A stretch of DNA of 64,000 nucleotides. Source: Luteibacter aegosomatissinici (lineage in GTDB: Bacteria > Pseudomonadota > Gammaproteobacteria > Xanthomonadales > Rhodanobacteraceae). Positions 1-64,000 of this stretch are shown piece after piece (positions within the stretch are counted from its first letter, which is position 1; the number at the start of each line of letters is the position of its first letter). Made by a program: the position numbers and the translations under genes. Location: assembly GCF_023078495.1 (NCBI RefSeq), contig NZ_CP095742.1, forward strand, positions 4,030,001 to 4,094,000. Direction: 5' to 3'. The notes beneath the pieces were generated by a model. That model searched no databases. It had not been told where the DNA came from and saw only the letters and a program-made list of their open reading frames with translations.

Positions 1-1445
1 GGCAGGTACTTCGTGACCGGGTCATCCCAGCGCAGCTTGCCCTGTGCGACGAGCCTGGCCAGCAGCGCGGTCGTCATCGCCTTGCTGTTCGAGGCGATCT
101 TGAAGCGCGTGTTCGCGTCGACCTTGTGCCCTTTAGCATCGAGCACGTCGCCTGCGGTGCGCCTGTAGACCACCCTACCCTCGTCGATGACACCGACCGC
201 CATGCCGGTCACCTTGTAGCGGGCCATGGCCTCGTCCACCAGCTGGTCGTACGAGGCGACCGCAGGTTTCGCCGTCGCCGCCTTCTCGTCATCCGCCCAT
301 ACGCGTAGCAGGTTGCCACCCCACAGCTTGGCGATGTCGGTGTCGGAGAAGCCGCGTGCCTTCAGGCCCGCCGTCACGTTGCGCGTCTCCGAGGCGTCCA
401 TCCACCCGGTGATCTCCCCACCGCCGTCGAAGTCCGAGGCGATACCGACGTGGTCTATCCCCGCGACCTGGACCATATGCTGGATGTGGTTGAGGAAATC
501 ATCCAGTGTCGCCAGCGGGTGCTCGTGCTGGATCTGCGCCATGCCCTCGACGTAGGCGGGCAGGTAATCGTGTTTCTCGCTGTCGTACGCCTTGTCGCCC
601 GCCTCCTTCGCCACACGTTGCTGCAAGATCTTCTCCGCCGCCTCGCGCGCGGGATCGATCTTCAGGAACTCCTTATAGGCCACGGCCTGGACGACACCGC
701 CCTTCGCAGCGATGGCGCGCAGCAGGTCATCCGAGAGGTTGCGCGGGTGATTGGTGAGCGCGCGTGCGGAGGAATGCGAGGCGATGATCGGCGCCTTCGA
801 CAGCGCCAGCACATCACGTACGCACGCATCCGAGGCGTGCGAGACATCCACCATCATGCCCAGCGCATTGGCGCGGGCCACCACCTGGCGGCCGAACGCG
901 CTGATACCCAGGTTGCTGTCCGGTTTGTCACCGAGGGTCTTGTCCGGCAGCGAGCTTCCGCAAAGGTCGTTATTGCCCACGTGGGCGAGCCCCACGTAAC
1001 GGGCGCCACGCGCATAGGCCGTATCCAGCCGGCGAAGGTCGTGGCCCAGCGAATAGCTGTTCTCGATACCAATCATCGCCGATAGCACGCCGGCCGCCTT
1101 GTTCGCACGCACATCCGCCGGCGTTCGCGCAGCACGGATCTGCCCGGGATACTGTTTCAGCATCCGGTCGATCGCGTCGTACTTGCGCGTCGCTTCGGCC
1201 ACCGCCTTCGCATATCCCGCGTCGGTAAGCGGCCCCTGCGCCACGTAGATGACAAAGAAGGCGGCATCCAGTCCGCCCCGGCGCATCTTCGGCAGGTCGA
1301 CCTTGAGCGGGCCATCCCTGCCGGCGTCGAACTTAGGATCAGCCATGTAGGACAGGGGGATGTCCACGTGGGTGTCGATCGTGAGGGGGTGGTCCTGGGC
1401 GTGGGCCGCCGAGGCGGCCAGAGCCAGAAGAAGCAGGCGTTTCAT
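1..1445 (-). CDS. M19 membrane dipeptidase fused to a serine beta-lactamase-like domain (3' end outside window)
   Basis: The reading frame runs without a stop from the ATG at 1445 to the left edge (about 481 residues visible). Residues 1-16 form a signal peptide (MKRLLLLALAASAAHA). Residues 20-385 look like peptidase M19 (renal dipeptidase family, dinuclear zinc, cleaves dipeptides with a C-terminal D-residue): the HxD zinc ligands are His26 and Asp28 (DTHVDIP), followed by GIENSYSLG, VDVSHASD, ASHSSARAL and IASDFDGGG. After a short linker the chain resembles the class C beta-lactamase/DD-peptidase fold, with an SxxK nucleophile motif Ser452-Asn-Ser-Lys455 in KIASNSKAMTTALL. The YxN and KTG-like motifs would lie outside the window. 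It starts 5 bases after the TonB receptor gene, so the two are probably co-transcribed. The family roles are established; the fusion is seen directly; peptide substrates of bacterial wall origin are inferred. Confidence 0.85.
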   Translation of the reverse strand, partial: MKRLLLLALAASAAHAQDHPLTIDTHVDIPLSYMADPKFDAGRDGPLKVDLPKMRRGGLDAAFFVIYVAQGPLTDAGYAKAVAEATRKYDAIDRMLKQYPGQIRAARTPADVRANKAAGVLSAMIGIENSYSLGHDLRRLDTAYARGARYVGLAHVGNNDLCGSSLPDKTLGDKPDSNLGISAFGRQVVARANALGMMVDVSHASDACVRDVLALSKAPIIASHSSARALTNHPRNLSDDLLRAIAAKGGVVQAVAYKEFLKIDPAREAAEKILQQRVAKEAGDKAYDSEKHDYLPAYVEGMAQIQHEHPLATLDDFLNHIQHMVQVAGIDHVGIASDFDGGGEITGWMDASETRNVTAGLKARGFSDTDIAKLWGGNLLRVWADDEKAATAKPAVASYDQLVDEAMARYKVTGMAVGVIDEGRVVYRRTAGDVLDAKGHKVDANTRFKIASNSKAMTTALLARLVAQGKLRWDDPVTKYL

Positions 1446-1450
1446 CGTCG

Positions 1451-4444
1451 TCAGAAGTCGATGGAGACGGTGAGCTGGCCGAAGCGCGGCGACTGGAAGC
1501 GCTGGGGCTGCAGGTAGGTCGGGTTCAGGCCGCCCACGCTGGTCTGCAGATCCTGGTCCACGCCCAGCGTGCGCTGCTGGTTGAGCACGTTGTACACGGC
1601 GAACTTCACGCGGAGGTTGTTCTTCTCGTCGATCGGCAGCAGGTAGGTGATGCTGGCGTTGAGGTTGAAGGTCCAGGGCGTGCGATCGGCACCGCGCGGC
1701 GAACGCTGGTACACGCGGTTTTCCGAGACCGGATCGGCGCAGTTTTCCACGCAGATGAAGTAGCTGTGGTACACGGTGCCGTCGTAAGGGTTACCCACGC
1801 CATAGCCGGTGATCGGGCTGCCCGAGAGGGCCGTCAGGTCCGCGCCGACCTGCCACTGCTTGTTGATCGCGTAGGTGCCGCGCAGCTTGAACTGATGGCG
1901 ATGATCGTTCGGCAGGTAGCCACCATTGAGGTTCACCCACGGATCGTCGAAGTTCTCGGTGCGGCCGGTATCGTCGAAGTTCGTATCCGAGTTCACGGGA
2001 CCCTCGGCGTTGCCCCGGCTCCAGGAAAGCACGTACGACGCGTTGAACATCCACTTTTCGTCCCACGCGCGATCCAGCTGGAACTCCAGCGAGCCGAACG
2101 TACGGCGTGGCTTCTTCCAGCCACGCTGGCCCAGGTAATTGCCCTGGGCGTCATACATGGCCCAGCCTTCCCTGGAGGTATCGATGGTGATGTAGCCATC
2201 GGGCACGCCATCGCAGTTGGTGTCCCCATACACGGTGGTCTTGCGGCCGGGGTTACCCATCACGTAGCCGATGTAGCCATCGCCGCCGCACTGCGGCGTG
2301 GCGCTGATCTCCATGTCGTCGATCGCGTTGTGCAGCTTGCGGTAGGTACCGCTCACGCCCCACGACCATTTGTCGTCCAACGCCTGCTGGAAGCCCAGGA
2401 TGGCTTCGTCCTGATAGACCGAATCCATGTGCTTGTCGACCTCGGCGCGCAGGTCGCCGACGGTGCCATTGCCCTGTGAATCATCCACCGGACCGATCTG
2501 CGGCCCCAGAATGGGCACGGCGTACTGGCCGCCATTGCGATCCAGGATCTGGTAGCCGTCGAAGCCGTAGTACGTACGCTGGTCGAGCAGGCCGCCTGCC
2601 TGCTTGATGTTGATCACGTTGGCCACGGGCAGGTAGTAGCGCCCCAGATTGCCGAAGATCTTGGTCGTACCGTCGCCCTTGATATCCCAGGAGAAGCCCA
2701 GGCGCGGCGCGAGCATGTTGTCCATCTTGATGTAGCTCTTGCCCTCGCCGGTCTTGTTGTCGAAGGCGTCCCGGCGCAGGCCGGCATTGAGCAGGAAATC
2801 GGGCGTGATGTTCCAGTTATCCTCGATGTAGTAGGCGTTATTGTCCGTCTCGAAGGTGCCTTCGATCTCGTAGCGGCGCGCACGCACATAGGCGGTGTAA
2901 CCATCCGGAACGACGCCGCCGTTTTCAATGGTGGCACCGGGGGTGGTCGTGTAGATGTTGTAGTAGTACGCCCCCGGCCCCGGGTAATGGCGCGAGTAGT
3001 CCGAGGTATCCACTTCGTGGTCGTAACCGAAGCGGACCACGTGGTCACCCAGCGTCCATTCGAAATCGGCGCGGCCCTGCTTACGCGTGTCGTTGCGCTT
3101 CTCCACCGCGGTGCTCGTGCTACAGCCCAGCGGCACACCGGGTGCCGGCACCGCGCTGGCACGCGCGACGGGGTTGCATTCGGCATCCGACAGGCCGCGC
3201 GTGTAATCCTCGCGGTTGTTCTTGCCGTACATCAGCTTCATCGAGAGGTTATCGACCAGGTAGCTGGTGAACGTGGTGTTCCAGTTCTTGCCGCCGGTAT
3301 CGCTGTAGATCTCGTCCTGCTTGATGCCCTTGGTGTGGCTGTCGTAGTCGTAGGTATAAACCGAACCCACGTTCTTGTCCTTGTCCGAGAAGGCCATGAA
3401 CTCGAGCAGGTTCTTGTCGTTGATATGCCAGTCGACCTTGCCGCCCCAGAACCCCGAATCGGTATCGTTCTGGGTGAGCACCGTGCCGGCGTTATCGGTG
3501 TTCTGCGGGGTGTAGCCACGCGCCTCGTACATGGCGAAGAAGAACAGCTTGTCCTTCACGATGGGGCCCGACGCATACACGTTCATCTTGGTGCGGGTGT
3601 AGTGGTCCTCGGACGAGGTGATGTAGCGCTCGCCATCCCAGTAGCGGTTCTTTGTGGTGGCCTGCAGGTCGCTGGGCTCGAAGGTCATTTCCCCACCGGC
3701 CTTGAACTCGTTCGTACCCGACCGGGTCACGGCATTCACCACGCCGCCGGTCGTGCGGCCGAACTCCACCGAGTAACCGCCAGTCTTGACCTGGAACTCC
3801 TGGTAGAACGCGAACGGCGCTTCGGAGAAGCCGTTGCGGTTATAGAAATCGGTGACGTTCAGGCCGTTCACGTAGAACGAGTTCTCCGCCACCGATGAGC
3901 CACCGAACGAAATGCCACCGAAACCGGCGTTGCCCTTGTTCACGCCGGGCGCCAGCAGGGCCACGGCCTGCACGTTCTGGTCCACCGGCAGGCGGCGGAT
4001 TTCTTCGCGACTCAGGTTCGTCGCGGTTTCGGTGGAGCTCACGTCCACCGCGGAAATCACCACGGGGGCACTGACCTGCACGCCTTCGAGGTTGGTGGTG
4101 GACTGCTGCCGCTCCACGAGGTTCACCGTGGTGGCATTACCCAGGCTCACGTTCACTTCGGCGGTCTGTCCCACGGGTGCGCCGTCAAGCGAGCTGTCCA
4201 GCCGGTAATGGCCTACGGGCAGGAACGGGAAGCGGTAGCTGCCGTCACGATCGGCCGTGACGGTTCGGGTGAGCCCCGTCGAGGGATCGCGCACCGTGAC
4301 GCTGGCGCCCGGTTTCGTGCGGCCGATGATCGAACCATCGGTGTTCGCGGCGTGTGCGCCGGGCGTTGCGAGCAGGCCAAGGCCTATCGCAAGGCACAAG
4401 GCGCCGTGGCGCAACACGCGCCGGTTCGTCTTGGTATCCCCCAT
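1451..4444 (-). CDS. TonB-dependent receptor, Oar-like, with N-terminal carboxypeptidase-regulatory-like domain
   Basis: A 997-residue outer-membrane receptor. The signal peptide ends at about residue 32 (LGLLATPGAHA). Residues 35-115 are a CarboxypepD_reg-like beta-sandwich (GASVTVRDPSTGLTRTV, DGSYRFPFLPVGHYRL), as in Oar-type receptors. A plug domain follows (about 130-240; GGVVNAVTRSGTNEFK is typical), then a long beta-barrel rich in aromatic and Asn/Asp residues that ends in Phe (QLTVSIDF), the usual outer-membrane insertion signal. The start has a GGGGAG ribosome site just upstream. It lies 42 bases after the transglutaminase-like gene and 5 bases before the M19 fusion gene, so the three form a likely operon. 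Oar-like receptors take up large substrates such as peptides or proteins; the actual ligand cannot be read from the sequence, and a wall-peptide ligand is inferred from the neighbours. Confidence 0.93.
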   Translation of the reverse strand: MGDTKTNRRVLRHGALCLAIGLGLLATPGAHAANTDGSIIGRTKPGASVTVRDPSTGLTRTVTADRDGSYRFPFLPVGHYRLDSSLDGAPVGQTAEVNVSLGNATTVNLVERQQSTTNLEGVQVSAPVVISAVDVSSTETATNLSREEIRRLPVDQNVQAVALLAPGVNKGNAGFGGISFGGSSVAENSFYVNGLNVTDFYNRNGFSEAPFAFYQEFQVKTGGYSVEFGRTTGGVVNAVTRSGTNEFKAGGEMTFEPSDLQATTKNRYWDGERYITSSEDHYTRTKMNVYASGPIVKDKLFFFAMYEARGYTPQNTDNAGTVLTQNDTDSGFWGGKVDWHINDKNLLEFMAFSDKDKNVGSVYTYDYDSHTKGIKQDEIYSDTGGKNWNTTFTSYLVDNLSMKLMYGKNNREDYTRGLSDAECNPVARASAVPAPGVPLGCSTSTAVEKRNDTRKQGRADFEWTLGDHVVRFGYDHEVDTSDYSRHYPGPGAYYYNIYTTTPGATIENGGVVPDGYTAYVRARRYEIEGTFETDNNAYYIEDNWNITPDFLLNAGLRRDAFDNKTGEGKSYIKMDNMLAPRLGFSWDIKGDGTTKIFGNLGRYYLPVANVINIKQAGGLLDQRTYYGFDGYQILDRNGGQYAVPILGPQIGPVDDSQGNGTVGDLRAEVDKHMDSVYQDEAILGFQQALDDKWSWGVSGTYRKLHNAIDDMEISATPQCGGDGYIGYVMGNPGRKTTVYGDTNCDGVPDGYITIDTSREGWAMYDAQGNYLGQRGWKKPRRTFGSLEFQLDRAWDEKWMFNASYVLSWSRGNAEGPVNSDTNFDDTGRTENFDDPWVNLNGGYLPNDHRHQFKLRGTYAINKQWQVGADLTALSGSPITGYGVGNPYDGTVYHSYFICVENCADPVSENRVYQRSPRGADRTPWTFNLNASITYLLPIDEKNNLRVKFAVYNVLNQQRTLGVDQDLQTSVGGLNPTYLQPQRFQSPRFGQLTVSIDF

Positions 4445-4486
4445 CTCCCCACTCCCATAAGATGATGTTTCGGGTTGTCGGGCTGG

Positions 4487-6058
4487 CTATCGGTGCGCCG
4501 TAGCGTCCCCTCGCGACGGTTCGACGCGATGCCAGCTGAAGTCGTAGTCCCACTGATCGAAGTACAGGTTGCCGCCCTTCCACTCCACCTCGCCGCGCTG
4601 CGAATCCACCGTTTCGGAACGGGGGAACGTCTTCGCCGGAACGAAGGCTTGCGAGAAGTCATCGTTGAAGGCGACGCGGTACGCGTCGAGCCCACCGAGA
4701 TAGAAGTACTCGAGCTGCTTGTCGCCGTTCAATCGGCCAAAGGTCACGTCGACCGGCACCCAGCCATACGGCGCGAGATACACCTGGCCCCAGTCGTGGA
4801 TGTTGTTGTACGTGCCATCGGAGAACATCCAGCCCGATTGCCAGCGCGCGGGAATGCCATTCAAGCGCAGCAGCGTCATGAGCAACAGCGTCTGCTCACC
4901 GCAATCGCCATGGCCCGCGTGCAGCGTGTAATCGCTGATGTTCGGGATCGTGGAGTATTCGCGTGCGCCAGCCCATGGAATCGTATCGACGGCCGCGAAA
5001 AGCTTCTGTGCGATGCGATAGGGGTTCGTCTCGTTACCGACCACTTTCTTCGAATACGCCCGCATCGCTTCCGTGAAGAGGATATGCGGCGCGCGTTCTT
5101 CGACGAACGGCTTCAGCTCCGGTGTGATCGACGTACGAACCACCTTCGATGGATCGATATTGAAATCGCGGCCATACAGCGTGGCCTGCCAGGTCACTGA
5201 AAACACAGTGGGCTTGCCGGCCACGGCTGTCTGCTCGAGGTACACCGTGCGCTGGAGCGTGTCGCTGGGTTTCGTCGCGAAGGCCTCGGGGACGTGCGCG
5301 ACGAGCTGCACGTTTTCCTGCTGCCCACTGATCTCGCGCGGGAACGGCAGCCACGCACGCAGCGTTTCGCCAGCGGGTACGGCATCGGCGCGAACGGTAA
5401 GGGTCTGCGTCACTTCCTCGCGCATGGGCAGCACGCTGCTGCTGCCCGTTCGTGCGGCCGCAGCGCGAATGGCGCGGTGGTGATCGTTCAATACTTCGTT
5501 GGGGCCGTCGTTGAACGGCGTTTGTTCCTTGCGCCGCGCGCGAGCCTCGGCACTCAGGCGGAACAGGTTGGCCGGTGCGCGGTTGAAGTAGAGCGTCCGG
5601 CCATCGATCACCTGCTTTTCCAGCAAACCCGCCGCGTCCCACCTCGCGAATTCGGCGTCGGTAAGGTCGGGGATCTGCTTTTGCAGGCGTGCCTTGGCGG
5701 CGGCGGTGTCGAGTTTGAAATCGAGCAGGATGCGGCGCATGCGTTCGCGCTGGAAGAGCAGGGTTTGCTGTTGTGCCGGTTCGAGACCGGGTTGGGCCAG
5801 GGCCGTGGTGATCGTCGCTTCGGCGTCCTTGAAGTGGCCGGTGTCGATCTGTTGGCTGGCGCGTGCAGCCGGCGTGCCGCGTGTTGGGGACGGGGGCAAG
5901 CTCCCATCGCGCGCAAGCGCGCTCCTACAGGGGGCCGAGGCGGCATTGGTCTCGCACGGCGCTTGCAGGAGCGCGCTTGCGCGCGATGCCCCTGGCGCCA
6001 GCACGAGGCAGGCGGCCAGGGCGTGGCAGGCAATGGATTTGCGAAGAGCCGCTTGCAC
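4487..6058 (-). CDS. Secreted transglutaminase-like cysteine-protease-fold protein
   Basis: About 523 residues from a GTG start at 6058. The C-terminal half has the transglutaminase-core triad: Cys in GHGDCGEQTLLLMTLL, His in NNIHDWGQVYL and Asp in GWVPVDVTF. The region before it is a beta-rich domain typical of bacterial transglutaminase-like proteins. An ATG at 6124 is in frame, but it lies inside a promoter-like element (TTGACC, 17 bases, TACACA). From the GTG the protein begins with a compact signal peptide (QAALRKSIACHALAACLVLAPG), so the GTG is preferred. Two inverted REP hairpins (5906-5930 and 5963-5987) lie inside the frame and encode peptides such as SALARDG just after the signal peptide. 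The gene is first in a likely operon with the TonB receptor and the M19 fusion. The enzymatic reaction is unknown; peptide hydrolysis is a guess from the fold. Confidence 0.85.
   Translation of the reverse strand: MQAALRKSIACHALAACLVLAPGASRASALLQAPCETNAASAPCRSALARDGSLPPSPTRGTPAARASQQIDTGHFKDAEATITTALAQPGLEPAQQQTLLFQRERMRRILLDFKLDTAAAKARLQKQIPDLTDAEFARWDAAGLLEKQVIDGRTLYFNRAPANLFRLSAEARARRKEQTPFNDGPNEVLNDHHRAIRAAAARTGSSSVLPMREEVTQTLTVRADAVPAGETLRAWLPFPREISGQQENVQLVAHVPEAFATKPSDTLQRTVYLEQTAVAGKPTVFSVTWQATLYGRDFNIDPSKVVRTSITPELKPFVEERAPHILFTEAMRAYSKKVVGNETNPYRIAQKLFAAVDTIPWAGAREYSTIPNISDYTLHAGHGDCGEQTLLLMTLLRLNGIPARWQSGWMFSDGTYNNIHDWGQVYLAPYGWVPVDVTFGRLNGDKQLEYFYLGGLDAYRVAFNDDFSQAFVPAKTFPRSETVDSQRGEVEWKGGNLYFDQWDYDFSWHRVEPSRGDATAHR
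5906..5987. repeat. Inverted pair of GTAG-type REP hairpins inside a coding sequence
   Basis: Two REP units face each other: 5906-5930 (minus orientation; stem GCGCGC-TT-GCGCGC, head GTAGGAGC) and 5963-5987 (plus orientation, head GCAGGAGC). They are translated in frame as part of the transglutaminase-like protein, avoiding the TAG in the head. Confidence 0.85.
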
Positions 6059-6106
6059 CGTTCGGTATCCCCGTTGCACCGTGGTGGGTGGGTCGTGCGT
6101 CAGGGC

Positions 6107-6135
6107 TGTGTAACATGCTTGCAAACGCCGGTCAA
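6107..6135 (-). promoter_or_regulatory. Candidate sigma-70 promoter for the transglutaminase/TonB receptor/M19 operon
   Basis: On the minus strand TTGACC (6135-6130) is followed after 17 bases by TACACA (6112-6107). Transcription would start near 6100, downstream of the ATG at 6124 and upstream of the GTG at 6058. On the plus strand TTGCAA (6119-6124), 16 bases and TATGCT (6141-6146) could drive the divergent genes. Pattern match only. Confidence 0.4.
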
Positions 6136-6212
6136 TAATTTATGCTGCCGACTAGTTCGTCAGGAATAGATAATTCCGAGACGCCGTGCGGCACCACCCT
6201 GGGAGGGGACGC

Positions 6213-7361
6213 GTGATCCAGTCGGTTTGGCCTTACCTGGCCGTGATGCTCCTTGCCGCCGGCTTCTGGCCGGCCATCGAAAGGCGTTTCGGCTGGAAGG
6301 TGTTCGAGATCCTTCCGCCCATCGTGCTCACCTACCTCACCGTCACCGCGCTCTCCGTGGCGGGGCTGTGGACGGCGTCGCCCGAGATCCACGAGGCGCA
6401 GGAGATGCTGGTGAAGCGCATGGTGCCGGCCCTGCTCTTCCTGCTCATGATCAACTGCGACCTGCGTGCCATCCTGGCGCTGGGACCGCGCGTGCTGGGT
6501 GTGTTCGCCTGCACCTCCATCAGCCTGTTCGCTGCGTTCGTGCTGGCCTTCCTGCTTTACCGTCACTGGATGCCGGGCAATGGCTGGATGCCGCTGGCTT
6601 CGCTGTCAGGCAGCTGGGTCGGCGGCACCGCCAACATGATCGCGGTGAAGCAGGCCATCGGCATGTCCGATACGTCACTGGCCACCACCCTGCTGACCGA
6701 CGCGTTGTGCTACTCCATGTGGGTGGTGGTGCTGTTCGCCGTTGCCCGGCTGGCGCCGGCCTTTAACCGCTGGACGAAGGCGCGTTCCAGCGCCGACATG
6801 GCCGTCGCCGATACGGCGGTGCGCGCTCCCGCCACCGTCGATAGCGTGCTGCTGTGGCTCGGCCTGGCGCTGGCCGTCGCGGCCATCGCCACCTCGCTGG
6901 GGAACAGGCTGCCGGTCGGCAGCATGGTCTCCGCCACCACCTGGACCATCCTCATCGCGACATTCGCTGGCCTGTTCGCCGCGCACACGCCGCTGGCACG
7001 GCTACCCGGCGCACAGGCGGTTTCCAGCGCCATGCTCATTTCCGTCGTGGCCGTGCTCGCCTCGCAGAGCAGCTTCGCCGGCATTGCCGCTGCCCCGCTA
7101 TACCTGCTGTGTGGCGTCACGGTCATTGCCTTGCACGCCATCTTCCTGTGCGGCTTCGCCCGCATATTCCACTTCGACCTGTACCTGTGCGGCATCTCCT
7201 CGCTGGCCCATATCGGCGGCGTGGCGGCCACCCCGGTGCTGGCCGCTACGTATTCGCGCTCGCTGGTACCGGTGGGCATCCTGCTTGCGCTGCTGGGTTA
7301 TATCCTCGGTACGGGCTTCGGCCTGGTCGTCGCTTCCGTTCTTTCCGCGCTGGCTACCTGA
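6213..7361 (+). CDS. DUF819 family integral membrane protein (putative permease)
   Basis: 382 residues from a GTG start at 6213, chosen because GGGAGGGG lies five bases upstream; an upstream ATG at 6186 has no ribosome site and adds a non-hydrophobic tail. About 10-11 hydrophobic segments fill the chain. The Gly-rich GSWVGGTANMIAVKQAIG and the C-terminal SSLAHIGGVAATPVLAATY are hallmarks of DUF819 (YjcL-like) proteins, whose pseudo-twofold repeats resemble secondary transporters. It is the first gene of a plus-strand run with an NlpC/P60 endopeptidase, a dipeptide epimerase and an RpiR regulator, which suggests that it imports murein-derived peptides or D/L-amino acids. The substrate is inferred; no member is named here by biochemical evidence. 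Confidence 0.85.
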   Translation: MIQSVWPYLAVMLLAAGFWPAIERRFGWKVFEILPPIVLTYLTVTALSVAGLWTASPEIHEAQEMLVKRMVPALLFLLMINCDLRAILALGPRVLGVFACTSISLFAAFVLAFLLYRHWMPGNGWMPLASLSGSWVGGTANMIAVKQAIGMSDTSLATTLLTDALCYSMWVVVLFAVARLAPAFNRWTKARSSADMAVADTAVRAPATVDSVLLWLGLALAVAAIATSLGNRLPVGSMVSATTWTILIATFAGLFAAHTPLARLPGAQAVSSAMLISVVAVLASQSSFAGIAAAPLYLLCGVTVIALHAIFLCGFARIFHFDLYLCGISSLAHIGGVAATPVLAATYSRSLVPVGILLALLGYILGTGFGLVVASVLSALAT

Positions 7362-7362
7362 C

Positions 7363-8778
7363 ATGGACCTTGGCATGACTACCCTTCGCCATACCCTGCT
7401 CGCGGCGGCGCTCGCCCTGGCGGTGGCCGGCAGCCCGCTGGCACGCGCCGCCGATGTACCGGCCACCCCGCCCCCATCGGGTGTGCTGGGTGTCACGGAT
7501 GCCCAGCTGGATCCTTCGTTCTGGGTGTCGCGCCTGCCGGATGCGGACAAGGTCGTCCTGGATGCGCAGGCGATCGCCGCCCTCAACGACAAGGTCATGC
7601 GGCTGGATCCGTCCATGCACGATATCCGCCACCTGGGGGCGACACTGCCGCGTGACCAGGTGAAGGGCTGGATCACGAAGCTCACCAGCAAGCCCTCGAA
7701 GGCCTTGTATGACATGGAGGGCAAGGACGTACCTTCCGCCACGATCGACGCGATCATCGCCAATGCGGCGATCGATGCGATTCCCGCCAACGTCACCCCA
7801 CGTTACGGCATGGCCGTGCGTCGCAGCGCCCTGCGCGGCTTCCCAAGCGACCTGCGCGTGTTCAGCCACGCGGGCGATACCGATATCGACCGCTTCCAGG
7901 AAAGCACACTGTTTCCCGGCGATCCGCTGGTGGTGGTGCAGATGAGCCGCGATGGTCAATGGGCGTTCGTGGCGAGCCCGCGCTATGCGGCGTGGATGCA
8001 TGCGGCAGATATCGCGCACGGCGATGCGCAGGCGATCTTCGCCCATGTCGATGCCACGCCTTACCGCGTGATCACGGGCGCAAAGCCACAGACGGTATAT
8101 ACGCCCGAGGTTCCGGCGCTATCCGAGCTGCAGCTGGACATGGGTACGCGCGTACCGCTGGATACGACCCTGCCGCCCGATCAACCCGTGAACGGCCAGA
8201 CCGCGTATACCGCGTGGACGCTCAGCCTGCCACTGCGTGGCAACGACGGATCGCTGTCGTTCCACCCCGCCCTGCTCCAGCGCAACCAGGATTCCGCCGC
8301 CGGTTACCTGCCGCTTACCCGGGCCAACATCATCCGCCAGGCGTTCAAGTTCCTTGGCGAGCGCTACGGATGGGGCCATGCGTACAACGGCAGGGATTGC
8401 AGCGGCTTCGTTTCCGATGTGTACCGCAGCATGGGCCTGCAGATGCCGCGGAACACGGGTGACCAGGCGAAGAGCCCTGGCCTCGACCATACCCTCTACA
8501 CGGACAAGGATAGCCACGACGCCCGCGTGAAGGCGGCGATGGCGCTGCAACCTGGCGACCTCGTCTACATTCCCGGCCACGTGATGATGGTGATCGGCAC
8601 CATCGAGGGCCAGCCGTACGTGATCCACGATGTGGGTGGCATGAGCTACCGCCAGGCCGATGGCAGCATGCGCCGGGTGAAGCTCAATGCCGTGTCCGTG
8701 ACGCCGCTGCTCCCCATGATGTTCAACGACACGCAGACCTTTGTCGATCGCATGACCAGTATCGTGCGCATCCGCTAA
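7363..8778 (+). CDS. Secreted NlpC/P60 endopeptidase with SH3b region (gamma-D-Glu-diamino acid endopeptidase type)
   Basis: 471 residues beginning two bases after the DUF819 stop; an ATG at 7375 is an alternative start. A signal peptide (LLAAALALAVAGSPLARA) leads to an N-terminal SH3b-like module, with residues around 150-260 typical of YkfC/spr-type enzymes (WAFVASPRYAAWMHAADIA). The C-terminal NlpC/P60 domain shows the catalytic Cys in GRDCSGFVSDVYRSMG, His in PGHVMMVIGT and a third polar site in YVIHDVGG. Enzymes of this architecture cut the gamma-D-Glu to meso-Dap bond of murein peptides and release L-Ala-D-Glu, the substrate of the epimerase encoded next. The link to the epimerase matches the ykf operon of Bacillus (established); periplasmic action here is inferred from the signal peptide. 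Confidence 0.9.
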   Translation: MDLGMTTLRHTLLAAALALAVAGSPLARAADVPATPPPSGVLGVTDAQLDPSFWVSRLPDADKVVLDAQAIAALNDKVMRLDPSMHDIRHLGATLPRDQVKGWITKLTSKPSKALYDMEGKDVPSATIDAIIANAAIDAIPANVTPRYGMAVRRSALRGFPSDLRVFSHAGDTDIDRFQESTLFPGDPLVVVQMSRDGQWAFVASPRYAAWMHAADIAHGDAQAIFAHVDATPYRVITGAKPQTVYTPEVPALSELQLDMGTRVPLDTTLPPDQPVNGQTAYTAWTLSLPLRGNDGSLSFHPALLQRNQDSAAGYLPLTRANIIRQAFKFLGERYGWGHAYNGRDCSGFVSDVYRSMGLQMPRNTGDQAKSPGLDHTLYTDKDSHDARVKAAMALQPGDLVYIPGHVMMVIGTIEGQPYVIHDVGGMSYRQADGSMRRVKLNAVSVTPLLPMMFNDTQTFVDRMTSIVRIR

Positions 8779-8798
8779 ACGCCGAACGACAGGATTTT

Positions 8799-9890
8799 AT
8801 GAAGATCACGGATATCCGCTTCGGCATGCTGCGCGTGCCGCTGAAAACAGCCTTCAAGACCGCGCTGCGCACGGTGGAGGCCGTGGAAGACATCGTGGTG
8901 ATGGTGCATACCGACGATGGCCGCATCGGTTACGGCGAAGCACCCGCCACCGCGGTGATCACCGGCGATACGCACGGCTCCATCATCGATGCCATCCGCC
9001 ATTACATTGCCCCGCGCCTGATCGGCGAGGAGATCGCCGACCTCAACCGCATCACCCGGCTGATCCAGACCTCGATGGAACGCAACAGCAGCGCGAAGGC
9101 GGCCGTGGAGATCGCGGTGCACGACCTGTGGGGCCAGCTCTACAACGCGCCGCTGTACAAGCTGCTCGGTGGCGGCGACCCGGTCATCACCACCGATATC
9201 ACCATCAGCGTCGACTACATCGACAAGATGGTGGCCGATTCGGTGTCCGCCGTGGAGCGCGGTTTCGAATCGCTGAAGATCAAGGTCGGCAAGGATATCG
9301 GCGTGGATATCGAGCGCGTGCGCGCCATCCATGCGGCCGTGGAAAACCGTGCCCTGCTGCGCCTGGATGCGAACCAGGGCTGGACGGCGAAGGAAGCGGT
9401 GTATGCGCTGCATGCCCTGGAAGATGCCGGCGTGCGCCTGGAACTGGTCGAGCAGCCGGTAAAGGCGCGCGACCTCGAAGGCATGCGCTACGTGACCGAG
9501 CGCGTGCACACGCCGGTCATGGCCGATGAAAGCGTGTTCGGCCCCATGGAGGTCATGGAGCTGATCCGCATGCGCGCCGCAGACATCATCAACATCAAGC
9601 TGATGAAGACCGGCGGCATTTCCAATGCCATCAAGATCGCGGACATCGCCGGCCTCTACGGCATCGAGTGCATGATCGGTTGCATGCTCGAATCGAGCAT
9701 CAGCGTTGCCGCCGCCGTCCATGTGGCCGTGGCGAAATCCGATGTGATCACCAAGGTGGATCTCGACGGCCCGTCGCTGTGCGCCTACGATCCGGTCGAT
9801 GGCGGGGTCACGTTCAACGAATCGGAAATTTCGATCACGGACGCCCCCGGCCTTGGCATCCGCGAAATCCGCGGCCTGGAAGCGCTCTAA
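8799..9890 (+). CDS. Enolase-superfamily dipeptide epimerase (L-Ala-D/L-Glu epimerase type)
   Basis: 363 residues of the mandelate racemase/muconate-lactonizing enzyme fold. The capping domain comes first, then the barrel with the epimerase signatures: KxK lysine in SLKIKVGKD, metal-binding Asp in LRLDANQGW, Glu in ELVEQPV, Asp in MADESVF and the second lysine in INIKLMKTGG. Proteins with this set interconvert L-Ala-D-Glu and L-Ala-L-Glu, so that ordinary peptidases can finish murein peptide breakdown. It lies 20 bases after the NlpC/P60 gene and 15 before the RpiR gene. No signal peptide is visible, so it acts in the cytosol. Specificity for another dipeptide is possible; the gene neighbourhood supports the murein one. 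Confidence 0.9.
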   Translation: MKITDIRFGMLRVPLKTAFKTALRTVEAVEDIVVMVHTDDGRIGYGEAPATAVITGDTHGSIIDAIRHYIAPRLIGEEIADLNRITRLIQTSMERNSSAKAAVEIAVHDLWGQLYNAPLYKLLGGGDPVITTDITISVDYIDKMVADSVSAVERGFESLKIKVGKDIGVDIERVRAIHAAVENRALLRLDANQGWTAKEAVYALHALEDAGVRLELVEQPVKARDLEGMRYVTERVHTPVMADESVFGPMEVMELIRMRAADIINIKLMKTGGISNAIKIADIAGLYGIECMIGCMLESSISVAAAVHVAVAKSDVITKVDLDGPSLCAYDPVDGGVTFNESEISITDAPGLGIREIRGLEAL

Positions 9891-9905
9891 AGGGAATCCG
9901 CTGGC

Positions 9906-10739
9906 ATGTCGCCCCTGGTGAAAATCCGCTCCGAACGCGACCGCATGAGCGCGGTGGAGCGGCGCATCGCCGATTTCATCCTCGAGAACGCGCAGCTATT
10001 GCGCGATTACTCGTCGCAACAGCTTGCGAACGCGCTGGGCATCAGCCAGTCCAGCGTGGTGAAGTTCACCCAGAAGCTGGGCTTCCGCGGCTATCCGGAC
10101 CTGAAATACTCGGTCGGCGAATCCATCGGCCGCAGTGATGACGATGACGCACCCATCGCGGAGCGCACCGGCGATGCCGTCGGCGCCGAGCTATGGGCCC
10201 GCAAGACGCAGGCCGAGGAAGCCACCCAGGCGATCAACACACCGGAAACGATGGCCGCGGTGGTCACGGCGATCGCCGGGGCGGGCAAGGTGTTCCTGAT
10301 CGGCCTAGGCGAGGATGATCTGCAGGTACGCGCGTTCGCCATGCGCCTTTCGCTGCTGGGGATCACCGCCATCCGCCATGCCGATGTCGGCCGCATGGCG
10401 GCGCAGGTGGGCATGACCATGCCTGGCGACGTGCTGGTGGTGTTCTCCGAACATGGGCGCCACCCGGCACTGGCCAAGCTGGCCCGGTTCGTTCGCGAGC
10501 GGCGTGGAAAGGTCATCACGCTTACCCGCCATACCGCGAACCCGCTGCGCGCCATGGCGGATCTCCCGCTGGTCGTGGCCGCCCACGACGATGCCTCGTA
10601 CGTGCAGGCACTCATCTACCAATCCACGGTGCAACACCTGGTAGACACCGTCTTTATCCACCTGTGCGAAGGCGACGACGACCGCCACCTGCGCCTGGTG
10701 GAAAACCTCGACCGTACCCAGCAATTGCTGGAACCCTAG
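9906..10739 (+). CDS. MurR/RpiR family transcriptional regulator
   Basis: 277 residues. The N-terminal HTH_6 domain (residues 1-77) has the typical helix-turn-helix text (SSQQLANALGISQSSVVKFT then KLGFRGYPDLK). The C-terminal SIS domain (about 120-250; GAGKVFLIGLGEDDLQVRAF, PGDVLVVFSEHGRHP) would bind a phosphosugar or other small ligand. RpiR proteins such as MurR respond to MurNAc-6-phosphate, which fits a role in controlling murein scavenging. It sits mid-operon, so it probably regulates the surrounding divergent cluster. The ligand is not known. Confidence 0.9.
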   Translation: MSPLVKIRSERDRMSAVERRIADFILENAQLLRDYSSQQLANALGISQSSVVKFTQKLGFRGYPDLKYSVGESIGRSDDDDAPIAERTGDAVGAELWARKTQAEEATQAINTPETMAAVVTAIAGAGKVFLIGLGEDDLQVRAFAMRLSLLGITAIRHADVGRMAAQVGMTMPGDVLVVFSEHGRHPALAKLARFVRERRGKVITLTRHTANPLRAMADLPLVVAAHDDASYVQALIYQSTVQHLVDTVFIHLCEGDDDRHLRLVENLDRTQQLLEP

Positions 10740-10755
10740 CCCCACGGAGCCACCC

Positions 10756-11508
10756 ATGGCCTTCCTGCCCCGGCTCGCCGGCCTGCTCGCCCTCTCGCTT
10801 ACCGTATCCGCCAGCGCCTTCGAGGCACCGGCGTCGTGGTCCGTGTCGCGGCAGATGATCGTGGTCACCACCGGCGGCTGGAACGATATCCAGGGCACGC
10901 TGCGCACCTATACGCGTGAGGGTGGCACATGGAAGCAGGTGAGCGAGCCCGCACCCGTCGTGATCGGCAAGACCGGTAGCGCGTGGGGCGTTGGGCTTTC
11001 GCCACCGCAATCCAACGGGCCGCAGAAGCGCGAGGGCGATGGCCGCAGCCCCGCCGGCATCTTCCGCGTCGGCACCGCCTTCGGCTACGCCGAATCCAAC
11101 CCGACCGCCCTGCCCTACAAGGGCCTGACGGCCTCTGACTACTGCGTGGACGTGGACGGTTCGCCTTACTACAACCAGCTCGTCGACGAAAAGAAAGTCG
11201 GCGAGAAGGCGGTGGCGGGCGCTACCGAGGCGATGCGCCGCGATATCCATTTCCAGGGCGACCACGCCTACCGCATCGGCTTCGTCATCGAGCACAACCC
11301 CGATGGAAAGAAGGGGGCCGGTAGCTGCATCTTCGCGCACCTGTGGAAGACCCCGACCTCGGGCACGGCCGGCTGTACCGCCATGGCCGACACCACGATG
11401 GAGCGGCTGCTGGCGTGGCTGGATCCGTCGAAGAAGCCCGTCGTCGTGCTGCTGCCCAAGGCCGAATACGCCCGACTGCGTGATGCATGGAACCTGCCCG
11501 CCCTATGA
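10756..11508 (+). CDS. Secreted YkuD/L,D-transpeptidase-fold protein
   Basis: 250 residues with an N-terminal signal peptide (LAGLLALSLTVSASA). The C-terminal part has a YkuD-like catalytic pattern: His in FAHLWKTPTSGTAGCTAM and Cys in the TAGCTAM tail, plus GDGRSPAGIFRVG, typical of the ErfK/YbiS/YnhG superfamily. Members form or trim meso-Dap cross-links or attach lipoproteins in the periplasm. The sequence is of the short single-domain kind without LysM. It starts 16 bases after the regulator gene, and its stop overlaps the next start (ATGA), so it belongs to the same operon. It could be an L,D-carboxypeptidase rather than a transpeptidase, which would suit peptide breakdown. Confidence 0.85.
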   Translation: MAFLPRLAGLLALSLTVSASAFEAPASWSVSRQMIVVTTGGWNDIQGTLRTYTREGGTWKQVSEPAPVVIGKTGSAWGVGLSPPQSNGPQKREGDGRSPAGIFRVGTAFGYAESNPTALPYKGLTASDYCVDVDGSPYYNQLVDEKKVGEKAVAGATEAMRRDIHFQGDHAYRIGFVIEHNPDGKKGAGSCIFAHLWKTPTSGTAGCTAMADTTMERLLAWLDPSKKPVVVLLPKAEYARLRDAWNLPAL

Positions 11509-12611
11509 GCTCGTACGATGTCATCGTGATCGGCGCGGGGATCGCGGGCGCATCGGTCGCCTGGTTCCTCGCCCCGCACGCGCGGGTGCTCGTGCTCGAG
11601 CGCGAGGTGTTCGCCGGCATGCACACCACCGGCCGTTCGGCGGCGCACTTCAGCGAGACCTACGGCTCGGCGCAGGTGCGTGCGCTATCGCGCGCCACGC
11701 GTCCCTTCCTCGACAACCCGCCTGCGGGCTTCTCACACCACCCGATCCTGCACACCCGTGGCTCGATGGTCGTCGCGCGCGCAGAGCAGGAAGCGCAGCT
11801 GCGTGCGGACTTCGAGCTCATGCGTGCCAGCACGCCCAGCCTGGCGTGGTTCGATGGCGATGCGGTCCACGATGCCGTGCCCGTGCTTCGACGCAAGGCA
11901 GCCCACGCGGCCATCTGGGAGCCCGAGGCGGCGGATATCGACGTGAACGAATTGCACCAGGCGTTCCTGCGCGGGGCGAAAACACGCGGCGCCACCGTGC
12001 AACTGGATACCGACGTGCGCAGCCTCACCCGGGAAGCCGGCGGCTGGTGCATCAACGGCAGCCTCCAGGCGCCGATCGTCGTCAACGCCGCGGGGGCGTG
12101 GGCGGATGTGATCGCCAGCCTTGCTGGCGTCGCCCCCATCGGACTTGAACCACGTCGCCGCTCAGCCTTCCTGTTCGAACCGCCCGAGGGTATCGCCACG
12201 CAAGATTGGCCCTTCGTCGTCGATCTCGACGAGTCGTACTACTTCAAACCCGATGCCGGCCTGCTGCTCGGCTCCGCCGCCAACGCGGATCCCACCCACC
12301 CGCATGATGTGCAGCCGGAGGAATACGACATCGCGCTGGGCATCCACCAGATCGAAGAAGCCACCACCATGAGCATCCGCCGCCCGACCCGCACATGGGC
12401 CGGCCTGCGCAGCTTCGTGCCCGATGGCGACCTGGTCGGCGGCTTCGCGGCGGATGCACCCGGCTTCTTCTGGCTGGCGGCGCAAGGTGGCTATGGCATC
12501 CAGACCAGCGCGGCCATGGCCGAGGCCTGCGCGTCGATCATCCTCGGCCACGCCATGCCAGCGCATCTCGCCGACGCGGGCATCAGCGCGGGGATGCTTG
12601 CACCACGATGA
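11505..12611 (+). CDS. FAD-dependent oxidoreductase (DadA/glycine oxidase-like)
   Basis: 368 residues from the ATG that overlaps the preceding stop. The N-terminal Rossmann motif is VIVIGAGIAGASVAWFLAP, followed by a DAO-family substrate region and a C-terminal FAD-contacting stretch (GFFWLAAQGGYGIQTSAAMA). The length fits glycine/sarcosine/D-amino-acid oxidase relatives (350-400 residues). In this operon it could oxidise D-amino acids released from murein peptides by the M19, NlpC/P60 and epimerase steps; that assignment is inference from context. It is the last gene of the run; the DnaA-box repeat region begins just downstream. Confidence 0.88.
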   Translation: MSSYDVIVIGAGIAGASVAWFLAPHARVLVLEREVFAGMHTTGRSAAHFSETYGSAQVRALSRATRPFLDNPPAGFSHHPILHTRGSMVVARAEQEAQLRADFELMRASTPSLAWFDGDAVHDAVPVLRRKAAHAAIWEPEAADIDVNELHQAFLRGAKTRGATVQLDTDVRSLTREAGGWCINGSLQAPIVVNAAGAWADVIASLAGVAPIGLEPRRRSAFLFEPPEGIATQDWPFVVDLDESYYFKPDAGLLLGSAANADPTHPHDVQPEEYDIALGIHQIEEATTMSIRRPTRTWAGLRSFVPDGDLVGGFAADAPGFFWLAAQGGYGIQTSAAMAEACASIILGHAMPAHLADAGISAGMLAPR

Positions 12612-12630
12612 GCATGTTTTGACCAGCGCA

Positions 12631-12711
12631 ACGCAAGTGCTTGTCGCAACTTATGAGACGCGGGTTATCCACACTGTTATGCAGTTGATACCCACATGGG
12701 CTGTGGATATC
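12631..12711 (+). repeat. DnaA-box module 1
   Basis: Boxes: TTATCCACA at 12665-12673, TTATGCAG at 12677, ATACCCACA at 12688-12696 and inverted TGTGGATAT at 12702-12710. An ACGCAAGTG element precedes them, shared with the other modules. Confidence 0.8.
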
Positions 12712-12714
12712 AGC

Positions 12715-12790
12715 GATCGCGCGCACGCTCGCTCCTGCAGGTTCGTCTCACCTGGCAGTGGTCTTTTGTAGGAGCGAGCCTGCGCGCGAT
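12715..12790. repeat. REP inverted pair between DnaA-box modules 1 and 2
   Basis: A minus-oriented unit at 12715-12740 and a plus-oriented unit at 12767-12790 (head TGTAGGAGC, imperfect GCGAGC/GCGCGC stem). Confidence 0.75.
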
Positions 12791-12803
12791 AGCCATCCGC
12801 GAT

Positions 12804-12906
12804 GTGGTCACGAACTGACCACGATGACGCAAGTCGCTGTCTCAGTTCATGAGACGCGACTTATCCACACGGTTATGCAGGCGATACCCACACACCCTGT
12901 GGATAT
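12804..12906 (+). repeat. DnaA-box module 2 with upstream hairpin
   Basis: Hairpin GTGGTCA (12804-12810) / TGACCAC (12816-12822), then boxes at 12861 (TTATCCACA), 12873 (TTATGCAG), 12884 (ATACCCACA) and 12898 (TGTGGATAT, inverted). Confidence 0.8.
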
Positions 12907-12949
12907 CGGCCGGCTTGCCCACCGCATGCTGGTCATGAAATAAGCAGTG

Positions 12950-13031
12950 CAATGCAAGTCGTTGTCGGCTAATGCCGAATGCGAGTTATGCACATGCTTA
13001 TGCAGGGCGTATCCACATTCGCTGTGGATAT
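12950..13031 (+). repeat. DnaA-box module 3
   Basis: Boxes at 12986 (TTATGCACA), 12998 (TTATGCAG), 13009 (GTATCCACA) and 13023 (TGTGGATAT, inverted), preceded by a degenerate ATGCAAGTCGTTGTC element. Confidence 0.8.
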
Positions 13032-13032
13032 C

Positions 13033-13062
13033 GCGGCATCACGGGCAAGCTCGCTCCTACAG
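13033..13062 (-). repeat. Degenerate single REP between DnaA-box modules 3 and 4
   Basis: A minus-oriented unit ending in GCTCCTACAGG with a degraded stem (GGGCAAGCTC). Confidence 0.55.
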
Positions 13063-13090
13063 GTGGTCTTCGCGTGCGGCTACCCGCGCG

Positions 13091-13193
13091 GTGGTCATGT
13101 ACTGACCACGATGATGCAAGTGGTTGTTCTGTACCGCGCAACGCGACTTATCCACACGGTTATGCAGCCGGTATCCACACAAGCTGTGGATGC
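13091..13193 (+). repeat. DnaA-box module 4 with upstream hairpin
   Basis: Hairpin GTGGTCA (13091-13097) / TGACCAC (13103-13109), then boxes at 13148 (TTATCCACA), 13160 (TTATGCAG), 13171 (GTATCCACA) and 13185 (TGTGGATGC, inverted). Confidence 0.8.
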
Positions 13194-13274
13194 ATCGCTT
13201 CGGCATTTCGTTCGAACTGCTACCGCTACTCAGCGGAAAACGAACGGCGCATGCGCCGGTACGCGATCGAAGCC

Positions 13275-13306
13275 AAAAAAAAGGCCCCGCCGAAGCGGGG
13301 CCCTTT
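13275..13306 (-). terminator. Rho-independent terminator of sucCD
   Basis: On the minus strand an 8-bp GC stem (GGCCCCGC at 13283-13290 pairs with 13295-13302, loop of four) is followed by a run of eight T. It sits about 30 bases past the sucD stop. Confidence 0.93.
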
Positions 13307-13333
13307 CATCGTTTCGCCGAAGCGAACGGGGTA

Positions 13334-14206
13334 TTACTTCATCAGACCGGCGAGGGTCTTGCCGAGGTCGGCCGGCGACTTCACCGTGGTGACGCCTGCC
13401 TTCTCGAGAGCCGCGAACTTGGCTTCCGCCGTGCCCTTGCCGCCCGAGATGATCGCACCGGCGTGGCCCATGCGCTTGCCCGGGGGAGCCGAGGCGCCCG
13501 CGATGAACGACACGACCGGCTTCTTGACGTACTGGCTGATGAACTCAGCCGCGTCTTCTTCCGCGCTGCCGCCGATTTCGCCGACCATGATGATGCCTTC
13601 GGTCTGCGGATCGTCCTGGAACAGCTTCAGGCAGTCGATGAAGTTCAGGCCGTTGATCGGGTCGCCACCGATACCGATGCAGGTGGACTGGCCGAGGCCT
13701 TCGTTCGTGGTCTGGAAGACCGCTTCGTACGTCAGGGTGCCCGAACGCGAAACGATACCGACCTTGCCCGGCTTGTGGATGTGGCCCGGCATGATGCCGA
13801 TCTTGCACTCACCCGGGGTGATGACACCCGGGCAGTTCGGACCGACGAGCACGACATCCGGGTTCGACTTCAGCACGTTCTTCACGCGCATCATGTCGAG
13901 GACGGGGATGCCTTCGGTGATGGCCACGATGACCTTGATGCCGCTATCGATGGCTTCGAGGATCGAATCGGCAGCGAACGGAGGCGGCACGAAGATGACC
14001 GAGGCATCGGCCTTGGTCTGGTCGACAGCCTGGCGCACGGTGTTGAACACCGGCAGGCCAATGTGCTCGGAACCACCCTTGCCCGGGGTCACGCCACCCA
14101 CGACCTGGGTACCGTAATCGAGAGCCTGCTGGGCGTGGAACGTGCCCTGCTGGCCGGTAAAGCCCTGGACGAGGACCTTGGTGTTCTTGTTGATCAGGAC
14201 GCTCAT
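13334..14206 (-). CDS. sucD: Succinyl-CoA synthetase alpha subunit
   Basis: 290 residues from [15 protein letters not shown]. The CoA-binding Rossmann domain comes first ([18 protein letters not shown]), then the ATP-citrate lyase/succinyl-CoA ligase domain with the phosphohistidine loop ([18 protein letters not shown]). With SucC it makes succinate plus a nucleoside triphosphate from succinyl-CoA in the TCA cycle. An earlier in-frame ATG at 14308 lies inside sucC and is not used; the chosen ATG has a GGAGCG site. It follows sucC after 13 bases and ends at a strong terminator. Confidence 0.98.
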
Positions 14207-14219
14207 GTTACTTCGCTCC

Positions 14220-15380
14220 TCAGGCCGCTGCGGCCACGGCCTTCTGGGCCGCATCGTTGAGATCGTCGGCCGGCGTGATCGCCAGGCCCGAGTTGGCCAG
14301 GAGCTCACGGCCCTGGTCGACGTTGGTGCCCTGCAGGCGGACGATCACGGGGATCTTCAGGCCCACTTCCTTCACCGCGGCGATGATGCCTTCGGCGATG
14401 AGGTCGCAACGCACGATGCCGCCGAAGATGTTGACCAGGATGGCCTTCACCTTGTCCGACGAGAGGATGAGCTTGAACGCCTCGGTGACGCGCTCCTTGG
14501 TCGCACCGCCGCCCACGTCGAGGAAGTTGGCCGGCTCGCCGCCTGCCAGCTTGATCACGTCCATGGTGGCCATGGCCAGGCCTGCGCCGTTCACCATGCA
14601 ACCGATGGTGCCGTCCATCGTGACGTAGTTGAGGTTGTGCTGCACGGCAGCTGCCTCAGCCGCGTCTTCCTGGGTCAGGTCGCGCATGGCGGCCAGGTCC
14701 GGGTGACGGAACTCGGCGTTGTCGTCGGAGTTGACCTTGCCATCGAGCGCGGCGAGGTTGCCGTCGGCGAGGATGGCGAGCGGGTTCAGCTCGACCAGGG
14801 CCAGGTCCTTCTCGTTGAACAGCTTGTACAGGCCAAGCATGATCTTGACGAGCTGGTTCACCTGCTTGCCTTCCAGGTCCATCTTGAACGCGAGTTCACG
14901 CGCCTGGTACGGCTGGAGGCCTTCGACGTAATCCACCACGAGGGTGTGGATGTCTTCCGGCGTGTCGTGGGCGACCTGCTCGATATCGACGCCGCCGTGC
15001 TTGGAGGCGATGAACGAGATGGCCTTGGTGTCACGATCGGTGAGGATCGACAGGTAGAGTTCCTTCGCGATGTCGGTCGCGTCGGTCACCAGCACCAGGT
15101 TCACCGGCAGCGCGCGGCCAGCCGACTGGTACGTTTCCATGTTGGTGCCGAGCATGCCCTTGGCGGCGGCGCGGACATCGTCCAGGCTGCGGCAGAACTT
15201 GACGCCACCGGCCTTGCCGCGACCACCGGCATGGATCTGGGCCTTGACCATCCACTGCGAACCACCAAGGTGCTTGGCGGCGTCGACAGCGGCATCGGGA
15301 GAGTTGGCAACCTTGCCCGGGGGCACGGCGATGCCGTACTTCGCGAACAGTTCTTTGGCCTGGTACTCGTGGAAATTCAT
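14220..15380 (-). CDS. sucC: Succinyl-CoA synthetase beta subunit (ADP-forming)
   Basis: 386 residues from [16 protein letters not shown], the conserved SucC N-terminus. The ATP-grasp domain (about 1-240; [16 protein letters not shown]) binds the nucleotide, and the C-terminal domain carries [12 protein letters not shown] and the subunit-contact segment [15 protein letters not shown]. It is first in the sucCD operon. An upstream in-frame ATG at 15518 is rejected because the added residues have no family match. Confidence 0.98.
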
Positions 15381-15559
15381 TCGATACCTCGAGCGAACGG
15401 AGAAAAGCGAGTGAACACGCAAAGGCCGCTGGCGGCCCCTACGGGGATGGGGGATAACACGCGAACTACGCAAAACCGGCGCAATACGGCCAAGTATTTT
15501 CGCGGATGGCGCCCCCAAAGGAAAGGGGCCGCCACGGCAGCCCCTGCCGCTGCCGCGTG

Positions 15560-15587
15560 TTGCCGTGTATCAGGGGCGCCCTATACT
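15560..15587 (+). promoter_or_regulatory. Candidate sigma-70 promoter of pilSR
   Basis: TTGCCG (15560-15565), a 16-base spacer and TATACT (15582-15587), followed by GGAGAG at 15621 and the GTG start at 15635. Pattern match only. Confidence 0.5.
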
Positions 15588-15634
15588 GGCTGTCATCCCA
15601 GGCCCCCGGGGCCGCCTGGCGGAGAGCCAAAACC

Positions 15635-17278
15635 GTGTCCACGCCCGTGCCGACGATGACCACCACCGCCCGGGCAAACCAGGCCACGGCTCGCCACGAA
15701 CTGTTCTTTTTCAACTACTTCCGGCTGGGCCAGGCGGCGGTCTATGCCGCCGTGGCGTTCCGTCCGGAGCACATGGCGTGGCCCACCCTGCCCGACCCCC
15801 TGCTGGCCCGGGTCATGGCCCTGGCCTACATGCTGGCCGCCCTGGTCATGGTCGCCCGCACCCGGCCCCTGCTCCACCGGCCGGTCCTGGTCGTCTCCGT
15901 CGGGCTGACCCTGGACATTGCCGCCGCGCTGCTGGCCCTGATCCTGATGCACGACGTGCGCATGGGCGTGGCCATGATGCTGGCGGTGAACATCGCCACG
16001 GGCGCCCTCCTGCTGCCCCTGCGGCTCTCCATGTTCTTCGCGGCGCTGGCCACCCTGTGCATGCTGGGCCACTCCCTGTTCGACGTGGACCAGCCCGGTG
16101 CTTCGGACAGGGAGGTGGTGGAATACGGCCTGTTCGGCGTGGCTTATTTCGCCTGCGCCTCGCTCTGCTACGTGCTGGGCCGGAATATCCGCGCCTCGGA
16201 GGCCCTGGCCGAACAGCGCGGCATCGACCTGGCCAACCTCTCCCAGGTGAACGAGCTGATCATCCGCCGCATGAAAACCGGCGTGCTGCTGGTGGACGAG
16301 GGCAACCGCATCCACCAGTTGAACGAATCGGCGTGGATGCTGATGGGCAACCCCTCGGCCGAGCAGCGCGACCTGGGCTCGCTGGCCCCGGAGCTGTCGC
16401 GGCGCCTGTACCACTGGCGTGCCTCGGGCAAGCTGGATGAGAGCGCCACCATGCTGGCCGATGGCACGCCCGAGGTCGTCCCGCGCTTTTCCCGCCTGGC
16501 GCCCAACGACGACTCCCACGTGCTGATCTTCCTGGACGACACCTCGCTGGTATCGCGCCGCGCGGAAGAACTCACGCTGAGCTCGCTGGGCCGGCTCTCG
16601 GCCTCCATCGCCCATGAGATCCGCAACCCGCTCGCAGCTATCCACTATTCCGCCCAGCTACTGGCCGAATCCACCGACCTGGCCGATACCGACCTGCGCA
16701 TGGTCGAGATCATCAATAACCACTGCTCGCGCCTCAACGAGATCATCGAGAACATCCTGCAGCTGTCCCGCCGCGAGCGCTCGCGCCCGGAGACGCTGGA
16801 CCTGAGCCGCTGGGTGCATGATTTCGTCACCGAGTACCGCCAGGGCAACGACCTGGGCGCCGATGTGCTGCGCGCCGTCTCCGGGTCGGAGCCCGTGGCC
16901 GCCGTGGCCGATCCGCAGCACCTGCAGCAGGTGGTGTGGAACCTGGTGCAGAACGCCCTTCGCTATGGGCGCATGCCCAGCGAGCCCGCCCGGGTCATGG
17001 TCGTCGCACGCCATTCCGAGGCCGGCATCCCCATCCTCGAGGTGATCGACCGCGGCCCCGGCATCCCGCCCAAGGTGGCCGCACAGATCTTCGAGCCGTT
17101 CTTCACCACCCACGAGTACGGCACCGGGTTGGGCCTGTACCTGGCCCGGCAGATGACCGAAGCCAACCAGGCCGCACTGGAATACGTGCGCGTGGCCGGC
17201 GGCGGCAGTTGCTTCCGGATCAGCCTGACCCCGCCCGCCCGAAACCCCGCCGTAGCGCCGATCGCGGCCCGCGCATGA
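15635..17278 (+). CDS. pilS: Sensor histidine kinase PilS of the type IV pilus system
   Basis: 547 residues from GTG 15635, chosen for GGAGAG eight bases upstream; ATG 15656 is also possible. Six hydrophobic segments fill about residues 20-190, then a PAS-like domain (VNELIIRRMKTGVLLVDEG), HisKA with the phospho-His in ASIAHEIRNPLAAIHYS, and HATPase with the N box (VWNLVQNALRYG), G1 box (EVIDRGPGIPP) and FFTTHEYGTGLGLYLA. The order matches PilS of Pseudomonas and Xanthomonas, which senses pilin in the membrane and phosphorylates PilR. It lies upstream of pilR and divergent from sucCD, an arrangement familiar in Xanthomonadales. Confidence 0.93.
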   Translation: MSTPVPTMTTTARANQATARHELFFFNYFRLGQAAVYAAVAFRPEHMAWPTLPDPLLARVMALAYMLAALVMVARTRPLLHRPVLVVSVGLTLDIAAALLALILMHDVRMGVAMMLAVNIATGALLLPLRLSMFFAALATLCMLGHSLFDVDQPGASDREVVEYGLFGVAYFACASLCYVLGRNIRASEALAEQRGIDLANLSQVNELIIRRMKTGVLLVDEGNRIHQLNESAWMLMGNPSAEQRDLGSLAPELSRRLYHWRASGKLDESATMLADGTPEVVPRFSRLAPNDDSHVLIFLDDTSLVSRRAEELTLSSLGRLSASIAHEIRNPLAAIHYSAQLLAESTDLADTDLRMVEIINNHCSRLNEIIENILQLSRRERSRPETLDLSRWVHDFVTEYRQGNDLGADVLRAVSGSEPVAAVADPQHLQQVVWNLVQNALRYGRMPSEPARVMVVARHSEAGIPILEVIDRGPGIPPKVAAQIFEPFFTTHEYGTGLGLYLARQMTEANQAALEYVRVAGGGSCFRISLTPPARNPAVAPIAARA

Positions 17279-17345
17279 TCATTGCGCTTTGCCTGCGGGC
17301 CCCGGCCGGTTACATTTGGAACATTCACCGAAACTTTCGGACCCG

Positions 17346-18758
17346 ATGAGCAAGCAGACTGTCCTGGTCATCGACGACGAGCGGGACATCCGCGAGTTGT
17401 TGACCATCACTCTCGGTCGAATGGAACTCGACGTCGACGCCGTGGGGAGCGTCAGCGAGGCGCGGAACGCCCTGGCCAACCGCCGTTACGACCTGTGTTT
17501 CACCGACATGCGGCTGCCCGATGGCAGTGGCCAGGAGATCATTGAGCTGATCTCGGCCACGTACCCCGACATGCCGGTGGCCATGATCACCGCCTATGGC
17601 AACGTGGATGCGGCCGTGAACGCCCTGAAAGCGGGCGCGTTCGATTTCGTCTCCAAGCCGGTGGATATCCACCTGCTGCGCCGCCTGGTGAAGACGGCCC
17701 TGCGCCTTTCCGAGGAACGCCGCAGCGAAGCCGGGGCCAAGGCCGCCCCGGGCGCCGACCGCCTGATCGGCGATTCGCCGGTCATGGTCGAGGTGCGCGG
17801 CAAGATCGCCAAACTGGCCCGCAACCAGGCCCCGGTCTATATCGCCGGCGAATCCGGCGTGGGCAAGGAACTGGTGGCCCGGCTCATCCACGAACTGGGC
17901 CCACGCGCCACGGGCACCTTCGTGCCGGTGAACTGCGGTGCCATTCCCTCGGAACTGATGGAAAGCGAGTTCTTCGGCCACCGCAAGGGCAGCTTCACCG
18001 GTGCCCATGCCGACAAGGAAGGCCTGTTCCAGGCCGCTCATGGCGGCACGCTGTTCCTCGATGAAGTCGCCGAGCTGCCCCTGCACATGCAGGTGAAGCT
18101 GCTGCGCGCCATCCAGGAAAAGGCCGTGCGCCCCATCGGCGGCCGCGACGAAATTCCCGTGGACGTGCGCATCCTGTCCGCCACGCACAAGAACCTCGCC
18201 GCGCTGGTCGAGCAGGGCCAGTTCCGCCAGGATCTGTTCTACCGCATCAACGTGATCGAGCTGCGCGTGCCGCCGCTGCGGGAACGCCGCGGTGACGTGC
18301 CGCGCCTGGCCGATTTCATCCTGCGCCAGCTCGCCGTGGAATCCGGCGGCGCACCGGGCAAGCTCAAGCCTGATGCGCTGGCCGCCCTGGAGGCCTACCA
18401 ATTCCCGGGCAACGTACGCGAGCTGGAGAACATCCTCGAACGCGCCATGGCCATGTGCGAAGGCGACACGATCGAGGCCGATGACCTGATGCTGCCGCAG
18501 CGTACGGCCATGCCGGGCGATGTGGCACCTGCCGCCATCGGCGCACCGGTGCCCGTTGCCGGCGTGCCGGCGGGCTCGCCCGCACCGCGCAACCCTGCGG
18601 CGGATGGTTCGCTCGAGGACTACATCACCAACATCGAGCGCGACACGATCATCAAGGCCCTGGAAGAGTCCCGCTACAACAAGACCGCCACCGCCAAGAA
18701 GCTCGGCATCACCTTCCGCGCGCTGCGCTACAAGCTGAAGAAGCTCGGCATCGACTGA
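17346..18758 (+). CDS. pilR: Sigma-54 response regulator PilR
   Basis: 470 residues. The receiver domain (1-120) holds the phospho-Asp in LCFTDMRLPDGSG and the conserved Lys in FVSKPVD. The AAA+ domain has Walker A GESGVGKELVAR, the sigma-54 contact loop as GSFTGAH and Walker B GGTLFLDEVAEL. A Pro/Ala-rich linker leads to a Fis-type HTH (TATAKKLGITFRALRYKLKK). PilR activates pilA from a sigma-54 promoter in relatives. The gene starts 68 bases after pilS. No pilin gene lies in the window, so its target is elsewhere. Confidence 0.95.
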   Translation: MSKQTVLVIDDERDIRELLTITLGRMELDVDAVGSVSEARNALANRRYDLCFTDMRLPDGSGQEIIELISATYPDMPVAMITAYGNVDAAVNALKAGAFDFVSKPVDIHLLRRLVKTALRLSEERRSEAGAKAAPGADRLIGDSPVMVEVRGKIAKLARNQAPVYIAGESGVGKELVARLIHELGPRATGTFVPVNCGAIPSELMESEFFGHRKGSFTGAHADKEGLFQAAHGGTLFLDEVAELPLHMQVKLLRAIQEKAVRPIGGRDEIPVDVRILSATHKNLAALVEQGQFRQDLFYRINVIELRVPPLRERRGDVPRLADFILRQLAVESGGAPGKLKPDALAALEAYQFPGNVRELENILERAMAMCEGDTIEADDLMLPQRTAMPGDVAPAAIGAPVPVAGVPAGSPAPRNPAADGSLEDYITNIERDTIIKALEESRYNKTATAKKLGITFRALRYKLKKLGID

Positions 18759-18785
18759 TGCCAATCATCACGGGTGCGACTCCAA

Positions 18786-18813
18786 TGTAGGAGCGCACCC
18801 TGTGCGCGACATC
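18786..18813 (+). repeat. Single REP unit (GCGCAC type)
   Basis: Head TGTAGGAGC, stem GCGCAC-CCT-GTGCGC, tail GACATC. It lies 28 bases past the pilR stop, between convergent genes. Confidence 0.8.
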
Positions 18814-18825
18814 TTTCGCGACAAC

Positions 18826-19200
18826 CTACGCCATCTTCTTCAACACCCGCCGCGCCACCCACCACCCGTGCGCACGCCTGCCAGCCACCCACGCGCCCCA
18901 GTAGAGCGCACAAGCCGCTGCCGCATTTGCCCACAGCTGCCAATGCAGGCCCCAGCTCCTGACCATCTCAACATCCTGCGCAGGAAAACTCCCTAGGGAT
19001 GTGTAGAACAACGGGAACATCCACACCGCTCGCAACGCATCGAAGAACCACGCGTCGACGCAAGGCAGGTCATAGCAGCTGGTCTGCACCCCAAGGATCG
19101 CCACGGCACCCAGGCAGTGGCCAAGCCATGCACCCACGAAGATGGCGCCGCGCGTCTTCCACGCCATCGCCACCCGTATCGATTCCGGATTCCACGTCAT
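18826..19200 (-). CDS. Small hypothetical membrane protein
   Basis: 124 residues. About three hydrophobic segments are visible (GAIFVGAWLGHCLGAVAILG, RAVWMFPLFYTSLG, ANAAAACALYWGAWVAG), with a basic C-terminus (VARRVLKKMA). I do not recognise a family. Frame, length and hydrophobic pattern are consistent with a real inner-membrane protein; it converges with pilR. No neighbour suggests a role. Confidence 0.6.
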   Translation of the reverse strand: MTWNPESIRVAMAWKTRGAIFVGAWLGHCLGAVAILGVQTSCYDLPCVDAWFFDALRAVWMFPLFYTSLGSFPAQDVEMVRSWGLHWQLWANAAAACALYWGAWVAGRRAHGWWVARRVLKKMA

Positions 19201-19359
19201 CCCACGCCCACCCTTTGCCCGTTGAACCTGCGCCTGCAGGAACGGAAAGGTTAATCAGCGGGTTCGGCGGAAAGATATGGAAGGATTCTGAAAAATCGGT
19301 CGGATTTAAGCCCACCTGGCGCAGGCGGCACTCGCCAACGCTGCACCCGGCCAAAGGAA

Positions 19360-19833
19360 TCAGAGCGCGTTGTAGTGAGATACCGAGGCTTCGAGTAAAG
19401 CGACAAGGTCGGCTCCCTGATAACGAACGCCTTGCTTCTGAAAGATCCCGTCGCCCATCACAATCTCAAAAGGACCGCCGCTTGCCGCCGCATCAATCCG
19501 GATCGCGATGTAGCACCCGGATCTGGCCACACGGTCGATCATCGCTAAAAGGTCTGCGAGGCGAACTATGCTTGGCTCGTCTTGGCCAGGGGCCGAAGCA
19601 GGATCAGTGGGGAACACCTCGCGCAATATCAGCGACAAGTCCGCCCCGTCAAATCGCCGCGTCGCCTCATAATCGGGAAAGGCATCAATGCCAACCGTAT
19701 AGATCTTGCCGTTCTCGCGCAGACCGTCGAATTTGATCAGAACCGGAAACGTCGTGAGTGCGTACGCTACTGCCCTACCAAATAGCCATGCAATCTCACG
19801 CCAGCTTTTGCCCTGGCCGCACTGACAATTCAT
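19360..19833 (-). CDS. Hypothetical protein
   Basis: 157 residues, mixed alpha/beta composition, no signal peptide or membrane segment. The N-terminus has two Cys close together (MNCQCGQGKSW). Not recognised. Its ATG immediately follows the TGA of a probably broken upstream frame (TGAATG), suggesting former translational coupling. The region has lower GC and weaker codon bias than the neighbours, typical of acquired DNA. A role as a toxin-immunity-type protein is possible but not supported directly. Confidence 0.6.
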   Translation of the reverse strand: MNCQCGQGKSWREIAWLFGRAVAYALTTFPVLIKFDGLRENGKIYTVGIDAFPDYEATRRFDGADLSLILREVFPTDPASAPGQDEPSIVRLADLLAMIDRVARSGCYIAIRIDAAASGGPFEIVMGDGIFQKQGVRYQGADLVALLEASVSHYNAL

Positions 19834-20084
19834 TCATACGTCCTCGGTGGCGACCCATTCGAAGGTGTCAGTGACCTTGAAGTCGCCCCGCCGCTTCTGG
19901 CGCGGAATGCAGAACGTCGATCAGCCGGATCGCAATGCCCGCCAGCATCCAATATCTCAATCGCCGCCCCCTTCCCCCTGGCAAAGATATCGATCGCATG
20001 TACCGGCGAATGCCGGCTGCGAGAACTTAAGGTGCTGACGGATTCCGTGTCAATGGCCCATAAATACAAGACCGAACGCGCCAT
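19834..20084 (-). pseudogene. Probable frameshifted remnant upstream of the hypothetical gene
   Basis: From ATG 20084 one frame gives a protein-like N-terminus (MARSVLYLWAIDTESVS ... GKGAAIEILDAGG), then turns into arginine/serine-rich text. Another frame over 19834-19890 reads GDFKVTDTFEWVATEDV and stops exactly where the next gene begins. This suggests one small gene broken by an indel. Low certainty; no homologue recognised. Confidence 0.3.
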
Positions 20085-20218
20085 GGCAAAAGTTACGATA
20101 TGCTGGGGATCACCCCGCGTCGAATGCCAGTGACCTGCAAAGGCCCTCGTGATGGTTGTCGGCGCAGGGCATCGCAAGCATCGCCCGGCCCACAAATGCC
20201 TAACCAAGGAGAGGAAGC

Positions 20219-20548
20219 ATGACGCGAGCCGGAAAGTTCTCTATCGCTATCAACACCGCTTGCTTTGGGCTGGTTGCCTGGCTGTCATCCAACACCTGGG
20301 CACCCGAAGGGGCTGAGAGCATGACGCCGGCCGGGTTTGACGTCATGCTTTGGGTGCTTGTTGCGTTACCGCTAACTGCCGTAGCACTAGTGACCAACAT
20401 CATTTGGTTCGTGCGCTTCATACGCAACAGGCGGCGCAGTGTCACCACGCATATGGGCCAGGAAGGAGCCTGCCTCCTCCTCATCGGCATGGCCTGGGGA
20501 GTCCTTGTAGTCGTTGACCACGTCTGCGGCTATCGCGGTTCACTCTGA
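20219..20548 (+). CDS. Small hypothetical membrane protein
   Basis: 109 residues with an AAGGAGAGG ribosome site right before the ATG. Three hydrophobic segments (INTACFGLVAWLSS, VMLWVLVALPLTAVALVTNI, ACLLLIGMAWGVLVVVDHV) with a basic loop (RFIRNRRR) between the second and third. No family recognised. It converges with the next small gene. Confidence 0.65.
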   Translation: MTRAGKFSIAINTACFGLVAWLSSNTWAPEGAESMTPAGFDVMLWVLVALPLTAVALVTNIIWFVRFIRNRRRSVTTHMGQEGACLLLIGMAWGVLVVVDHVCGYRGSL

Positions 20549-20563
20549 ATAACGCTACCAAAC

Positions 20564-20872
20564 CTACCTTGCCAGTGGCGTCGCCTGGAGCAAATAGATA
20601 AACGCCGCGAAGGCGATCAGCGAAACGATCATCAGGCAACGCGCCCGCAGGATCGCACTGCGAGTCTCGTCCGTGTCAGGGATGACCGCTCCCCCCGTCA
20701 GATAGACCTTCAGCAGAAGTGATCGGTCAGAGCGTGAAAAGATAGTCCCTTCGACGCGCTTTCCATTGATCGTTCCGGCATTCCTGCCAAGCCTTCTGAC
20801 GAATGCCGCGGTGCTCGCGAGATAGGCGCCATTTGACGCTACGACGACAAGGAAAGCCAGGAGCAAGAGCAC
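20564..20872 (-). CDS. Small hypothetical membrane protein
   Basis: 102 residues with a hydrophobic segment at each end (LLLLAFLVVVASNGAYLAS and MIVSLIAFAAFIYLLQA) and a roughly 50-residue soluble loop between them. Not recognised. Convergent with the preceding gene, 15 bases apart. Confidence 0.6.
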   Translation of the reverse strand: MLLLLAFLVVVASNGAYLASTAAFVRRLGRNAGTINGKRVEGTIFSRSDRSLLLKVYLTGGAVIPDTDETRSAILRARCLMIVSLIAFAAFIYLLQATPLAR

Positions 20873-20883
20873 CCTTCACCTCA

Positions 20884-21045
20884 ATCGTTGCCGTCATTCG
20901 TAGCTACATAGCGCACACCGTCGATCGCTGCAATACTGTCGGCTTCCAAATCCTCGAGTTCCCACAGCAAACTTACATCTACCCTTACCCCAGGGTGGCG
21001 TGGTGCGCATCGTTGGCGATGGAGGGCTGGATCGACTTCGCGTAG
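20884..21045 (+). pseudogene. C-terminal remnant of a paralogue of the following gene
   Basis: The frame ending at 21045 reads EFPQQTYIYPYP...WCASLAMEGWIDFA. It lines up with AFPQHTYLCPFP...WCASLTFEGDFYFA at the end of the next gene, with half of 28 positions identical. Only about 53 residues remain and no start is apparent. A minus-strand frame over 20881-21087 is open too but lacks such a match. Confidence 0.5.
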
Positions 21046-21069
21046 GCCCCGTACCAAGCGCAATGAGGG

Positions 21070-21537
21070 ATGGTCGTGCCATTTCAAAGCATTGAGGACG
21101 AAGTCCTCGCATCGCTGCAGGATTACCTGGAATCAGGCCGGCTGGCGGTTATGGGAAAAGCCGATCCCGTGTTCGAAGCGCTTGGCGCGGCTTTCCCCGT
21201 CCCGATCAACCGTATCGCTTTCTGGGACATCCCTGGCCACATGAAGGGCGGCGGCGATCGCGGGCCTGACGTTCAACAGGCGTTTGCCGCCTTTGTCCGT
21301 GGCATCGTCCAGCGCGATGGACTCGGCGGCGAGATCGTTGCGATAGGCGATAACTTCGTCAACGTCGCGATACGTGGGAACATCGAGGACGTGCTTGAGG
21401 CCATGCCCATGATCGCCGCTTTTCCGCAGCACACGTATCTCTGCCCGTTCCCCAATCCGAGCTGGTGTGCGAGCCTGACGTTTGAGGGCGATTTTTATTT
21501 TGCTTATGCGCCCACTGAGATAAGGACCGTGCCCTAA
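21070..21537 (+). CDS. Hypothetical protein with WCASL-x2-EG motif (immunity-like)
   Basis: 155 residues, acidic, no signal peptide. Its C-terminal AFPQHTYLCPFPNPSW followed by CASLTFEGDFYFA resembles a common pattern in small cytosolic proteins found in toxin-immunity arrays; I cannot name the family. GTG at 21076 has a better-spaced GAGGGA site than ATG 21070, so the start may be two codons later. A truncated paralogue lies directly upstream, as expected for duplicated immunity genes. No toxin gene is visible nearby. Confidence 0.6.
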   Translation: MVVPFQSIEDEVLASLQDYLESGRLAVMGKADPVFEALGAAFPVPINRIAFWDIPGHMKGGGDRGPDVQQAFAAFVRGIVQRDGLGGEIVAIGDNFVNVAIRGNIEDVLEAMPMIAAFPQHTYLCPFPNPSWCASLTFEGDFYFAYAPTEIRTVP

Positions 21538-21580
21538 AGGTGAATTCAGGGTTCGCCATTGGATGGACTGACGCGGGACC

Positions 21581-21601
21581 GATCGCGCGCTTGCGCGCGA
21601 T
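21581..21601. repeat. REP stem core without the GTAG head
   Basis: A perfect palindromic core GATCGCGCGC/TTGCGCGCGA with no TAGGAGC on either side. It lies six bases before the 3' end of the minus-strand hybrid kinase gene. Confidence 0.5.
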
Positions 21602-21606
21602 GCAGG

Positions 21607-23169
21607 TTACGAGGCGTTGATGCTTGCCTGGCTGGCTTCCAGCGCCTCGCGCACCTTCTTCAGCAACGCCCGTGACTGGATGGGCTTGTCGATGAGGTAG
21701 AGGTGCTTGATGTCGGGCAGCTCATCGAGGTTGGGCGGTGAACTGGGGCGAGCGAGGAGCAGCACCGCGCCCTTGTAACCGTGTTCGAGCAGTGCGGCGA
21801 GCGTGCGCACGCCGGTGAACAGGTTCATGTCCGCGTCCATCACCACGAGGTCGGGCACGCCGTGGGCTTCGATCCACTGCAGCGCGGCCGTGCCGCTTTG
21901 GCTCGCGCCGGCCTGGTAGCCGTAAGTGTCCAGGGTGTCGGTCAACAGCGATAGCTGTACCGCCTCTTCGACCACTACCAGCACGCGCTCGGCCTCGCCC
22001 TGCAGGTAGGGCTCGAGTACCGGCATCTCGCCCAGGTCACTCTCTTCCACGCCCAAGGGCAGGTACAGGTGGAACTCGGTGCCCTCCCCCAGCTTGCTCC
22101 GCACGCGCATCAAGCCACCGTGGCTCGCGACGATGCGCTTGCACGAAAGCAGGCCCAGGCCCGTGCCGGATTCCTTGGTGGTGAAGAACGGCTCGAACAG
22201 TCGTTGCAGCACTTCCGGCGACATGCCCGCGCCGGAATCGATCACCGAAAGCTTGAGGTAACGGCCGGGCGTGCGGCTTTCATCCTCACTGAAGAAATCA
22301 TCGGCCAGGGTGACCTGCGACGTCTCGATGCGCAGGCTGCCACCTTCGGGCATGGCCTGGATCGCGTTGAGGGTCAGGTTCAACAGGCACTGTTGCAGTT
22401 CGGTGTGGTTACCCTCGAACGCCACATCAGGGTCGTAAACATCCACCTGCATCTGGATCGTGCGCGGCACGCTGCCCTGTAGCAAAAGCTTCAACGCATC
22501 AGTCAGCGCCCCCAGCTTCACTTGCTCGGCACGGCGCGCGCCACGCGCGAACGAAAGCATCGACGAGACCATCTCCAGGCCGCGGCGACCGCAATCGCGC
22601 ACCAGGGCGCCAAGGCGGGCCAGGCGCGGGTCGTCCGCGTAGTCTTCCAGCGTATCGCCGGCCAGCAGCAACGGCTGCAGCAGGTTGCGCAGGTCGTGCG
22701 ACAACCCACCCGCCAGCAACGCCAGGCTCTCGAAGCGCTGCGCACGGATCAGTTCCTGCTCTGCGCGCGCACGCGCCTTCAACTCTTCGGCTTCGCGCAG
22801 CGCACGGCGCACGGCCGATGCCAGGCGCGCGGTGTTCTGTTTCAGGATGTAATCGGTCGCACCACTGCGCAGCGCTTCGATCGCTGCTTCTTCACCCAGC
22901 GTCGCCGAGATGAAAATAAAGGGCAGATCGATGGACCGGGCACGCAGGATCTGCAGCGCACGCTCGCCACTGAAGTGCGGCATGCTCAGGTCAGAGAGGA
23001 CGATATCGGGGCGGAACTCGTCCAGCGCCGCGACATACGCGGGCTCGTCGTCGACCAGCCGCACCTCGTACTCGAGGCCGTCGTCGTCCAGCTCCGACAA
23101 CACCAGCTCCGCATCGAGTTCACTATCCTCGACCTGCAGGATCCGGACCTTCTCGCTCTGCGCGTTCAT
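21607..23169 (-). CDS. REC-histidine kinase-REC hybrid regulator
   Basis: 520 residues. An N-terminal receiver (about 8-125; phospho-Asp in PDIVLSDLSMPHFSG) is followed by a dimerisation segment with a His in AGGLSHDLRNLLQPLLLAG, an ATPase domain (NLTLNAIQAMPEG, DSGAGMSPEV, FFTTKESGTGLGLL) and a second receiver (about 395-510; VVMDADMNLFTG) with a conserved-type Lys near LIDKPIQ. It is cytosolic, with no membrane segment and no DNA-binding domain. It follows the small response regulator by 16 bases in the same operon. It likely receives phosphate from the operon's sensor kinase and passes it on through its own receivers; direction is inferred. Confidence 0.9.
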   Translation of the reverse strand: MNAQSEKVRILQVEDSELDAELVLSELDDDGLEYEVRLVDDEPAYVAALDEFRPDIVLSDLSMPHFSGERALQILRARSIDLPFIFISATLGEEAAIEALRSGATDYILKQNTARLASAVRRALREAEELKARARAEQELIRAQRFESLALLAGGLSHDLRNLLQPLLLAGDTLEDYADDPRLARLGALVRDCGRRGLEMVSSMLSFARGARRAEQVKLGALTDALKLLLQGSVPRTIQMQVDVYDPDVAFEGNHTELQQCLLNLTLNAIQAMPEGGSLRIETSQVTLADDFFSEDESRTPGRYLKLSVIDSGAGMSPEVLQRLFEPFFTTKESGTGLGLLSCKRIVASHGGLMRVRSKLGEGTEFHLYLPLGVEESDLGEMPVLEPYLQGEAERVLVVVEEAVQLSLLTDTLDTYGYQAGASQSGTAALQWIEAHGVPDLVVMDADMNLFTGVRTLAALLEHGYKGAVLLLARPSSPPNLDELPDIKHLYLIDKPIQSRALLKKVREALEASQASINAS

Positions 23170-23185
23170 GCGTGCGTACCGCCCC

Positions 23186-23632
23186 TTACTCGCCGCCTGG
23201 GCGTTGATTGAGCACTGCCCAGAAGTGGCCGAGCGTCTGCACGGCCGTGAAGAATTGCTGCGCGTCCACCGGCTTGAGCACGTAGGCGTTCACGCCCAGG
23301 TCCCAGCTGCGGGCCAGGTCGCTTTCCTCGCGTGAGGAGGAAAGGATCACCACCGGCGTGCGCTTCCAGCGCTCGTCGCTGCGCAGTTCCTTCAACACTT
23401 CCAGGCCATCCTTACGCGGCATCTTGATGTCGAGAAGGATCACGGCCGGATCCTGTTCCTGCCGATCGGCATAGCGGCCGCGGCGGTTCAGCCAATCCAT
23501 GCAATCCACGCCGTCCTCCACGTGCACGACGGGGTTGGCGAGGTTCGCCTTGATCAGCGCCTCGGTCGCCATTTCGGCATCGAACGGGGAATCCTCGACA
23601 AGGAGGATGGTGCGAAGATCGGTATCGTTCAT
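23186..23632 (-). CDS. Single-domain response regulator (Rcp1-like)
   Basis: 148 residues, a receiver domain only: acidic pair in LLVEDSPFDAEM, phospho-Asp in VILLDIKMPRKDG, Thr/Ser in VVILSSSREESD and Lys in YVLKPVD. The long form with the extended loop is typical of Rcp1-type regulators paired with phytochrome-like or PAS kinases. Its ATG overlaps the stop of the sensor kinase by four bases, showing translational coupling. It has no output domain, so it acts by protein contact or phosphotransfer. Confidence 0.92.
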   Translation of the reverse strand: MNDTDLRTILLVEDSPFDAEMATEALIKANLANPVVHVEDGVDCMDWLNRRGRYADRQEQDPAVILLDIKMPRKDGLEVLKELRSDERWKRTPVVILSSSREESDLARSWDLGVNAYVLKPVDAQQFFTAVQTLGHFWAVLNQRPGGE

Positions 23633-25428
23633 GAGTCACCCAGGCGTGCGCCCGGCATATCGGACGCTGGCAGTGAAAAGTGGAAGGTGGCACCGCGGTC
23701 GGTCTCGCCCTCGGCCCACGTGCGGCCGCCATGGCGGGCGATGATGCGCCGCACGTTGGCAAGGCCAATGCCGTTGCCGGGGAATTCCGAAGCGCGGTGC
23801 AGGCGCTGGAACACGCCGAACAGTTTGCTTGCGTATTGCATGTCGAAACCGGCGCCGTTGTCGCGCACGGCAAACTCGTAGTCACCGGTACTGGTTCGCT
23901 CGACGTCGATGGAAACCCGGCCGACCTCACGATTGGCCGTGTACTTCACCGCGTTGCCCAACAGGTTCTGCCACACCGTGCGCAGCATGTTTTCATCGCC
24001 AATGACGATGGGCAGCGGTGCGATGGTCCACTCGATGCGGCGATCGCGGGCATCGGTTTCCACCAGCGCACGTGCCTCATCCACCAGCGATTGCATATCC
24101 ACCGGCTGCAGGCGCAGCGCGCCGCGGCCCAGGCGTGAGAACACCAGCAGGTCATCGATGAGCTGGGCCATGCGCTTCGACGAGCTGCTGATCACATCGA
24201 TGTAGTGACGCACGCGGTCGTCCGCCTGGTCACCCAGATGCGCCTCGAGCTTGCCGGCAAAGCCTGAGATGTGCCGCAGCGGGGCGCGCAAGTCGTGCGA
24301 GACCGAATAGCTGAAAGCCTCCAGCTCGCGATTCACATCCGAGACCTGCTCCACCTTGCCCTCGAGCTGGCGGTTCAGTTCGGTCACTTTCTGCTCGACC
24401 AGGGCGCGCGCCGTGATATCGCTCACCGTGATGAGGACGGCTGGGCTATCGGTATCGGGCAGCGCGATGCGCCGCGCATTGATCACCACGAAGCGGTCGA
24501 TGCCATCGACAGTGCGCTGGGTGAGTTCGTAATCCCATAGCTCGCGATCGCGTGCCACCACATCATTCAGCCGTTGCAACAGCGCCATGTCATCCCAGGC
24601 GCCGTTGCCGATCGAGCGCAGCGGCATGTGTGCCTGCTCGTCATCGGTGTCGTAGCCATAGAGCTCGGCGAACGCCGCATTGACCAACAGCGTGCGCAGC
24701 TCGCCATCGAGCATGACGATGGGCTCGCGTACGGCCTGGACGATGAGCTGCGACCGCTTCACCGCTTCCGCTTCGCGCGTTTCGGCGGCCAGGCGGATCG
24801 AAATCTGCCGTTCGGAGACCACGACCACGATAACCAGCAGCGCGATCTGCGCCAGCGCGGCCACGCCAAGCACCACGCGGTTATCGGTAGCGGTGCCGCG
24901 CGCGTTCGCGCGGCGCTCTTCCTGCAGCTTCGATTCTTCGGCCAGGATATCGACCACCCGCTCGCGGAACGGGAACATCTGCCGGGCGTCTTCCATGATG
25001 GCGAAGGCCCCTGCGCGATCGCCCGCGCGGATCCGCTCAAGGGCTTCCTTGGTCAGCTTCAACCGGCCGTTAGCGACGGATTCCAGGCCGCCAATACGGG
25101 CCACCTGGTCGGGGTTATCGGCGACGGTTTCGCGCAGGCTCGCCAGGATGGCGGGCAGCCGGGTCTCCGGCATGAGCGCGCGTTCTTCCAGGTCCTTGTC
25201 CAGCGTACCGCCGGCGGCCAGCGTATACACGGCGGCTTCGCTGCTACGCAGGATCGCATCGGCCCGGTAGATGCTGGCCTTGATATCGGCGGTATGGGTC
25301 ACCCAATCGCGCGAGCTCAGTGCCTGCTCGGAACTGGAGCGCGTGATGAAGTAAGGCAAAGCGACGCTGACCAGCACCGCGGCTAACAAGCCGACGATGC
25401 GCCAGCGCACTCCAACGCGTTTGATCAT
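23629..25428 (-). CDS. Membrane sensor histidine kinase with CHASE3-like and PAS domains
   Basis: 599 residues from MIKRVGVRW (GAAGG just upstream; an in-frame ATG at 25491 adds an unlikely leader). TM1 (about 10-28), a periplasmic helical CHASE3-like domain (about 35-185), TM2 (VALAQIALLVIVVVV), a PAS domain (QAVREPIVMLDGELRTLL), a coiled coil, HisKA with SYSVSHDLRAPLRHISG, and HATPase (WQNLLGNAVKYT, RDNGAGFDMQYASKLF). The GFDMQYASKLFGVFQRLH form is usual in bacteriophytochrome-like kinases, although no PHY/GAF domain is present. It heads a three-gene phosphorelay operon. The signal is unknown. Confidence 0.92.
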   Translation of the reverse strand: MIKRVGVRWRIVGLLAAVLVSVALPYFITRSSSEQALSSRDWVTHTADIKASIYRADAILRSSEAAVYTLAAGGTLDKDLEERALMPETRLPAILASLRETVADNPDQVARIGGLESVANGRLKLTKEALERIRAGDRAGAFAIMEDARQMFPFRERVVDILAEESKLQEERRANARGTATDNRVVLGVAALAQIALLVIVVVVSERQISIRLAAETREAEAVKRSQLIVQAVREPIVMLDGELRTLLVNAAFAELYGYDTDDEQAHMPLRSIGNGAWDDMALLQRLNDVVARDRELWDYELTQRTVDGIDRFVVINARRIALPDTDSPAVLITVSDITARALVEQKVTELNRQLEGKVEQVSDVNRELEAFSYSVSHDLRAPLRHISGFAGKLEAHLGDQADDRVRHYIDVISSSSKRMAQLIDDLLVFSRLGRGALRLQPVDMQSLVDEARALVETDARDRRIEWTIAPLPIVIGDENMLRTVWQNLLGNAVKYTANREVGRVSIDVERTSTGDYEFAVRDNGAGFDMQYASKLFGVFQRLHRASEFPGNGIGLANVRRIIARHGGRTWAEGETDRGATFHFSLPASDMPGARLGDS

Positions 25429-25519
25429 GCCTTCGTCATCCCCACGACGACTCCTGCCTGGTGTGAAAAGGCATTGTAATCGCTGCGCCAATACCTGAGG
25501 TCAAAGGCGGTATTGGCGC

Positions 25520-25542
25520 CACGGGGCCGTGAAGGCCCCGTG
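25520..25542. terminator. GC hairpin between the GH92 gene and the sensor-kinase gene
   Basis: A perfect 9-bp stem CACGGGGCC / GGCCCCGTG with loop GTGAA, 20 bases past the GH92 stop on the minus strand. No T run follows, so termination is uncertain. Confidence 0.4.
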
Positions 25543-25562
25543 ACGGGGGGATGGCTTGACGC

Positions 25563-27908
25563 TTAGTGACCGGACGTGCTCATCGAGTACGGCGCAGCGT
25601 CCGCCCCGGTACCCCACTTCGACGGCTCCGCCTGCATGCTGAAGTGCAGCTCACCACCAGCGGTCAGCTCCTCGTGCGTGACCCACGTGCGGGCCAGCTC
25701 CTTGCCATTGAGCGTGACCTTGCCTACATACGGGTGCTTGGCATCCAGGTGGTCGGTCGACACGGTGAAGCGCTTGCCGTTCTGCAGGTTCAGCGTGGCC
25801 TTCTCCACGAACGGGCGGCCGATCACGTACTGGCTACTGCCCGGGGCCACCGGGTAGAAGCCGAGCGAGCTGAACACGTACCAGGCGGACATCTGGCCGA
25901 GGTCGTCGTTACCCACCAGGCCCGTGGGGGTCGGCGTGTACTGGGTCTTCATGATCTGGGTCAGGCGCTCCTGGGTCTTCCAGGGCTGGCCGGCGTAATC
26001 GTACAGGTAGGCCACGTGGTGGCTCGGCTCATTGCCGTGGGCGTACCAGCCGATCAGGCCGGTGATGTCTTCCACGTGCGCGAACGACTTGGGATCCACC
26101 TTGGCATCGAACACCGAGTCCAGCTTCTTCACGAAGGCGTCGTTGCCGCCCAGGGTCTGGATCAGCGCGGCCACGTCCTGCGGCACGTACCACGAGTACT
26201 GCCACGCGTTGCCTTCGGTGTAATCGCTGCCATAAGCGGCCGAGGACGGATCGAACGGCTCGCGGTAGCTGCCATCGGCCTTGCGGGCACGCAGGAAGCC
26301 GGTCTTCGCATCGAAGCTGTTCTTCCAGTTGCCGGCGCGCTTCATGAAGGTCGCGGCCACATCGTCCTTGCCCATGGCTTTGGCCGCCTGGGCCAGCGAC
26401 CAGTCGTCGAACGCGTATTCCACGGTCTTCGAGGCCGCTTCCGGCTGGTGATCGATCGGCACATAGCCGATCTTCATGTAGTCATCCAGGCCGCCGTACG
26501 GGCCGTAGGTGGCACTGGCCACCATGGCTTCCAGGGCCTTGCCGCCGTCGTAGCCGCGGATGCCCTTGACGTAGGCATCGGCGATGACCGGCACGGCGTG
26601 GTAGCCGATCATGCACCACGTCTCCATGCCGCCATACGCCCACACCGGCAGGATGCCGAACGGGCTGGCCTCGCGGGCCGCGATCAGCGAGCTGACGAAA
26701 TCGTTGCTCTTGTTCGGCTCCAGCAGGGTCATGAGCGGCTGCTGGGCGCGGTACACGTCCCACAGCGACCAGGTGGAATAGAAGTCGAAGCCCTTGGCGT
26801 CGTGCACCTGGTTATCCGGGCCACGGTACTGGCCGTTCACGTCCATGCTGAGCGTGGGCGAGAGCATGGCGTGGTACAGCGCGGTGTAGAAGGTCTTGCG
26901 GGTTTCGGCCGGGGCCTGCAGGTCGACCACCGAGAGGGTCTTTTCCCACAGCTGGCGGGCATCGGCGCGGCGGGCGTCAAAGTCGAAGCCGGCGCCATCC
27001 TTGTCCAGGTTGGCGATGGCGTTGTCTTCGCTCACCGTCGAGATGGCCACCTTGGCAATCAGCGGCTTATCGAGGTTGCCGAAGTCGAACACGCCCTCGA
27101 GCGCGCGGCCGCTGATGCCATCCACGTCATCGTTGCGGTTACCCGGGCCGCCAAAGCCGCGATAGACGATCTTTTCCTCGCGGTTCTTCAGCTCGCGCGA
27201 GGTCATGGGCTGGTTGAAGCGCATGGCGAAGAACAGCTGGCGGCCCGGCGCCCAGCCGCGGGTTTCGCGGCCGCCGGTCACCGTGCCATCGGGGCGCACG
27301 CGCAGGCTGGACCACAACACCTTGCCTTCGTAGTCGTAAATGCTGGGGCGCAGGTCGAGCAGCACGTGGGCCGGCTTGCCCTTGGGGAAGGTGTAGCGGT
27401 GGAAGCCCACGCGCGCATTTGCCGTCAGTTCGGCGCGAACGTCGTAGTCGCTGAGGGTAACCGCGTAGTAACCTGCCTCGGCCTTTTCGCTCGCATGGGA
27501 GAACCGCGAGCGATAGCCGCTGCCGGGCTGGTCGGGGGAGCCAGGGTCCAGCTTCACATCGCCGGCGATGGGCATGACCAGTACATCGCCCAGGTCGGAG
27601 TGGCCGCTGCCGGAGAAGTGCGTATGCGAGAAACCCAGGATGCTCGAGTCGCCGTACTGGTAGCCGGCAGCCCACTTATAGGCGTGCTTGAAGTCCGGCA
27701 TGGCCGTATCGGGGGAGAGCTGCACCATGCCGAACGGCACCGTGGCGCCGGGGAAGGTATGGCCATCGCCGCCCGTACCGATCATCGGATCCACCGCCGA
27801 CCAGGCGCTGGAGCCCTTGTCAGCCGTGGCCGCCATGGCCAGGGCAGGCAGGGCAAGAGACAGGGCGGCGGCCAGCAGGCCGCGGCGCAGGCGCGTGGAA
27901 CTCGACAT
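25563..27908 (-). CDS. GH92 alpha-1,2-mannosidase (secreted)
   Basis: 781 residues from MSSSTRLRRG with GGGGAG upstream. A signal peptide (LLAAALSLALPALAMA) precedes the GH92 N-terminal beta-sandwich (VDPMIGTGGDGHTFPGATVP, GMVQLSPDT, GFSHTHFSGSG) and the (alpha/alpha)6 domain, with GH92 signatures at YHAMLSPTL, NYTEGNAWQYSWYVPQD-like text and GNDDLGQMSAWYVFSSLGFY, where the catalytic acid/base region lies. GH92 enzymes are calcium-dependent exo-alpha-mannosidases that strip mannose from glycans. The gene diverges from the LacI regulator, transporter and sugar-metabolism genes, which fits release of free mannose outside the cytosol. Confidence 0.95.
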   Translation of the reverse strand: MSSSTRLRRGLLAAALSLALPALAMAATADKGSSAWSAVDPMIGTGGDGHTFPGATVPFGMVQLSPDTAMPDFKHAYKWAAGYQYGDSSILGFSHTHFSGSGHSDLGDVLVMPIAGDVKLDPGSPDQPGSGYRSRFSHASEKAEAGYYAVTLSDYDVRAELTANARVGFHRYTFPKGKPAHVLLDLRPSIYDYEGKVLWSSLRVRPDGTVTGGRETRGWAPGRQLFFAMRFNQPMTSRELKNREEKIVYRGFGGPGNRNDDVDGISGRALEGVFDFGNLDKPLIAKVAISTVSEDNAIANLDKDGAGFDFDARRADARQLWEKTLSVVDLQAPAETRKTFYTALYHAMLSPTLSMDVNGQYRGPDNQVHDAKGFDFYSTWSLWDVYRAQQPLMTLLEPNKSNDFVSSLIAAREASPFGILPVWAYGGMETWCMIGYHAVPVIADAYVKGIRGYDGGKALEAMVASATYGPYGGLDDYMKIGYVPIDHQPEAASKTVEYAFDDWSLAQAAKAMGKDDVAATFMKRAGNWKNSFDAKTGFLRARKADGSYREPFDPSSAAYGSDYTEGNAWQYSWYVPQDVAALIQTLGGNDAFVKKLDSVFDAKVDPKSFAHVEDITGLIGWYAHGNEPSHHVAYLYDYAGQPWKTQERLTQIMKTQYTPTPTGLVGNDDLGQMSAWYVFSSLGFYPVAPGSSQYVIGRPFVEKATLNLQNGKRFTVSTDHLDAKHPYVGKVTLNGKELARTWVTHEELTAGGELHFSMQAEPSKWGTGADAAPYSMSTSGH

Positions 27909-28074
27909 CGGAATCTCCCCGGGGATGGACTGAAAGCACGTCCCGATCATTTGGATCGTGACAAACACGTCGAACGTAGCAAAGATAGCGCAGCCACGCA
28001 TGTTGCAGTGCGTGATGTATCCCTTGGCTTATCGCGCGATGATCGCGCGGTTTAGATCGTTTGAAGGAGTCACG
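27909..28074. promoter_or_regulatory. Divergent intergenic region with operator-like palindromes
   Basis: CGATC-ATTTG-GATCG (around 27943-27957) and the near-perfect palindrome CGCGCGATGATCGCGCG (around 28033-28049) lie between the GH92 gene and the LacI gene. Either could bind the adjacent LacI-family protein; this is inference from position and symmetry only. Confidence 0.35.
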
Positions 28075-29124
28075 ATGGCGAGGACAACCCCGCAGCGCCG
28101 CAAGGTAACGCTGGCCGACATCGCCCAGGGTTGCGATGTCTCGCGGGCCACCGTTTCACTGGTGCTGCGCGGCAGCCCCCTGGTGAACTCGGCCACCCGG
28201 GCCCGGGTGGAGGCCGAACTCAAGCGCCAAGGCTACGTCTATAACCGGGCGGCCGCCAACCTGCGCCGGCGTACCTCCTCGAGCATCGGCCTGGTCATCA
28301 ACGACCTGGGCAACCCCTTCTTCGCCGAATTCGCCGCCGGGGCCGACGAAACCCTGGCCAGCGCCGGGTACGTCACCCTGCTGGGCAACACCGGCGAATC
28401 GCCCGAGCGCCAGCAGGCGGTGCTCAACTCCATGATCGAGCACGGCCCCGCCGGCATCATCCTTTCCCCGGCCGAAGGCAGCGATGGCGAACGGGTGCTC
28501 AGCGCGGTGGGCATGCATACCCCGCTGCTGGTGTTCAACCGCGAGCTGCCCGATGACGAAGGCACCCATCGCTGGGACACCCTGGAGATGGATAACGAGC
28601 ACGGTGCGCGCCTCGCCACGCAGCACCTGATCGAGCTGGGCCACCAGCGCATCGCCTTCTTCGGCGGCCACCGCGATTCCAGCTCGGTGGAACAGCGCCG
28701 CCGCGGCTACGCCAACGCCATGAAGGAAGCCGGCCTGAAGGTCGACCCGGCATGGCTCATCGAAAGCGCCCCCACCCGCCTTGAGGCCGCACGGCAGACC
28801 GGTGCGCTGTTCGCGCGCGACCCCGCGCCGACGGCGGCGGTTTGCTACAACGATGCCGTGGCGCTTGGGCTTATGCTTGGCCTGACCAAACGGGGCCGGC
28901 GGCCGGGCGAAGATTTCGCCCTCACCGGCTTCGATGACGTCGCCGAAGCCTCGGTGTGCGTCCCGCCCCTCACCACCGTCGCGGTGGATCCGCGCGGCCT
29001 GGGCCGGCGCAGTGCCGAACTCATTCTGGAAAGACTTCGCAATCCCGAGACGGACACAGCCTATACGATCGCGCCCGTGCGGCTCGTCGTACGCGAAAGC
29101 AGCTGCGCCCCGTCCTCCCCCTAA
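28075..29124 (+). CDS. LacI family transcriptional regulator
   Basis: 349 residues from MARTTPQRR (GAAGGAGT six bases upstream; longer in-frame starts are rejected). The HTH (VTLADIAQGCDVSRATVSLV) and hinge are classic, followed by the periplasmic-binding-protein-like domain (SSIGLVINDLGNPFFAEFAA ... FALTGFDDVAEAS). It lies between the divergent GH92 gene and the transporter/isomerase/kinase genes and probably represses them until a mannose-related sugar binds. The inducer is inferred. Confidence 0.95.
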   Translation: MARTTPQRRKVTLADIAQGCDVSRATVSLVLRGSPLVNSATRARVEAELKRQGYVYNRAAANLRRRTSSSIGLVINDLGNPFFAEFAAGADETLASAGYVTLLGNTGESPERQQAVLNSMIEHGPAGIILSPAEGSDGERVLSAVGMHTPLLVFNRELPDDEGTHRWDTLEMDNEHGARLATQHLIELGHQRIAFFGGHRDSSSVEQRRRGYANAMKEAGLKVDPAWLIESAPTRLEAARQTGALFARDPAPTAAVCYNDAVALGLMLGLTKRGRRPGEDFALTGFDDVAEASVCVPPLTTVAVDPRGLGRRSAELILERLRNPETDTAYTIAPVRLVVRESSCAPSSP

Positions 29125-29144
29125 CCAAACCAATGGAGCGCCCC

Positions 29145-30470
29145 ATGGCCACCGGTTCCACGCCATTGCCCAATTCGTCGTCCGCCGCGTCGACCCCGGG
29201 CGACACCCGTTACACGTATTTCCCGCTCGCCCTGGGCGTGATGACCACGATCTTTTTCATGTGGGGCTTCATCACCTGCCTTAACGACATCCTGATCCCG
29301 CACCTCAAGGCGGTGTTCGAGCTGAACTATGCGCAGGCGCTGCTCATCCAGTTCACCTTCTTCGGCGCGTACTTCATCATGTCGCTGCCCGCCGGCAAGC
29401 TGGTGAACGCCCTGGGCTACAAGAAGGGCATCGTCGCCGGCCTGATCATCACCGGTATCGGCGCTGCGCTGTTCTGGCCGGCCGCTGGCCTGCGCGTGTA
29501 TGAGTTCTTCCTCGGCGCGCTGTTCATCCTGGCCACGGGTATCACCGTGCTGCAGGTCGCCGCCAACCCGTACGTCGCCCTGCTGGGCCCCGAGAAGACC
29601 GCCTCCAGCCGTCTTACCCTCGCCCAGGCGCTCAATTCGTTCGGTACCTTCCTCGCCCCGTTCTTCGGCGGCGTGCTGATCCTGTCGAACGAAGTGAAGT
29701 CCAGCGCCGACGTGGCCAAGCTTTCGGCCGCCGAGCAGGTCACCTACCGCGCGCACGAAGCCGCCTCTGTGCAGGGCCCGTACATCGGCCTGGCCGTGGT
29801 GCTGGTGCTGCTCGCCATCGGCGTGTACCTGTTCAACCTGCCGAAGCTGGAAGAAACCACCGAGAAGGCCGATGAAGGCCAGCACTCGCTGATGGATGCC
29901 CTGAAGACCCCGCACGTGTTCTTCGGCGTGCTCGGCATCTTCTTCTACGTCGGCGGCGAAGTGTCGATCGGCAGCTTCATGATCAACTACCTGCAGCTGC
30001 CGGAGATCGGCAACATGACCGGCCCGGTCGCCGCCAACCACGTGGCGTTCTACTGGGGCGGCGCGATGGTTGGCCGCTTCATCGGCTCGGCCCTGCTGGC
30101 CAAGTTCTCGCCGCGCAAGCTGCTGGCGGTGTTCGCCGTGATCAACGTGCTGCTGGTGATCACCACCATGGTGACCACGGGCTTCATCGCCACGTACAGC
30201 ATCGTGGCCATCGGCCTGTTCAACTCGATCATGTTCCCGACGATCTTCTCGCTGGGCATCGAGCGCATGGGCCCGCTGACCGGCAAGGCCTCGGCCCTGC
30301 TGATCATGGCCATCGTCGGCGGCGCGCTGATCCCCTGGATCCAGGGCGTGATCGCCGACCAGATCGGCCTGCAGCATGCGTTCTTCATCCCGCTGATCTG
30401 CTACGCCTACATCGTGTTCTTCGGCCTTTCCGGCTCCAAGGTTCGCGGCACGCCTGTCGCCGCCCGTTAA
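29145..30470 (+). CDS. FucP-type MFS sugar permease
   Basis: 441 residues, about 12 membrane segments. LGVMTTIFFMWGFITCLNDI and NALGYKKGIVAGLIITGIGA are the FucP/glucose-galactose porter signatures, as is QVAANPYVALLGPEKTASSR. These carriers co-transport protons with L-fucose, glucose, galactose, mannose or fructose. Placed after the LacI gene and before PfkB and AGE genes, it most likely imports mannose freed by the GH92 enzyme. ATG 29145 is preferred to ATG 29133 because GGAGCG lies between them. Confidence 0.93.
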   Translation: MATGSTPLPNSSSAASTPGDTRYTYFPLALGVMTTIFFMWGFITCLNDILIPHLKAVFELNYAQALLIQFTFFGAYFIMSLPAGKLVNALGYKKGIVAGLIITGIGAALFWPAAGLRVYEFFLGALFILATGITVLQVAANPYVALLGPEKTASSRLTLAQALNSFGTFLAPFFGGVLILSNEVKSSADVAKLSAAEQVTYRAHEAASVQGPYIGLAVVLVLLAIGVYLFNLPKLEETTEKADEGQHSLMDALKTPHVFFGVLGIFFYVGGEVSIGSFMINYLQLPEIGNMTGPVAANHVAFYWGGAMVGRFIGSALLAKFSPRKLLAVFAVINVLLVITTMVTTGFIATYSIVAIGLFNSIMFPTIFSLGIERMGPLTGKASALLIMAIVGGALIPWIQGVIADQIGLQHAFFIPLICYAYIVFFGLSGSKVRGTPVAAR

Positions 30471-30542
30471 GGACCTTCCATGGCGACGGCCGGCGCCCGC
30501 CGGCCGTCGCGTTTTCAACCGCACCAAGGACAGGCCGTACGC

Positions 30543-31532
30543 ATGTCTTCAATCCTCTGCTTCGGCGAGGCGCTGATCGATTTCCACGCACAGCCCCAGG
30601 GCGGCGCCGGTCAGCCTCCCGCCTTCGTTCCGTTTGCCGGCGGCGCTCCCGCCAATGTCGCGGTCGCTGCCGCACTGCTCGGCGCTCGCGCCCGCTTTGC
30701 CGGCATGCTCGCCCGCGACATGTTTGGTGATTTCCTGCTCAAGAGCCTCACCGATCTCGGTGTCGGCACCGAGGACATCGCCCGCACCGACGAAGCGCGT
30801 ACCGCGCTGGCGTTCGTGGCGCACGATGACAAGGGTGATCGCAGCTTCAGCTTCTACCGCCCTCCGGCGGCGGACTTGCTGTTCCGTCCCGAGCACTTCC
30901 GCAAGGAAGCGTTCGACGATGTCGCCATTTTCCACGTCTGTTCCAATTCGCTCACCGAGGGCGCCATCGCGGAAACCACGGTGGAAGGCATGCGCCGCGC
31001 CCGCGCCGCCGGTGCGCTGGTCAGCTTCGACATGAACCTGCGCCCGGCCCTGTGGCCCAAGGGCAAGGAACAGGATGAGCAGCTGTCGCGCCTGTGGCAG
31101 ACGCTTTCCGAAGCCGACGTGATCAAGCTGAGCGCCGAAGAGTTCGCGGTGATCCACGCTGGCGCCGGCTCCGACGAGGCCGTGATGAAGCGCCTGTGGG
31201 AGGGCAAGGCCCGCCTGCTGCTGATCACCGATGGCCCTGCGCCGATGCGCTGGTTCACCCGCACGGGCAACGGCACCATCAACGGCTACACGGTCGATGC
31301 CGTGGATACGACCGCCGCGGGCGACGCGTTCGTGGGTGGCATGCTCGCGCGCCTGGCCGCCGAAGGCACCACGCACGCCGACCTGGATGCCCTGGTGGCC
31401 GACGAGGCCCGCCTTACCAGCCTTGTCCGCTTCGCCGCGGCCTGCGGTGCCATCACGGCCACCCGCAAAGGCTCGTTCACCGCCATTCCCGACCAGGCCG
31501 AAGTTGCGGCCTTTATGGAGAAGCACGCATGA
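30543..31532 (+). CDS. PfkB family carbohydrate kinase (fructokinase-like)
   Basis: 329 residues from MSSILCFGEALIDF. The PfkB N-terminal substrate signature (PFAGGAPANVAVAAALLGA) and the C-terminal catalytic signature with base Asp (DAVDTTAAGDAFVGGMLARL) are both intact. The text is closest in style to bacterial fructokinases. It overlaps the isomerase gene by four bases (ATGA). Mannose to fructose by the AGE-family enzyme and then phosphorylation here would feed fructose-6-phosphate into glycolysis. Confidence 0.93.
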   Translation: MSSILCFGEALIDFHAQPQGGAGQPPAFVPFAGGAPANVAVAAALLGARARFAGMLARDMFGDFLLKSLTDLGVGTEDIARTDEARTALAFVAHDDKGDRSFSFYRPPAADLLFRPEHFRKEAFDDVAIFHVCSNSLTEGAIAETTVEGMRRARAAGALVSFDMNLRPALWPKGKEQDEQLSRLWQTLSEADVIKLSAEEFAVIHAGAGSDEAVMKRLWEGKARLLLITDGPAPMRWFTRTGNGTINGYTVDAVDTTAAGDAFVGGMLARLAAEGTTHADLDALVADEARLTSLVRFAAACGAITATRKGSFTAIPDQAEVAAFMEKHA

Positions 31533-32749
31533 CGAACGTCCCCCTCCCCGATTTCCACAACGTGGATGTGCTGCGCGAGCACGTCGCCACCACGATGAAG
31601 TTCTACGCGCCGAACGAAGTCGACACGGCCGGCGGCTTCTTCCAGTACTACAAGGACGATGGTTCGGTGTACGACCGGGTGGACCGCCACCTCGTCTCGA
31701 GCACGCGCTTCGTGTTCAACCACGCCATGGCCTTCCTTGAATTCGGCAAGCCCGAAGACAAGGCACTCACCATGCACGGCCTGAAGTACCTGCGCGAGGT
31801 CCACCTGAACCCGGCAACGGGCGGTTACGCGTGGACCATCAAGGATGGCCAGCGCGACGACCAGATGAACCACTGCTACGGCCTGGCCTTCATGCTGCTG
31901 GCCTACTCGTGCGGCGTGAAGGTGGGCTTCGATGAAGCCCGCGCCTGGCAGGGCGAGATCTGGGACCTGCTCGAGAAGCGCTACTGGGAAGCCGGCCCGG
32001 GCCTGTACCGCGACGAGGCGGACAAGGACTGGAACTTCACCGGTTACCGCGGCCAGAACGCCAACATGCACATGTGCGAGGCCATGATCGCCGCGTGGGA
32101 AGCCACGAAGGAAGATCGTTACCTCGATCGCGCCCTGCTGCTGGCCGAGCACATGACCCAGCGCCAGGCGGGCCTTACCCCGCAGAAGCTGATCTGGGAG
32201 CACTACCACGAGAACTGGACGATTGACTGGGAATACAACCTGGACAATCCCAAGCACCTGTTCCGCCCGTGGGGTTTCCAGCCCGGCCACCAGACCGAAT
32301 GGGCCAAGCTGCTCATGATGCTGGAGCGTTACACCAAGGGGACGGCGCGCCATAAGGCGTGGCTGGTGCCCACCGCCCGCCACCTGTTCGACGAGGCGCT
32401 GGACAAGGCCTGGGACAAGGAATACGGCGGCATCGCCTACGGCTTCTCGCCCGAAGGCGATGTGTGCGATGACGACAAGTACTTCTGGGTGCAGGCCGAA
32501 TCCCTGGCCGCCGCGCAGCTGCTGTTCGAAACCACCGGCGATACGAAGTACGACGAGTGGTACGAGAAGATCTGGGCGTATAGCTGGGAGCACTTCGTCG
32601 ATCACACATACGGCGCGTGGTACCGCATCCTCACTCGCGACAACAAGAAGTACGACGACGAGAAGAGCCCGGCCGGCAAGACCGACTATCACACGATGGG
32701 CGCTTGCTACGAAGTGATGGCCTCGCTGCGTCGCATGCAGGGCGCATAA
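31529..32749 (+). CDS. AGE-family epimerase/isomerase (probable mannose isomerase)
   Basis: 406 residues starting on the ATGA overlap with the kinase gene. The (alpha/alpha)6 barrel of the N-acylglucosamine 2-epimerase/YihS family is indicated by NPATGGYAWTIKDG, RDDQMNHCYGLAFMLLAYS, NANMHMCEAMIAAWEAT, PWGFQPGHQTEWAKLLM and DDKYFWVQAESLAAAQLLFE, with the catalytic His pair expected in the NANMHMCEA and GHQTEWAKL segments. Members with kinase and mannosidase neighbours interconvert D-mannose and D-fructose. Epimerisation (cellobiose or GlcNAc type) is an alternative; the operon favours mannose isomerase. Confidence 0.9.
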   Translation: MTNVPLPDFHNVDVLREHVATTMKFYAPNEVDTAGGFFQYYKDDGSVYDRVDRHLVSSTRFVFNHAMAFLEFGKPEDKALTMHGLKYLREVHLNPATGGYAWTIKDGQRDDQMNHCYGLAFMLLAYSCGVKVGFDEARAWQGEIWDLLEKRYWEAGPGLYRDEADKDWNFTGYRGQNANMHMCEAMIAAWEATKEDRYLDRALLLAEHMTQRQAGLTPQKLIWEHYHENWTIDWEYNLDNPKHLFRPWGFQPGHQTEWAKLLMMLERYTKGTARHKAWLVPTARHLFDEALDKAWDKEYGGIAYGFSPEGDVCDDDKYFWVQAESLAAAQLLFETTGDTKYDEWYEKIWAYSWEHFVDHTYGAWYRILTRDNKKYDDEKSPAGKTDYHTMGACYEVMASLRRMQGA

Positions 32750-32758
32750 CGCGCCCTG

Positions 32759-32853
32759 GTAAGAGCGCACCCTGTGCGCGACATCTTTCACGATAGCGCC
32801 ATAGAACCTGCGGCGATGTAGCGAAAGATGTCGCCCACAGGGTGGGCTCCTAC
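32759..32853. repeat. REP inverted pair (REPIN) between the isomerase and Ku genes
   Basis: A plus unit of GCGCAC type at 32759-32785 and a minus unit of GCCCAC type ending at 32853. The two arms belong to different stem types. The GTAG head of the minus unit provides the TAG stop of Ku (32852-32850). Confidence 0.85.
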
Positions 32854-33803
32854 GCGGAGCGCCTCTTTTTTGTGGGCGCTTTGCGCGCGGGGGTGTTTTT
32901 AGCGGCGGCCTTTTTGGCCGCCGTTTTCTTTGCGGGGGCCTTTTTCGCAGCGGCTTTCTTCGCGGGCGCGGCTTTCGTCGAGCTCTTCGCCGCCGGCGTG
33001 CGCTTCTTCGCGCCGATGCTCTTCTTCAGCAGTTCCATGAAATCGACCACGTTGGTCGTGGCGTGTTCGGGCACGTGCTCATCATCGTCATCCACGGCCG
33101 TGGTCACGCCCTTGCTCTTCAGGCGCTTTTCGATCGCCTTGCGCAGCTTGTCGCGGAAATCATCGCGGTAGTCATCGGGTTTCCACTTGCCGGCCATGGA
33201 CTTCACCAGGTCGGAGGCCATCTCGATTTCTTTCGCTGTGATCCGGTACGACGCGGCCTCTTTTGTCGGCAGTCCATATTCCTCGGGATCCACCAGCTCG
33301 GCCTGGTAACGCAGGATGTTCAACAGCAGCGCATCGCCATCGGGGATCACCGCCGCGAGGTATTCACGGGTGCGGATCACCACCCGGCCGATGCCGACCT
33401 TGCCGGTCTTCTTCAGGGTCTCGCGCAGCAGCACGTAGCCCTTCTCCGCTTTCTTGGCCGGGGCCAGTACGTACGGCTTCTCGAAATAGGCCGGCGCGAT
33501 CGAACCGGCATCCACGAAGCTATCGATCTCCACCGTCTCGTGGACATCGCTGGCGGCGCTGCGGATGTCTTCCTCCTCCAGCACCACGTAGTTGCCCTTC
33601 TGGTACTCGAAGGCCTTGACGATGTCCTTCCACGGCACTTCTTCACCGGTCTCGGCGTTCACCCGCTCGTAGCGCACCGGCGTGTTGTCACGCTGGTCGA
33701 GCATGCGGAAGTGGATATCAGTGCGGCGCTCGCCCGTCATCAGGCGGATGGGGACGTTGAGCAGGCCGAAGGACAAGGTGCCGGTCCAGATGGGGCGGGC
33801 CAT
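32850..33803 (-). CDS. ku: DNA end-binding protein Ku (bacterial non-homologous end joining)
   Basis: 317 residues. The Ku core (1-255) starts MARPIWTGTLSFGLLNVPI and carries RMLDQRDNTPVRYERV and the dimer/bridge region typical of bacterial Ku, which rings broken DNA ends and recruits LigD. The C-terminal 55 residues are Lys/Ala-rich (AAPAKKAAAKKAPAKKTAAK), like extended tails that bind DNA non-specifically. The stop codon is the TAG inside a REP head. No ligD lies in the window. The tail-coding DNA is a low-complexity repeat and could vary in length among strains. Confidence 0.96.
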   Translation of the reverse strand: MARPIWTGTLSFGLLNVPIRLMTGERRTDIHFRMLDQRDNTPVRYERVNAETGEEVPWKDIVKAFEYQKGNYVVLEEEDIRSAASDVHETVEIDSFVDAGSIAPAYFEKPYVLAPAKKAEKGYVLLRETLKKTGKVGIGRVVIRTREYLAAVIPDGDALLLNILRYQAELVDPEEYGLPTKEAASYRITAKEIEMASDLVKSMAGKWKPDDYRDDFRDKLRKAIEKRLKSKGVTTAVDDDDEHVPEHATTNVVDFMELLKKSIGAKKRTPAAKSSTKAAPAKKAAAKKAPAKKTAAKKAAAKNTPARKAPTKKRRSA

Positions 33804-33885
33804 GGGGGCGATCCTCTAGCAGAGGGGCCCTTGAGCATCGCGCCGGGCGTGTGGAGGAAATGTGGCGCCAGGCATTCCATCACCG

Positions 33886-33983
33886 TGTAGGAGCCCACCC
33901 TGTGGGCGATATCTTTTCGCGAGGGAGCCAGAGGGCCTGTCGCGTTTTGGCGAAAAGATGTCGCCCACAGGGTGGGCTCCTAC
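33886..33983. repeat. REP inverted pair (GCCCAC type)
   Basis: Two GTAGGAGCCCACCC-type units in opposite orientation around a central loop (33921-33950), able to fold into one long hairpin. Located between Ku and the S15 hydrolase gene. Confidence 0.9.
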
Positions 33984-34004
33984 GGCCTTCGAAAGGAGGC
34001 CTGC

Positions 34005-35909
34005 TTACGGGCTGACCACCGGCAGCTCGATCGCGCTGGCCTGGCCGGGCGTATGCCATACCTGCTGGGTGGCCTTCACGTAATCGGTGGGCTTGGCGAA
34101 GAAGATGTTCGGCACGAAGGTTTGCGGGTTGCGGTCGTACAGCGGGAACCAGCTGGACTGCACCTGCACCATGACCCGGTGGCCCGGCAGGAACGTGTGG
34201 TTCACCGTCGGCAGGCCGAACTTGTACTGCAGCGGCGTGTTCGGGGTGAGCGCCTTCGGCTCGCTGAAGCTTTCGCGGTAGCGGCCGCGGAAGATGTCCA
34301 TCGAGACCGACAACTCATAGCCACCCATGGTCGGGTTCGATGCGTCCGTATCCGGGTACACGTCGATCAGCTTCACCACCCAGTCGCTGTCCGTGCCGCT
34401 GGTGGAGGCGTACAGGTTCACCTGCGGGGCACCCGCCACGCGCAGCGGTACGGTCAACGGTTCGGTGACGTAGGTAAGCACGTCCGGGCGGCCATCGACG
34501 AAGCGCTGGTCGTGCACCAGCCAGGTGGTCCACGACTGGCGATCGGCGAAGTGCACCGGGCGCGGCACATACGGTACCGGCTTGGCGGGATCGGAGACGT
34601 ACTCATCGAACTTCGCCGCATCGGCGGCCGGGGCGGTGAACGACAGCGCGCCGTTCGCCTCCAGGTACAGCGGCTTCGTGCCCTTGGCCTGCGGCCACGA
34701 CTTGAAGCGATCCCAGTGGTTTTCGCCGGTGTTGTAGATGAAGACCGGCGGCGTGTTCGCCTTGGGCGCGCCATCCACCAGGTACTGGTTGAAGAAGGGC
34801 AGCAACACATCGCGGCGGAACTGCAGGGCGGTATCGCCATCCCAGTTCAGCGCGCCGAGCGAATCCGCCCCGTAGTTCACCTGGCTGTGCCGCCACGGGC
34901 CCATCACCAGGTAGTTCTTGTCGTTGGCCTTGTCCTTCGGCTCCACGGCTTCGTAGCTGTGGATCGCGCCCCACATGTCTTCCTGGTCCCACAGGCCCTG
35001 CAGCCACATGGTCGGCACCTTCAGTGGCTGCTGCGCCATGACCTTGTCCAGCGCCTGGTTGGACCAGAACGCGTCGTAGGCCGGGTGCTCGCTCACCTTG
35101 CGCCAGTAGGGCAGCTGGTCGAGACCTGCGGCACGCGCGTAGTCGCCCGCGGAGCCGGCGCGCAGGAAGTTCTCGTAATCATCGTAACCGGCGCGGGTGA
35201 TCTCGCTGCCCTTGCCGGTCTTCGCGGTCTGGCCGGTGAAGTAATCGAAGTTGGTCTGGCGGTAGGCGCCGTAGTGGAACCAGTCGTCACCCATCCAGCC
35301 ATCCACCATGGGGCTTTCCGGGGCCGCTACCTTGAGCGCCGGGTGCGGGTTCACCAGCGCCATGACCACGGTGAAGCCCTCGTACGAGGAACCGAGCATG
35401 CCGACCTTGCCGTTGGATTCGGGCAGGTTCTTCACCAGCCAGTCGATCGTGTCGTACGCATCGGTGGAGTGGTCCACCTTGGTGTCGTTGAGCGGGCCGA
35501 TCAGCGGGCGGGTCATCACGTAATCGCCCTTGGAGCCGTACTTGCCGCGGACATCCTGGAACACGCGGATGTAGCCGGCATCCACGAACACCTCATCGCC
35601 CTGGGGCAGCAGGTCGCGCATGGTGTGGGCGTCGCTGCGGGCCGCGCGGCCATCGGCGTTGTACGGCGTGCGGGTCAGAAGGATGGGAGCGTGCTTCGCG
35701 CCCTTGGGGATCACGATGACGGTGTGCAGCGTCACGCCATCGCGCATGGGGATTTCCACGACGCGCTTGATGAAGTCGTTCGCCGCGGTCGGCGCCTCGT
35801 ACTTCGCCGGGATATCCGGGGTCATGGGCGCCGTCTGCGCGGCGGCAAGGCCAGCGGCGACAGCGAGGGAAAGGGCAAGAAGCGAGTACGGCAGCGTGCG
35901 ACGGGTCAT
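34005..35909 (-). CDS. Secreted CocE/NonD (S15-like) alpha-amino-acid ester hydrolase or peptidase
   Basis: 634 residues from MTRRTLPYSLL with a signal peptide (LLALSLAVAAGLAAA). The alpha/beta-hydrolase domain has the nucleophile in GMLGSSYEGFTVVMAL and the jellyroll C-terminal domain typical of CocE/X-Pro dipeptidyl-peptidase relatives (VPLRVAGAPQVNLYASTSG; SWFPLYDRNPQTFVPNIFFA). Such enzymes are alpha-amino-acid ester hydrolases or glutaryl-7-ACA acylases. The start is set by the signal peptide; an in-frame ATG at 35978 is too far upstream. Substrate not determinable. Confidence 0.92.
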   Translation of the reverse strand: MTRRTLPYSLLALSLAVAAGLAAAQTAPMTPDIPAKYEAPTAANDFIKRVVEIPMRDGVTLHTVIVIPKGAKHAPILLTRTPYNADGRAARSDAHTMRDLLPQGDEVFVDAGYIRVFQDVRGKYGSKGDYVMTRPLIGPLNDTKVDHSTDAYDTIDWLVKNLPESNGKVGMLGSSYEGFTVVMALVNPHPALKVAAPESPMVDGWMGDDWFHYGAYRQTNFDYFTGQTAKTGKGSEITRAGYDDYENFLRAGSAGDYARAAGLDQLPYWRKVSEHPAYDAFWSNQALDKVMAQQPLKVPTMWLQGLWDQEDMWGAIHSYEAVEPKDKANDKNYLVMGPWRHSQVNYGADSLGALNWDGDTALQFRRDVLLPFFNQYLVDGAPKANTPPVFIYNTGENHWDRFKSWPQAKGTKPLYLEANGALSFTAPAADAAKFDEYVSDPAKPVPYVPRPVHFADRQSWTTWLVHDQRFVDGRPDVLTYVTEPLTVPLRVAGAPQVNLYASTSGTDSDWVVKLIDVYPDTDASNPTMGGYELSVSMDIFRGRYRESFSEPKALTPNTPLQYKFGLPTVNHTFLPGHRVMVQVQSSWFPLYDRNPQTFVPNIFFAKPTDYVKATQQVWHTPGQASAIELPVVSP

Positions 35910-36004
35910 GGAGCGGTTCCTGTGGCAGTGGGACGACACAACCGCCCTAGCCTGCCCGATCCACGCCACGCACACCATGCCCAGTGGTCACACCGGCCGC
36001 GGGC

Positions 36005-36037
36005 AAAAAAAAACGCCGCACGGGGGCGGCGTCTTCT
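36005..36037 (-). terminator. Rho-independent terminator after the Ala/Pro-rich lipoprotein gene
   Basis: On the minus strand ACGCCGC / GCGGCGT pairs around a short loop, then a run of nine T. It lies 40 bases past the lipoprotein stop. Confidence 0.85.
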
Positions 36038-36077
36038 TGTCGACCTGGGCGCCTTGCGGCACCCAGGTCGTCAGCCA

Positions 36078-36329
36078 TTACTGGCCAGCAGCGGTCGAAG
36101 CCGGAGCCGGAGCAGCCGTCGAAGCGGCGGCCGGGGCAGCAGCGTCAGCAGCCGGAGCGGTCGAAGCAGCAGCCGGAGCCTCAGCAGCCGGAGCAGCAGC
36201 CGGAGCGGTAGCAGCAGCAGCCGGGGCGGTGTCAGCAGCCGGGGCAGCAGCGTTGTCTTCGCTCTTGTTGCAGCCCGAGAGGGCGGCGACGGCGATGAGG
36301 GCGAGAGCGGCAATCGGGGCAAACTTCAT
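36078..36329 (-). CDS. Small Ala/Pro-rich lipoprotein
   Basis: 83 residues. The lipobox is LALIAVAALSGC, so Cys20 would be lipidated; the mature part is NKSEDN followed by about 55 residues of almost only Ala, Pro, Thr and Ser in irregular AAAP/TAPA units. GAGGAG precedes the ATG, and a strong terminator follows. A spacer-like or wall-anchoring tether is plausible; I know no family. The codon repeats (GCAGCCGGAGC) could make its length variable. Confidence 0.8.
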   Translation of the reverse strand: MKFAPIAALALIAVAALSGCNKSEDNAAAPAADTAPAAAATAPAAAPAAEAPAAASTAPAADAAAPAAASTAAPAPASTAAGQ

Positions 36330-36360
36330 GGTGTGTGGCTCCTCAAAATGTTTTTATGAA

Positions 36361-36425
36361 GCAAATGCGGTAGTGGATACCCCACCACCAAAGGCGGAAC
36401 CCTCCACGGCTACCACCGCATTTGC
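36361..36425 (-). promoter_or_regulatory. Inverted repeat in the leader of the lipoprotein gene
   Basis: GCAAATGCGGTAGTGG (36361-36376) pairs with CTACCACCGCATTTGC (36410-36425) except at two positions, enclosing a GC-rich loop. It lies 32 bases before the lipoprotein ATG, within its likely 5' untranslated RNA. Confidence 0.5.
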
Positions 36426-36843
36426 GGATTTATCGATCTAACACCCTGGACGTACCTATCCGAAGATAACCGCGTCTAGGGTTCAACGACAATGGCGAAG
36501 CGAGTCCTGCAGGCTACCCGGCGCAGACGCGTTCCCAGCCATTTTCAGAATAAACGCGTCTTCACGCACGGGGCTAGCCCCCAGACTTGTCATGGTTAAG
36601 TTGGCATTATGACATGCCGTATACGCCGAGCGTCCCCACGGCGCGGGCCAGCCCGACCGGCAAACTGAACGCATATGCCTAAAAGCGCGTCATTTGGTGA
36701 AATGCGCCCACCCCGCGATCTCGCAGGAAAAGCACCGAACACGCCGGGGAACGTCGGCAACGGCGGCTGAATTCCTATGAACGAGGTCACAGCACACGAC
36801 ACGTGATGGTTGACAAACTGGCCGTCCGCGAAGGGCGTCACGC
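36426..36843. other. Intergenic stretch without recognisable genes
   Basis: Lower GC than surroundings. Short open frames here have no ribosome site and arginine-rich shadow composition. A GGCAT-N6-ATGCC repeat near 36603 is the only symmetric element noticed. Confidence 0.5.
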
Positions 36844-37719
36844 CTAGCCAGCGAGTTCGACGGCTTCGGGGCGGGCCCGGCGGGCCGTGATCGTGCTGCC
36901 GATGGAGGCCAGCACAATGAACCCGATCGCGAGCCACTGGTGGCCGGTCAGGTGCTCACCGAGCAACAGCATGGCCAGCAGCGACGCGACCGCGGGCTCC
37001 AGGCTCACCATGATCCCGAACGTCTGGCTGGGCAGCCGCTTCAGGGCCATCATTTCCAGCGACATGGGAATCGCACTGGAAACGATGGCGATACCCACGC
37101 CAGCCGCGAGGATGCCCGGATCGAGCAAGCTGGCACCGGCGTGTGCCACGCCAAACGGCACCACGACGAGGCTCGCCGCCACCAGGCCCAGCGACACCGA
37201 ATGCCCGGCGTGCAGGTGTCCGGCCTGTTTGCCGAACAGGATGTACAACGCCCAGCACACCGCGGCGCCCAGGGCGAACATGACGCCAGTGGGATCCAGC
37301 GTGCTTTGCTGGCCAAGCGGCAACAGCATGGCCAGGCCCGTGATCGCGCTTGCCAACCACACGAAATCCACCGCGCGCCGCGATGACAACATGGCCACGG
37401 CCAGCGGGCCGCTGAATTCAATGGCGACGGCCAGGCCGAAGGGAATGGTGCGCAGGGCCATGTAGAACAGCAGGTTCATCACGCCCAGCGTCAGGCCATA
37501 GCGGATGACGAAGCCGGCATCGCGGCGGCTCAGCGGCCAGCGCCACGGCCGCCAGAACGCCAGCAGCACCAGGGCGGAAAAGCCAACGCGCAGGGCCGAG
37601 GTGCCCTCCGCGCCGACCAGCGGGAACAGCTTCTTGGCGAATGACGTGCCGATGCACAGCGACGTGACCGACCCGAGCACGGCAAGCGCGGGCAGCCAGG
37701 GGGATTTGTGGGCTTCCAT
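36844..37719 (-). CDS. EamA family inner-membrane transporter (RhtA-like)
   Basis: 291 residues with ten hydrophobic segments in two homologous halves: EamA 1 (about 10-135) and EamA 2 (about 150-275; ALGAAVCWALYILFGKQAG). Overall layout and segments such as TSALRVGFSALVLLAFWRP and SQTFGIMVSLEPAVASLLAM resemble RhtA, the threonine/homoserine exporter of E. coli. Substrate assignment by similarity only. It diverges from the aminotransferase gene, consistent with an amino-acid link. Confidence 0.88.
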   Translation of the reverse strand: MEAHKSPWLPALAVLGSVTSLCIGTSFAKKLFPLVGAEGTSALRVGFSALVLLAFWRPWRWPLSRRDAGFVIRYGLTLGVMNLLFYMALRTIPFGLAVAIEFSGPLAVAMLSSRRAVDFVWLASAITGLAMLLPLGQQSTLDPTGVMFALGAAVCWALYILFGKQAGHLHAGHSVSLGLVAASLVVVPFGVAHAGASLLDPGILAAGVGIAIVSSAIPMSLEMMALKRLPSQTFGIMVSLEPAVASLLAMLLLGEHLTGHQWLAIGFIVLASIGSTITARRARPEAVELAG

Positions 37720-37806
37720 CCATGCACTGTATCCGACGCACGTGGCGCAGGCTTATGCCATTCGGGACGAGCTGTTTTTCTCCGCAGGCAACGGCTGCCG
37801 CCAGTG

Positions 37807-37836
37807 TAGACATTGTGTTTCATATGGACATATAGT
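37807..37836 (+). promoter_or_regulatory. Candidate sigma-70 promoter giving a leaderless aminotransferase mRNA
   Basis: TAGACA (37807-37812), an 18-base spacer, TATAGT (37831-37836). Transcription would begin about seven bases later, at the ATG (37843). No Shine-Dalgarno sequence is present. TAGAC/GTCTA half-sites flank the element and could be an operator. Confidence 0.5.
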
Positions 37837-37842
37837 CTATCC

Positions 37843-38967
37843 ATGACCACCCTCCCCGACTTCAACCTCGAAACCTGGTTCTCGCGCTGGGAATTTGCCG
37901 CGCGCTACAACCTCACCGCCTCGGATGCACAAAGCCTGCGTATCGAAGAGCTTCTGGCCATGGCGTCGCCCGGTGACCGCGAGGCATTTGAACAACTGCA
38001 CCTGGGCTACACGCCGACGTACGGCGCGCCCGCACTGCGCGAGGCCATCGCAGGCACGTACGAGCAGCGCACCGCGGATGACATTCTTTGCTTCGCGGGC
38101 GCCGAGGAAGGCCTGTACATCGCCATGCGCGTGCTGCTGGAGCACGGCGACCATACGATCGTGGTCACCCCCAACTACCAATCGGCGGAGACGTTGCCGC
38201 TCGCCATCGGCGAGGTAACGGGTGTGCCACTGGATCCGGATGACCACTGGTCGCTGGATATCGACCGGGTGGCCGCCGCGATCCGCCCGAACACCCGCCT
38301 GGTGTCCATCAACTTTCCGCACAACCCCACCGGCAAGATCCTCGAGCGTGACCGCTTCGATGCGCTGGTCGCCCTTTGCCGCAAACACGGCCTGTGGCTG
38401 TTCAGTGATGAGGTGTACCGGCCGCTCGGCCCGACCGGCACCGTGTTCCTGCCGCAGGCCGCCGATGTTTACGAGCGCGGGCTTTCGCTGGGCGTGATGT
38501 CGAAAGCGTACGGGTTACCCGGCCTGCGTATCGGCTGGATCGCCTGTGCCGATCGCGGGCTGCTGCAGCGCATGGAGCGGTATAAGCACTACCTGTCGAT
38601 ATGTAACGCCGGCCCGTCGGAACAGCTGGCCCTTATCGCGCTGAAAGCGCGCGAGCGGATCCTGGCGCGGAACACGGCGATCATCGATGCCAACCTGGCG
38701 ATGCTGGATGCATTCTTCGCGCGGCACACCGACCGGTTCACGTGGTACCGGCCCGATGGGGGTTGCGTGGCGTATCCGCGGTATCTCGGGGCGGAAGGGG
38801 TCGAAGCATTCTCCGCGGGCCTTGCCGAGCGCAGTGGCGTGTTGCTGTTGCCGGCATCGAACTACGTATCGTCACTGGGGCCCACACCGCCGGAACGCTT
38901 CCGCATCGGCTTTGGCCGCGCGGATGGTGCGGAGGCCGTCGCGGCCCTCGAAGCACACCTGGTGTAG
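37843..38967 (+). CDS. PLP-dependent class I/II aminotransferase
   Basis: 374 residues. Fold-type I features: NFPHNPTGKILERD (Asn/Pro-Thr loop), FSDEVYRPL (Asp that contacts the pyridine nitrogen) and PLP-binding Lys in SLGVMSKAYGLPGLRIGW. The C-terminus ends in TAG (38965-38967), which belongs to a REP head. It is close in length to class I/II transaminases but lacks the N-terminal part of MocR. Amino donor unknown. It may act with the divergent RhtA-like exporter. Confidence 0.9.
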   Translation: MTTLPDFNLETWFSRWEFAARYNLTASDAQSLRIEELLAMASPGDREAFEQLHLGYTPTYGAPALREAIAGTYEQRTADDILCFAGAEEGLYIAMRVLLEHGDHTIVVTPNYQSAETLPLAIGEVTGVPLDPDDHWSLDIDRVAAAIRPNTRLVSINFPHNPTGKILERDRFDALVALCRKHGLWLFSDEVYRPLGPTGTVFLPQAADVYERGLSLGVMSKAYGLPGLRIGWIACADRGLLQRMERYKHYLSICNAGPSEQLALIALKARERILARNTAIIDANLAMLDAFFARHTDRFTWYRPDGGCVAYPRYLGAEGVEAFSAGLAERSGVLLLPASNYVSSLGPTPPERFRIGFGRADGAEAVAALEAHLV

Positions 38968-39061
38968 GAGCCCACCCTGTGGGTGACATCTCTTCGCCAC
39001 ATCGCGACAGGTCCTGCGGCTTGTTCGCGAGAAGATGTCGCCCACAGGGTGGGCTCCTACG
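38963..39061. repeat. REP inverted pair (GCCCAC type)
   Basis: Plus unit from 38963 and minus unit to 39061 around a central spacer, filling the gap between convergent aminotransferase and aldo-keto reductase genes. Supplies the aminotransferase stop codon. Confidence 0.9.
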
Positions 39062-39069
39062 TGGGTTGG

Positions 39070-39945
39070 TCAGGCCGCTTTCATGCCGATTGCTTCCAGC
39101 TCATCCAGCACCTCGTGCGGGAGCACGATGGTGGCGGCGCTCAGGTTCTGGCGCAGGTGGGAAAGCGAGGACGTGCCCGGGATCAGCAGGATGTTCGGCG
39201 AGCGGTGCAGCAGCCACGCCAGCGCCACCTGCATCGGCGTTTCATCCAGGTGCTTTGCCACGGCCGCGAGGCGATCGGACTGCAGCGGGCTGAAACCGCC
39301 GAGCGGGAAGAACGGCACATAGGCGATGCCCAGGCTCGCCAGTTCGTCGACCAGCGCGTCGTCCTGGCGCTGCACCAGGTTGTACTGGTTCTGCACGCAG
39401 ACCACTGGCGCGATGCGCTGGGCTTCGTGAACCTGCGCCAGCGTGGCATTGCTCAGGCCAAGGTGGCGGATCAGGCCCTTCTGCTGCAGTTCGGCGAGCG
39501 CCGTGAATTCCCGCTCCAGCGAACCTTCCTTCGGCGCGTGGATATCACCCATGAGGCGCAGGTTCACCACATCGATCACATCGACGCCCAGGTTGCGAAG
39601 GTTATCGTGCACGCCCTTCTGCAATTCGGCGGGCTTCATCGCCGGCAGCCACGAGGCATCGTCGCCGCGCGTCGCACCCACCTTGGTCACGATGGTGAGG
39701 TGATCGGGATACGGGCTCAGCGCTTCGCGGATCAGCTGGTTCGTGATGTGCGGACCGTAGAAGTCGCTGGTATCGATATGGTTCACGCCGGATTCGATCG
39801 CCTCGCGCAATACCGCCAGGGCGGTGGCGCGGTCCTTGGGCGGTCCGAACACGCCGGGCCCCGCCAGCTGCATGGCGCCGTAGCCGATGCGGTGTACCGG
39901 GCGGTCGCCGAGGGTCCAGCTGCCAGACTTCGAGATATCGATCAT
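39070..39945 (-). CDS. Aldo/keto reductase
   Basis: 291 residues from MIDISKSGSWTLGDRP. Catalytic tetrad visible: Asp in NHIDTSDFYGP with Tyr four residues on (DFYG), Lys in TIVTKVGATRG, and a His replaced by Asn (DVVNLRLMGD), an AKR variant seen in some families. The C-terminal NADPH segment is NILLIPGTSSLSHLRQNL. The long upstream extension of this frame overlaps the LysR gene antisense and is not used. It diverges from that LysR gene, its likely regulator. Confidence 0.93.
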   Translation of the reverse strand: MIDISKSGSWTLGDRPVHRIGYGAMQLAGPGVFGPPKDRATALAVLREAIESGVNHIDTSDFYGPHITNQLIREALSPYPDHLTIVTKVGATRGDDASWLPAMKPAELQKGVHDNLRNLGVDVIDVVNLRLMGDIHAPKEGSLEREFTALAELQQKGLIRHLGLSNATLAQVHEAQRIAPVVCVQNQYNLVQRQDDALVDELASLGIAYVPFFPLGGFSPLQSDRLAAVAKHLDETPMQVALAWLLHRSPNILLIPGTSSLSHLRQNLSAATIVLPHEVLDELEAIGMKAA

Positions 39946-40041
39946 GGGGGTCGCTCCACGTTGGGTTGCGAGAACTATAGGGGCTGGGCGTTTGCGCGAT
40001 AATCCGCTCAAACCGGCACGGGCCGTACGGCTTTCCGAACA

Positions 40042-40944
40042 ATGACCGACTTCCAGGATCTGTCCGCCTTTCTCGCCGTGGTTCGCGCCGGCGGCTTTCG
40101 CGAGGCGGCGCGTATGGCGGGCCAATCGGCGTCCAGCCTGAGTGAAGCCGTGCGCCGGCTCGAAGCCGCCATGGGCGTGCGGCTGCTCAACCGCACCACC
40201 CGGTCTGTCGCGCCCACCGAGGTGGGCGCCCGGCTGGCCGAGCGGCTGGCCCCGGCCTTTGGCGAAGTCGAAGCGGCGCTGGATGTGGTGAACCACTTCC
40301 GCGACCGCCCGGCGGGCACGCTGCGCATCAACGTGCCGGCGAACGTGGCCCGGACCGTCCTTTCGCCCATCATTTTCCCGTTCCTTAAGCGCTACCCGGA
40401 TATCCACCTCGAGATCGTCGTGGAAGACAGCTTCGTCGACCTGCTCGCCGCGGGCTGCGATGCGGGCATCCGCTACGACGAGCGGCTGGAACAGGACATG
40501 ATCGCGCTGCCGATCGGCCCGCGAACCCAGCGTCTGGTCACCGCCGCATCGCCCGCCTACCTGCGCGAACACGGTACGCCCACGCACCCGCGCGATCTCC
40601 TGCAACACCGCTGCATGCGCGGCCAGTTCTCGGGTGGGCGCATACCGCTGTGGGAGTTCGAACGCGACGGCGAGGTGGTTCGCGTGGATCCACAGGGGCC
40701 GTTGCTGGTGCGACAAGGGGCCGCCTTCGATCTGGCGGCCGAAGGCGCGGTGGCCGGGCTCGGGATCATCCACCTGTTCGACGACTGGCTACGACCGCAC
40801 CTTGAAAGTGGTGCGCTGGTCACCGTGCTCGACGACTGGATCCAGGCGTTCAGCGGGCCGTACCTGTACTACCCCGGGCGCAAGCACCTGCCCTCGCCGC
40901 TACGTGCCTTCGTCGATTTCATCCGCGAGGGCCCCGTCGGCTGA
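40042..40944 (+). CDS. LysR family transcriptional regulator
   Basis: 300 residues. Winged HTH at 1-60 (FLAVVRAGGFREAARMAGQS; LEAAMGVRLLNRTTRSV) and a substrate-binding domain (GTLRINVPANVARTVLSPII to YYPGRKHLPSPLRAFVDF). It is of the type that usually regulates the divergent neighbour, here the aldo-keto reductase, 96 bases away. The 3' end overlaps the convergent MarR gene by 45 bases. Confidence 0.95.
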   Translation: MTDFQDLSAFLAVVRAGGFREAARMAGQSASSLSEAVRRLEAAMGVRLLNRTTRSVAPTEVGARLAERLAPAFGEVEAALDVVNHFRDRPAGTLRINVPANVARTVLSPIIFPFLKRYPDIHLEIVVEDSFVDLLAAGCDAGIRYDERLEQDMIALPIGPRTQRLVTAASPAYLREHGTPTHPRDLLQHRCMRGQFSGGRIPLWEFERDGEVVRVDPQGPLLVRQGAAFDLAAEGAVAGLGIIHLFDDWLRPHLESGALVTVLDDWIQAFSGPYLYYPGRKHLPSPLRAFVDFIREGPVG

Positions 40945-41427
40945 GTCGCTGCCGACACGGGCTTCGATCGCATCGGTGAACCGGCGCATCAAGCGCACCA
41001 GATCATCGAAATCCTTTCGGTCCCAGTCCTCGAACACCTGCTCGGCCATGCGGAAGCGCGCGGCGTCGAGCATGTCGGTCATCACCCGGCCTTCGTCGGT
41101 GATGACCGATTCGCGCACGCGCCGATCGCCCGGCTGGGGTTGCCGGCGTACAAGGCCCAGGCTTTCCAGCCGGGCCACCTGCCGGCTCACCGTCGTGTAG
41201 TCGCGACCCACCCGCTCGGCCAGATCCACCACGCCAATCGGGCCGAGCCGCTCGATCAGTACCAGGGGCGGAAACAGGGCCCTGTCGAGCTTGATCCCCG
41301 CCTCCCGGATCAGGGCCTCGTCGTTCTGCGGCCGGTTCATGGTGCTCACCAGACTGATCATCGACCCGTGCAGGGTACGCAGCTGGTCGTGAATATGTGC
41401 ATCTTGCACATGTTTTTTGATTGGCAT
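40900..41427 (-). CDS. MarR family transcriptional regulator
   Basis: 175 residues from MPIKKHVQD (GGGAG upstream; the ATG at 41451 would add eight residues lacking family support). The winged HTH is clear: IGVVDLAERVGRDYTTVSRQ, then LESLGLVRRQPQPGDRRV. It diverges from the FAD monooxygenase gene; two inverted TGTGCA-N3-type sites lie at and before its start, so autorepression and control of the monooxygenase are likely. Ligand unknown, probably a phenolic. Confidence 0.95.
   Translation of the reverse strand: MPIKKHVQDAHIHDQLRTLHGSMISLVSTMNRPQNDEALIREAGIKLDRALFPPLVLIERLGPIGVVDLAERVGRDYTTVSRQVARLESLGLVRRQPQPGDRRVRESVITDEGRVMTDMLDAARFRMAEQVFEDWDRKDFDDLVRLMRRFTDAIEARVGSDSADGALADEIDEGT
41396..41410. 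promoter_or_regulatory. Perfect palindrome TGTGCA-TCT-TGCACA, probable MarR operator
   Basis: Lies just inside the start of the MarR gene. The spacing and symmetry suit a MarR dimer. Functional role inferred. Confidence 0.55.
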
Positions 41428-41444
41428 AGGATGCTCCCGCGATA

Positions 41445-41459
41445 TGTGCATATTACACC
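41445..41459. promoter_or_regulatory. Second, imperfect MarR-operator-like site
   Basis: TGTGCA-TAT-TACACC, matching the first palindrome in one full and one partial arm, 49 bases away, overlapping the likely core promoter of the monooxygenase gene (CTATAT nearby). Confidence 0.45.
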
Positions 41460-41474
41460 TATATGGAGCCCGCC

Positions 41475-43007
41475 ATGTCCCCCCATGTTTCCGTTGATGT
41501 CCTGATCTGTGGCGCCGGTGCGTCCGGCCTCACCCTCGCCATTGAACTGGCCCGCCGTGGGATCCGCTTCCGCGTGATCGAAAAGGAACCCGCGCCCTTC
41601 CGCGGCTCGCGCGGCAAGGGCATCCAGCCACGCACCCTCGAGATTTACGAGGACCTGGGTGTGGTGAACCGCATGCTCGCCACTGGTGGGCCCTACCCGC
41701 ACGTGCGGGCGCACGCCGCCGATGGCAGCTGGAGCGATGCTGCCGCGATTGAAGCCGCCGCCTCCAGTCCAGCCGAACCCTACGGCACGCCATTGATGCT
41801 TCCCCAGTTCCTCACCGAAGGCATCCTGCGCGACCGCCTGGCCGAGCTGGGCGGCCAGGTCGAGTTCGGCCACGCCCTGTCGGCCTTTACCCAGGAAGCC
41901 GGTGGCATCGTGGCAACGGTGGAAGGGCCATCAGGGCCAGAGGCCGTGCGTGCCCGCTACCTCATCGCGGCCGATGGCGGACGCAGCGCCATTCGCAAAG
42001 CGCTTGATATCGATTTCCCCGGCAAGGAACTCGGCGTACGCGCCGTCGTTGCCGACGTGACGTTAAGCGGGCTCGATCGTGACGCATGGCATCGCTTCGG
42101 CGATGGCGATATGCAGCGCCAGCTTGCCGTTTGCCCGCTCGCCGGCACCGACCTGTTCCAGATCCAGGCGCCTGTGCCGTTGGAGGGCGATGTCGATCTC
42201 TCGGTGCACGGCATCGCCGGGTTCGTGCGTGAACGCAGCGGGCGCGACGATATTCATGTGCACGCGGTGCACTGGGCCTCTGCCTACAAAATGAGTGCGC
42301 GCCTGGCTGATCGGTACCGCGTGGGCGATGTATTCCTCGTGGGTGACGCTGCCCACGTGCACCCGCCCACCGGTGGCCAGGGCCTCAATACCAGCACACA
42401 GGATGCGTACAACCTGGGCTGGAAGCTCGCGGCCGTCATCCAGGGCGCGCCCGCGCCGCTGCTCGATACGTATGAAGAAGAACGCCGCCCCGTCGCCGCC
42501 GGCATGCTCGGCCTTTCCACACGCATGCTCGATGCCATGAAACAAGGCAGCCTGCGCCGCACACGCGAGGTGCAACAGCTCGATCTTGGCTATGCCGGCA
42601 GTTCGATCGCGCTGGACGCGCCGGCTCGTGTCGAAACCTCGTTGCTGGCCGGCGATCGTGCACCCGATGCCATGTTGCGCGGTGCCGGTGGCCAACCCGT
42701 GCGTCTGTTCGATCTGTACCGCGGACCGCACTGGACGTTGCTAGGCGTCGACACCTCGCGTACGTCGGTCGAGCCATGCGATGGTGTCGACACGCACGTG
42801 ATCGGTGAACGCGACGAACTGCGCGACAGCGAAGGCCACTTTCATGCGGCCTATGGGCTGAAATCAGGCGACTGGGTGCTGGTCCGGCCGGACGGCTATG
42901 TCGGCGCGATCGTCGATAGCGCACACCTCCCTGACCTTCGCGCGTACATGCGTAGCGCGGGACTGAGCCCGCGCCACGCCACGGCCACTACTTCCGCAGC
43001 GGCCTGA
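41475..43007 (+). CDS. FAD-dependent aromatic monooxygenase (PheA/TfdB/MhpA family)
   Basis: 510 residues from ATG 41475 (GGAG right before). FAD motifs: LICGAGASGLTLAIELARRG and the GD motif in VFLVGDAAHVHPPTGGQGLN; the middle DG motif is IAADGGRSAIRKAL. The C-terminal thioredoxin-like domain of this family follows (about 380-500; DRAPDAMLRGAGGQPVRLFD). Such enzymes add one oxygen atom to phenols or related rings using NADH/NADPH. It is under likely MarR control and ends in a 20-base overlap with the convergent epoxide hydrolase gene. Confidence 0.93.
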   Translation: MSPHVSVDVLICGAGASGLTLAIELARRGIRFRVIEKEPAPFRGSRGKGIQPRTLEIYEDLGVVNRMLATGGPYPHVRAHAADGSWSDAAAIEAAASSPAEPYGTPLMLPQFLTEGILRDRLAELGGQVEFGHALSAFTQEAGGIVATVEGPSGPEAVRARYLIAADGGRSAIRKALDIDFPGKELGVRAVVADVTLSGLDRDAWHRFGDGDMQRQLAVCPLAGTDLFQIQAPVPLEGDVDLSVHGIAGFVRERSGRDDIHVHAVHWASAYKMSARLADRYRVGDVFLVGDAAHVHPPTGGQGLNTSTQDAYNLGWKLAAVIQGAPAPLLDTYEEERRPVAAGMLGLSTRMLDAMKQGSLRRTREVQQLDLGYAGSSIALDAPARVETSLLAGDRAPDAMLRGAGGQPVRLFDLYRGPHWTLLGVDTSRTSVEPCDGVDTHVIGERDELRDSEGHFHAAYGLKSGDWVLVRPDGYVGAIVDSAHLPDLRAYMRSAGLSPRHATATTSAAA

Positions 43008-44361
43008 AGGATTCACGCAGCTCGGTGACGAAGGCATCGGGCTGCTCCCACGCGGCAAAGTGGCCACCCGCGGGCAGGCGCTTGTAGTGGATCAGCTTGG
43101 GATAGGCTGCCTTTGCCCAGCTCTCCGGCGCCTGGTAGATCTCATCCGGGAACGCGCTTACCGCCACCGGGATCTGGATATTCTTCGGCGCGAAGAAGGG
43201 CAGCTTGCTTTCCCAGTACAACCGCGCGGACGACACCGCCGTGTTGGTGAACCAGTAGAAGCAGACGTTATCGAGGATGTCGTCCTTCGACAGGCCTTCC
43301 TTCTGGTCGTCGAACACACGGCGAATCATGCGGTAGCTGCGAATGTCGTGATCGATCATCCATGCAGCGAGGCCAATGGGTGAGTCGGCAAGCGCATAAA
43401 GTGTCTGTGGCCTGCCCGCCATCTCCTGCGCGTAACCCAGGCCGTGTTTGTAGAAGTCATCCAGTTGCTCGTAGGCCTTCTTTTCATCGGGGTTGAGGGT
43501 TGCCGGTGGTGGCGCACCCGCCGCGAGCAGCTTGGCGATATCGTCCGGTACCGTGGCCGCCATATTGGTGCTGATGCCCAGCAGCTCCGGTGGTGCCTGC
43601 ACGGCCATCTGCTCGGATACCGCATTACCCCAATCACCGCCCTGGGCTACGAAATGCTTATAGCCAAGGCGTTTCATCAACACGGTCCAGGCGCGGGCGA
43701 TGTGCTGCGGATCCCAACCCAAGGCGGTGGGCTTGCCCGAAAGGCCATAGCCCGGCAACGATGGAATCACCACATCGAACGCATCGGAAGCCTTGCCACC
43801 GTGCGCGGTGGGGTTCACGAGCGGATCGATCACCTTCAGCTGCTCGACAATCGAACCGGGCCAGCCGTGGGTAATGATCAACGGCAGCGCGTTCTTGTTC
43901 TTCGACTTCACGTGGATGAACTGGATATCCACGCCATCGATGGTCGTGACGAACATCGGGATCGCGTCCAGGCGTTTTTCGAACTTGCGCCAGTCGTAGC
44001 TCGTACCCCAGTACTCGGCGAGCTTCTTCATCGTGGCCAGCTGCACGCCTTGCGTATCGTCGGCGACGATTTCCTTGTCGGGCCACTTGGTGGCCTTCAC
44101 CCGGCGGATCAGGTCGGCCAGATCGTCATCGGATACGTGCAGCCCGGGGAACGGGCGGATCGACGCATCGTCGGTCATGTCCAGCAGCATGCCGCTGCCG
44201 CCCGGTTCTGCCGCTGGCGTCGATGGCGGTGACGCATCCGCCGCGTACCCTGCCGGCGCAGAGCCGCCCAGCGCCAGCAACGGCGTGGTCATCAGTACGC
44301 CCAGCAACCCCGCAAGGGCCAACAGCACCCCACGTTTCGAACCCATGGCCCCGTGCATCAT
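42988..44361 (-). CDS. Secreted or membrane-anchored epoxide hydrolase (EHN type)
   Basis: 457 residues from MMHGAMGSKRG (GAGGG upstream); a hydrophobic N-terminal segment (VLLALAGLLGVLMTTPLLAL) is a signal or anchor. EHN N-terminal domain (IRPFPGLHVSDDDLADLIRR) precedes the alpha/beta-hydrolase: oxyanion HGWP in IITHGWPGSIVEQ, nucleophile Asp in FVAQGGDWGNAVSEQM, and the late His in LPAGGHFAAWEQPD. It matches microsomal-type epoxide hydrolases. Convergent overlap with the monooxygenase gene raises the idea of an oxidation-then-hydrolysis pair, but only position supports it. Confidence 0.93.
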   Translation of the reverse strand: MMHGAMGSKRGVLLALAGLLGVLMTTPLLALGGSAPAGYAADASPPSTPAAEPGGSGMLLDMTDDASIRPFPGLHVSDDDLADLIRRVKATKWPDKEIVADDTQGVQLATMKKLAEYWGTSYDWRKFEKRLDAIPMFVTTIDGVDIQFIHVKSKNKNALPLIITHGWPGSIVEQLKVIDPLVNPTAHGGKASDAFDVVIPSLPGYGLSGKPTALGWDPQHIARAWTVLMKRLGYKHFVAQGGDWGNAVSEQMAVQAPPELLGISTNMAATVPDDIAKLLAAGAPPPATLNPDEKKAYEQLDDFYKHGLGYAQEMAGRPQTLYALADSPIGLAAWMIDHDIRSYRMIRRVFDDQKEGLSKDDILDNVCFYWFTNTAVSSARLYWESKLPFFAPKNIQIPVAVSAFPDEIYQAPESWAKAAYPKLIHYKRLPAGGHFAAWEQPDAFVTELRESFRPLRK

Positions 44362-44562
44362 CGTGGAACCCTCATGCACCCGCCCTGCCTGGCCGGCGGT
44401 GCATCGTCGATAGAGGCAATCCCTCCGTGATTTGTAACCCCTGCGCATCCGTGCATGGGCGGCAGTAACTCACGAGTCTAGGCGCGGTGCACAGGCGAGA
44501 CACTACGCCGTAAGGCCGACACGATGGCGCAAGAACGCGCAATAAAAGGCAAGTTCCTGGCC

Positions 44563-45246
44563 TTAACGCGAACGCAGCAGCGCGAGCAATACGGTGGCGC
44601 CGGGCCCGGAAGAAGCCGGGTTCTGGCCTGTCACCAGCTTGCCGTCGATGAGTACGTAGGGCTTCCAGTCATCGGCCTTCGAGAACACCCCGCCCTTCGC
44701 CTTCAGCTCATCCTCGACCAGGAACGGCACGACCTTGGTGAGCTGCACCGCTTCTTCTTCGGTATTGGTGAAGCCGGTGACCTTCTTACCCTTCACCAGC
44801 CAGTTGCCATCGGGCGCCTTAACATGGCGCAAGACGCCGGGCGCATGGCACACCAGCGCAAGGTATTTGCCGGCAGCGTAGAACGCCTCCAGCAGCGCGA
44901 TGGAATCCGGGTCTTCCGCCAGGTCCCACATCGGCCCATGGCCGCCGGGATAGAACACCGCATCGAAACCATCGTGGGTCACGCCCGCAAGCTTCACGGT
45001 ATTGGCCAGCGCCGCCTGCGCTTCCTTGTCCTGCTTGTAGCGCGTGGTCAACTCGGTCTGGAATTCCTTTTCGTCACTCTTCGGATCGAACGGTGGCTGC
45101 CCACCCTTGGGCGAACTCAACACCATCTCCACGCCCGCTTCCTTGAACACGTAGTACGGCGCGGCGAATTCCTCCAGCCAGAAGCCGGTTTTCTTGCCGG
45201 TGTTGCCAAGCTGGTCGTGGGACGTGATCACCATCAGGATTTTCAT
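44563..45246 (-). CDS. DJ-1/PfpI family type 1 glutamine amidotransferase-like protein
   Basis: 227 residues. The nucleophile Cys elbow is in LALVCHAPGVLRHV, with Glu in the N-terminal part (FWLEEFAAPYYVFKEAG) and GGHGPMWDLAEDP typical of the Hsp31/GATase1 subgroup (glyoxalase III or chaperone-like). No signal peptide. It may detoxify methylglyoxal; that role is inherited from family members only. Confidence 0.93.
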   Translation of the reverse strand: MKILMVITSHDQLGNTGKKTGFWLEEFAAPYYVFKEAGVEMVLSSPKGGQPPFDPKSDEKEFQTELTTRYKQDKEAQAALANTVKLAGVTHDGFDAVFYPGGHGPMWDLAEDPDSIALLEAFYAAGKYLALVCHAPGVLRHVKAPDGNWLVKGKKVTGFTNTEEEAVQLTKVVPFLVEDELKAKGGVFSKADDWKPYVLIDGKLVTGQNPASSGPGATVLLALLRSR

Positions 45247-45359
45247 GGGCGCACCTCGTCACAGGAAGGAGAAGCGGAATCGTTTGCCTCCCACCCGGCC
45301 AGTGGATTGCCGATTTTCACGCGTACTTGCGAATTTTTGCCGCGGCAGTTTGGCGTGTG

Positions 45360-45659
45360 TTAGTTCGAGGGGATCGAGGGTGCCGCCTCCTGCTGACCAC
45401 TCACATCAAATGCCGCGCGAATCATGCCATTCACGATCAGCTCCACGACACGTTCATCGCCGCTCCATCGAATAGCCAGATCGTGACGGTCGTATCGAAA
45501 CGGACCAACGAATACACGCACTGCACCGATGATTCTCTGACCTTCGTGACGTCTGAGATCATAGAGGTAGAAGTAGCCTGCATCGTCGTCATGCTCATAC
45601 ACTCCAGCGAGACTTCCATCCGAGTTTGCCCGGTACTCAAAGATATCGTTGGTTGCCAT
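45360..45659 (-). CDS. Small DUF2251-like protein
   Basis: 99 residues from MATNDIFEYRANSDG. The text EHDDDAGYFYLYDLRR, then IRWSGDERVVELIVNGMIRA and AAFDV resembles DUF2251 proteins (GYFYA-x-D ... WS ... INGY). I am not fully sure. Sometimes such genes sit in immunity-type clusters. A much longer frame reaches to 45869 but its extra text is arginine-rich noise. Confidence 0.6.
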   Translation of the reverse strand: MATNDIFEYRANSDGSLAGVYEHDDDAGYFYLYDLRRHEGQRIIGAVRVFVGPFRYDRHDLAIRWSGDERVVELIVNGMIRAAFDVSGQQEAAPSIPSN

Positions 45660-45890
45660 CGAATGACCACGGATGAAAGTAAGTCCAGCGCGACCCGCCG
45701 TAGATGATGTTGGCGCGATCGTGCGTCTGATCCAGGGATGCGTTCGTCCTACGCCGTCTTCACGGATTCGATGCCTCCGCCCAGTGCGTTTTCGGGCCGC
45801 GCCCTGATCCGGCGGGCGGACCCGTTCCCCTGATGCACGGGTCCCCCCTACAATCCGCGCAAATACCAATGGACGGGCTCAGGGGGCCTT

Positions 45891-46460
45891 ATGTGGGGAA
45901 TGGAGAAGAACATCTTGCGCCACAGTCTATCTGGCGGTTTTCGCGCGCTACGCGCGTCGCTGGCGATTTCAATACTTGCGCTGACGGGATGCGCCACCGG
46001 GCTGTCGCCCGCCACGCTCAGGACGCCCGCTCACGCCGATAGGGTCACGCTGACCGAGGTGGCGAGCTACACCGTTCTGGCCGGGCTCTTTAAAGTGCCA
46101 TGGAGCTACACACTGCAGCCAGGCGTGTATACCGCCGAGAAGGAAGACGCCGGCGGTACATACTTCCGGGGGCCGCCCGGTTCGGTCGCCGTGCACATGG
46201 GTGATCCCAAGGGGCCGACCTGGCACCACACGGGAGGCATATGGCTGCCGCGTGATGCATCAAAGTCGCCACGCATGTACCACTATGGTGGCGATAACGA
46301 TAATTACGGCGATGCCATGCAGGCCGGTGGCGCTATCGGCGCAGCTTTCCTTGCCGCAGCGAACAAGGCGGAGGACGGTAAGATCCTTCTCGATCCTTCC
46401 CCTGCCGACGCCACGTTCGGAACGACGGTGCGATCGAAACTGTCCGCAGCCGCGCAGTAG
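45891..46460 (+). CDS. Hypothetical lipoprotein
   Basis: 189 residues; lipobox in ISILALTGC (Cys about residue 34). The rest is a beta-rich domain with HADRVTLTEVASYTVLAGLF and AGGTYFRGPPGSVAVHMGDP; unknown family. ATG 45900 is an alternative start three codons later. Outer-membrane placement is probable by the lipobox; no functional clue from neighbours (ssb convergent). Confidence 0.7.
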   Translation: MWGMEKNILRHSLSGGFRALRASLAISILALTGCATGLSPATLRTPAHADRVTLTEVASYTVLAGLFKVPWSYTLQPGVYTAEKEDAGGTYFRGPPGSVAVHMGDPKGPTWHHTGGIWLPRDASKSPRMYHYGGDNDNYGDAMQAGGAIGAAFLAAANKAEDGKILLDPSPADATFGTTVRSKLSAAAQ

Positions 46461-46543
46461 TCGGAAGCGGAGCGGGGCACGGCATCGCTAGTGCGATGCC
46501 GCCTTCGTCGCAATCCCGGCCACATCGTGCACGTGCTGGTTGT

Positions 46544-47164
46544 CTAGAACGGAATATCGTCGTCATCAAAGCCTTCGTTGACCGGCGGGGCCGAACGCTG
46601 CGGGGCGTTGCCGCCACCGCGCTGCTGGCCGTAGTCGTCGCCGCCGCGGTTGCCACCGCCGTAGCCGCCACCCTGGCCGCCGCGCTGCTGGCCACCGCCA
46701 CCACCGCCGCCCCAGTTGCCGCCGCCACCGCCGCCACCGCCGTAGTTGCCGCCGCCCTGGCCGCCGCGGGCCTGCTGCGGACGGCTGCCGCCGCCGAAGC
46801 CGCCACCACCGCCGCCTTCGCCGCCGCCCTGACCGCCGAGCATCTGCATTTCGTTCGCGATGATGTCGGTGCTGTAGCGCTCGACGCCATCCTTATCCGT
46901 GTACTTGTCGGTACGCAGCGAGCCTTCGATATAGACCTGGCGGCCCTTCTTCAGGTATTCGCCGGCGATCTCGGCCAGCTTGCCGAACAGCTTCACGCGG
47001 TGCCACTCGGTGCGTTCCTGCTTCTCGCCGCTCTGCTTGTCGTTCCAGGCTTCCGATGTAGCGATGCGCAGGCTGGTGATCGCCGTGCCGCTGCCGGTGT
47101 AACGGGTTTCCGGATCCGCGCCGAGGTTGCCGACGATGATGACCTTGTTGATGCCGCGTGCCAT
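46544..47164 (-). CDS. ssb: Single-stranded DNA-binding protein
   Basis: 206 residues from [19 protein letters not shown]. The OB fold (1-110) is intact ([40 protein letters not shown]). A linker of about 80 residues follows, nearly all Gly with Gln, Asn, Arg and a few aromatic residues, then the acidic tip FDDDDIPF that binds repair proteins. The Gly-rich linker is longer and more repetitive than in E. coli. An upstream in-frame ATG at 47269 is not used. It diverges from nothing nearby; REP and MFS genes follow upstream. Confidence 0.97.
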
Positions 47165-47360
47165 TGATTTTCCTCGAGTACGTGATGCGCCCTTCGCACC
47201 AGGCAGCCAGGGGGCCACCGGAAGAGCGGACCGGATAGTGTGGGCGATGGTGCGGCCTTCGGCAATCATGTAGCAAGCGGTCGGCGCCGCGACTTGATGT
47301 CGGCGCCCGTCTCACCCGCCGCGATCCTGCCGGTCGGGCGTCGCATCGCCTGAGATGCCC

Positions 47361-47448
47361 TTGTAGGAGCGCGCTTGCGCGCGATTAGGGGTACCCGCTC
47401 AGTCCGATGCCGGCGCGTCGCCGATCGCGCGCGAGCGCGCTCCTACAA
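47361..47448. repeat. REP inverted pair (GCGCGC type) overlapping the MFS gene 3' end
   Basis: Plus unit 47361-47385 and minus unit 47424-47448. The latter encodes GARSRAIG near the C-terminus of the MFS protein, read in a frame that avoids TAG. Confidence 0.85.
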
Positions 47449-48619
47449 GGGCGTTGGCGTTCCAGAGGACCAGAGGGAGCCAGGCCAGTGTGAGCGCGGC
47501 GGCGGCGCCGAAGACGCCGTGCAGGCCAAGGGCGCCCAGCGCCAGGCCGCCGATGGCACCGCCGACGAAGGCGCCGAAGAACTGGCTGGTGGAGTACGCG
47601 CCCATGGCCGCACCACGCAGGTGGGCCGGGGCGATGCGGGAGACCAGGCTGGGCAGCGCCGCCTCGAGCAGGTTGAAGGCGGAGAAGAACACCGCGGCGG
47701 CCAAGCCCAACAACCATTCATGGGTGGTCGCGAGGGCCATCCCGGCCATCGCCAGGCCCAGCGCCACCACGCAACCCACGACCACACGAGCGCTGCGGGC
47801 CGTATCGCGCATGCGCGGCATGAAGGCCCCCATGACCAGCGCGGCGATCACCATCACCGGCAGATACAGGGTCCAGTGCCGCGCCACCGGCACGCCAAAG
47901 GTATCGGTCAGCAGGATGGGCAGGCCGACGAAGCTGGCGGTGAGCAGCGCGTGGAGGAAGAACACCGAGCCATTGAGCACCAGCATGCGCCGGTCGCGCA
48001 GCATGGCCAGGATGTCGCGGAAGGTGCCGGTCGCCGGGCGAACGGCCTGCGCCGGGGTCGGGGTCGGTACCAGCCACCACAGCATCAGCATGGCCACGAG
48101 CGCCAGCACGGAGGTCAGCCCGAACAGGCCGCCCAGCCCAGCCACCGATTCCAGCGGTGGCCCGAGGATCAGCGCCAACAGGAATGAAAGGCCGATGGAT
48201 ACACCGATGATGCCCATGACCTTGCTGCGGTTCGCATCGGCCGTCAGGTCGGCGGCCAACGCCGTACCGGCGCCTGCCACGGCGCCCATACCCTGCAGGG
48301 CCCGGCCCAGCACAATGCCCATGAGGGTATGCGATGTCGCAGCCACGAGGCCGCCCGCCGCGAACACGACGAGGCCCAGCGTGATGGCCGGCTTACGGCC
48401 GATGCGGTCGGAGAGCATGCCCAGTGGCACCTGGAGCAGCATCTGGCCGATGCCGTACACGCCCAAGGCCAGGCCAACCAGCCACGGGGTCGCATCGGGC
48501 ATGGCCCGGGCGTACACGGAAAACACGGGAAGGATCAGGAACAGGCCGAACAGCCGGAGGCTGATCACGAGGGCCAGGGTCAGGGCGCTACGACGTTCCA
48601 GGGGACTGAGCTGGGGCAC
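47399..48619 (-). CDS. MFS transporter (12-TM)
   Basis: 406 residues, 12 hydrophobic segments. MFS signatures: GMLSDRIGRKPAITLG between TM2 and TM3, and RALQGMGAVAGAGTALAADL. The form resembles multidrug or YajR-like efflux proteins without the C-terminal domain. Its C-terminus (VGARSRAIGDAPASD) includes REP-encoded residues. It lies next to ssb, as is common in Xanthomonadales; substrate unknown. Confidence 0.92.
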   Translation of the reverse strand: MPQLSPLERRSALTLALVISLRLFGLFLILPVFSVYARAMPDATPWLVGLALGVYGIGQMLLQVPLGMLSDRIGRKPAITLGLVVFAAGGLVAATSHTLMGIVLGRALQGMGAVAGAGTALAADLTADANRSKVMGIIGVSIGLSFLLALILGPPLESVAGLGGLFGLTSVLALVAMLMLWWLVPTPTPAQAVRPATGTFRDILAMLRDRRMLVLNGSVFFLHALLTASFVGLPILLTDTFGVPVARHWTLYLPVMVIAALVMGAFMPRMRDTARSARVVVGCVVALGLAMAGMALATTHEWLLGLAAAVFFSAFNLLEAALPSLVSRIAPAHLRGAAMGAYSTSQFFGAFVGGAIGGLALGALGLHGVFGAAAALTLAWLPLVLWNANALVGARSRAIGDAPASD

Positions 48620-48751
48620 CGACGGTTCGATCCAAGGGCGGCACCGGGGCCAGTGCCGGGCGTGATTATACGGATCGCGCTACCGTGACGATTCAAAGCA
48701 CCGCCGCATCCTTCATAATATGGGCTGATTTGCCGCATCCATGACGGGCCC

Positions 48752-49750
48752 ATGCCATCCATTGCCGAAAGCCAGACCCCTATTGATTTCGCCAGCGTCC
48801 GCGCCTTGGCCGCTGACGACATGCGGGAGGTGGATGCACTCATCCGGCACCGGCTGTCGTCCGATGTGGTGCTGATCAACCAGATCGCCGAACACATCAT
48901 TGCCGGTGGCGGCAAACGGCTGCGGCCCATGCTGCACGTTCTGGCGGCCCGCGCCGCGGGTTACCAGGGCATCGAGCACGCCAAGCTAGCGGCCATTATC
49001 GAATTCATCCACACCTCCACCCTGCTCCATGACGATGTGGTGGATGAATCGGATATGCGCCGCGGCCGGAAAACCGCCAATGCGCTGTGGGGTAATGCCG
49101 CCAGCGTGCTGGTCGGCGATTTCCTCTATTCGCGTTCGTTCCAGCTGATGGTGGAGCTGGACGACATGCGGATCATGCGCATCCTGGCCAACACCACGAA
49201 CACCATCGCCGAGGGTGAGGTGCTGCAGCTGCTTAATATCGGTAATGCCGATGTGGATGAAGCGGCGTACCTGGCCGTGATCGAACGCAAGACCGCCGTG
49301 CTGTTCGCCGCGGCGACCGAGCTGGGCGGCGTGCTGGGCGGGCTGCCCGATGACCAGGTGGCCGCGCTGCGCCGCTACGGCATGGAGCTGGGCTACGCGT
49401 TCCAGATCGCGGACGACCTGCTCGATTACGTCTCCGATGCCGATACGCTGGGCAAGAACATTGGCGACGACCTGGCGGAGGGCAAGCCGACCCTGCCGCT
49501 TATTTACGCGATGCAGACGGCGGATCCGGACCAGCTGAAGTCGCTGCGCCATGCCATTGAGCACGGTGGGCTGGATTCACTGGATCGCATCATTGCGGCC
49601 ATTCGCGATTCGGGTGCGCTGGATCGCGTGCACGAGAAGGCGGTTTCGCATGCGGTGGCCGCGCGTGAAGCGCTGGCCGTGTTGCCTGCATCCGCATTCC
49701 GCGATGCGCTGGCGACGCTGGCGGATTATTCCGTCGAGCGCCGGTTCTAA
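48752..49750 (+). CDS. ispB: Polyprenyl diphosphate synthase (octaprenyl type)
   Basis: 332 residues. First Asp-rich motif in LLHDDVVDESDMRRG, second in QIADDLLDYVSDAD, with GKRLRPMLHVLAARAAG at the N-terminus. The length and the small-residue pattern before the first motif fit long-chain (C40) synthases, which make the ubiquinone side chain and suit the UbiH-family genes nearby. Polymer length cannot be proven by sequence alone. Confidence 0.93.
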   Translation: MPSIAESQTPIDFASVRALAADDMREVDALIRHRLSSDVVLINQIAEHIIAGGGKRLRPMLHVLAARAAGYQGIEHAKLAAIIEFIHTSTLLHDDVVDESDMRRGRKTANALWGNAASVLVGDFLYSRSFQLMVELDDMRIMRILANTTNTIAEGEVLQLLNIGNADVDEAAYLAVIERKTAVLFAAATELGGVLGGLPDDQVAALRRYGMELGYAFQIADDLLDYVSDADTLGKNIGDDLAEGKPTLPLIYAMQTADPDQLKSLRHAIEHGGLDSLDRIIAAIRDSGALDRVHEKAVSHAVAAREALAVLPASAFRDALATLADYSVERRF

Positions 49751-49752
49751 GC

Positions 49753-49800
49753 CGATGTCGCCCACAGGGTGGGCTCCTACCCATGGTGGAGCCCACCCGG
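49753..49800. repeat. REP unit and a shortened inverted copy
   Basis: A minus-oriented GCCCAC unit (about 49755-49780) followed by GGAGCCCACCC (49788-49798). Lies between convergent ispB and dienelactone hydrolase genes. Confidence 0.75.
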
Positions 49801-49812
49801 CGACGTCGGTGG

Positions 49813-50607
49813 TTATTTCTTGAAGGCTTCGGTTAGCCAGGCTTTCATGGCAGCGTAGGCGCGTGTGGCTACCTTGGCGTCGTAGCGGCAGTTGCCCGTG
49901 GCGTCGGTAGCTTCTTTCTCGGTGAAGCAATGCACGGCATTGCCATAGTCCACCGAGGCCCAGTCGATCTTGTCGGCGCGCATTTCCGCTTCGAAGGCGG
50001 CGCGCTGTTCCGGCGGCACGTTCGCATCATCGGCGCCATTGAGCGCCAGCACGTGCGTGTTGGGCTGGATCTTCGAGCCGAGCTTCGAGTCATCGGAAAG
50101 CAGGCCGTGGAAGGTCACCACCGCCGCTACATCCGCACCGGTGCGGGCCAGGTCGAGCACGGCGGAACCGCCGAAGCAGAAGCCGATCGCCGCGAGGTGG
50201 GCGGGATCGATCGGCGCATTTTTCTCCTGCGCCTTCAATTCATCGAGCGCACGCGTGACGCGGGCGCGCATGAGCTTGCGATCGCCGTAAAGCGGCTTCA
50301 CCGCGGCACCGGCTTCGTCAGCACTCTTCGGCCGCGTATCACCACCGTACATGTCGGTCAGCAGGATCACGTAATCCCTGCCGGCGATCTCCTTGGCCTT
50401 GGCCACGGCCATATCGTTGATGCCGTACCAGTTCGGGACCATGACCAGGCCGGGGCGCTTGGTCTTCACCGCGTCGTCGTAGACGAGGAAGCTCTTGTAG
50501 GTCACGCCGCCCTCGGTCCACTGGACCGGCTTGGCGACCATGGCTGCGTGGGCGCTACCCGCGGCGCCCATGACGAGGAGTGACAAGGCAAGCAACGTAC
50601 GGCGCAT
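49813..50607 (-). CDS. Secreted dienelactone hydrolase family protein
   Basis: 264 residues with signal peptide (LALSLLVMGAAGSAHA). The DLH core has the nucleophilic Cys in IGFCFGGSAVLDLA, Asp in LNGADDANVP and His in NAVHCFTEKEA. DLH enzymes open lactones from chloroaromatic breakdown, but many secreted ones have unknown substrates. Followed upstream by a REP pair. Confidence 0.92.
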   Translation of the reverse strand: MRRTLLALSLLVMGAAGSAHAAMVAKPVQWTEGGVTYKSFLVYDDAVKTKRPGLVMVPNWYGINDMAVAKAKEIAGRDYVILLTDMYGGDTRPKSADEAGAAVKPLYGDRKLMRARVTRALDELKAQEKNAPIDPAHLAAIGFCFGGSAVLDLARTGADVAAVVTFHGLLSDDSKLGSKIQPNTHVLALNGADDANVPPEQRAAFEAEMRADKIDWASVDYGNAVHCFTEKEATDATGNCRYDAKVATRAYAAMKAWLTEAFKK

Positions 50608-50653
50608 CGGCGTTCTCCTTCAGGAAGTGGCCGAAGCATATAGCTAACGCGTG

Positions 50654-50748
50654 CGTAGGAGCCCACCCTGTGGGCGTTGCCCTTTGCATCGCCGCCATAG
50701 GGCCTGCTCGCCTCGCGAAAAGATGTCGCCCACAGGGTGGGCTCCTGC
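50654..50748. repeat. REP inverted pair (GCCCAC type)
   Basis: Plus unit from 50654 (GTAGGAGCCCACCC) and minus unit to 50748, between the two minus-strand genes for dienelactone hydrolase and the UbiH-family hydroxylase. Confidence 0.9.
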
Positions 50749-50765
50749 GATCGGTTGCGACTTAA

Positions 50766-51977
50766 CTAGAGGCCGGCGGCGTGTTGGGACAGTTTGCGTT
50801 TCAGGGGCGTCAGGCGGTCGAGCAGGCGTACGCCCAGGCCGCGGGCGGTGACGAGCGGTGACGCGCTCCAACTGTAGATTCGCGCAAGCGCATCGAAGGA
50901 GCGAGCATCCAGTTCATCGGCGCTACGGCGGCGGCGGGCGTAGCGGCGCAGCACATGGGTGGCGGCGAAGTCCCGGCCGGCGGCACGCGCTTCGGCCAGC
51001 GTGTCGCGCAGTTCGGCCACGTCGCGCAGGCCCAGGTTCACGCCCTGCCCCGCGAGCGGGTGTACCGCGTGGGCGGCATCGCCCAGCAGCACCAGCCGCC
51101 CCACTTCGTAGCGATCGGCCAGCTTCAGGCGCAGCGGGAATGCTGCGCGGCGGGTGACGCTTTCGATCGGACCCAGGCGGAAATCGCTGGCGACGCCGAG
51201 CGCCGCGCGGAACGCGTCATCATCCAGCGCCAGCACACGCTGCGCCTCGGGTTCGGGCAGCGACCACACGATGGAACTGCGCCCGTCCGCCAAGGGCAGG
51301 AAGGCCAGCGGGCCGCCGGGAAGAAAACGCTGCCATGCCGTGCGTTCGTGCGGGCGCGCGGTACCCACATGGGCCACGACGCCGCGCTGCGCATAATCGC
51401 GCCCATGCGTACCGATGCCGACCATGGCGCGTAGTGGCGATTCCGCGCCATCCGCCGCCACGACCAGCCTCGCCGCAAGCACCTCTCCATCGGCCAGCTC
51501 CAGCTGCGCGCGATCCTCGCGCATGCTGTAGCCGGTCACCTCGGCGGGTACCACGCGGCGTACGCCGGCATCATCGAGCGCGTGCCAGAGCACTGCCTGA
51601 ACCAGGTTGTTCTCGACGATGTAGCCGAGCACGTCGCGGCCCTCATCGGCCGCGTCGAAATGCAGGGTCGCGCCGTTTTCGGCATCCCACACCACCATGC
51701 GCTCATACGGCGAGGCACGGCCTTCACGAATGCGCTGCCAGACACCCAGCTGGTCCAGCAACTGGATCGACGACGGGGCCAGCCCGACCACGCGCAGGTC
51801 TACGTCATGGGCTGCGGCCCATGCGGCCGGTTCACGGGCATCGACCAACGCAACGCTGAAGCCGGCACGGGCCAGCGCAAGCGCGGCCGCCGCACCGACC
51901 ATGCCACCACCCACGATGGCGACATCGAGCAAGCCGCCACGACGACGGGATGTTTCGTTGGCCCAGGCATCGCTCAC
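50766..51977 (-). CDS. UbiH/UbiF/VisC-family FAD hydroxylase (UbiI-like)
   Basis: 403 residues. FAD motifs: DVAIVGGGMVGAAAALALAR, the DG motif VVAADGAESPLRAMVG and the GD motif LVLLGDAAHAVHPLAGQGVN, usual for ubiquinone hydroxylases. It overlaps ubiH by four bases (ATGA). With UbiH it adds hydroxyl groups to the quinone ring; which position it attacks (UbiI or UbiF type) is not settled by sequence. Confidence 0.92.
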   Translation of the reverse strand: MSDAWANETSRRRGGLLDVAIVGGGMVGAAAALALARAGFSVALVDAREPAAWAAAHDVDLRVVGLAPSSIQLLDQLGVWQRIREGRASPYERMVVWDAENGATLHFDAADEGRDVLGYIVENNLVQAVLWHALDDAGVRRVVPAEVTGYSMREDRAQLELADGEVLAARLVVAADGAESPLRAMVGIGTHGRDYAQRGVVAHVGTARPHERTAWQRFLPGGPLAFLPLADGRSSIVWSLPEPEAQRVLALDDDAFRAALGVASDFRLGPIESVTRRAAFPLRLKLADRYEVGRLVLLGDAAHAVHPLAGQGVNLGLRDVAELRDTLAEARAAGRDFAATHVLRRYARRRRSADELDARSFDALARIYSWSASPLVTARGLGVRLLDRLTPLKRKLSQHAAGL

Positions 51978-53182
51978 GGTGTCTTCTCCCGCACGGCAAA
52001 GGGCGCGTTCGCGCGGAAGCCCATGCCACGGCGGCTCAACGCATGGCGAAGGGGCGGCACACGGTCCAGCGCCAGCATGGCCAGCGAACGCAACGGCCCC
52101 AGCAGGGGCTGGTCAAGGCAGGCCAACCGGACCAGGCCGTGACTCATCGCCATGGTGCCCTCACGATCGGGGGTTCGGCGGCGTACGTACTCAGCAAGCA
52201 GGCCGGCATCGCCCGGGTCGCCACCCGCGGCGACAAGCTCCGCCAGGGTGAGCGCATCGCGCAGGCCCAGGTTGAAGCCCTGGGCGCCAATCGGATGCAC
52301 GGTCTGCGCGGCATTGCCTACCAGCACCGCGCGCGGGCCGGTGAGGGCCTCCGCCGCGACTCGTCGGATGGGGTACGGCACACGCTTGCCTGGCCGGGTA
52401 AGACGACCGAGCCGCCAGCCGAACCGCTTCTGGGCAAAGGCCGCAAACGTGGCGTCATCCATGCCGGCCACCTCGTCGGCGCGCTCAGCATTCACCGTGA
52501 GGACCACGCCAACACGCCGCTCGGCCAGCGGCAGGACCGCGACCGGGCCGTCATCGGTGAAGCGCTCGAACGCCCGGCCACGCGGATCTCGCTCGGGGGT
52601 CATGGTGCTCACGAACAGCGCCTGCTGGTAATCGTGTTCACGCGTGCCGATGCCCAGTTGCGCGCGAATGCCCGAGGTGGTGCCGTCGGCACCGACCAGC
52701 AAAGGCGTCGTGACCTGCGTCGTGCCCTCCGGGCCTGCGATGGTGACCCGCCACCCGCCGTCCACCGGCTCGATCTGCTCCACCCGCGCCGGGGCGCGGC
52801 GCACCAGCAGGCGGCACGTGGCCAGCCGGTTCAGCAACGCCTCGCCCAATTCGCGGGCGGGCAAGGTCCAGCCCAGCGCATCCACGCCTTCGGCGGCGGC
52901 ATCCATGCGCACGCTGCCGAAATCCCCGGCCCGGCTCGTATGGATATGCGTGATGGGCGTGGCCCGCTGGCGGGCCAGGTCCCACACGCCAATCGACGCC
53001 AGGCCGTTCACAGTGGCCCGCGCGAGCGCGAGGTTGCGCTCGTCGTAGCTGGGCTGGTCGCCTACCCGGGGTGCGGCGGCCTCCACCAGCATGGCGGGGA
53101 TGCCGGCGGTATCCAGGGCGATGGCAAGGCTGGCGCCGACCAGGCCGCCGCCGACAATAAGGATGGGAGATGCAGGGCTCAT
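51974..53182 (-). CDS. ubiH: Ubiquinone biosynthesis hydroxylase UbiH
   Basis: 402 residues from MSPASPILIVGGGLVG. FAD motifs as in the family: ILIVGGGLVGASLAIALDTA, the DG motif GADGTTSGIRAQLG and the GN-type motif AVLVGNAAQTVHPIGAQGFN, where UbiH proteins have Asn for the usual Asp. The start at 53182 is preferred over ATG 53203. Upstream of, and overlapping, the second hydroxylase gene. Confidence 0.92.
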   Translation of the reverse strand: MSPASPILIVGGGLVGASLAIALDTAGIPAMLVEAAAPRVGDQPSYDERNLALARATVNGLASIGVWDLARQRATPITHIHTSRAGDFGSVRMDAAAEGVDALGWTLPARELGEALLNRLATCRLLVRRAPARVEQIEPVDGGWRVTIAGPEGTTQVTTPLLVGADGTTSGIRAQLGIGTREHDYQQALFVSTMTPERDPRGRAFERFTDDGPVAVLPLAERRVGVVLTVNAERADEVAGMDDATFAAFAQKRFGWRLGRLTRPGKRVPYPIRRVAAEALTGPRAVLVGNAAQTVHPIGAQGFNLGLRDALTLAELVAAGGDPGDAGLLAEYVRRRTPDREGTMAMSHGLVRLACLDQPLLGPLRSLAMLALDRVPPLRHALSRRGMGFRANAPFAVREKTP

Positions 53183-53252
53183 CCGCCGATGATAACGCCG
53201 CAAGGTGCAGGCGCCGTGGGTGCGGCGGCCCGCCGCACGCTAGAATCGGCCG

Positions 53253-53813
53253 ATGGGTAACCGACTCTCGAAGATCTACACACGTACCGGCGATGACGGC
53301 AGCACCGGCCTGGGCGATGGCAGCCGCACCGGCAAGGATTCCCTGCGGGTGGCCGCCTATGGCACGGTCGATGAGCTCAACAGCACGCTGGGCATGGTCA
53401 TCGCCAGCGACGGCGTGGGTGAGGACATCCGCGAGGTGCTGGTCCAGGTGCAGCACGAGCTGTTCGACCTGGGCGGCGAACTGTGCATCCCGGGCATGGC
53501 CATGGTGCAGGGCAAGGACATCGACCGGCTCGAGACGGTGCTCGATGCGTTCAACGCCGACCTGCCCGCGCTGAAGGACTTCATCCTCCCGGGCGGCGGC
53601 ATGGCCGCGTCGACCTGCCACCTTGCGCGCACCGTGTGCCGCCGCGCCGAGCGCGAGGTGGTGGCTTTGGGCCGCGTCGAGGAAGTGCGCCCTGAAGCGC
53701 AGCGTTACCTGAACCGGCTTTCAGACTTGCTGTTCGTGCTCGCGCGCGTCCTGGCGCGGCGCAGCGGCCATGGCGAAGTGCTGTGGCAGCACGAGCGCCG
53801 CCCGCGCGGCTGA
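53253..53813 (+). CDS. PduO-type corrinoid adenosyltransferase
   Basis: 186 residues. The ATP-binding N-terminus SKIYTRTGDDGSTGLGDGSR and the later PGGGMAASTCHLARTVCRRAER are the PduO/MMAB signatures; GTVDELNS is conserved. It transfers adenosyl from ATP to cob(I)alamin. No other cobalamin gene is nearby, which is common. Confidence 0.95.
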   Translation: MGNRLSKIYTRTGDDGSTGLGDGSRTGKDSLRVAAYGTVDELNSTLGMVIASDGVGEDIREVLVQVQHELFDLGGELCIPGMAMVQGKDIDRLETVLDAFNADLPALKDFILPGGGMAASTCHLARTVCRRAEREVVALGRVEEVRPEAQRYLNRLSDLLFVLARVLARRSGHGEVLWQHERRPRG

Positions 53814-53882
53814 GCGGGCGGTGTAAGCTCAAGGGCACTGGCCCGGCGATCGCCGCCGTGCCCTCGCCAGGGGTTGGAGCTT

Positions 53883-56483
53883 ATGCGTGGAGTGCCATCG
53901 TGCGATGCAGGCGGTGATTCTGCTAAGTTGGCCGCCTTTCGAACGGACAAGACCCCGCCCGTGACGCCCCGCAACAGCATCCTGCCTAAACGCCGCCTGC
54001 TGGCGACCGCCGTCGCCCTCGTCGTCACCGGCACCGCCTGGCAAACCCAGGCCCAGTCCGCGCCGGCCGCCAGCACAGCGCCGACACCCGCGGTAACCAC
54101 CGGCCATCCGGCATCGGAAGTCGAGACCTGCAAGCTCGGCTCGTTCATCTGCGCACCCCGCCCCGTCAGCTACCTGCTGTGCAGCCCCAATGCCATGCTG
54201 GACTTCTACGATCCCACGATCACGAAGGACACCACGCTGCGCGACACGGCGGTCACCGATACGGTGTCGAACATCAATGGCACCGAAGGCGTGAAGGTCG
54301 AGAGCCCCGAACCGAACATCTACCACATGACCGGCGGCGTCCGCCTGCAGCGTGCGGACCAGGTGCTGCAAGCCGAGGACGTCACCTATAACGCCGATTC
54401 CACGGCGTACGATGCCCAGGGCAACGTACGCTACCAGGAAGCCGGCATGCTCCTGCGCGCCGATCGCATGACCGGCACGACCACGCCCAACCAGGGCGAT
54501 GCCGACCATGTCACCTACCAGCTGCTGCAATCGCGCGGCAACGGCGTGGCCGACCACGCCAAGATCACCGACCCGACCCACGGCCGCATGCGCCTGGCCA
54601 CGTATTCCACGTGCGACGTGGGCAAGCACCAGTGGGAGTTCCGCGCGAAGACGGTGGACCTGAACAAGGACACCGGCGTCGGTACGGCACACAGCGGCAC
54701 CATGCGCTTCAAGGGCGTGCCGTTCATGTACCTGCCCTACTTCACCTTCCCGCTGGATGACCGGCGCAAGAGCGGCTTCCTGTACCCGACCTTCGGCTCA
54801 TCGAGCCATTCGGGTACGTACCTCACGCTGCCGTACTACCTGAACCTCGCACCTAATTACGATGCGACGATCACGCCCAGCTACTACACCGAGCGTGGCC
54901 CCATGCTCGGCGCGGAGTTCCGCTACCTCCTGCCGAAATCGAACGGTACGTTCGATATCAACTACCTCAGCCACGATCGCGGCGCGGAAGATCCGGAATT
55001 CCTGCAGTACGGCGACCGAGACGGCTCCAAGCAGCGTTGGCTGGCAAAAATCACCAATGCCACCAACCTGGGCGATGGCTTCAACCTGAGCGTGAACATC
55101 AACCGCGCCTCGGATAACGAATACTTCCGCGATTTCGGTAACGATCTCTACAGTTCCTCGGTCGGCATCCTCACTTCCAGCGCCTATATCTCCAAGGGCG
55201 GCAAGTACTGGAGCGCCTCGCTGGGCGTGGATGATTACCAGAACATGGATCCGGGCCTGCCGGATTACGTCGAGCCTTACAGGCGCTGGCCGCGCGCCAC
55301 CTTCAACTCCGAAATCCCGCTCAATTCGTGGCTCGATGCCGGTATCGATTCCGAAGCGGTGGCTTTCCGCAAGTCGGACCGGGATACGACGGGCCGCCAG
55401 CTCGACGGCAACCGCCTGGACCTGGCGCCCTATCTGGCGGGCGACTTCGGCGGCCCGTTCTGGTTCGCCAGGCCCCGCATCGAATACCGGTTCACGGGCT
55501 ACCAGCTGAAGAACGATTACTACAAGTCCGTGTTTCCCGACCGCACGCCGTCACGATCGGTTCCTATCGCCAGCTTCGATACGGGCCTGATTTTTGACAG
55601 GGCGACCCACCTGTTCGGCACCGATTACACGCAGACCCTCGAGCCCCGCGTGTATTACCTGTATGTGCCTTACAGGAATCAGGACAAGCTACCCACGTTC
55701 GACACCAACGAAATGTCGTTCGATTTCTGGCAGCTGTTCACCACTAACCGTTTCGCGGGCGCCGATCGCCAGATGGACGCGAACAACGTCACCGCCGCGC
55801 TCACGACACGCCTGCTCGACGATAACGGCGTTGAGCGCGTGTCGGCGAGCATCGGCCAGATCCGTTACCTGAGCGACCAGAAGGTCCAGATGTACGGCGT
55901 TCTCCCGACCGACTACAGCGGTTCGGATTACGTTGCCCAGTTCGCCGTGCAGCTCAACGACAAGTGGCGTGTAAACAGTTCGTACCAGTGGAACCCGAAC
56001 GACAAGGCCCGCGTGTACCCGGACCCGGATACCGGGCAGTACGGCCTCCAGGGCCACGATACCGACCTGGCGACCGTCGCCTTCCAGCGCCGCATCAAGG
56101 GCGACGGCATCTTCAACTTCTCGTACCGGTACCGCCGGAACGTCATGGAACAATTCGACACGTCCGTGGTCTACCCCGTGTCCGAGCGCTGGCGCGCGCT
56201 GGCGCGCTGGGTGTTCGCCCGCCGCGATATCGTGCCGGTCACCCTCGACAACGGTGCCAGCTTCACCACGTTCACGTTCTCCCACCGGACCCTGGAAGCC
56301 GCCGCCGGCGTCGAATACGACAGCTGCTGCGTCGCCTTCCGGATCCTTGGCCGCCACTACGTCATGGATTACACCCGGCGGACGAACAACGCGATCATGT
56401 TTGAGCTGGAATTCAAGGGGCTAGGCTCGCTGAACCCCCAATCGGGTGAGTACCTGCGGCGTGCTATCCTTGGCTATCAATAA
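53883..56483 (+). CDS. lptD: LPS-assembly protein LptD
   Basis: 866 residues. After the signal peptide (LLATAVALVVTGTAWQTQAQ), a jellyroll LptA-like domain (about 130-250; VRLQRADQVLQAEDVTYNAD, GNVRYQEAGMLLRADR) precedes the 26-strand barrel with MRFKGVPFMYLPYFTFP and the C-terminal strand. Conserved Cys pairs occur near the N-terminus (VETCKLGSFICAPR) and in YDSCCVAF, matching the LptD disulfide pattern. ATG 53883 has GGAG at good spacing; GTG 53961 would put the signal peptide at the very start. LptD with LptE inserts LPS in the outer membrane. Confidence 0.96.
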   Translation: MRGVPSCDAGGDSAKLAAFRTDKTPPVTPRNSILPKRRLLATAVALVVTGTAWQTQAQSAPAASTAPTPAVTTGHPASEVETCKLGSFICAPRPVSYLLCSPNAMLDFYDPTITKDTTLRDTAVTDTVSNINGTEGVKVESPEPNIYHMTGGVRLQRADQVLQAEDVTYNADSTAYDAQGNVRYQEAGMLLRADRMTGTTTPNQGDADHVTYQLLQSRGNGVADHAKITDPTHGRMRLATYSTCDVGKHQWEFRAKTVDLNKDTGVGTAHSGTMRFKGVPFMYLPYFTFPLDDRRKSGFLYPTFGSSSHSGTYLTLPYYLNLAPNYDATITPSYYTERGPMLGAEFRYLLPKSNGTFDINYLSHDRGAEDPEFLQYGDRDGSKQRWLAKITNATNLGDGFNLSVNINRASDNEYFRDFGNDLYSSSVGILTSSAYISKGGKYWSASLGVDDYQNMDPGLPDYVEPYRRWPRATFNSEIPLNSWLDAGIDSEAVAFRKSDRDTTGRQLDGNRLDLAPYLAGDFGGPFWFARPRIEYRFTGYQLKNDYYKSVFPDRTPSRSVPIASFDTGLIFDRATHLFGTDYTQTLEPRVYYLYVPYRNQDKLPTFDTNEMSFDFWQLFTTNRFAGADRQMDANNVTAALTTRLLDDNGVERVSASIGQIRYLSDQKVQMYGVLPTDYSGSDYVAQFAVQLNDKWRVNSSYQWNPNDKARVYPDPDTGQYGLQGHDTDLATVAFQRRIKGDGIFNFSYRYRRNVMEQFDTSVVYPVSERWRALARWVFARRDIVPVTLDNGASFTTFTFSHRTLEAAAGVEYDSCCVAFRILGRHYVMDYTRRTNNAIMFELEFKGLGSLNPQSGEYLRRAILGYQ

Positions 56484-56513
56484 GTGGGGCAGGTGCCCCG
56501 GGCTCCCTATTCG

Positions 56514-57890
56514 ATGAAGCAGATCCTCGCTTATTCCATGCTCGCCGCCGCCATCCTGGCAGTGGTGCCCACCGCCCACGCGCAGCTCATGCCGCAGGCC
56601 CAGCCGGCCGCCGGTGGCGCCGCCATGGGCAACGGTTCGCTCGACCGCATCGTGGCGGTGGTGGAAGACGACATCATTCTCCAGAGCGAGCTGAATGCGG
56701 CCATCGCCGCCATCCAGAAGCAGTACGCGGCCAACCCGGGCCAGCTGCCCCCGCCGGATGTGCTCGCCCGCCAGGTGCTCGATCGCCTCATCCTGATGAA
56801 GCTCCAGGTCTCGCGCGCCAACGACCAGAATATCCACGTCACCGACCAGGATATCGACCAGGCCGTGGGCAACGTGGCCCAGCAGAACAAGATGTCCGCC
56901 GAACAGCTGCAGCAGGCGGTCACCCAGGACGGCATGAGCTGGCAGGGCTTCCGCCAGCAGATCTCCGACCAGCTGCTGACCCAGAAGCTGCACGAGAGCG
57001 TCGTGCGCGACCAGGTCACGGTGACCGATGCCGAAGTGAACAACCTGCTGGCCAGCCCCACCTACAAGGCGGGTGAAGTGCACCTGGCCCACATCCAGAT
57101 CAGCACCCCGGCCGAAGGCGGCGCCAGCGATATCGCGGCGGCCCAGGCCAAGGCCGAGAAGGCCATTGCCGACATCAAGGCCGGCAAGGATTTCAACGCG
57201 GTCGCCATCCAGTACTCCGACGCCCCCGACGCCCTCGATGGCGGCGACCTGGGCTGGCGCCGCCTGGACGAAGTGCCGCCGGCGTTCGCCGATGCCGTGG
57301 GCTCGCTCAAGCCGGGCGAATCCACCGCGGCGCTGCGCGGCCCCACCGGCTTCCACATCCTGAAGCTGGTGGAAACGCGCCAGCCGGGCCGCCAGGTGGT
57401 CACCGAGTACCACGCTCGCCAGATCCTCATCAAACCGTCCGAAATCGTCACGCCGGAACAGGCGGAGAAGAAGGCGGAAGAGATCTACACCAAGGTGACC
57501 GACAAGAAGGAAGACTTCGCCAAGCTGGCGAAGGATGACTCCAAGGACACCACCACTGCCAATGCCGGCGGCGACATGGGCTGGTTCCAGAAGGACGCAT
57601 GGGGCCAGGCCATCTCCAGCCAGCTCGATGGCCTGAAGGACAACGAGGTCTCCAAGCCGTTCCAGACCGATGCCGGCTGGATCGTCATGCAGCTGCTCGG
57701 CACCCGCCAGAGCGACGTCACCGACGAATCGCAGCGCAACCAGGCCCGCCAGGCCATCGGCAACCGCAAGGCTGACGAGGCTTACGAGAGCTACCTGCGT
57801 GAAATGCGCTCGTCCTCGTTCGTCGACATCCGCGTGCCGGAACTGCGCGACCCGGACGACAAGCAGGCTTCGGCCCTCCAGCCGAAATAA
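56514..57890 (+). CDS. surA: Periplasmic chaperone/PPIase SurA
   Basis: 458 residues from MKQILAYSMLAAA with signal peptide (ILAVVPTAHA). SurA N domain (LDRIVAVVEDDIILQSELNA), then two parvulin domains (about 185-280 with VHLAHIQISTP and GGDLGWRRLDEVPPAFADAV; about 300-400 with YHARQILIKPSEIV and GGDMGWFQKDAW) and a C-terminal helix. SurA folds outer-membrane barrels such as LptD, whose gene is just upstream. Confidence 0.97.
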   Translation: MKQILAYSMLAAAILAVVPTAHAQLMPQAQPAAGGAAMGNGSLDRIVAVVEDDIILQSELNAAIAAIQKQYAANPGQLPPPDVLARQVLDRLILMKLQVSRANDQNIHVTDQDIDQAVGNVAQQNKMSAEQLQQAVTQDGMSWQGFRQQISDQLLTQKLHESVVRDQVTVTDAEVNNLLASPTYKAGEVHLAHIQISTPAEGGASDIAAAQAKAEKAIADIKAGKDFNAVAIQYSDAPDALDGGDLGWRRLDEVPPAFADAVGSLKPGESTAALRGPTGFHILKLVETRQPGRQVVTEYHARQILIKPSEIVTPEQAEKKAEEIYTKVTDKKEDFAKLAKDDSKDTTTANAGGDMGWFQKDAWGQAISSQLDGLKDNEVSKPFQTDAGWIVMQLLGTRQSDVTDESQRNQARQAIGNRKADEAYESYLREMRSSSFVDIRVPELRDPDDKQASALQPK

Positions 57891-57896
57891 AGCCGC

Positions 57897-58892
57897 ATGA
57901 ACGCGACGACCCTGCCGCGGCTCGCCGTTACCGCCGGTGAGCCTGCCGGGGTCGGTCCCGAACTCGTTGCGCGCCTGGCGGCCAGCGACCTGGCCGCCGA
58001 TATCATCGCCATCACCGACCGCGACCTGCTCAGGCAGGCCGCGCAAGCGTGCGGCGTTACGCTGCATATCGCCGATGACGACGGCCTGGGCATCACCCAC
58101 CGGCCGGCCGGCCACGTACGCATCCGCCATGTGCCGCTGGGCGCACCGGTGCGTTTCGGCGCCCCCGATCCCGCGAATGCCCAACACGTGCTCCACATGC
58201 TCGGCATCGCGGCTGATGGCTGCCTGGATGGCACCTTCGATGCCGTCGTGACCGGCCCCGTGCAGAAAGCCAGCATCAACGAGGCAGGCGTCCCCTTCAG
58301 CGGACACACCGAGTTCTTCGCCGAGCGTGCCGGCGCCGAGGTGGTGATGATGTTGGCCAGCCCGGAACTCCGGGTGACGCTGGCGACGACCCACCTGCCC
58401 CTGTCGGCGGTCCCCGCCGCCATCACCCCTGCACTGCTGGAACGCACCCTGGGCATCGTGCATGGCGCGCTGCGCAGCCGTTTCGGCATCGCCCACCCGC
58501 GCATTGCGGTGCTGGGCCTGAACCCGCACGCAGGCGAAGGTGGGCACATGGGCCGCGAAGAGCTCGATACGATCATCCCGTTGCTGGAGCGCCTGCGCGC
58601 CGATGGCATGGACCTTATTGGGCCCCTGCCCGCCGATACCGCCTTCGTGCCGGCCATGCGGCCGCGCTACGACGTGGTGCTGGCCATGTACCACGACCAG
58701 GCCCTGCCGGTGCTCAAGAGCGAAGCGTTCGACCGCACCGTCAATGTCACGCTCGGCCTCCCCTTCATCCGCACGTCCGTCGATCACGGCACGGCGCTCG
58801 ACCTGGCCGGCAGCGGCCGGGCCGATCCGGCCAGCCTGTTCGCCGCCACGCGCCTCGCTATCGAGCTTGCCCGCCCGCGGGCCACCGTATGA
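57897..58892 (+). CDS. pdxA: 4-hydroxythreonine-4-phosphate dehydrogenase
   Basis: 331 residues. PdxA signatures: LAVTAGEPAGVGPELVA, TGPVQKASINEAGVPFSGHTE, GLNPHAGEGGHMGREE and MYHDQALPVLK, with metal-binding His at the last three. It makes a pyridoxal phosphate precursor. Starts six bases after surA and overlaps rsmA (ATGA). Confidence 0.97.
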   Translation: MNATTLPRLAVTAGEPAGVGPELVARLAASDLAADIIAITDRDLLRQAAQACGVTLHIADDDGLGITHRPAGHVRIRHVPLGAPVRFGAPDPANAQHVLHMLGIAADGCLDGTFDAVVTGPVQKASINEAGVPFSGHTEFFAERAGAEVVMMLASPELRVTLATTHLPLSAVPAAITPALLERTLGIVHGALRSRFGIAHPRIAVLGLNPHAGEGGHMGREELDTIIPLLERLRADGMDLIGPLPADTAFVPAMRPRYDVVLAMYHDQALPVLKSEAFDRTVNVTLGLPFIRTSVDHGTALDLAGSGRADPASLFAATRLAIELARPRATV

Positions 58893-59668
58893 ACGCACGC
58901 CCCAAAAAGAGCTTCGGCCAGCATTTCCTCCACGATAAGCGCTATATCGAGCGCATCGTGTCGTCGATTTCGCCCAAGGACGGCGATACCGTCGTAGAGA
59001 TCGGCCCCGGAGAGGGCGCCATGACCCTGCCACTGCTGGCCGTGGCGAAGAAGCTGACCGCCATCGAGCTCGATACCGACCTGATCCCGGGCCTGCAGGA
59101 ACGCGCCGCGCCGATCGGCGACCTGCGCATCGTGCATTCGGATGTGCTGAAGGTGGATTTCAGCGCGCTGGCGAAGGAACTGGGTGCGGAGCGCCTGCGC
59201 ATCGCCGGCAACCTGCCCTACTACATCTCCAGCCCCATCCTGTTCCACTGCGTGGAACACGCGGCCGCCATCCAGGACATGCACTTCATGCTGCAGAAGG
59301 AAGTGGTGGACCGCATGGCCGCGGAACCCGGCAGCAAGGTTTACGGGCGCCTGAGTGTCATGTTGCAGCTCGCCTGCAAGGTGACGCCGCTGTTTACGGT
59401 GCCGCCCGGCGCCTTCCGGCCGCCACCGAAGGTCGATTCGGCCGTCGTGCGCATGGTCCCCTTGCCGCCCGAGCAGTTGCCGAAGGGCGATCCGGCGAAA
59501 ATCCATGCCGTCGTGAAGGCCGCCTTCGCCATGCGGCGTAAGACACTGTCCAACACGCTGAAGGGCCTGGTCGACGAGGCCACCATTCGCGAACTGGGGA
59601 TTGACCCGAAGGCCCGCGCGGAGACGCTCGCACCGGGGGATTTCGTGAAGCTCGCGAACGCGACCTGA
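58889..59668 (+). CDS. rsmA: 16S rRNA dimethyladenosine transferase RsmA (KsgA)
   Basis: 259 residues. SAM motif [16 protein letters not shown], substrate motif [13 protein letters not shown] and C-terminal helical domain ([15 protein letters not shown]). N6-dimethylates two adjacent adenines near the 3' end of 16S rRNA. Confidence 0.97.
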
Positions 59669-59720
59669 ACAAGATGCGGGCATACTTGCCCACCCCCTCC
59701 GCGTCCCACACAATCCCTGC

Positions 59721-60104
59721 ATGAACTCGAAAATTCCCCACACGATCGACGTGGAGGTCGAAACCCGCTTCGTTCCCGACCAGTCGCAACCCGGTGATAA
59801 CCGCTACGTGTTCGCCTACACGATCACGCTGCGCAACGCCGGCGTGACCGGCGCGCAGCTGCTCGCGCGGCACTGGGTCATCACCGATGCGAACGGCAAG
59901 GTGGAAGAAGTACGCGGCGATGGCGTGGTCGGCGAGCAGCCGTGGATGCGCCCGGGCGATACCTACGAGTACACCTCGGGTGCCGTACTTGAAACCGCCG
60001 TCGGTACCATGGCCGGCAGTTACCGCATGGTCGCCGACGATGGCACGCACTTCGATGCGCCGATCCCCGCGTTCGTCCTCTCCATCCCCCGCACGCTGCA
60101 CTAG
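59721..60104 (+). CDS. apaG: ApaG domain protein
   Basis: 127 residues. ApaG beta-sandwich: [60 protein letters not shown]. Function debated (a Co/Mg-related role in Salmonella); the place between rsmA and apaH is classic. Confidence 0.96.
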
Positions 60105-60160
60105 GAATTACGCATGGATAGCGCCAATGCCCGGTGGGGCGACATGAAGCGAGCAACCTG

Positions 60161-61012
60161 ATGGCCGTCTACGCGATCGGCGACGTGCAAGGTTGCTACC
60201 CCGAACTCCAGCGCCTGCTCGAGAAGATCCGCTTCGATCCCGCCGCCGACCAGCTCTGGTTCTGCGGCGACCTGGTGAACCGCGGCGGCGAGTCGCTCGC
60301 TACGCTGCGCCTTATCCACTCGCTGCGCGAGCGGAGCATCATCACGCTCGGCAACCACGATCTGTCACTGCTGGCGATCGGCCAGCGCCGTGAGGACGCC
60401 CAGCAGCGGGTGAACCCCGAGCTGCGCGAAGTGCTGTTCGCCGAGGATGCACCCGTGCTGCTCGAGTGGTTGCGCATGCAGAAGCTGCTGCACCACGACG
60501 AGACCCTTGGCTGGACCATGATCCACGCCGGCATGGCGCCCATCTGGACCCTGCGCCAGGCCCAGCGCGCCGCACTGGAAGTGGAACGCGAGCTTGGCGG
60601 CCCGCGCCACCAGCGCCTGCTGAAGAACCTGTTCGGCAACCGCCCGGCGGCATGGAACAACCGCCTGCAGGGTGTGGAGCGGCACCGCGCCACGATCAAT
60701 ACGCTTACGCGCATGCGCTACTGCGATGTGAATGGCCGCATCGATTTCGAAGGCAAGGATCGGCCGGGTACTCAGAAACCGGGGATGTACCCGTGGTTTG
60801 AAGTACCAGGCATGCGCAAGCGCGAGACGAAGATCGTCTGCGGGCACTGGTCCGCACTGGGCCGCTTCGCGGGCCTGGGCGTGTACGCAATCGATACCGG
60901 TTGCGTGTGGGGCGGCCAGCTCACGGCCATGCGGCTGGATAGCGAAGAACCGCAGTACATCACCGTGCAGGCCGAGCCGCACAGGCAGAAGCCGAAGGGC
61001 GGCGGCGACTGA
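60161..61012 (+). CDS. apaH: Symmetrical diadenosine tetraphosphatase ApaH
   Basis: 283 residues from MAVYAIGDVQGCYPEL. Metallophosphatase motifs GDVQGCY, FCGDLVNRGGES and LGNHDLSLLA, and the later MIHAGMAPIWT and CGHWSALGRF. It splits Ap4A to two ADP. Last gene of the lptD-surA-pdxA-rsmA-apaG-apaH run. Confidence 0.96.
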   Translation: MAVYAIGDVQGCYPELQRLLEKIRFDPAADQLWFCGDLVNRGGESLATLRLIHSLRERSIITLGNHDLSLLAIGQRREDAQQRVNPELREVLFAEDAPVLLEWLRMQKLLHHDETLGWTMIHAGMAPIWTLRQAQRAALEVERELGGPRHQRLLKNLFGNRPAAWNNRLQGVERHRATINTLTRMRYCDVNGRIDFEGKDRPGTQKPGMYPWFEVPGMRKRETKIVCGHWSALGRFAGLGVYAIDTGCVWGGQLTAMRLDSEEPQYITVQAEPHRQKPKGGGD

Positions 61013-61069
61013 ACGTGCATGCCCGGCGGCGCTCGCAGAAGCGCGCTGGGCTAGCAGCGCGTGAGTCCG

Positions 61070-62596
61070 TCAGCCTTCTGGCATGTCGTCTCCGGGCTCA
61101 TCCGCCAACGCTTCCGGATCTCGTGCCAGCGCCTGCTTCGCAAAATCTTCGATCAGGTCAAAGGCTTTGGTTTCGACGCGGCTACCGAATTGCTCGCGTC
61201 GCCGCTTCGACACCGCACCTTGCTGCTCAAGGGCACCGCGGATGAGCACGGCCAGGTCGCTACCGCGGATATCGACAAGCTCATTGACCTTGCGGCTGAC
61301 AAAGTCGTAGCGCTCAAGGTATTCGACGTTGGTGCGCAACTCGACGGCCAGGGCTTGCTCAGCCATCTGGTAAGTAAACTCTACCGCGCGCGTCGCGTCC
61401 CAATAGCGATACAACTCCAGGCCATCGCTGCCCAGGTACTCGAATTCAAAGTCGTCGCCATCCAGCCAGGTCACGTTCCAACGCTCACGCGCAGGCACGG
61501 AGAACGCCTTGAGTGCATCAAGGTATTCGTTTTCGTGCTTCTTCATGGCAACGGATATGGGAAGGATCAGCCCGCTGTTCAGTGCGCCTGACTGGCACAA
61601 GGCGTGATGGATAAGAAAGCGGCTGAGCCTTCCGTTTCCGTCCATGAAAGGATGGATGAAAACGAAGCCGAACGCGCTGATGGCTCCCGCGATGATCGGA
61701 TCGATCGCGGCAGGCATCGCGTTCGCGAAGGACATCATCTCGGCCATCAGGTCGCCGACCGCGCCGGGCGGTGGCGGAACGTAAGTGACGCCTGCCGCGC
61801 CTGGAAGTGAGTTCGCCAGGTAGTTCTGCTCAATCCGAAACCCCAGGGCCCGGTCCAGCACGTTCGAAATGGTGGCCTGCTGCAGGTCGGTGAGGTACGC
61901 CTCGGTGAGCGGGTTCTCCTTGTGGGCAGCGTGTAGCAGCGCGACGAACGCCGCTTGCCGTTGTTCGCTGGGCACTTCGTTTTCGATGGCAAAGCTTGAG
62001 CGGGTCTCACTGAGGTAGGCGAAGCTCAGCGCTCGCTCCCTGACGGCCCCGGTCAGGCCCTCTGCGTACGCGCGCACGCGCCCAGGCAAGTCGGATGCCA
62101 TCGCGCGCTCGATCAGTGGCGTACGCGAAACGGTGGCACACCAGCGCGTCGTCCCAAGTCCGTTCCAGCGGACCCGCCAAAAGGGCATGGACGCGGCGCC
62201 CGGCACCGTCACGTAGCGCTTCGGGTCGAAAATATCGACGACGGCACCGGTAGCTACGGGCGCTCCTTCAAGCCGCCGCCCATGCGCCTCTTCCCAGAAG
62301 AAGCCGAGCTGGCGCGTGTACTGACCCGAGGGCGTGCGGGTAACTTCGGCCAGCACATCGTTCCCGGAGACCTTGCGCATGGCCTCCATGAGCAAGGCCA
62401 GCTCCATGTCTTCATGCTTGAGGGCGAAAAGCAGGTGGTCGACGGGGTGGTCGGATTTCGGAGCAATCCGCGCCGGCACCGCCAGATGGTCCACGTTTCG
62501 CTCAAGGCGGGTCGTAGGCTTGATAAGAGCGGGTCGGGAAGGATCGAACGCCGACAGCCCCAACTTTTCTTTAAGAAATGCGTACCCGACCGACAT
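61070..62596 (-). CDS. Fic family protein, class II (N-terminal inhibitory helix)
   Basis: 508 residues from MSVGYAFLKEKLG; an upstream ATG at 62659 adds Lys/Cys-rich text of low likelihood. The catalytic Fic loop HPFMDGNGR (His315 to Arg323) is perfect. The inhibitory motif S-x3-E-N is at Ser201-FAI-Glu205-Asn206 (SSFAIENE), in front of the Fic core, which defines class II. The N-terminal 190 residues resemble the extended domain of similar standalone Fic proteins, and the C-terminal part (about 395-508) may be a winged-helix tail. It would AMPylate proteins when the inhibitory Glu is displaced; the target is unknown. No adjacent antitoxin gene. Confidence 0.93.
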   Translation of the reverse strand: MSVGYAFLKEKLGLSAFDPSRPALIKPTTRLERNVDHLAVPARIAPKSDHPVDHLLFALKHEDMELALLMEAMRKVSGNDVLAEVTRTPSGQYTRQLGFFWEEAHGRRLEGAPVATGAVVDIFDPKRYVTVPGAASMPFWRVRWNGLGTTRWCATVSRTPLIERAMASDLPGRVRAYAEGLTGAVRERALSFAYLSETRSSFAIENEVPSEQRQAAFVALLHAAHKENPLTEAYLTDLQQATISNVLDRALGFRIEQNYLANSLPGAAGVTYVPPPPGAVGDLMAEMMSFANAMPAAIDPIIAGAISAFGFVFIHPFMDGNGRLSRFLIHHALCQSGALNSGLILPISVAMKKHENEYLDALKAFSVPARERWNVTWLDGDDFEFEYLGSDGLELYRYWDATRAVEFTYQMAEQALAVELRTNVEYLERYDFVSRKVNELVDIRGSDLAVLIRGALEQQGAVSKRRREQFGSRVETKAFDLIEDFAKQALARDPEALADEPGDDMPEG

Positions 62597-62616
62597 TTTT
62601 TTGTCTCTGGCTGTGA

Positions 62617-62743
62617 TTTCTTTACAAAATCGACATTTCGGCGATTTTTCTTTACACACCCAGAAACGTCAAGCGGTCAAAAGTCGTCAAAAGCCGCCAT
62701 CCAGTCGCTTTTTTCCTACGCCGCCTGCTTTTTCTTTACAAAA
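62617..62743. repeat. Short direct repeats in the AT-rich region upstream of the fic gene
   Basis: TTTCTTTACAAAA at 62617 and 62731 and TTTCTTTACAC at 62647, with TTTTTTC(C)TACG at about 62709 and 62760. Possible operator or leftover of acquired DNA. AT-rich beside very GC-rich surroundings. Confidence 0.5.
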
Positions 62744-62842
62744 CGGGCTTTTGATCAACTTTTTTTCTACGTGAACCCTGTCCCCGCCGATCCACGCAAA
62801 ACCCGGCGAAAGCAGATTTCTTAGTCCTGGTGCTCAGGATAC

Positions 62843-63211
62843 GGCTCGCCTTCGGCCTCGCGGGGCTCGGCTTCGCCATCGCGTTCCACACTTGAACCTC
62901 GAGTCAGCGAGCCTTCGCCGCCCACCCTCGCATCGATGCCGCGGCTGCGCCGCCGTGTCTTTGATTCGCGCACAAGGTGCGCTCCTACAACCGCGGCTCC
63001 GTCAGTCGGCAATGGCCCAGTACGATCAAAGGCTGGCCTTCGGCCGCGAACCGGGTGCCGTGAGGGGCTTTTCGACGAGACATCCGTGTCTCGTCAAAAA
63101 GGAACGGCCATCCATGGCCGTCCCCCCTGCGGGGCTGTTCCTTCCCGTCCCCCTCGCCTCCGAAACTCGCCTCGAGGGTGGGCGCCGAAGACTCGTTTGG
63201 TCACTGAGGTG
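62843..63211 (+). repeat. Left arm of a large imperfect inverted repeat
   Basis: About 369 bp that matches the reverse complement of 63519-63886 with scattered differences. Contains a minus REP unit (62963-62991), then hairpins GACGAGACA-TCCG-TGTCTCGTC (63074-63095) and ACGGCCAT-CC-ATGGCCGT (63104-63121). Confidence 0.85.
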
Positions 63212-63273
63212 AATTGGCAGGAGAGCTGGGGCGTGGCGCGATGCATGCCCCCGCCAAGCGCCACGCAACGCCC

Positions 63274-63371
63274 TGTAGGAGCCCACCCTGTGGGCGACAT
63301 CTTTTCGCGAGCACGCCACAGGCCCTGCTGCGGTAAGGCGAAAGCTGTCGCGCGCAGGGCGCGCTCCTACA
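63274..63371. repeat. REP inverted pair in the centre of the large inverted repeat
   Basis: Plus unit of GCCCAC type (from 63274) and minus unit of GCGCGC type (to 63371), so the two arms belong to different stem types. Confidence 0.85.
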
Positions 63372-63518
63372 CAGAGCGGGTCACCGCATGGCCTCTGGTT
63401 GACAGGCGCACCGGCTTGGCGCAACGAACGGCGCACCGAACGGCGCACCGCGTGAACGCATGCCGAGACAAGGCGTGTCGTACCACCACGCCAGGCGTAC
63501 CGGCTCGCCCATCAACCC

Positions 63519-63886
63519 ACCTCATGGGTCAAAAGAGCCCTCGGTGCCCGCCCTCGAGGCGAGTTTCGGAGGCGAGGCCGACGGGAGGGAATAGCCCGCA
63601 GAGGGACGGCCATGGATGGCCGTTCCTTTTTGACGAGACACGGATGTCTCGTCGAAAAGCCCCTCACGGCGGCCGGTTCGCGGCCGTAGGCCAACCTTTG
63701 ATAGTACTTGCCCATCGCGGGCTGACGGAGCGGCGGTTGTAGGAGCGCACCTTGTGCGCGAATCGAAGACACGGCGGCGCCGCCGCGGCATCGACGCGAG
63801 GGTGGGCACCGAGGGCTCTTCGCCCCAAGGCTCAGGTGTAAAACGCGATGGCGTAAGCCGAGCCCCCGCGAGGCCGAAGGCGAGCC
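63519..63886 (-). repeat. Right arm of the large imperfect inverted repeat
   Basis: Carries the mirrored hairpins at 63606-63623 and 63632-63653 and a REP unit at 63736-63770. The bounds are GGCTCGCC (outer) and CACCTCA-type (inner). No convincing gene lies in 62820-63900. Confidence 0.85.
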
Positions 63887-63902
63887 TTATCGGGCAGACA
63901 TA

Positions 63903-63929
63903 AAAAAACCCGGCTTTCGCCGGGTTTTT
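63903..63929. terminator. Terminator after secA, bidirectional form
   Basis: AAAAACCCGGC-TTTC-GCCGGGTTTTT, symmetric on both strands. It lies right after the secA stop on the minus strand. Confidence 0.93.
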
Positions 63930-63930
63930 A

Positions 63931-64000
63931 TCAGGTCAGCTGACCGTGGCAGTGCTTGTACTTCTTGCCCGAGCCGCAGGGGCATGGATCGTTGCGGCCG
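63931..64000 (-). CDS. secA: SecA, C-terminal zinc-binding end (5' part outside window)
   Basis: The last 22 codons read GRNDPCPCGSGKKYKHCHG then QLT and stop. This is the SEC-C metal-binding tail (CxC...CH) of SecA, which contacts SecB and zinc. Other SEC-C proteins share it, but the closeness of the full tail and the position at the very C-terminus make SecA the best call. Confidence 0.85.
   Translation of the reverse strand, partial: GRNDPCPCGSGKKYKHCHGQLT

Follow-up and report, generated by a model that had tools for sequence, protein, structure and literature searches.

Compact modules with a DARS2-like order of predicted DnaA, IHF and Fis sites form a tandem array in Luteibacter aegosomatissinici

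An array of four modules between two convergent genes

The window analysed here is a stretch of 64,000 nucleotides taken from the 4,994,364-base single contig of Luteibacter aegosomatissinici, which starts at dnaA. In this window, the convergent gap between a gene for an FAD-dependent oxidoreductase and sucD is filled by four modules of ∼105 bp (12607-13194, Table 1). From left to right, each module holds a predicted Fis site, an IHF-like site and four DnaA boxes (B1 to B4), and the stop codon of the oxidoreductase gene lies inside the start of module 1, within the left half of its palindrome. An earlier reading of the same DNA, hereafter the original prediction, had placed the starts of the four box blocks exactly, had seen that both flanking genes are directed into the gap and had described TTATGCAG at +12, a box ending in CCACA at +23 and TGTGGAT at +37, all of which are present in each copy. 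It took the box block as the repeated unit; the block is indeed repeated, but the true unit is larger, ∼105 nt from 12607 for the first copy.

The box spacing (0/+12/+23/+37) is identical in all four modules of the window. The combined spaced box pattern has exactly four matches in the window, all of them the modules, and none in 100 shuffled sequences, while TTATNCACA occurs four times in the 64 kb, always at the array (shuffle mean 0.39; one of 100 shuffles reached four). Modules 2 and 4 have in common the palindrome GTGGTCA-N5-TGACCAC, separated from the first box by 38 bases, as had been noted before. This palindrome also exists, in diverged form, in modules 1 (TGAGCA...TGACCA) and 3 (TGGTCA...TAAGCA). 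As it shows no covariation, it is better read as a Fis site than as the hairpin of the former description; by reading, all four copies match the Fis consensus at this predicted site.

Other repeats are found in the same gap. REP-like repeats (TGTAGGAGCGAGC...) form an inverted pair between modules 1 and 2 and recur between modules 3 and 4. Outside the modules, on the sucD side, an inverted repeat rich in G+C is accompanied by a run of A (of T when read on the sucD strand); it is likely the intrinsic terminator of sucCD.

The locus does not have the position expected of the replication origin: it is not next to dnaA/dnaN, and dnaA (contig 1-1374) is 19% of the chromosome away from the array, which lies at 4.04 Mb. 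The absence of dnaA from this region had been correctly reported.

Table 1. Coordinates of the genes, modules and predicted sites at the array, and of the priA-linked element
Feature	Position	Strand	Remarks
FAD-dependent oxidoreductase gene (DAO, PF01266)	11505..12611	+	upstream neighbour
Module 1 (~105 nt)	12607..12713	+	sites read from sequence
Module 1 Fis-like site	12610-12624		GAGCATGTTTTGACC
Module 1 IHF-like site	12631-12643		
Module 1 DnaA boxes B1, B2, B3, B4	12665-12673, 12677-12685, 12688-12696, 12702-12710	+, +, +, -	B2 degenerate
REP-like repeats, modules 1/2	12713-12793		inverted pair
Module 2	12804..12909	+	sites read from sequence
Module 2 Fis-like site	12806-12820		GGTCACGAACTGACC
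Module 2 IHF-like site	12827-12839		
Module 2 DnaA boxes	12861-12869, 12873-12881, 12884-12892, 12898-12906	+, +, +, -	
Module 3	12928..13034	+	sites read from sequence
Module 3 Fis-like site	12931-12945		GGTCATGAAATAAGC
Module 3 IHF-like site	12952-12964		
Module 3 DnaA boxes	12986-12994, 12998-13006, 13009-13017, 13023-13031	+, +, +, -	
REP-like repeats, modules 3/4	13038-13064		
Module 4	13090..13194	+	sites read from sequence
Module 4 Fis-like site	13093-13107		GGTCATGTACTGACC
Module 4 IHF-like site	13114-13126		
Module 4 DnaA boxes	13148-13156, 13160-13168, 13171-13179, 13185-13193	+, +, +, -	
G+C-rich inverted repeat and A run	13275-13306		likely terminator of sucCD
sucD, succinate-CoA ligase alpha subunit (PF02629, PF00549)	13334..14206	-	downstream neighbour, convergent
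priA-linked element	G000:C1:447388-447520; also L271:7389 onwards, L230:1889 onwards		

Distribution, conservation and setting of the module

With a profile (R1) built from the four window copies, this genome yielded eight copies, all at E <= 3.1e-10, against an E-value of 0.43 for the match that comes next. Four are those of the array; another two lie at 809 kb, and single copies at 953 kb and 955.5 kb flank an acyltransferase gene. All 23 searched genomes of the genus carry copies (E <= 1e-3; 3 to 10 per genome, 140 matches), which are largely clustered and in a single orientation. With Infernal's stricter filters, under which weak copies may be missed, matches at E <= 1e-6 were obtained in 37 of the 59 genomes sampled in the family, from 17 of the 26 genera represented, the other nine genera giving none, and in 30 of 121 genomes and 15 of 56 genera of the order, all within two families; at E <= 1e-5, the class gave matches in 4 of 229 genomes, namely this genome, two of the order's second family and one of a distant family. 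Viral contigs contained no exact match of the spaced pattern, and an origin from phages was rejected.

Two variants of this arrangement were observed outside the window. At L063 (4687-5697), six modules follow each other in near-regular steps of ∼181 bp, and at least four of them are almost identical, including an adjoining GTAGGAGCGC repeat; this array is a recent tandem amplification. Other genera have, near the first, a second module subtype with a similar Fis and DnaA layout in which GATCAnnCAGATAG replaces CAA-N4-TTG (L091, L094, L097, L098, L100, L102, L103 and L109). Judged by eye, GATCAnnCAGATAG is the better IHF-like match. We also noted two head-to-head, perfect TTATCCACA boxes at a spacing of +29 (G000:C1:4487569 and 4487598), outside any module found.

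We compared the distinct genus modules in the loci fetched by then (118, out of the 140 matches), which are not independent of one another. A gap-free alignment over 104 columns accommodates 117 of them, while the copies differ strongly outside the binding sites, and the most conserved columns coincide with DnaA and Fis consensus positions. The check proposed in the original prediction, that spacing should be kept while the rest drifts, thus gave the expected outcome. Read on the minus strand and with the box numbers used for E. coli (see later in the text), the module consists of B4 (+) at 0 as box I, B3 (-) at +14 as box II, B2 (-) at +25 as a III-like box and B1 (-) at +37 as an extra box, followed by the IHF-like site and then by the Fis site at +86.

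The Fis consensus GnnYAnnnnnTRnnC, as given in the part of PMC8682772 consulted, is matched exactly at one fixed column in 96 of the 118 modules, its two outer bases being invariant. Column permutations gave a mean of 7.4 and a maximum of 69 modules, and none of 300 reached 96. The exact site starts at +86 from box I in 93/118 genus modules, and at +86 or +87 in 20/37 and 12/24 modules of two sets from other genera, where its centre is often A/T-rich. No exact Fis site was present in the searched range in 22/118, 10/37 and 7/24 modules, respectively. Between the core and the Fis site, the IHF-like CAA-N4-TTG is conserved, and it matches WATCAANNNNTTR poorly (two or three mismatches in 102/118, a result equalled by 21 of 300 column permutations); the predicted IHF site of the module is therefore weakly supported.

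The four boxes were scored against the DnaA box consensus TTWTNCACA. B1 is exact in 78/118 modules and has one mismatch in 39, B2 (TTATGCAGn) has two mismatches in 111/118, and B3 (mostly nTATCCACA) has one in 86/118. The inverted B4, also mostly nTATCCACA in the genus, is exact in 44/118 and has one mismatch in 72; in other genera it is often TTTTCCACA, a change permitted by the DnaA consensus. The head-to-head pair of boxes I and II at +14 exists in all four window modules, in 115/118 modules of the genus and in 31/37 and 19/24 modules of the two other sets. In the order's second family, this pair was found in 19/19 loci examined, with an exact Fis site at +86 in only one of the 19.

Outside the window, gene calls come from a home-made script, which makes the following context counts approximate. 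The fetched loci contain 79 module clusters; the flanking genes are convergent for 39 of these, co-oriented for 36 and divergent for 4, and in 64 the B4 end faces the 3' end of a gene. By comparison, the window has 8 convergent gaps out of 46, and other DNA of the genus has 12 out of 67. These counts argue against control of ordinary promoters, which the original prediction had also disfavoured. Modules adjoin sucD in seven genomes of the genus. The names MiaA, AccD, DnaQ and S46 peptidase, given by eye to other flanking genes, were left out of the evidence. In 13 single-contig genomes, 26 clusters stand at 3.6% to 47% of the chromosome from the origin, 25 of them >10% away from oriC. A fixed distance from oriC was considered and rejected, as these distances do not depart significantly from uniformity (KS p = 0.08) and orthologous loci cannot count as independent; for the same reasons, a likeness to the position of E. 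coli DARS2 (20.6%) was not used as evidence.

Likeness to DARS loci and a single-copy element at priA

DARS are the switches by which E. coli recharges the replication starter DnaA, and in the model of their action a head-to-head pair of boxes carries the DnaA-DnaA contact. We fetched the E. coli K-12 loci and read their boxes from the sequence. In both DARS1 and DARS2, box I (+, position 0) is followed by two opposed boxes, II (-) at +14 and III (-) at +26. On the side of box III, DARS2 continues with IHF-like sites and, beyond them, Fis sites, with an exact Fis consensus at +145. Excerpts of the literature describe the order core-IHF-Fis of DARS2 and its need of IHF and Fis (PMC4245941, PMC8682772), the independence of DARS1 from protein factors such as Fis or IHF (PMC4585315) and the action of datA through IHF (PMC10380432). 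PMC4245941 states that those gamma-proteobacteria which are related to E. coli have conserved the DARS2 core, and PMC10380432, citing its reference 91, reports conservation of sequences similar to DARS1 and DARS2 in many proteobacterial species. In the excerpts consulted, DARS1 and DARS2 are described as single loci in E. coli and its relatives.

The module resembles DARS2 in several respects: it is intergenic, boxes I and II stand head to head at +14, further boxes lie on the side of box II, and so do the IHF-like and then the Fis site. However, it is far more compact (105 bp versus 455 bp, with Fis at +86 versus +145), occurs in tandem and as copies at multiple loci, and has a weak IHF match. 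The box I/II spacing is also that of DARS1 (TTATCCACT-N5-TGTGGATAA), although DARS1 does without Fis and IHF. With respect to both E. coli loci, box III of the module is degenerate and stands at +25 instead of +26, and a strong extra box is present at +37, which is absent from the E. coli cores as read. Among the four loci tried, the module profile scored DARS1 best, and weakly (7.1 bits, E 0.09). Like the module with its DnaA boxes and IHF-like site, datA is non-coding and combines DnaA boxes with an IHF site; in contrast, the E. coli datA stretch has its head-to-head pair at +12 (TTATTCACA-agc-TGTGGATGA), and the source excerpts mention no Fis site for datA. Of the two models invoked by the original prediction, DARS thus suits the module better, with its pair at +14 and a Fis site at a fixed distance. 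We do not assign the module to DARS, since its box III is degenerate and lies 1 bp off and since it has a strong fourth box; its best reading from the sequence is that of a compact, multi-copy, DARS2-like element that would regulate DnaA.

A second, more canonical element is present in the family. The exact DARS core spacing 0/+14/+26 (at most one mismatch) was detected in 75 of 78 family genomes, representing all 26 genera, while the reversed-pattern control gave no match. It occurs once per genome, except for one genome with two. In 20 of 20 fetched neighbourhoods, this core adjoins the start of one gene family, whose product is PriA by NCBIfam in one genome (L262); this identification and that of a short-chain dehydrogenase were made in L262 only and extended to the other genomes by clustering. 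The priA-linked element has an exact Fis site at +86 in 17/20 cases, at +87 in one and none in two, and an IHF-like site (at most two mismatches) at +120/121 in 19/20. It therefore has the box I/II spacing of the module and, on the same side as there, a Fis site at +86, but differs by a third box at +26 exactly as in E. coli, by an IHF-like site beyond the Fis site and by its single copy per genome. The module profile, built from modules alone, matches the priA-linked element in register in 5 of the 20 at E <= 1e-3 (E 9e-6 to 8e-4). About 80 bases before box I of this element, a further TGGTCA-N5-TAACCA palindrome was observed.

Module and priA-linked core may also be neighbours. In an unbiased count with a limit of 10 kb, a module lies 5 to 8.3 kb from the core in 14 of the 33 genomes outside the genus that have modules. 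Just past the short-chain dehydrogenase gene is where it stands in 13 of the 20 fetched priA neighbourhoods, 14 of which had been picked for a known nearby module. The three neighbourhoods fetched from the window's own genus contain no module at priA, the modules being at other loci there. In a distant gamma-proteobacterial family, a single match (L113:1501-1601) has a core at 0/14/26 and the Fis site GGTCATTTTTTGACC at +86. The module, the priA-linked element and this distant element thus constitute three element classes with a common box I-II spacing of +14 and a Fis site at +86.

PMC10380432 reports DARS-like sequences in many proteobacterial species, so that the priA-linked core may have been described before; with it, the exact spacing of the DARS core reaches another family, in nearly all of the genomes sampled. 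Among literature titles and opening abstracts, we found no description of such arrays or of a DARS element in this group, and we take the compact multi-copy array to be the new part.

Possible roles of the modules in DnaA regulation

The reading that we favour, as a rather probable one judged from the arrangement of sites, is that the module, 105 bp long, would be bound by DnaA, Fis and probably IHF and would regenerate ATP-DnaA as a compact element on the plan of DARS2, of which four copies stand in tandem here. In such a mechanism, DnaA would occupy boxes I (B4) and II (B3) in head-to-head arrangement, and further DnaA would bind B2 and B1. Bending of the DNA by Fis, and perhaps by IHF, would change the DnaA-DnaA contacts, and the changed contacts would release ADP from ADP-DnaA, so that ATP-DnaA would be regenerated between initiations. 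How strong this reactivation is would be set by the number of copies (8 here, and 3 to 10 in each genome of the genus). The genome encodes Hda, IHF alpha and IHF beta, each over its cut-off, and its DnaA shares 56% identity with E. coli DnaA across 466 aligned positions, the stretch GGRDHTTVLHA being common to both. For a Fis-like protein, the best NCBIfam model is Fis (75.9 bits, below its cut-off of 99 bits), and it matches solved Fis structures with E-values down to 1.3e-13. However, with a more canonical DARS core present at priA, the genome may have no need of extra DARS activity. The control of replication through DnaA suggested by the original prediction fits this evidence, though as a family of elements at multiple loci and not as the single locus that it had envisaged.

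The main rival to the DARS2-like reading is titration, to which we give a minor but real chance: the arrays would only hold DnaA, delaying initiation until they are filled, and the Fis site would modulate their occupancy. At three to four boxes per module, the eight modules would offer 24 to 32 boxes. The quality of B1, within one mismatch of the consensus in 117/118 modules, and the multiple copies per genome are in agreement with this role, and titration on the E. coli chromosome is experimentally supported according to a part of PMC12371093. However, boxes are all that titration requires; it has no need of a 104-column layout without gaps, of a constant head-to-head spacing or of a Fis site at +86. 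Moreover, the same source, in the part consulted, has E. coli boxes accumulating near oriC, whereas nearly all clusters here are remote from it. Titration, as put forward by the original prediction, is neither shown nor required by the evidence.

Hydrolysis as at datA, accretion of repeats and a function in RNA are all less likely than titration. A datA-like element would lower ATP-DnaA through IHF-dependent hydrolysis of the ATP on DnaA (DDAH). DnaA boxes combined with an IHF-like site in non-coding DNA, often at gene ends, would suit it, but its pair at +12 differs from that of the module, and Fis is the best supported accessory site and IHF the poorest, yet datA works via IHF (PMC10380432, in part); we regard such an element as improbable. 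Nor do we lend much more than slight credence to a dispersed extragenic repeat or cassette recombination site (REP/BIME-like or integron attC-like) that collects between convergent genes. This would account for the many loci, for the excess of convergent gaps among the clusters over the two baselines, for the genes lying between co-oriented modules in some genomes and for the one tandem amplification of a module with its neighbouring repeat at L063. Against it, the sequences diverge outside the sites while the spacing is kept in all modules but one, conservation culminates at DnaA and Fis consensus positions, and the spaced pattern is lacking in viral contigs. Integron-like cassettes in particular were rejected: genes stand between modules in some genomes, but many arrays have none. 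Finally, an RNA element of the flanking genes (3' UTR hairpins or a terminator) is hardly credible, for although each module has two inverted repeats and the gene before the Fis end is co-oriented in 50/79 clusters, many of them within tens of bases of the stop codon, the RNAalifold covariation term is 0.02 with five invariant pairs only, pairing is no better than in shuffles (113/500 reach the observed value), no Rfam family reaches its gathering score in 12300-13500, and a separate inverted repeat with an A run stands at 13275-13306.

Returning to the DARS2-like reading, a broader and more tentative proposal, which we hold to be possible but would not bet on, is that of a family-wide system of DnaA dosage. 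It would join the canonical DARS at priA with tandem arrays that relocate and consist of a minimal DARS2 of 105 bp (Fis, IHF and DnaA core); the number of its copies, 3 to 10 in genomes of the genus, would tune the regeneration of ATP-DnaA, and the fourth box would make the module a self-contained switch, possibly with negative feedback by ATP-DnaA. As arrays of a 105-bp DARS version with a spacing kept constant in many genera, the modules would provide a minimal system for studying how DnaA nucleotide exchange works, and their natural copy-number variants would serve to test how the dosage of reactivation sets the timing of initiation.
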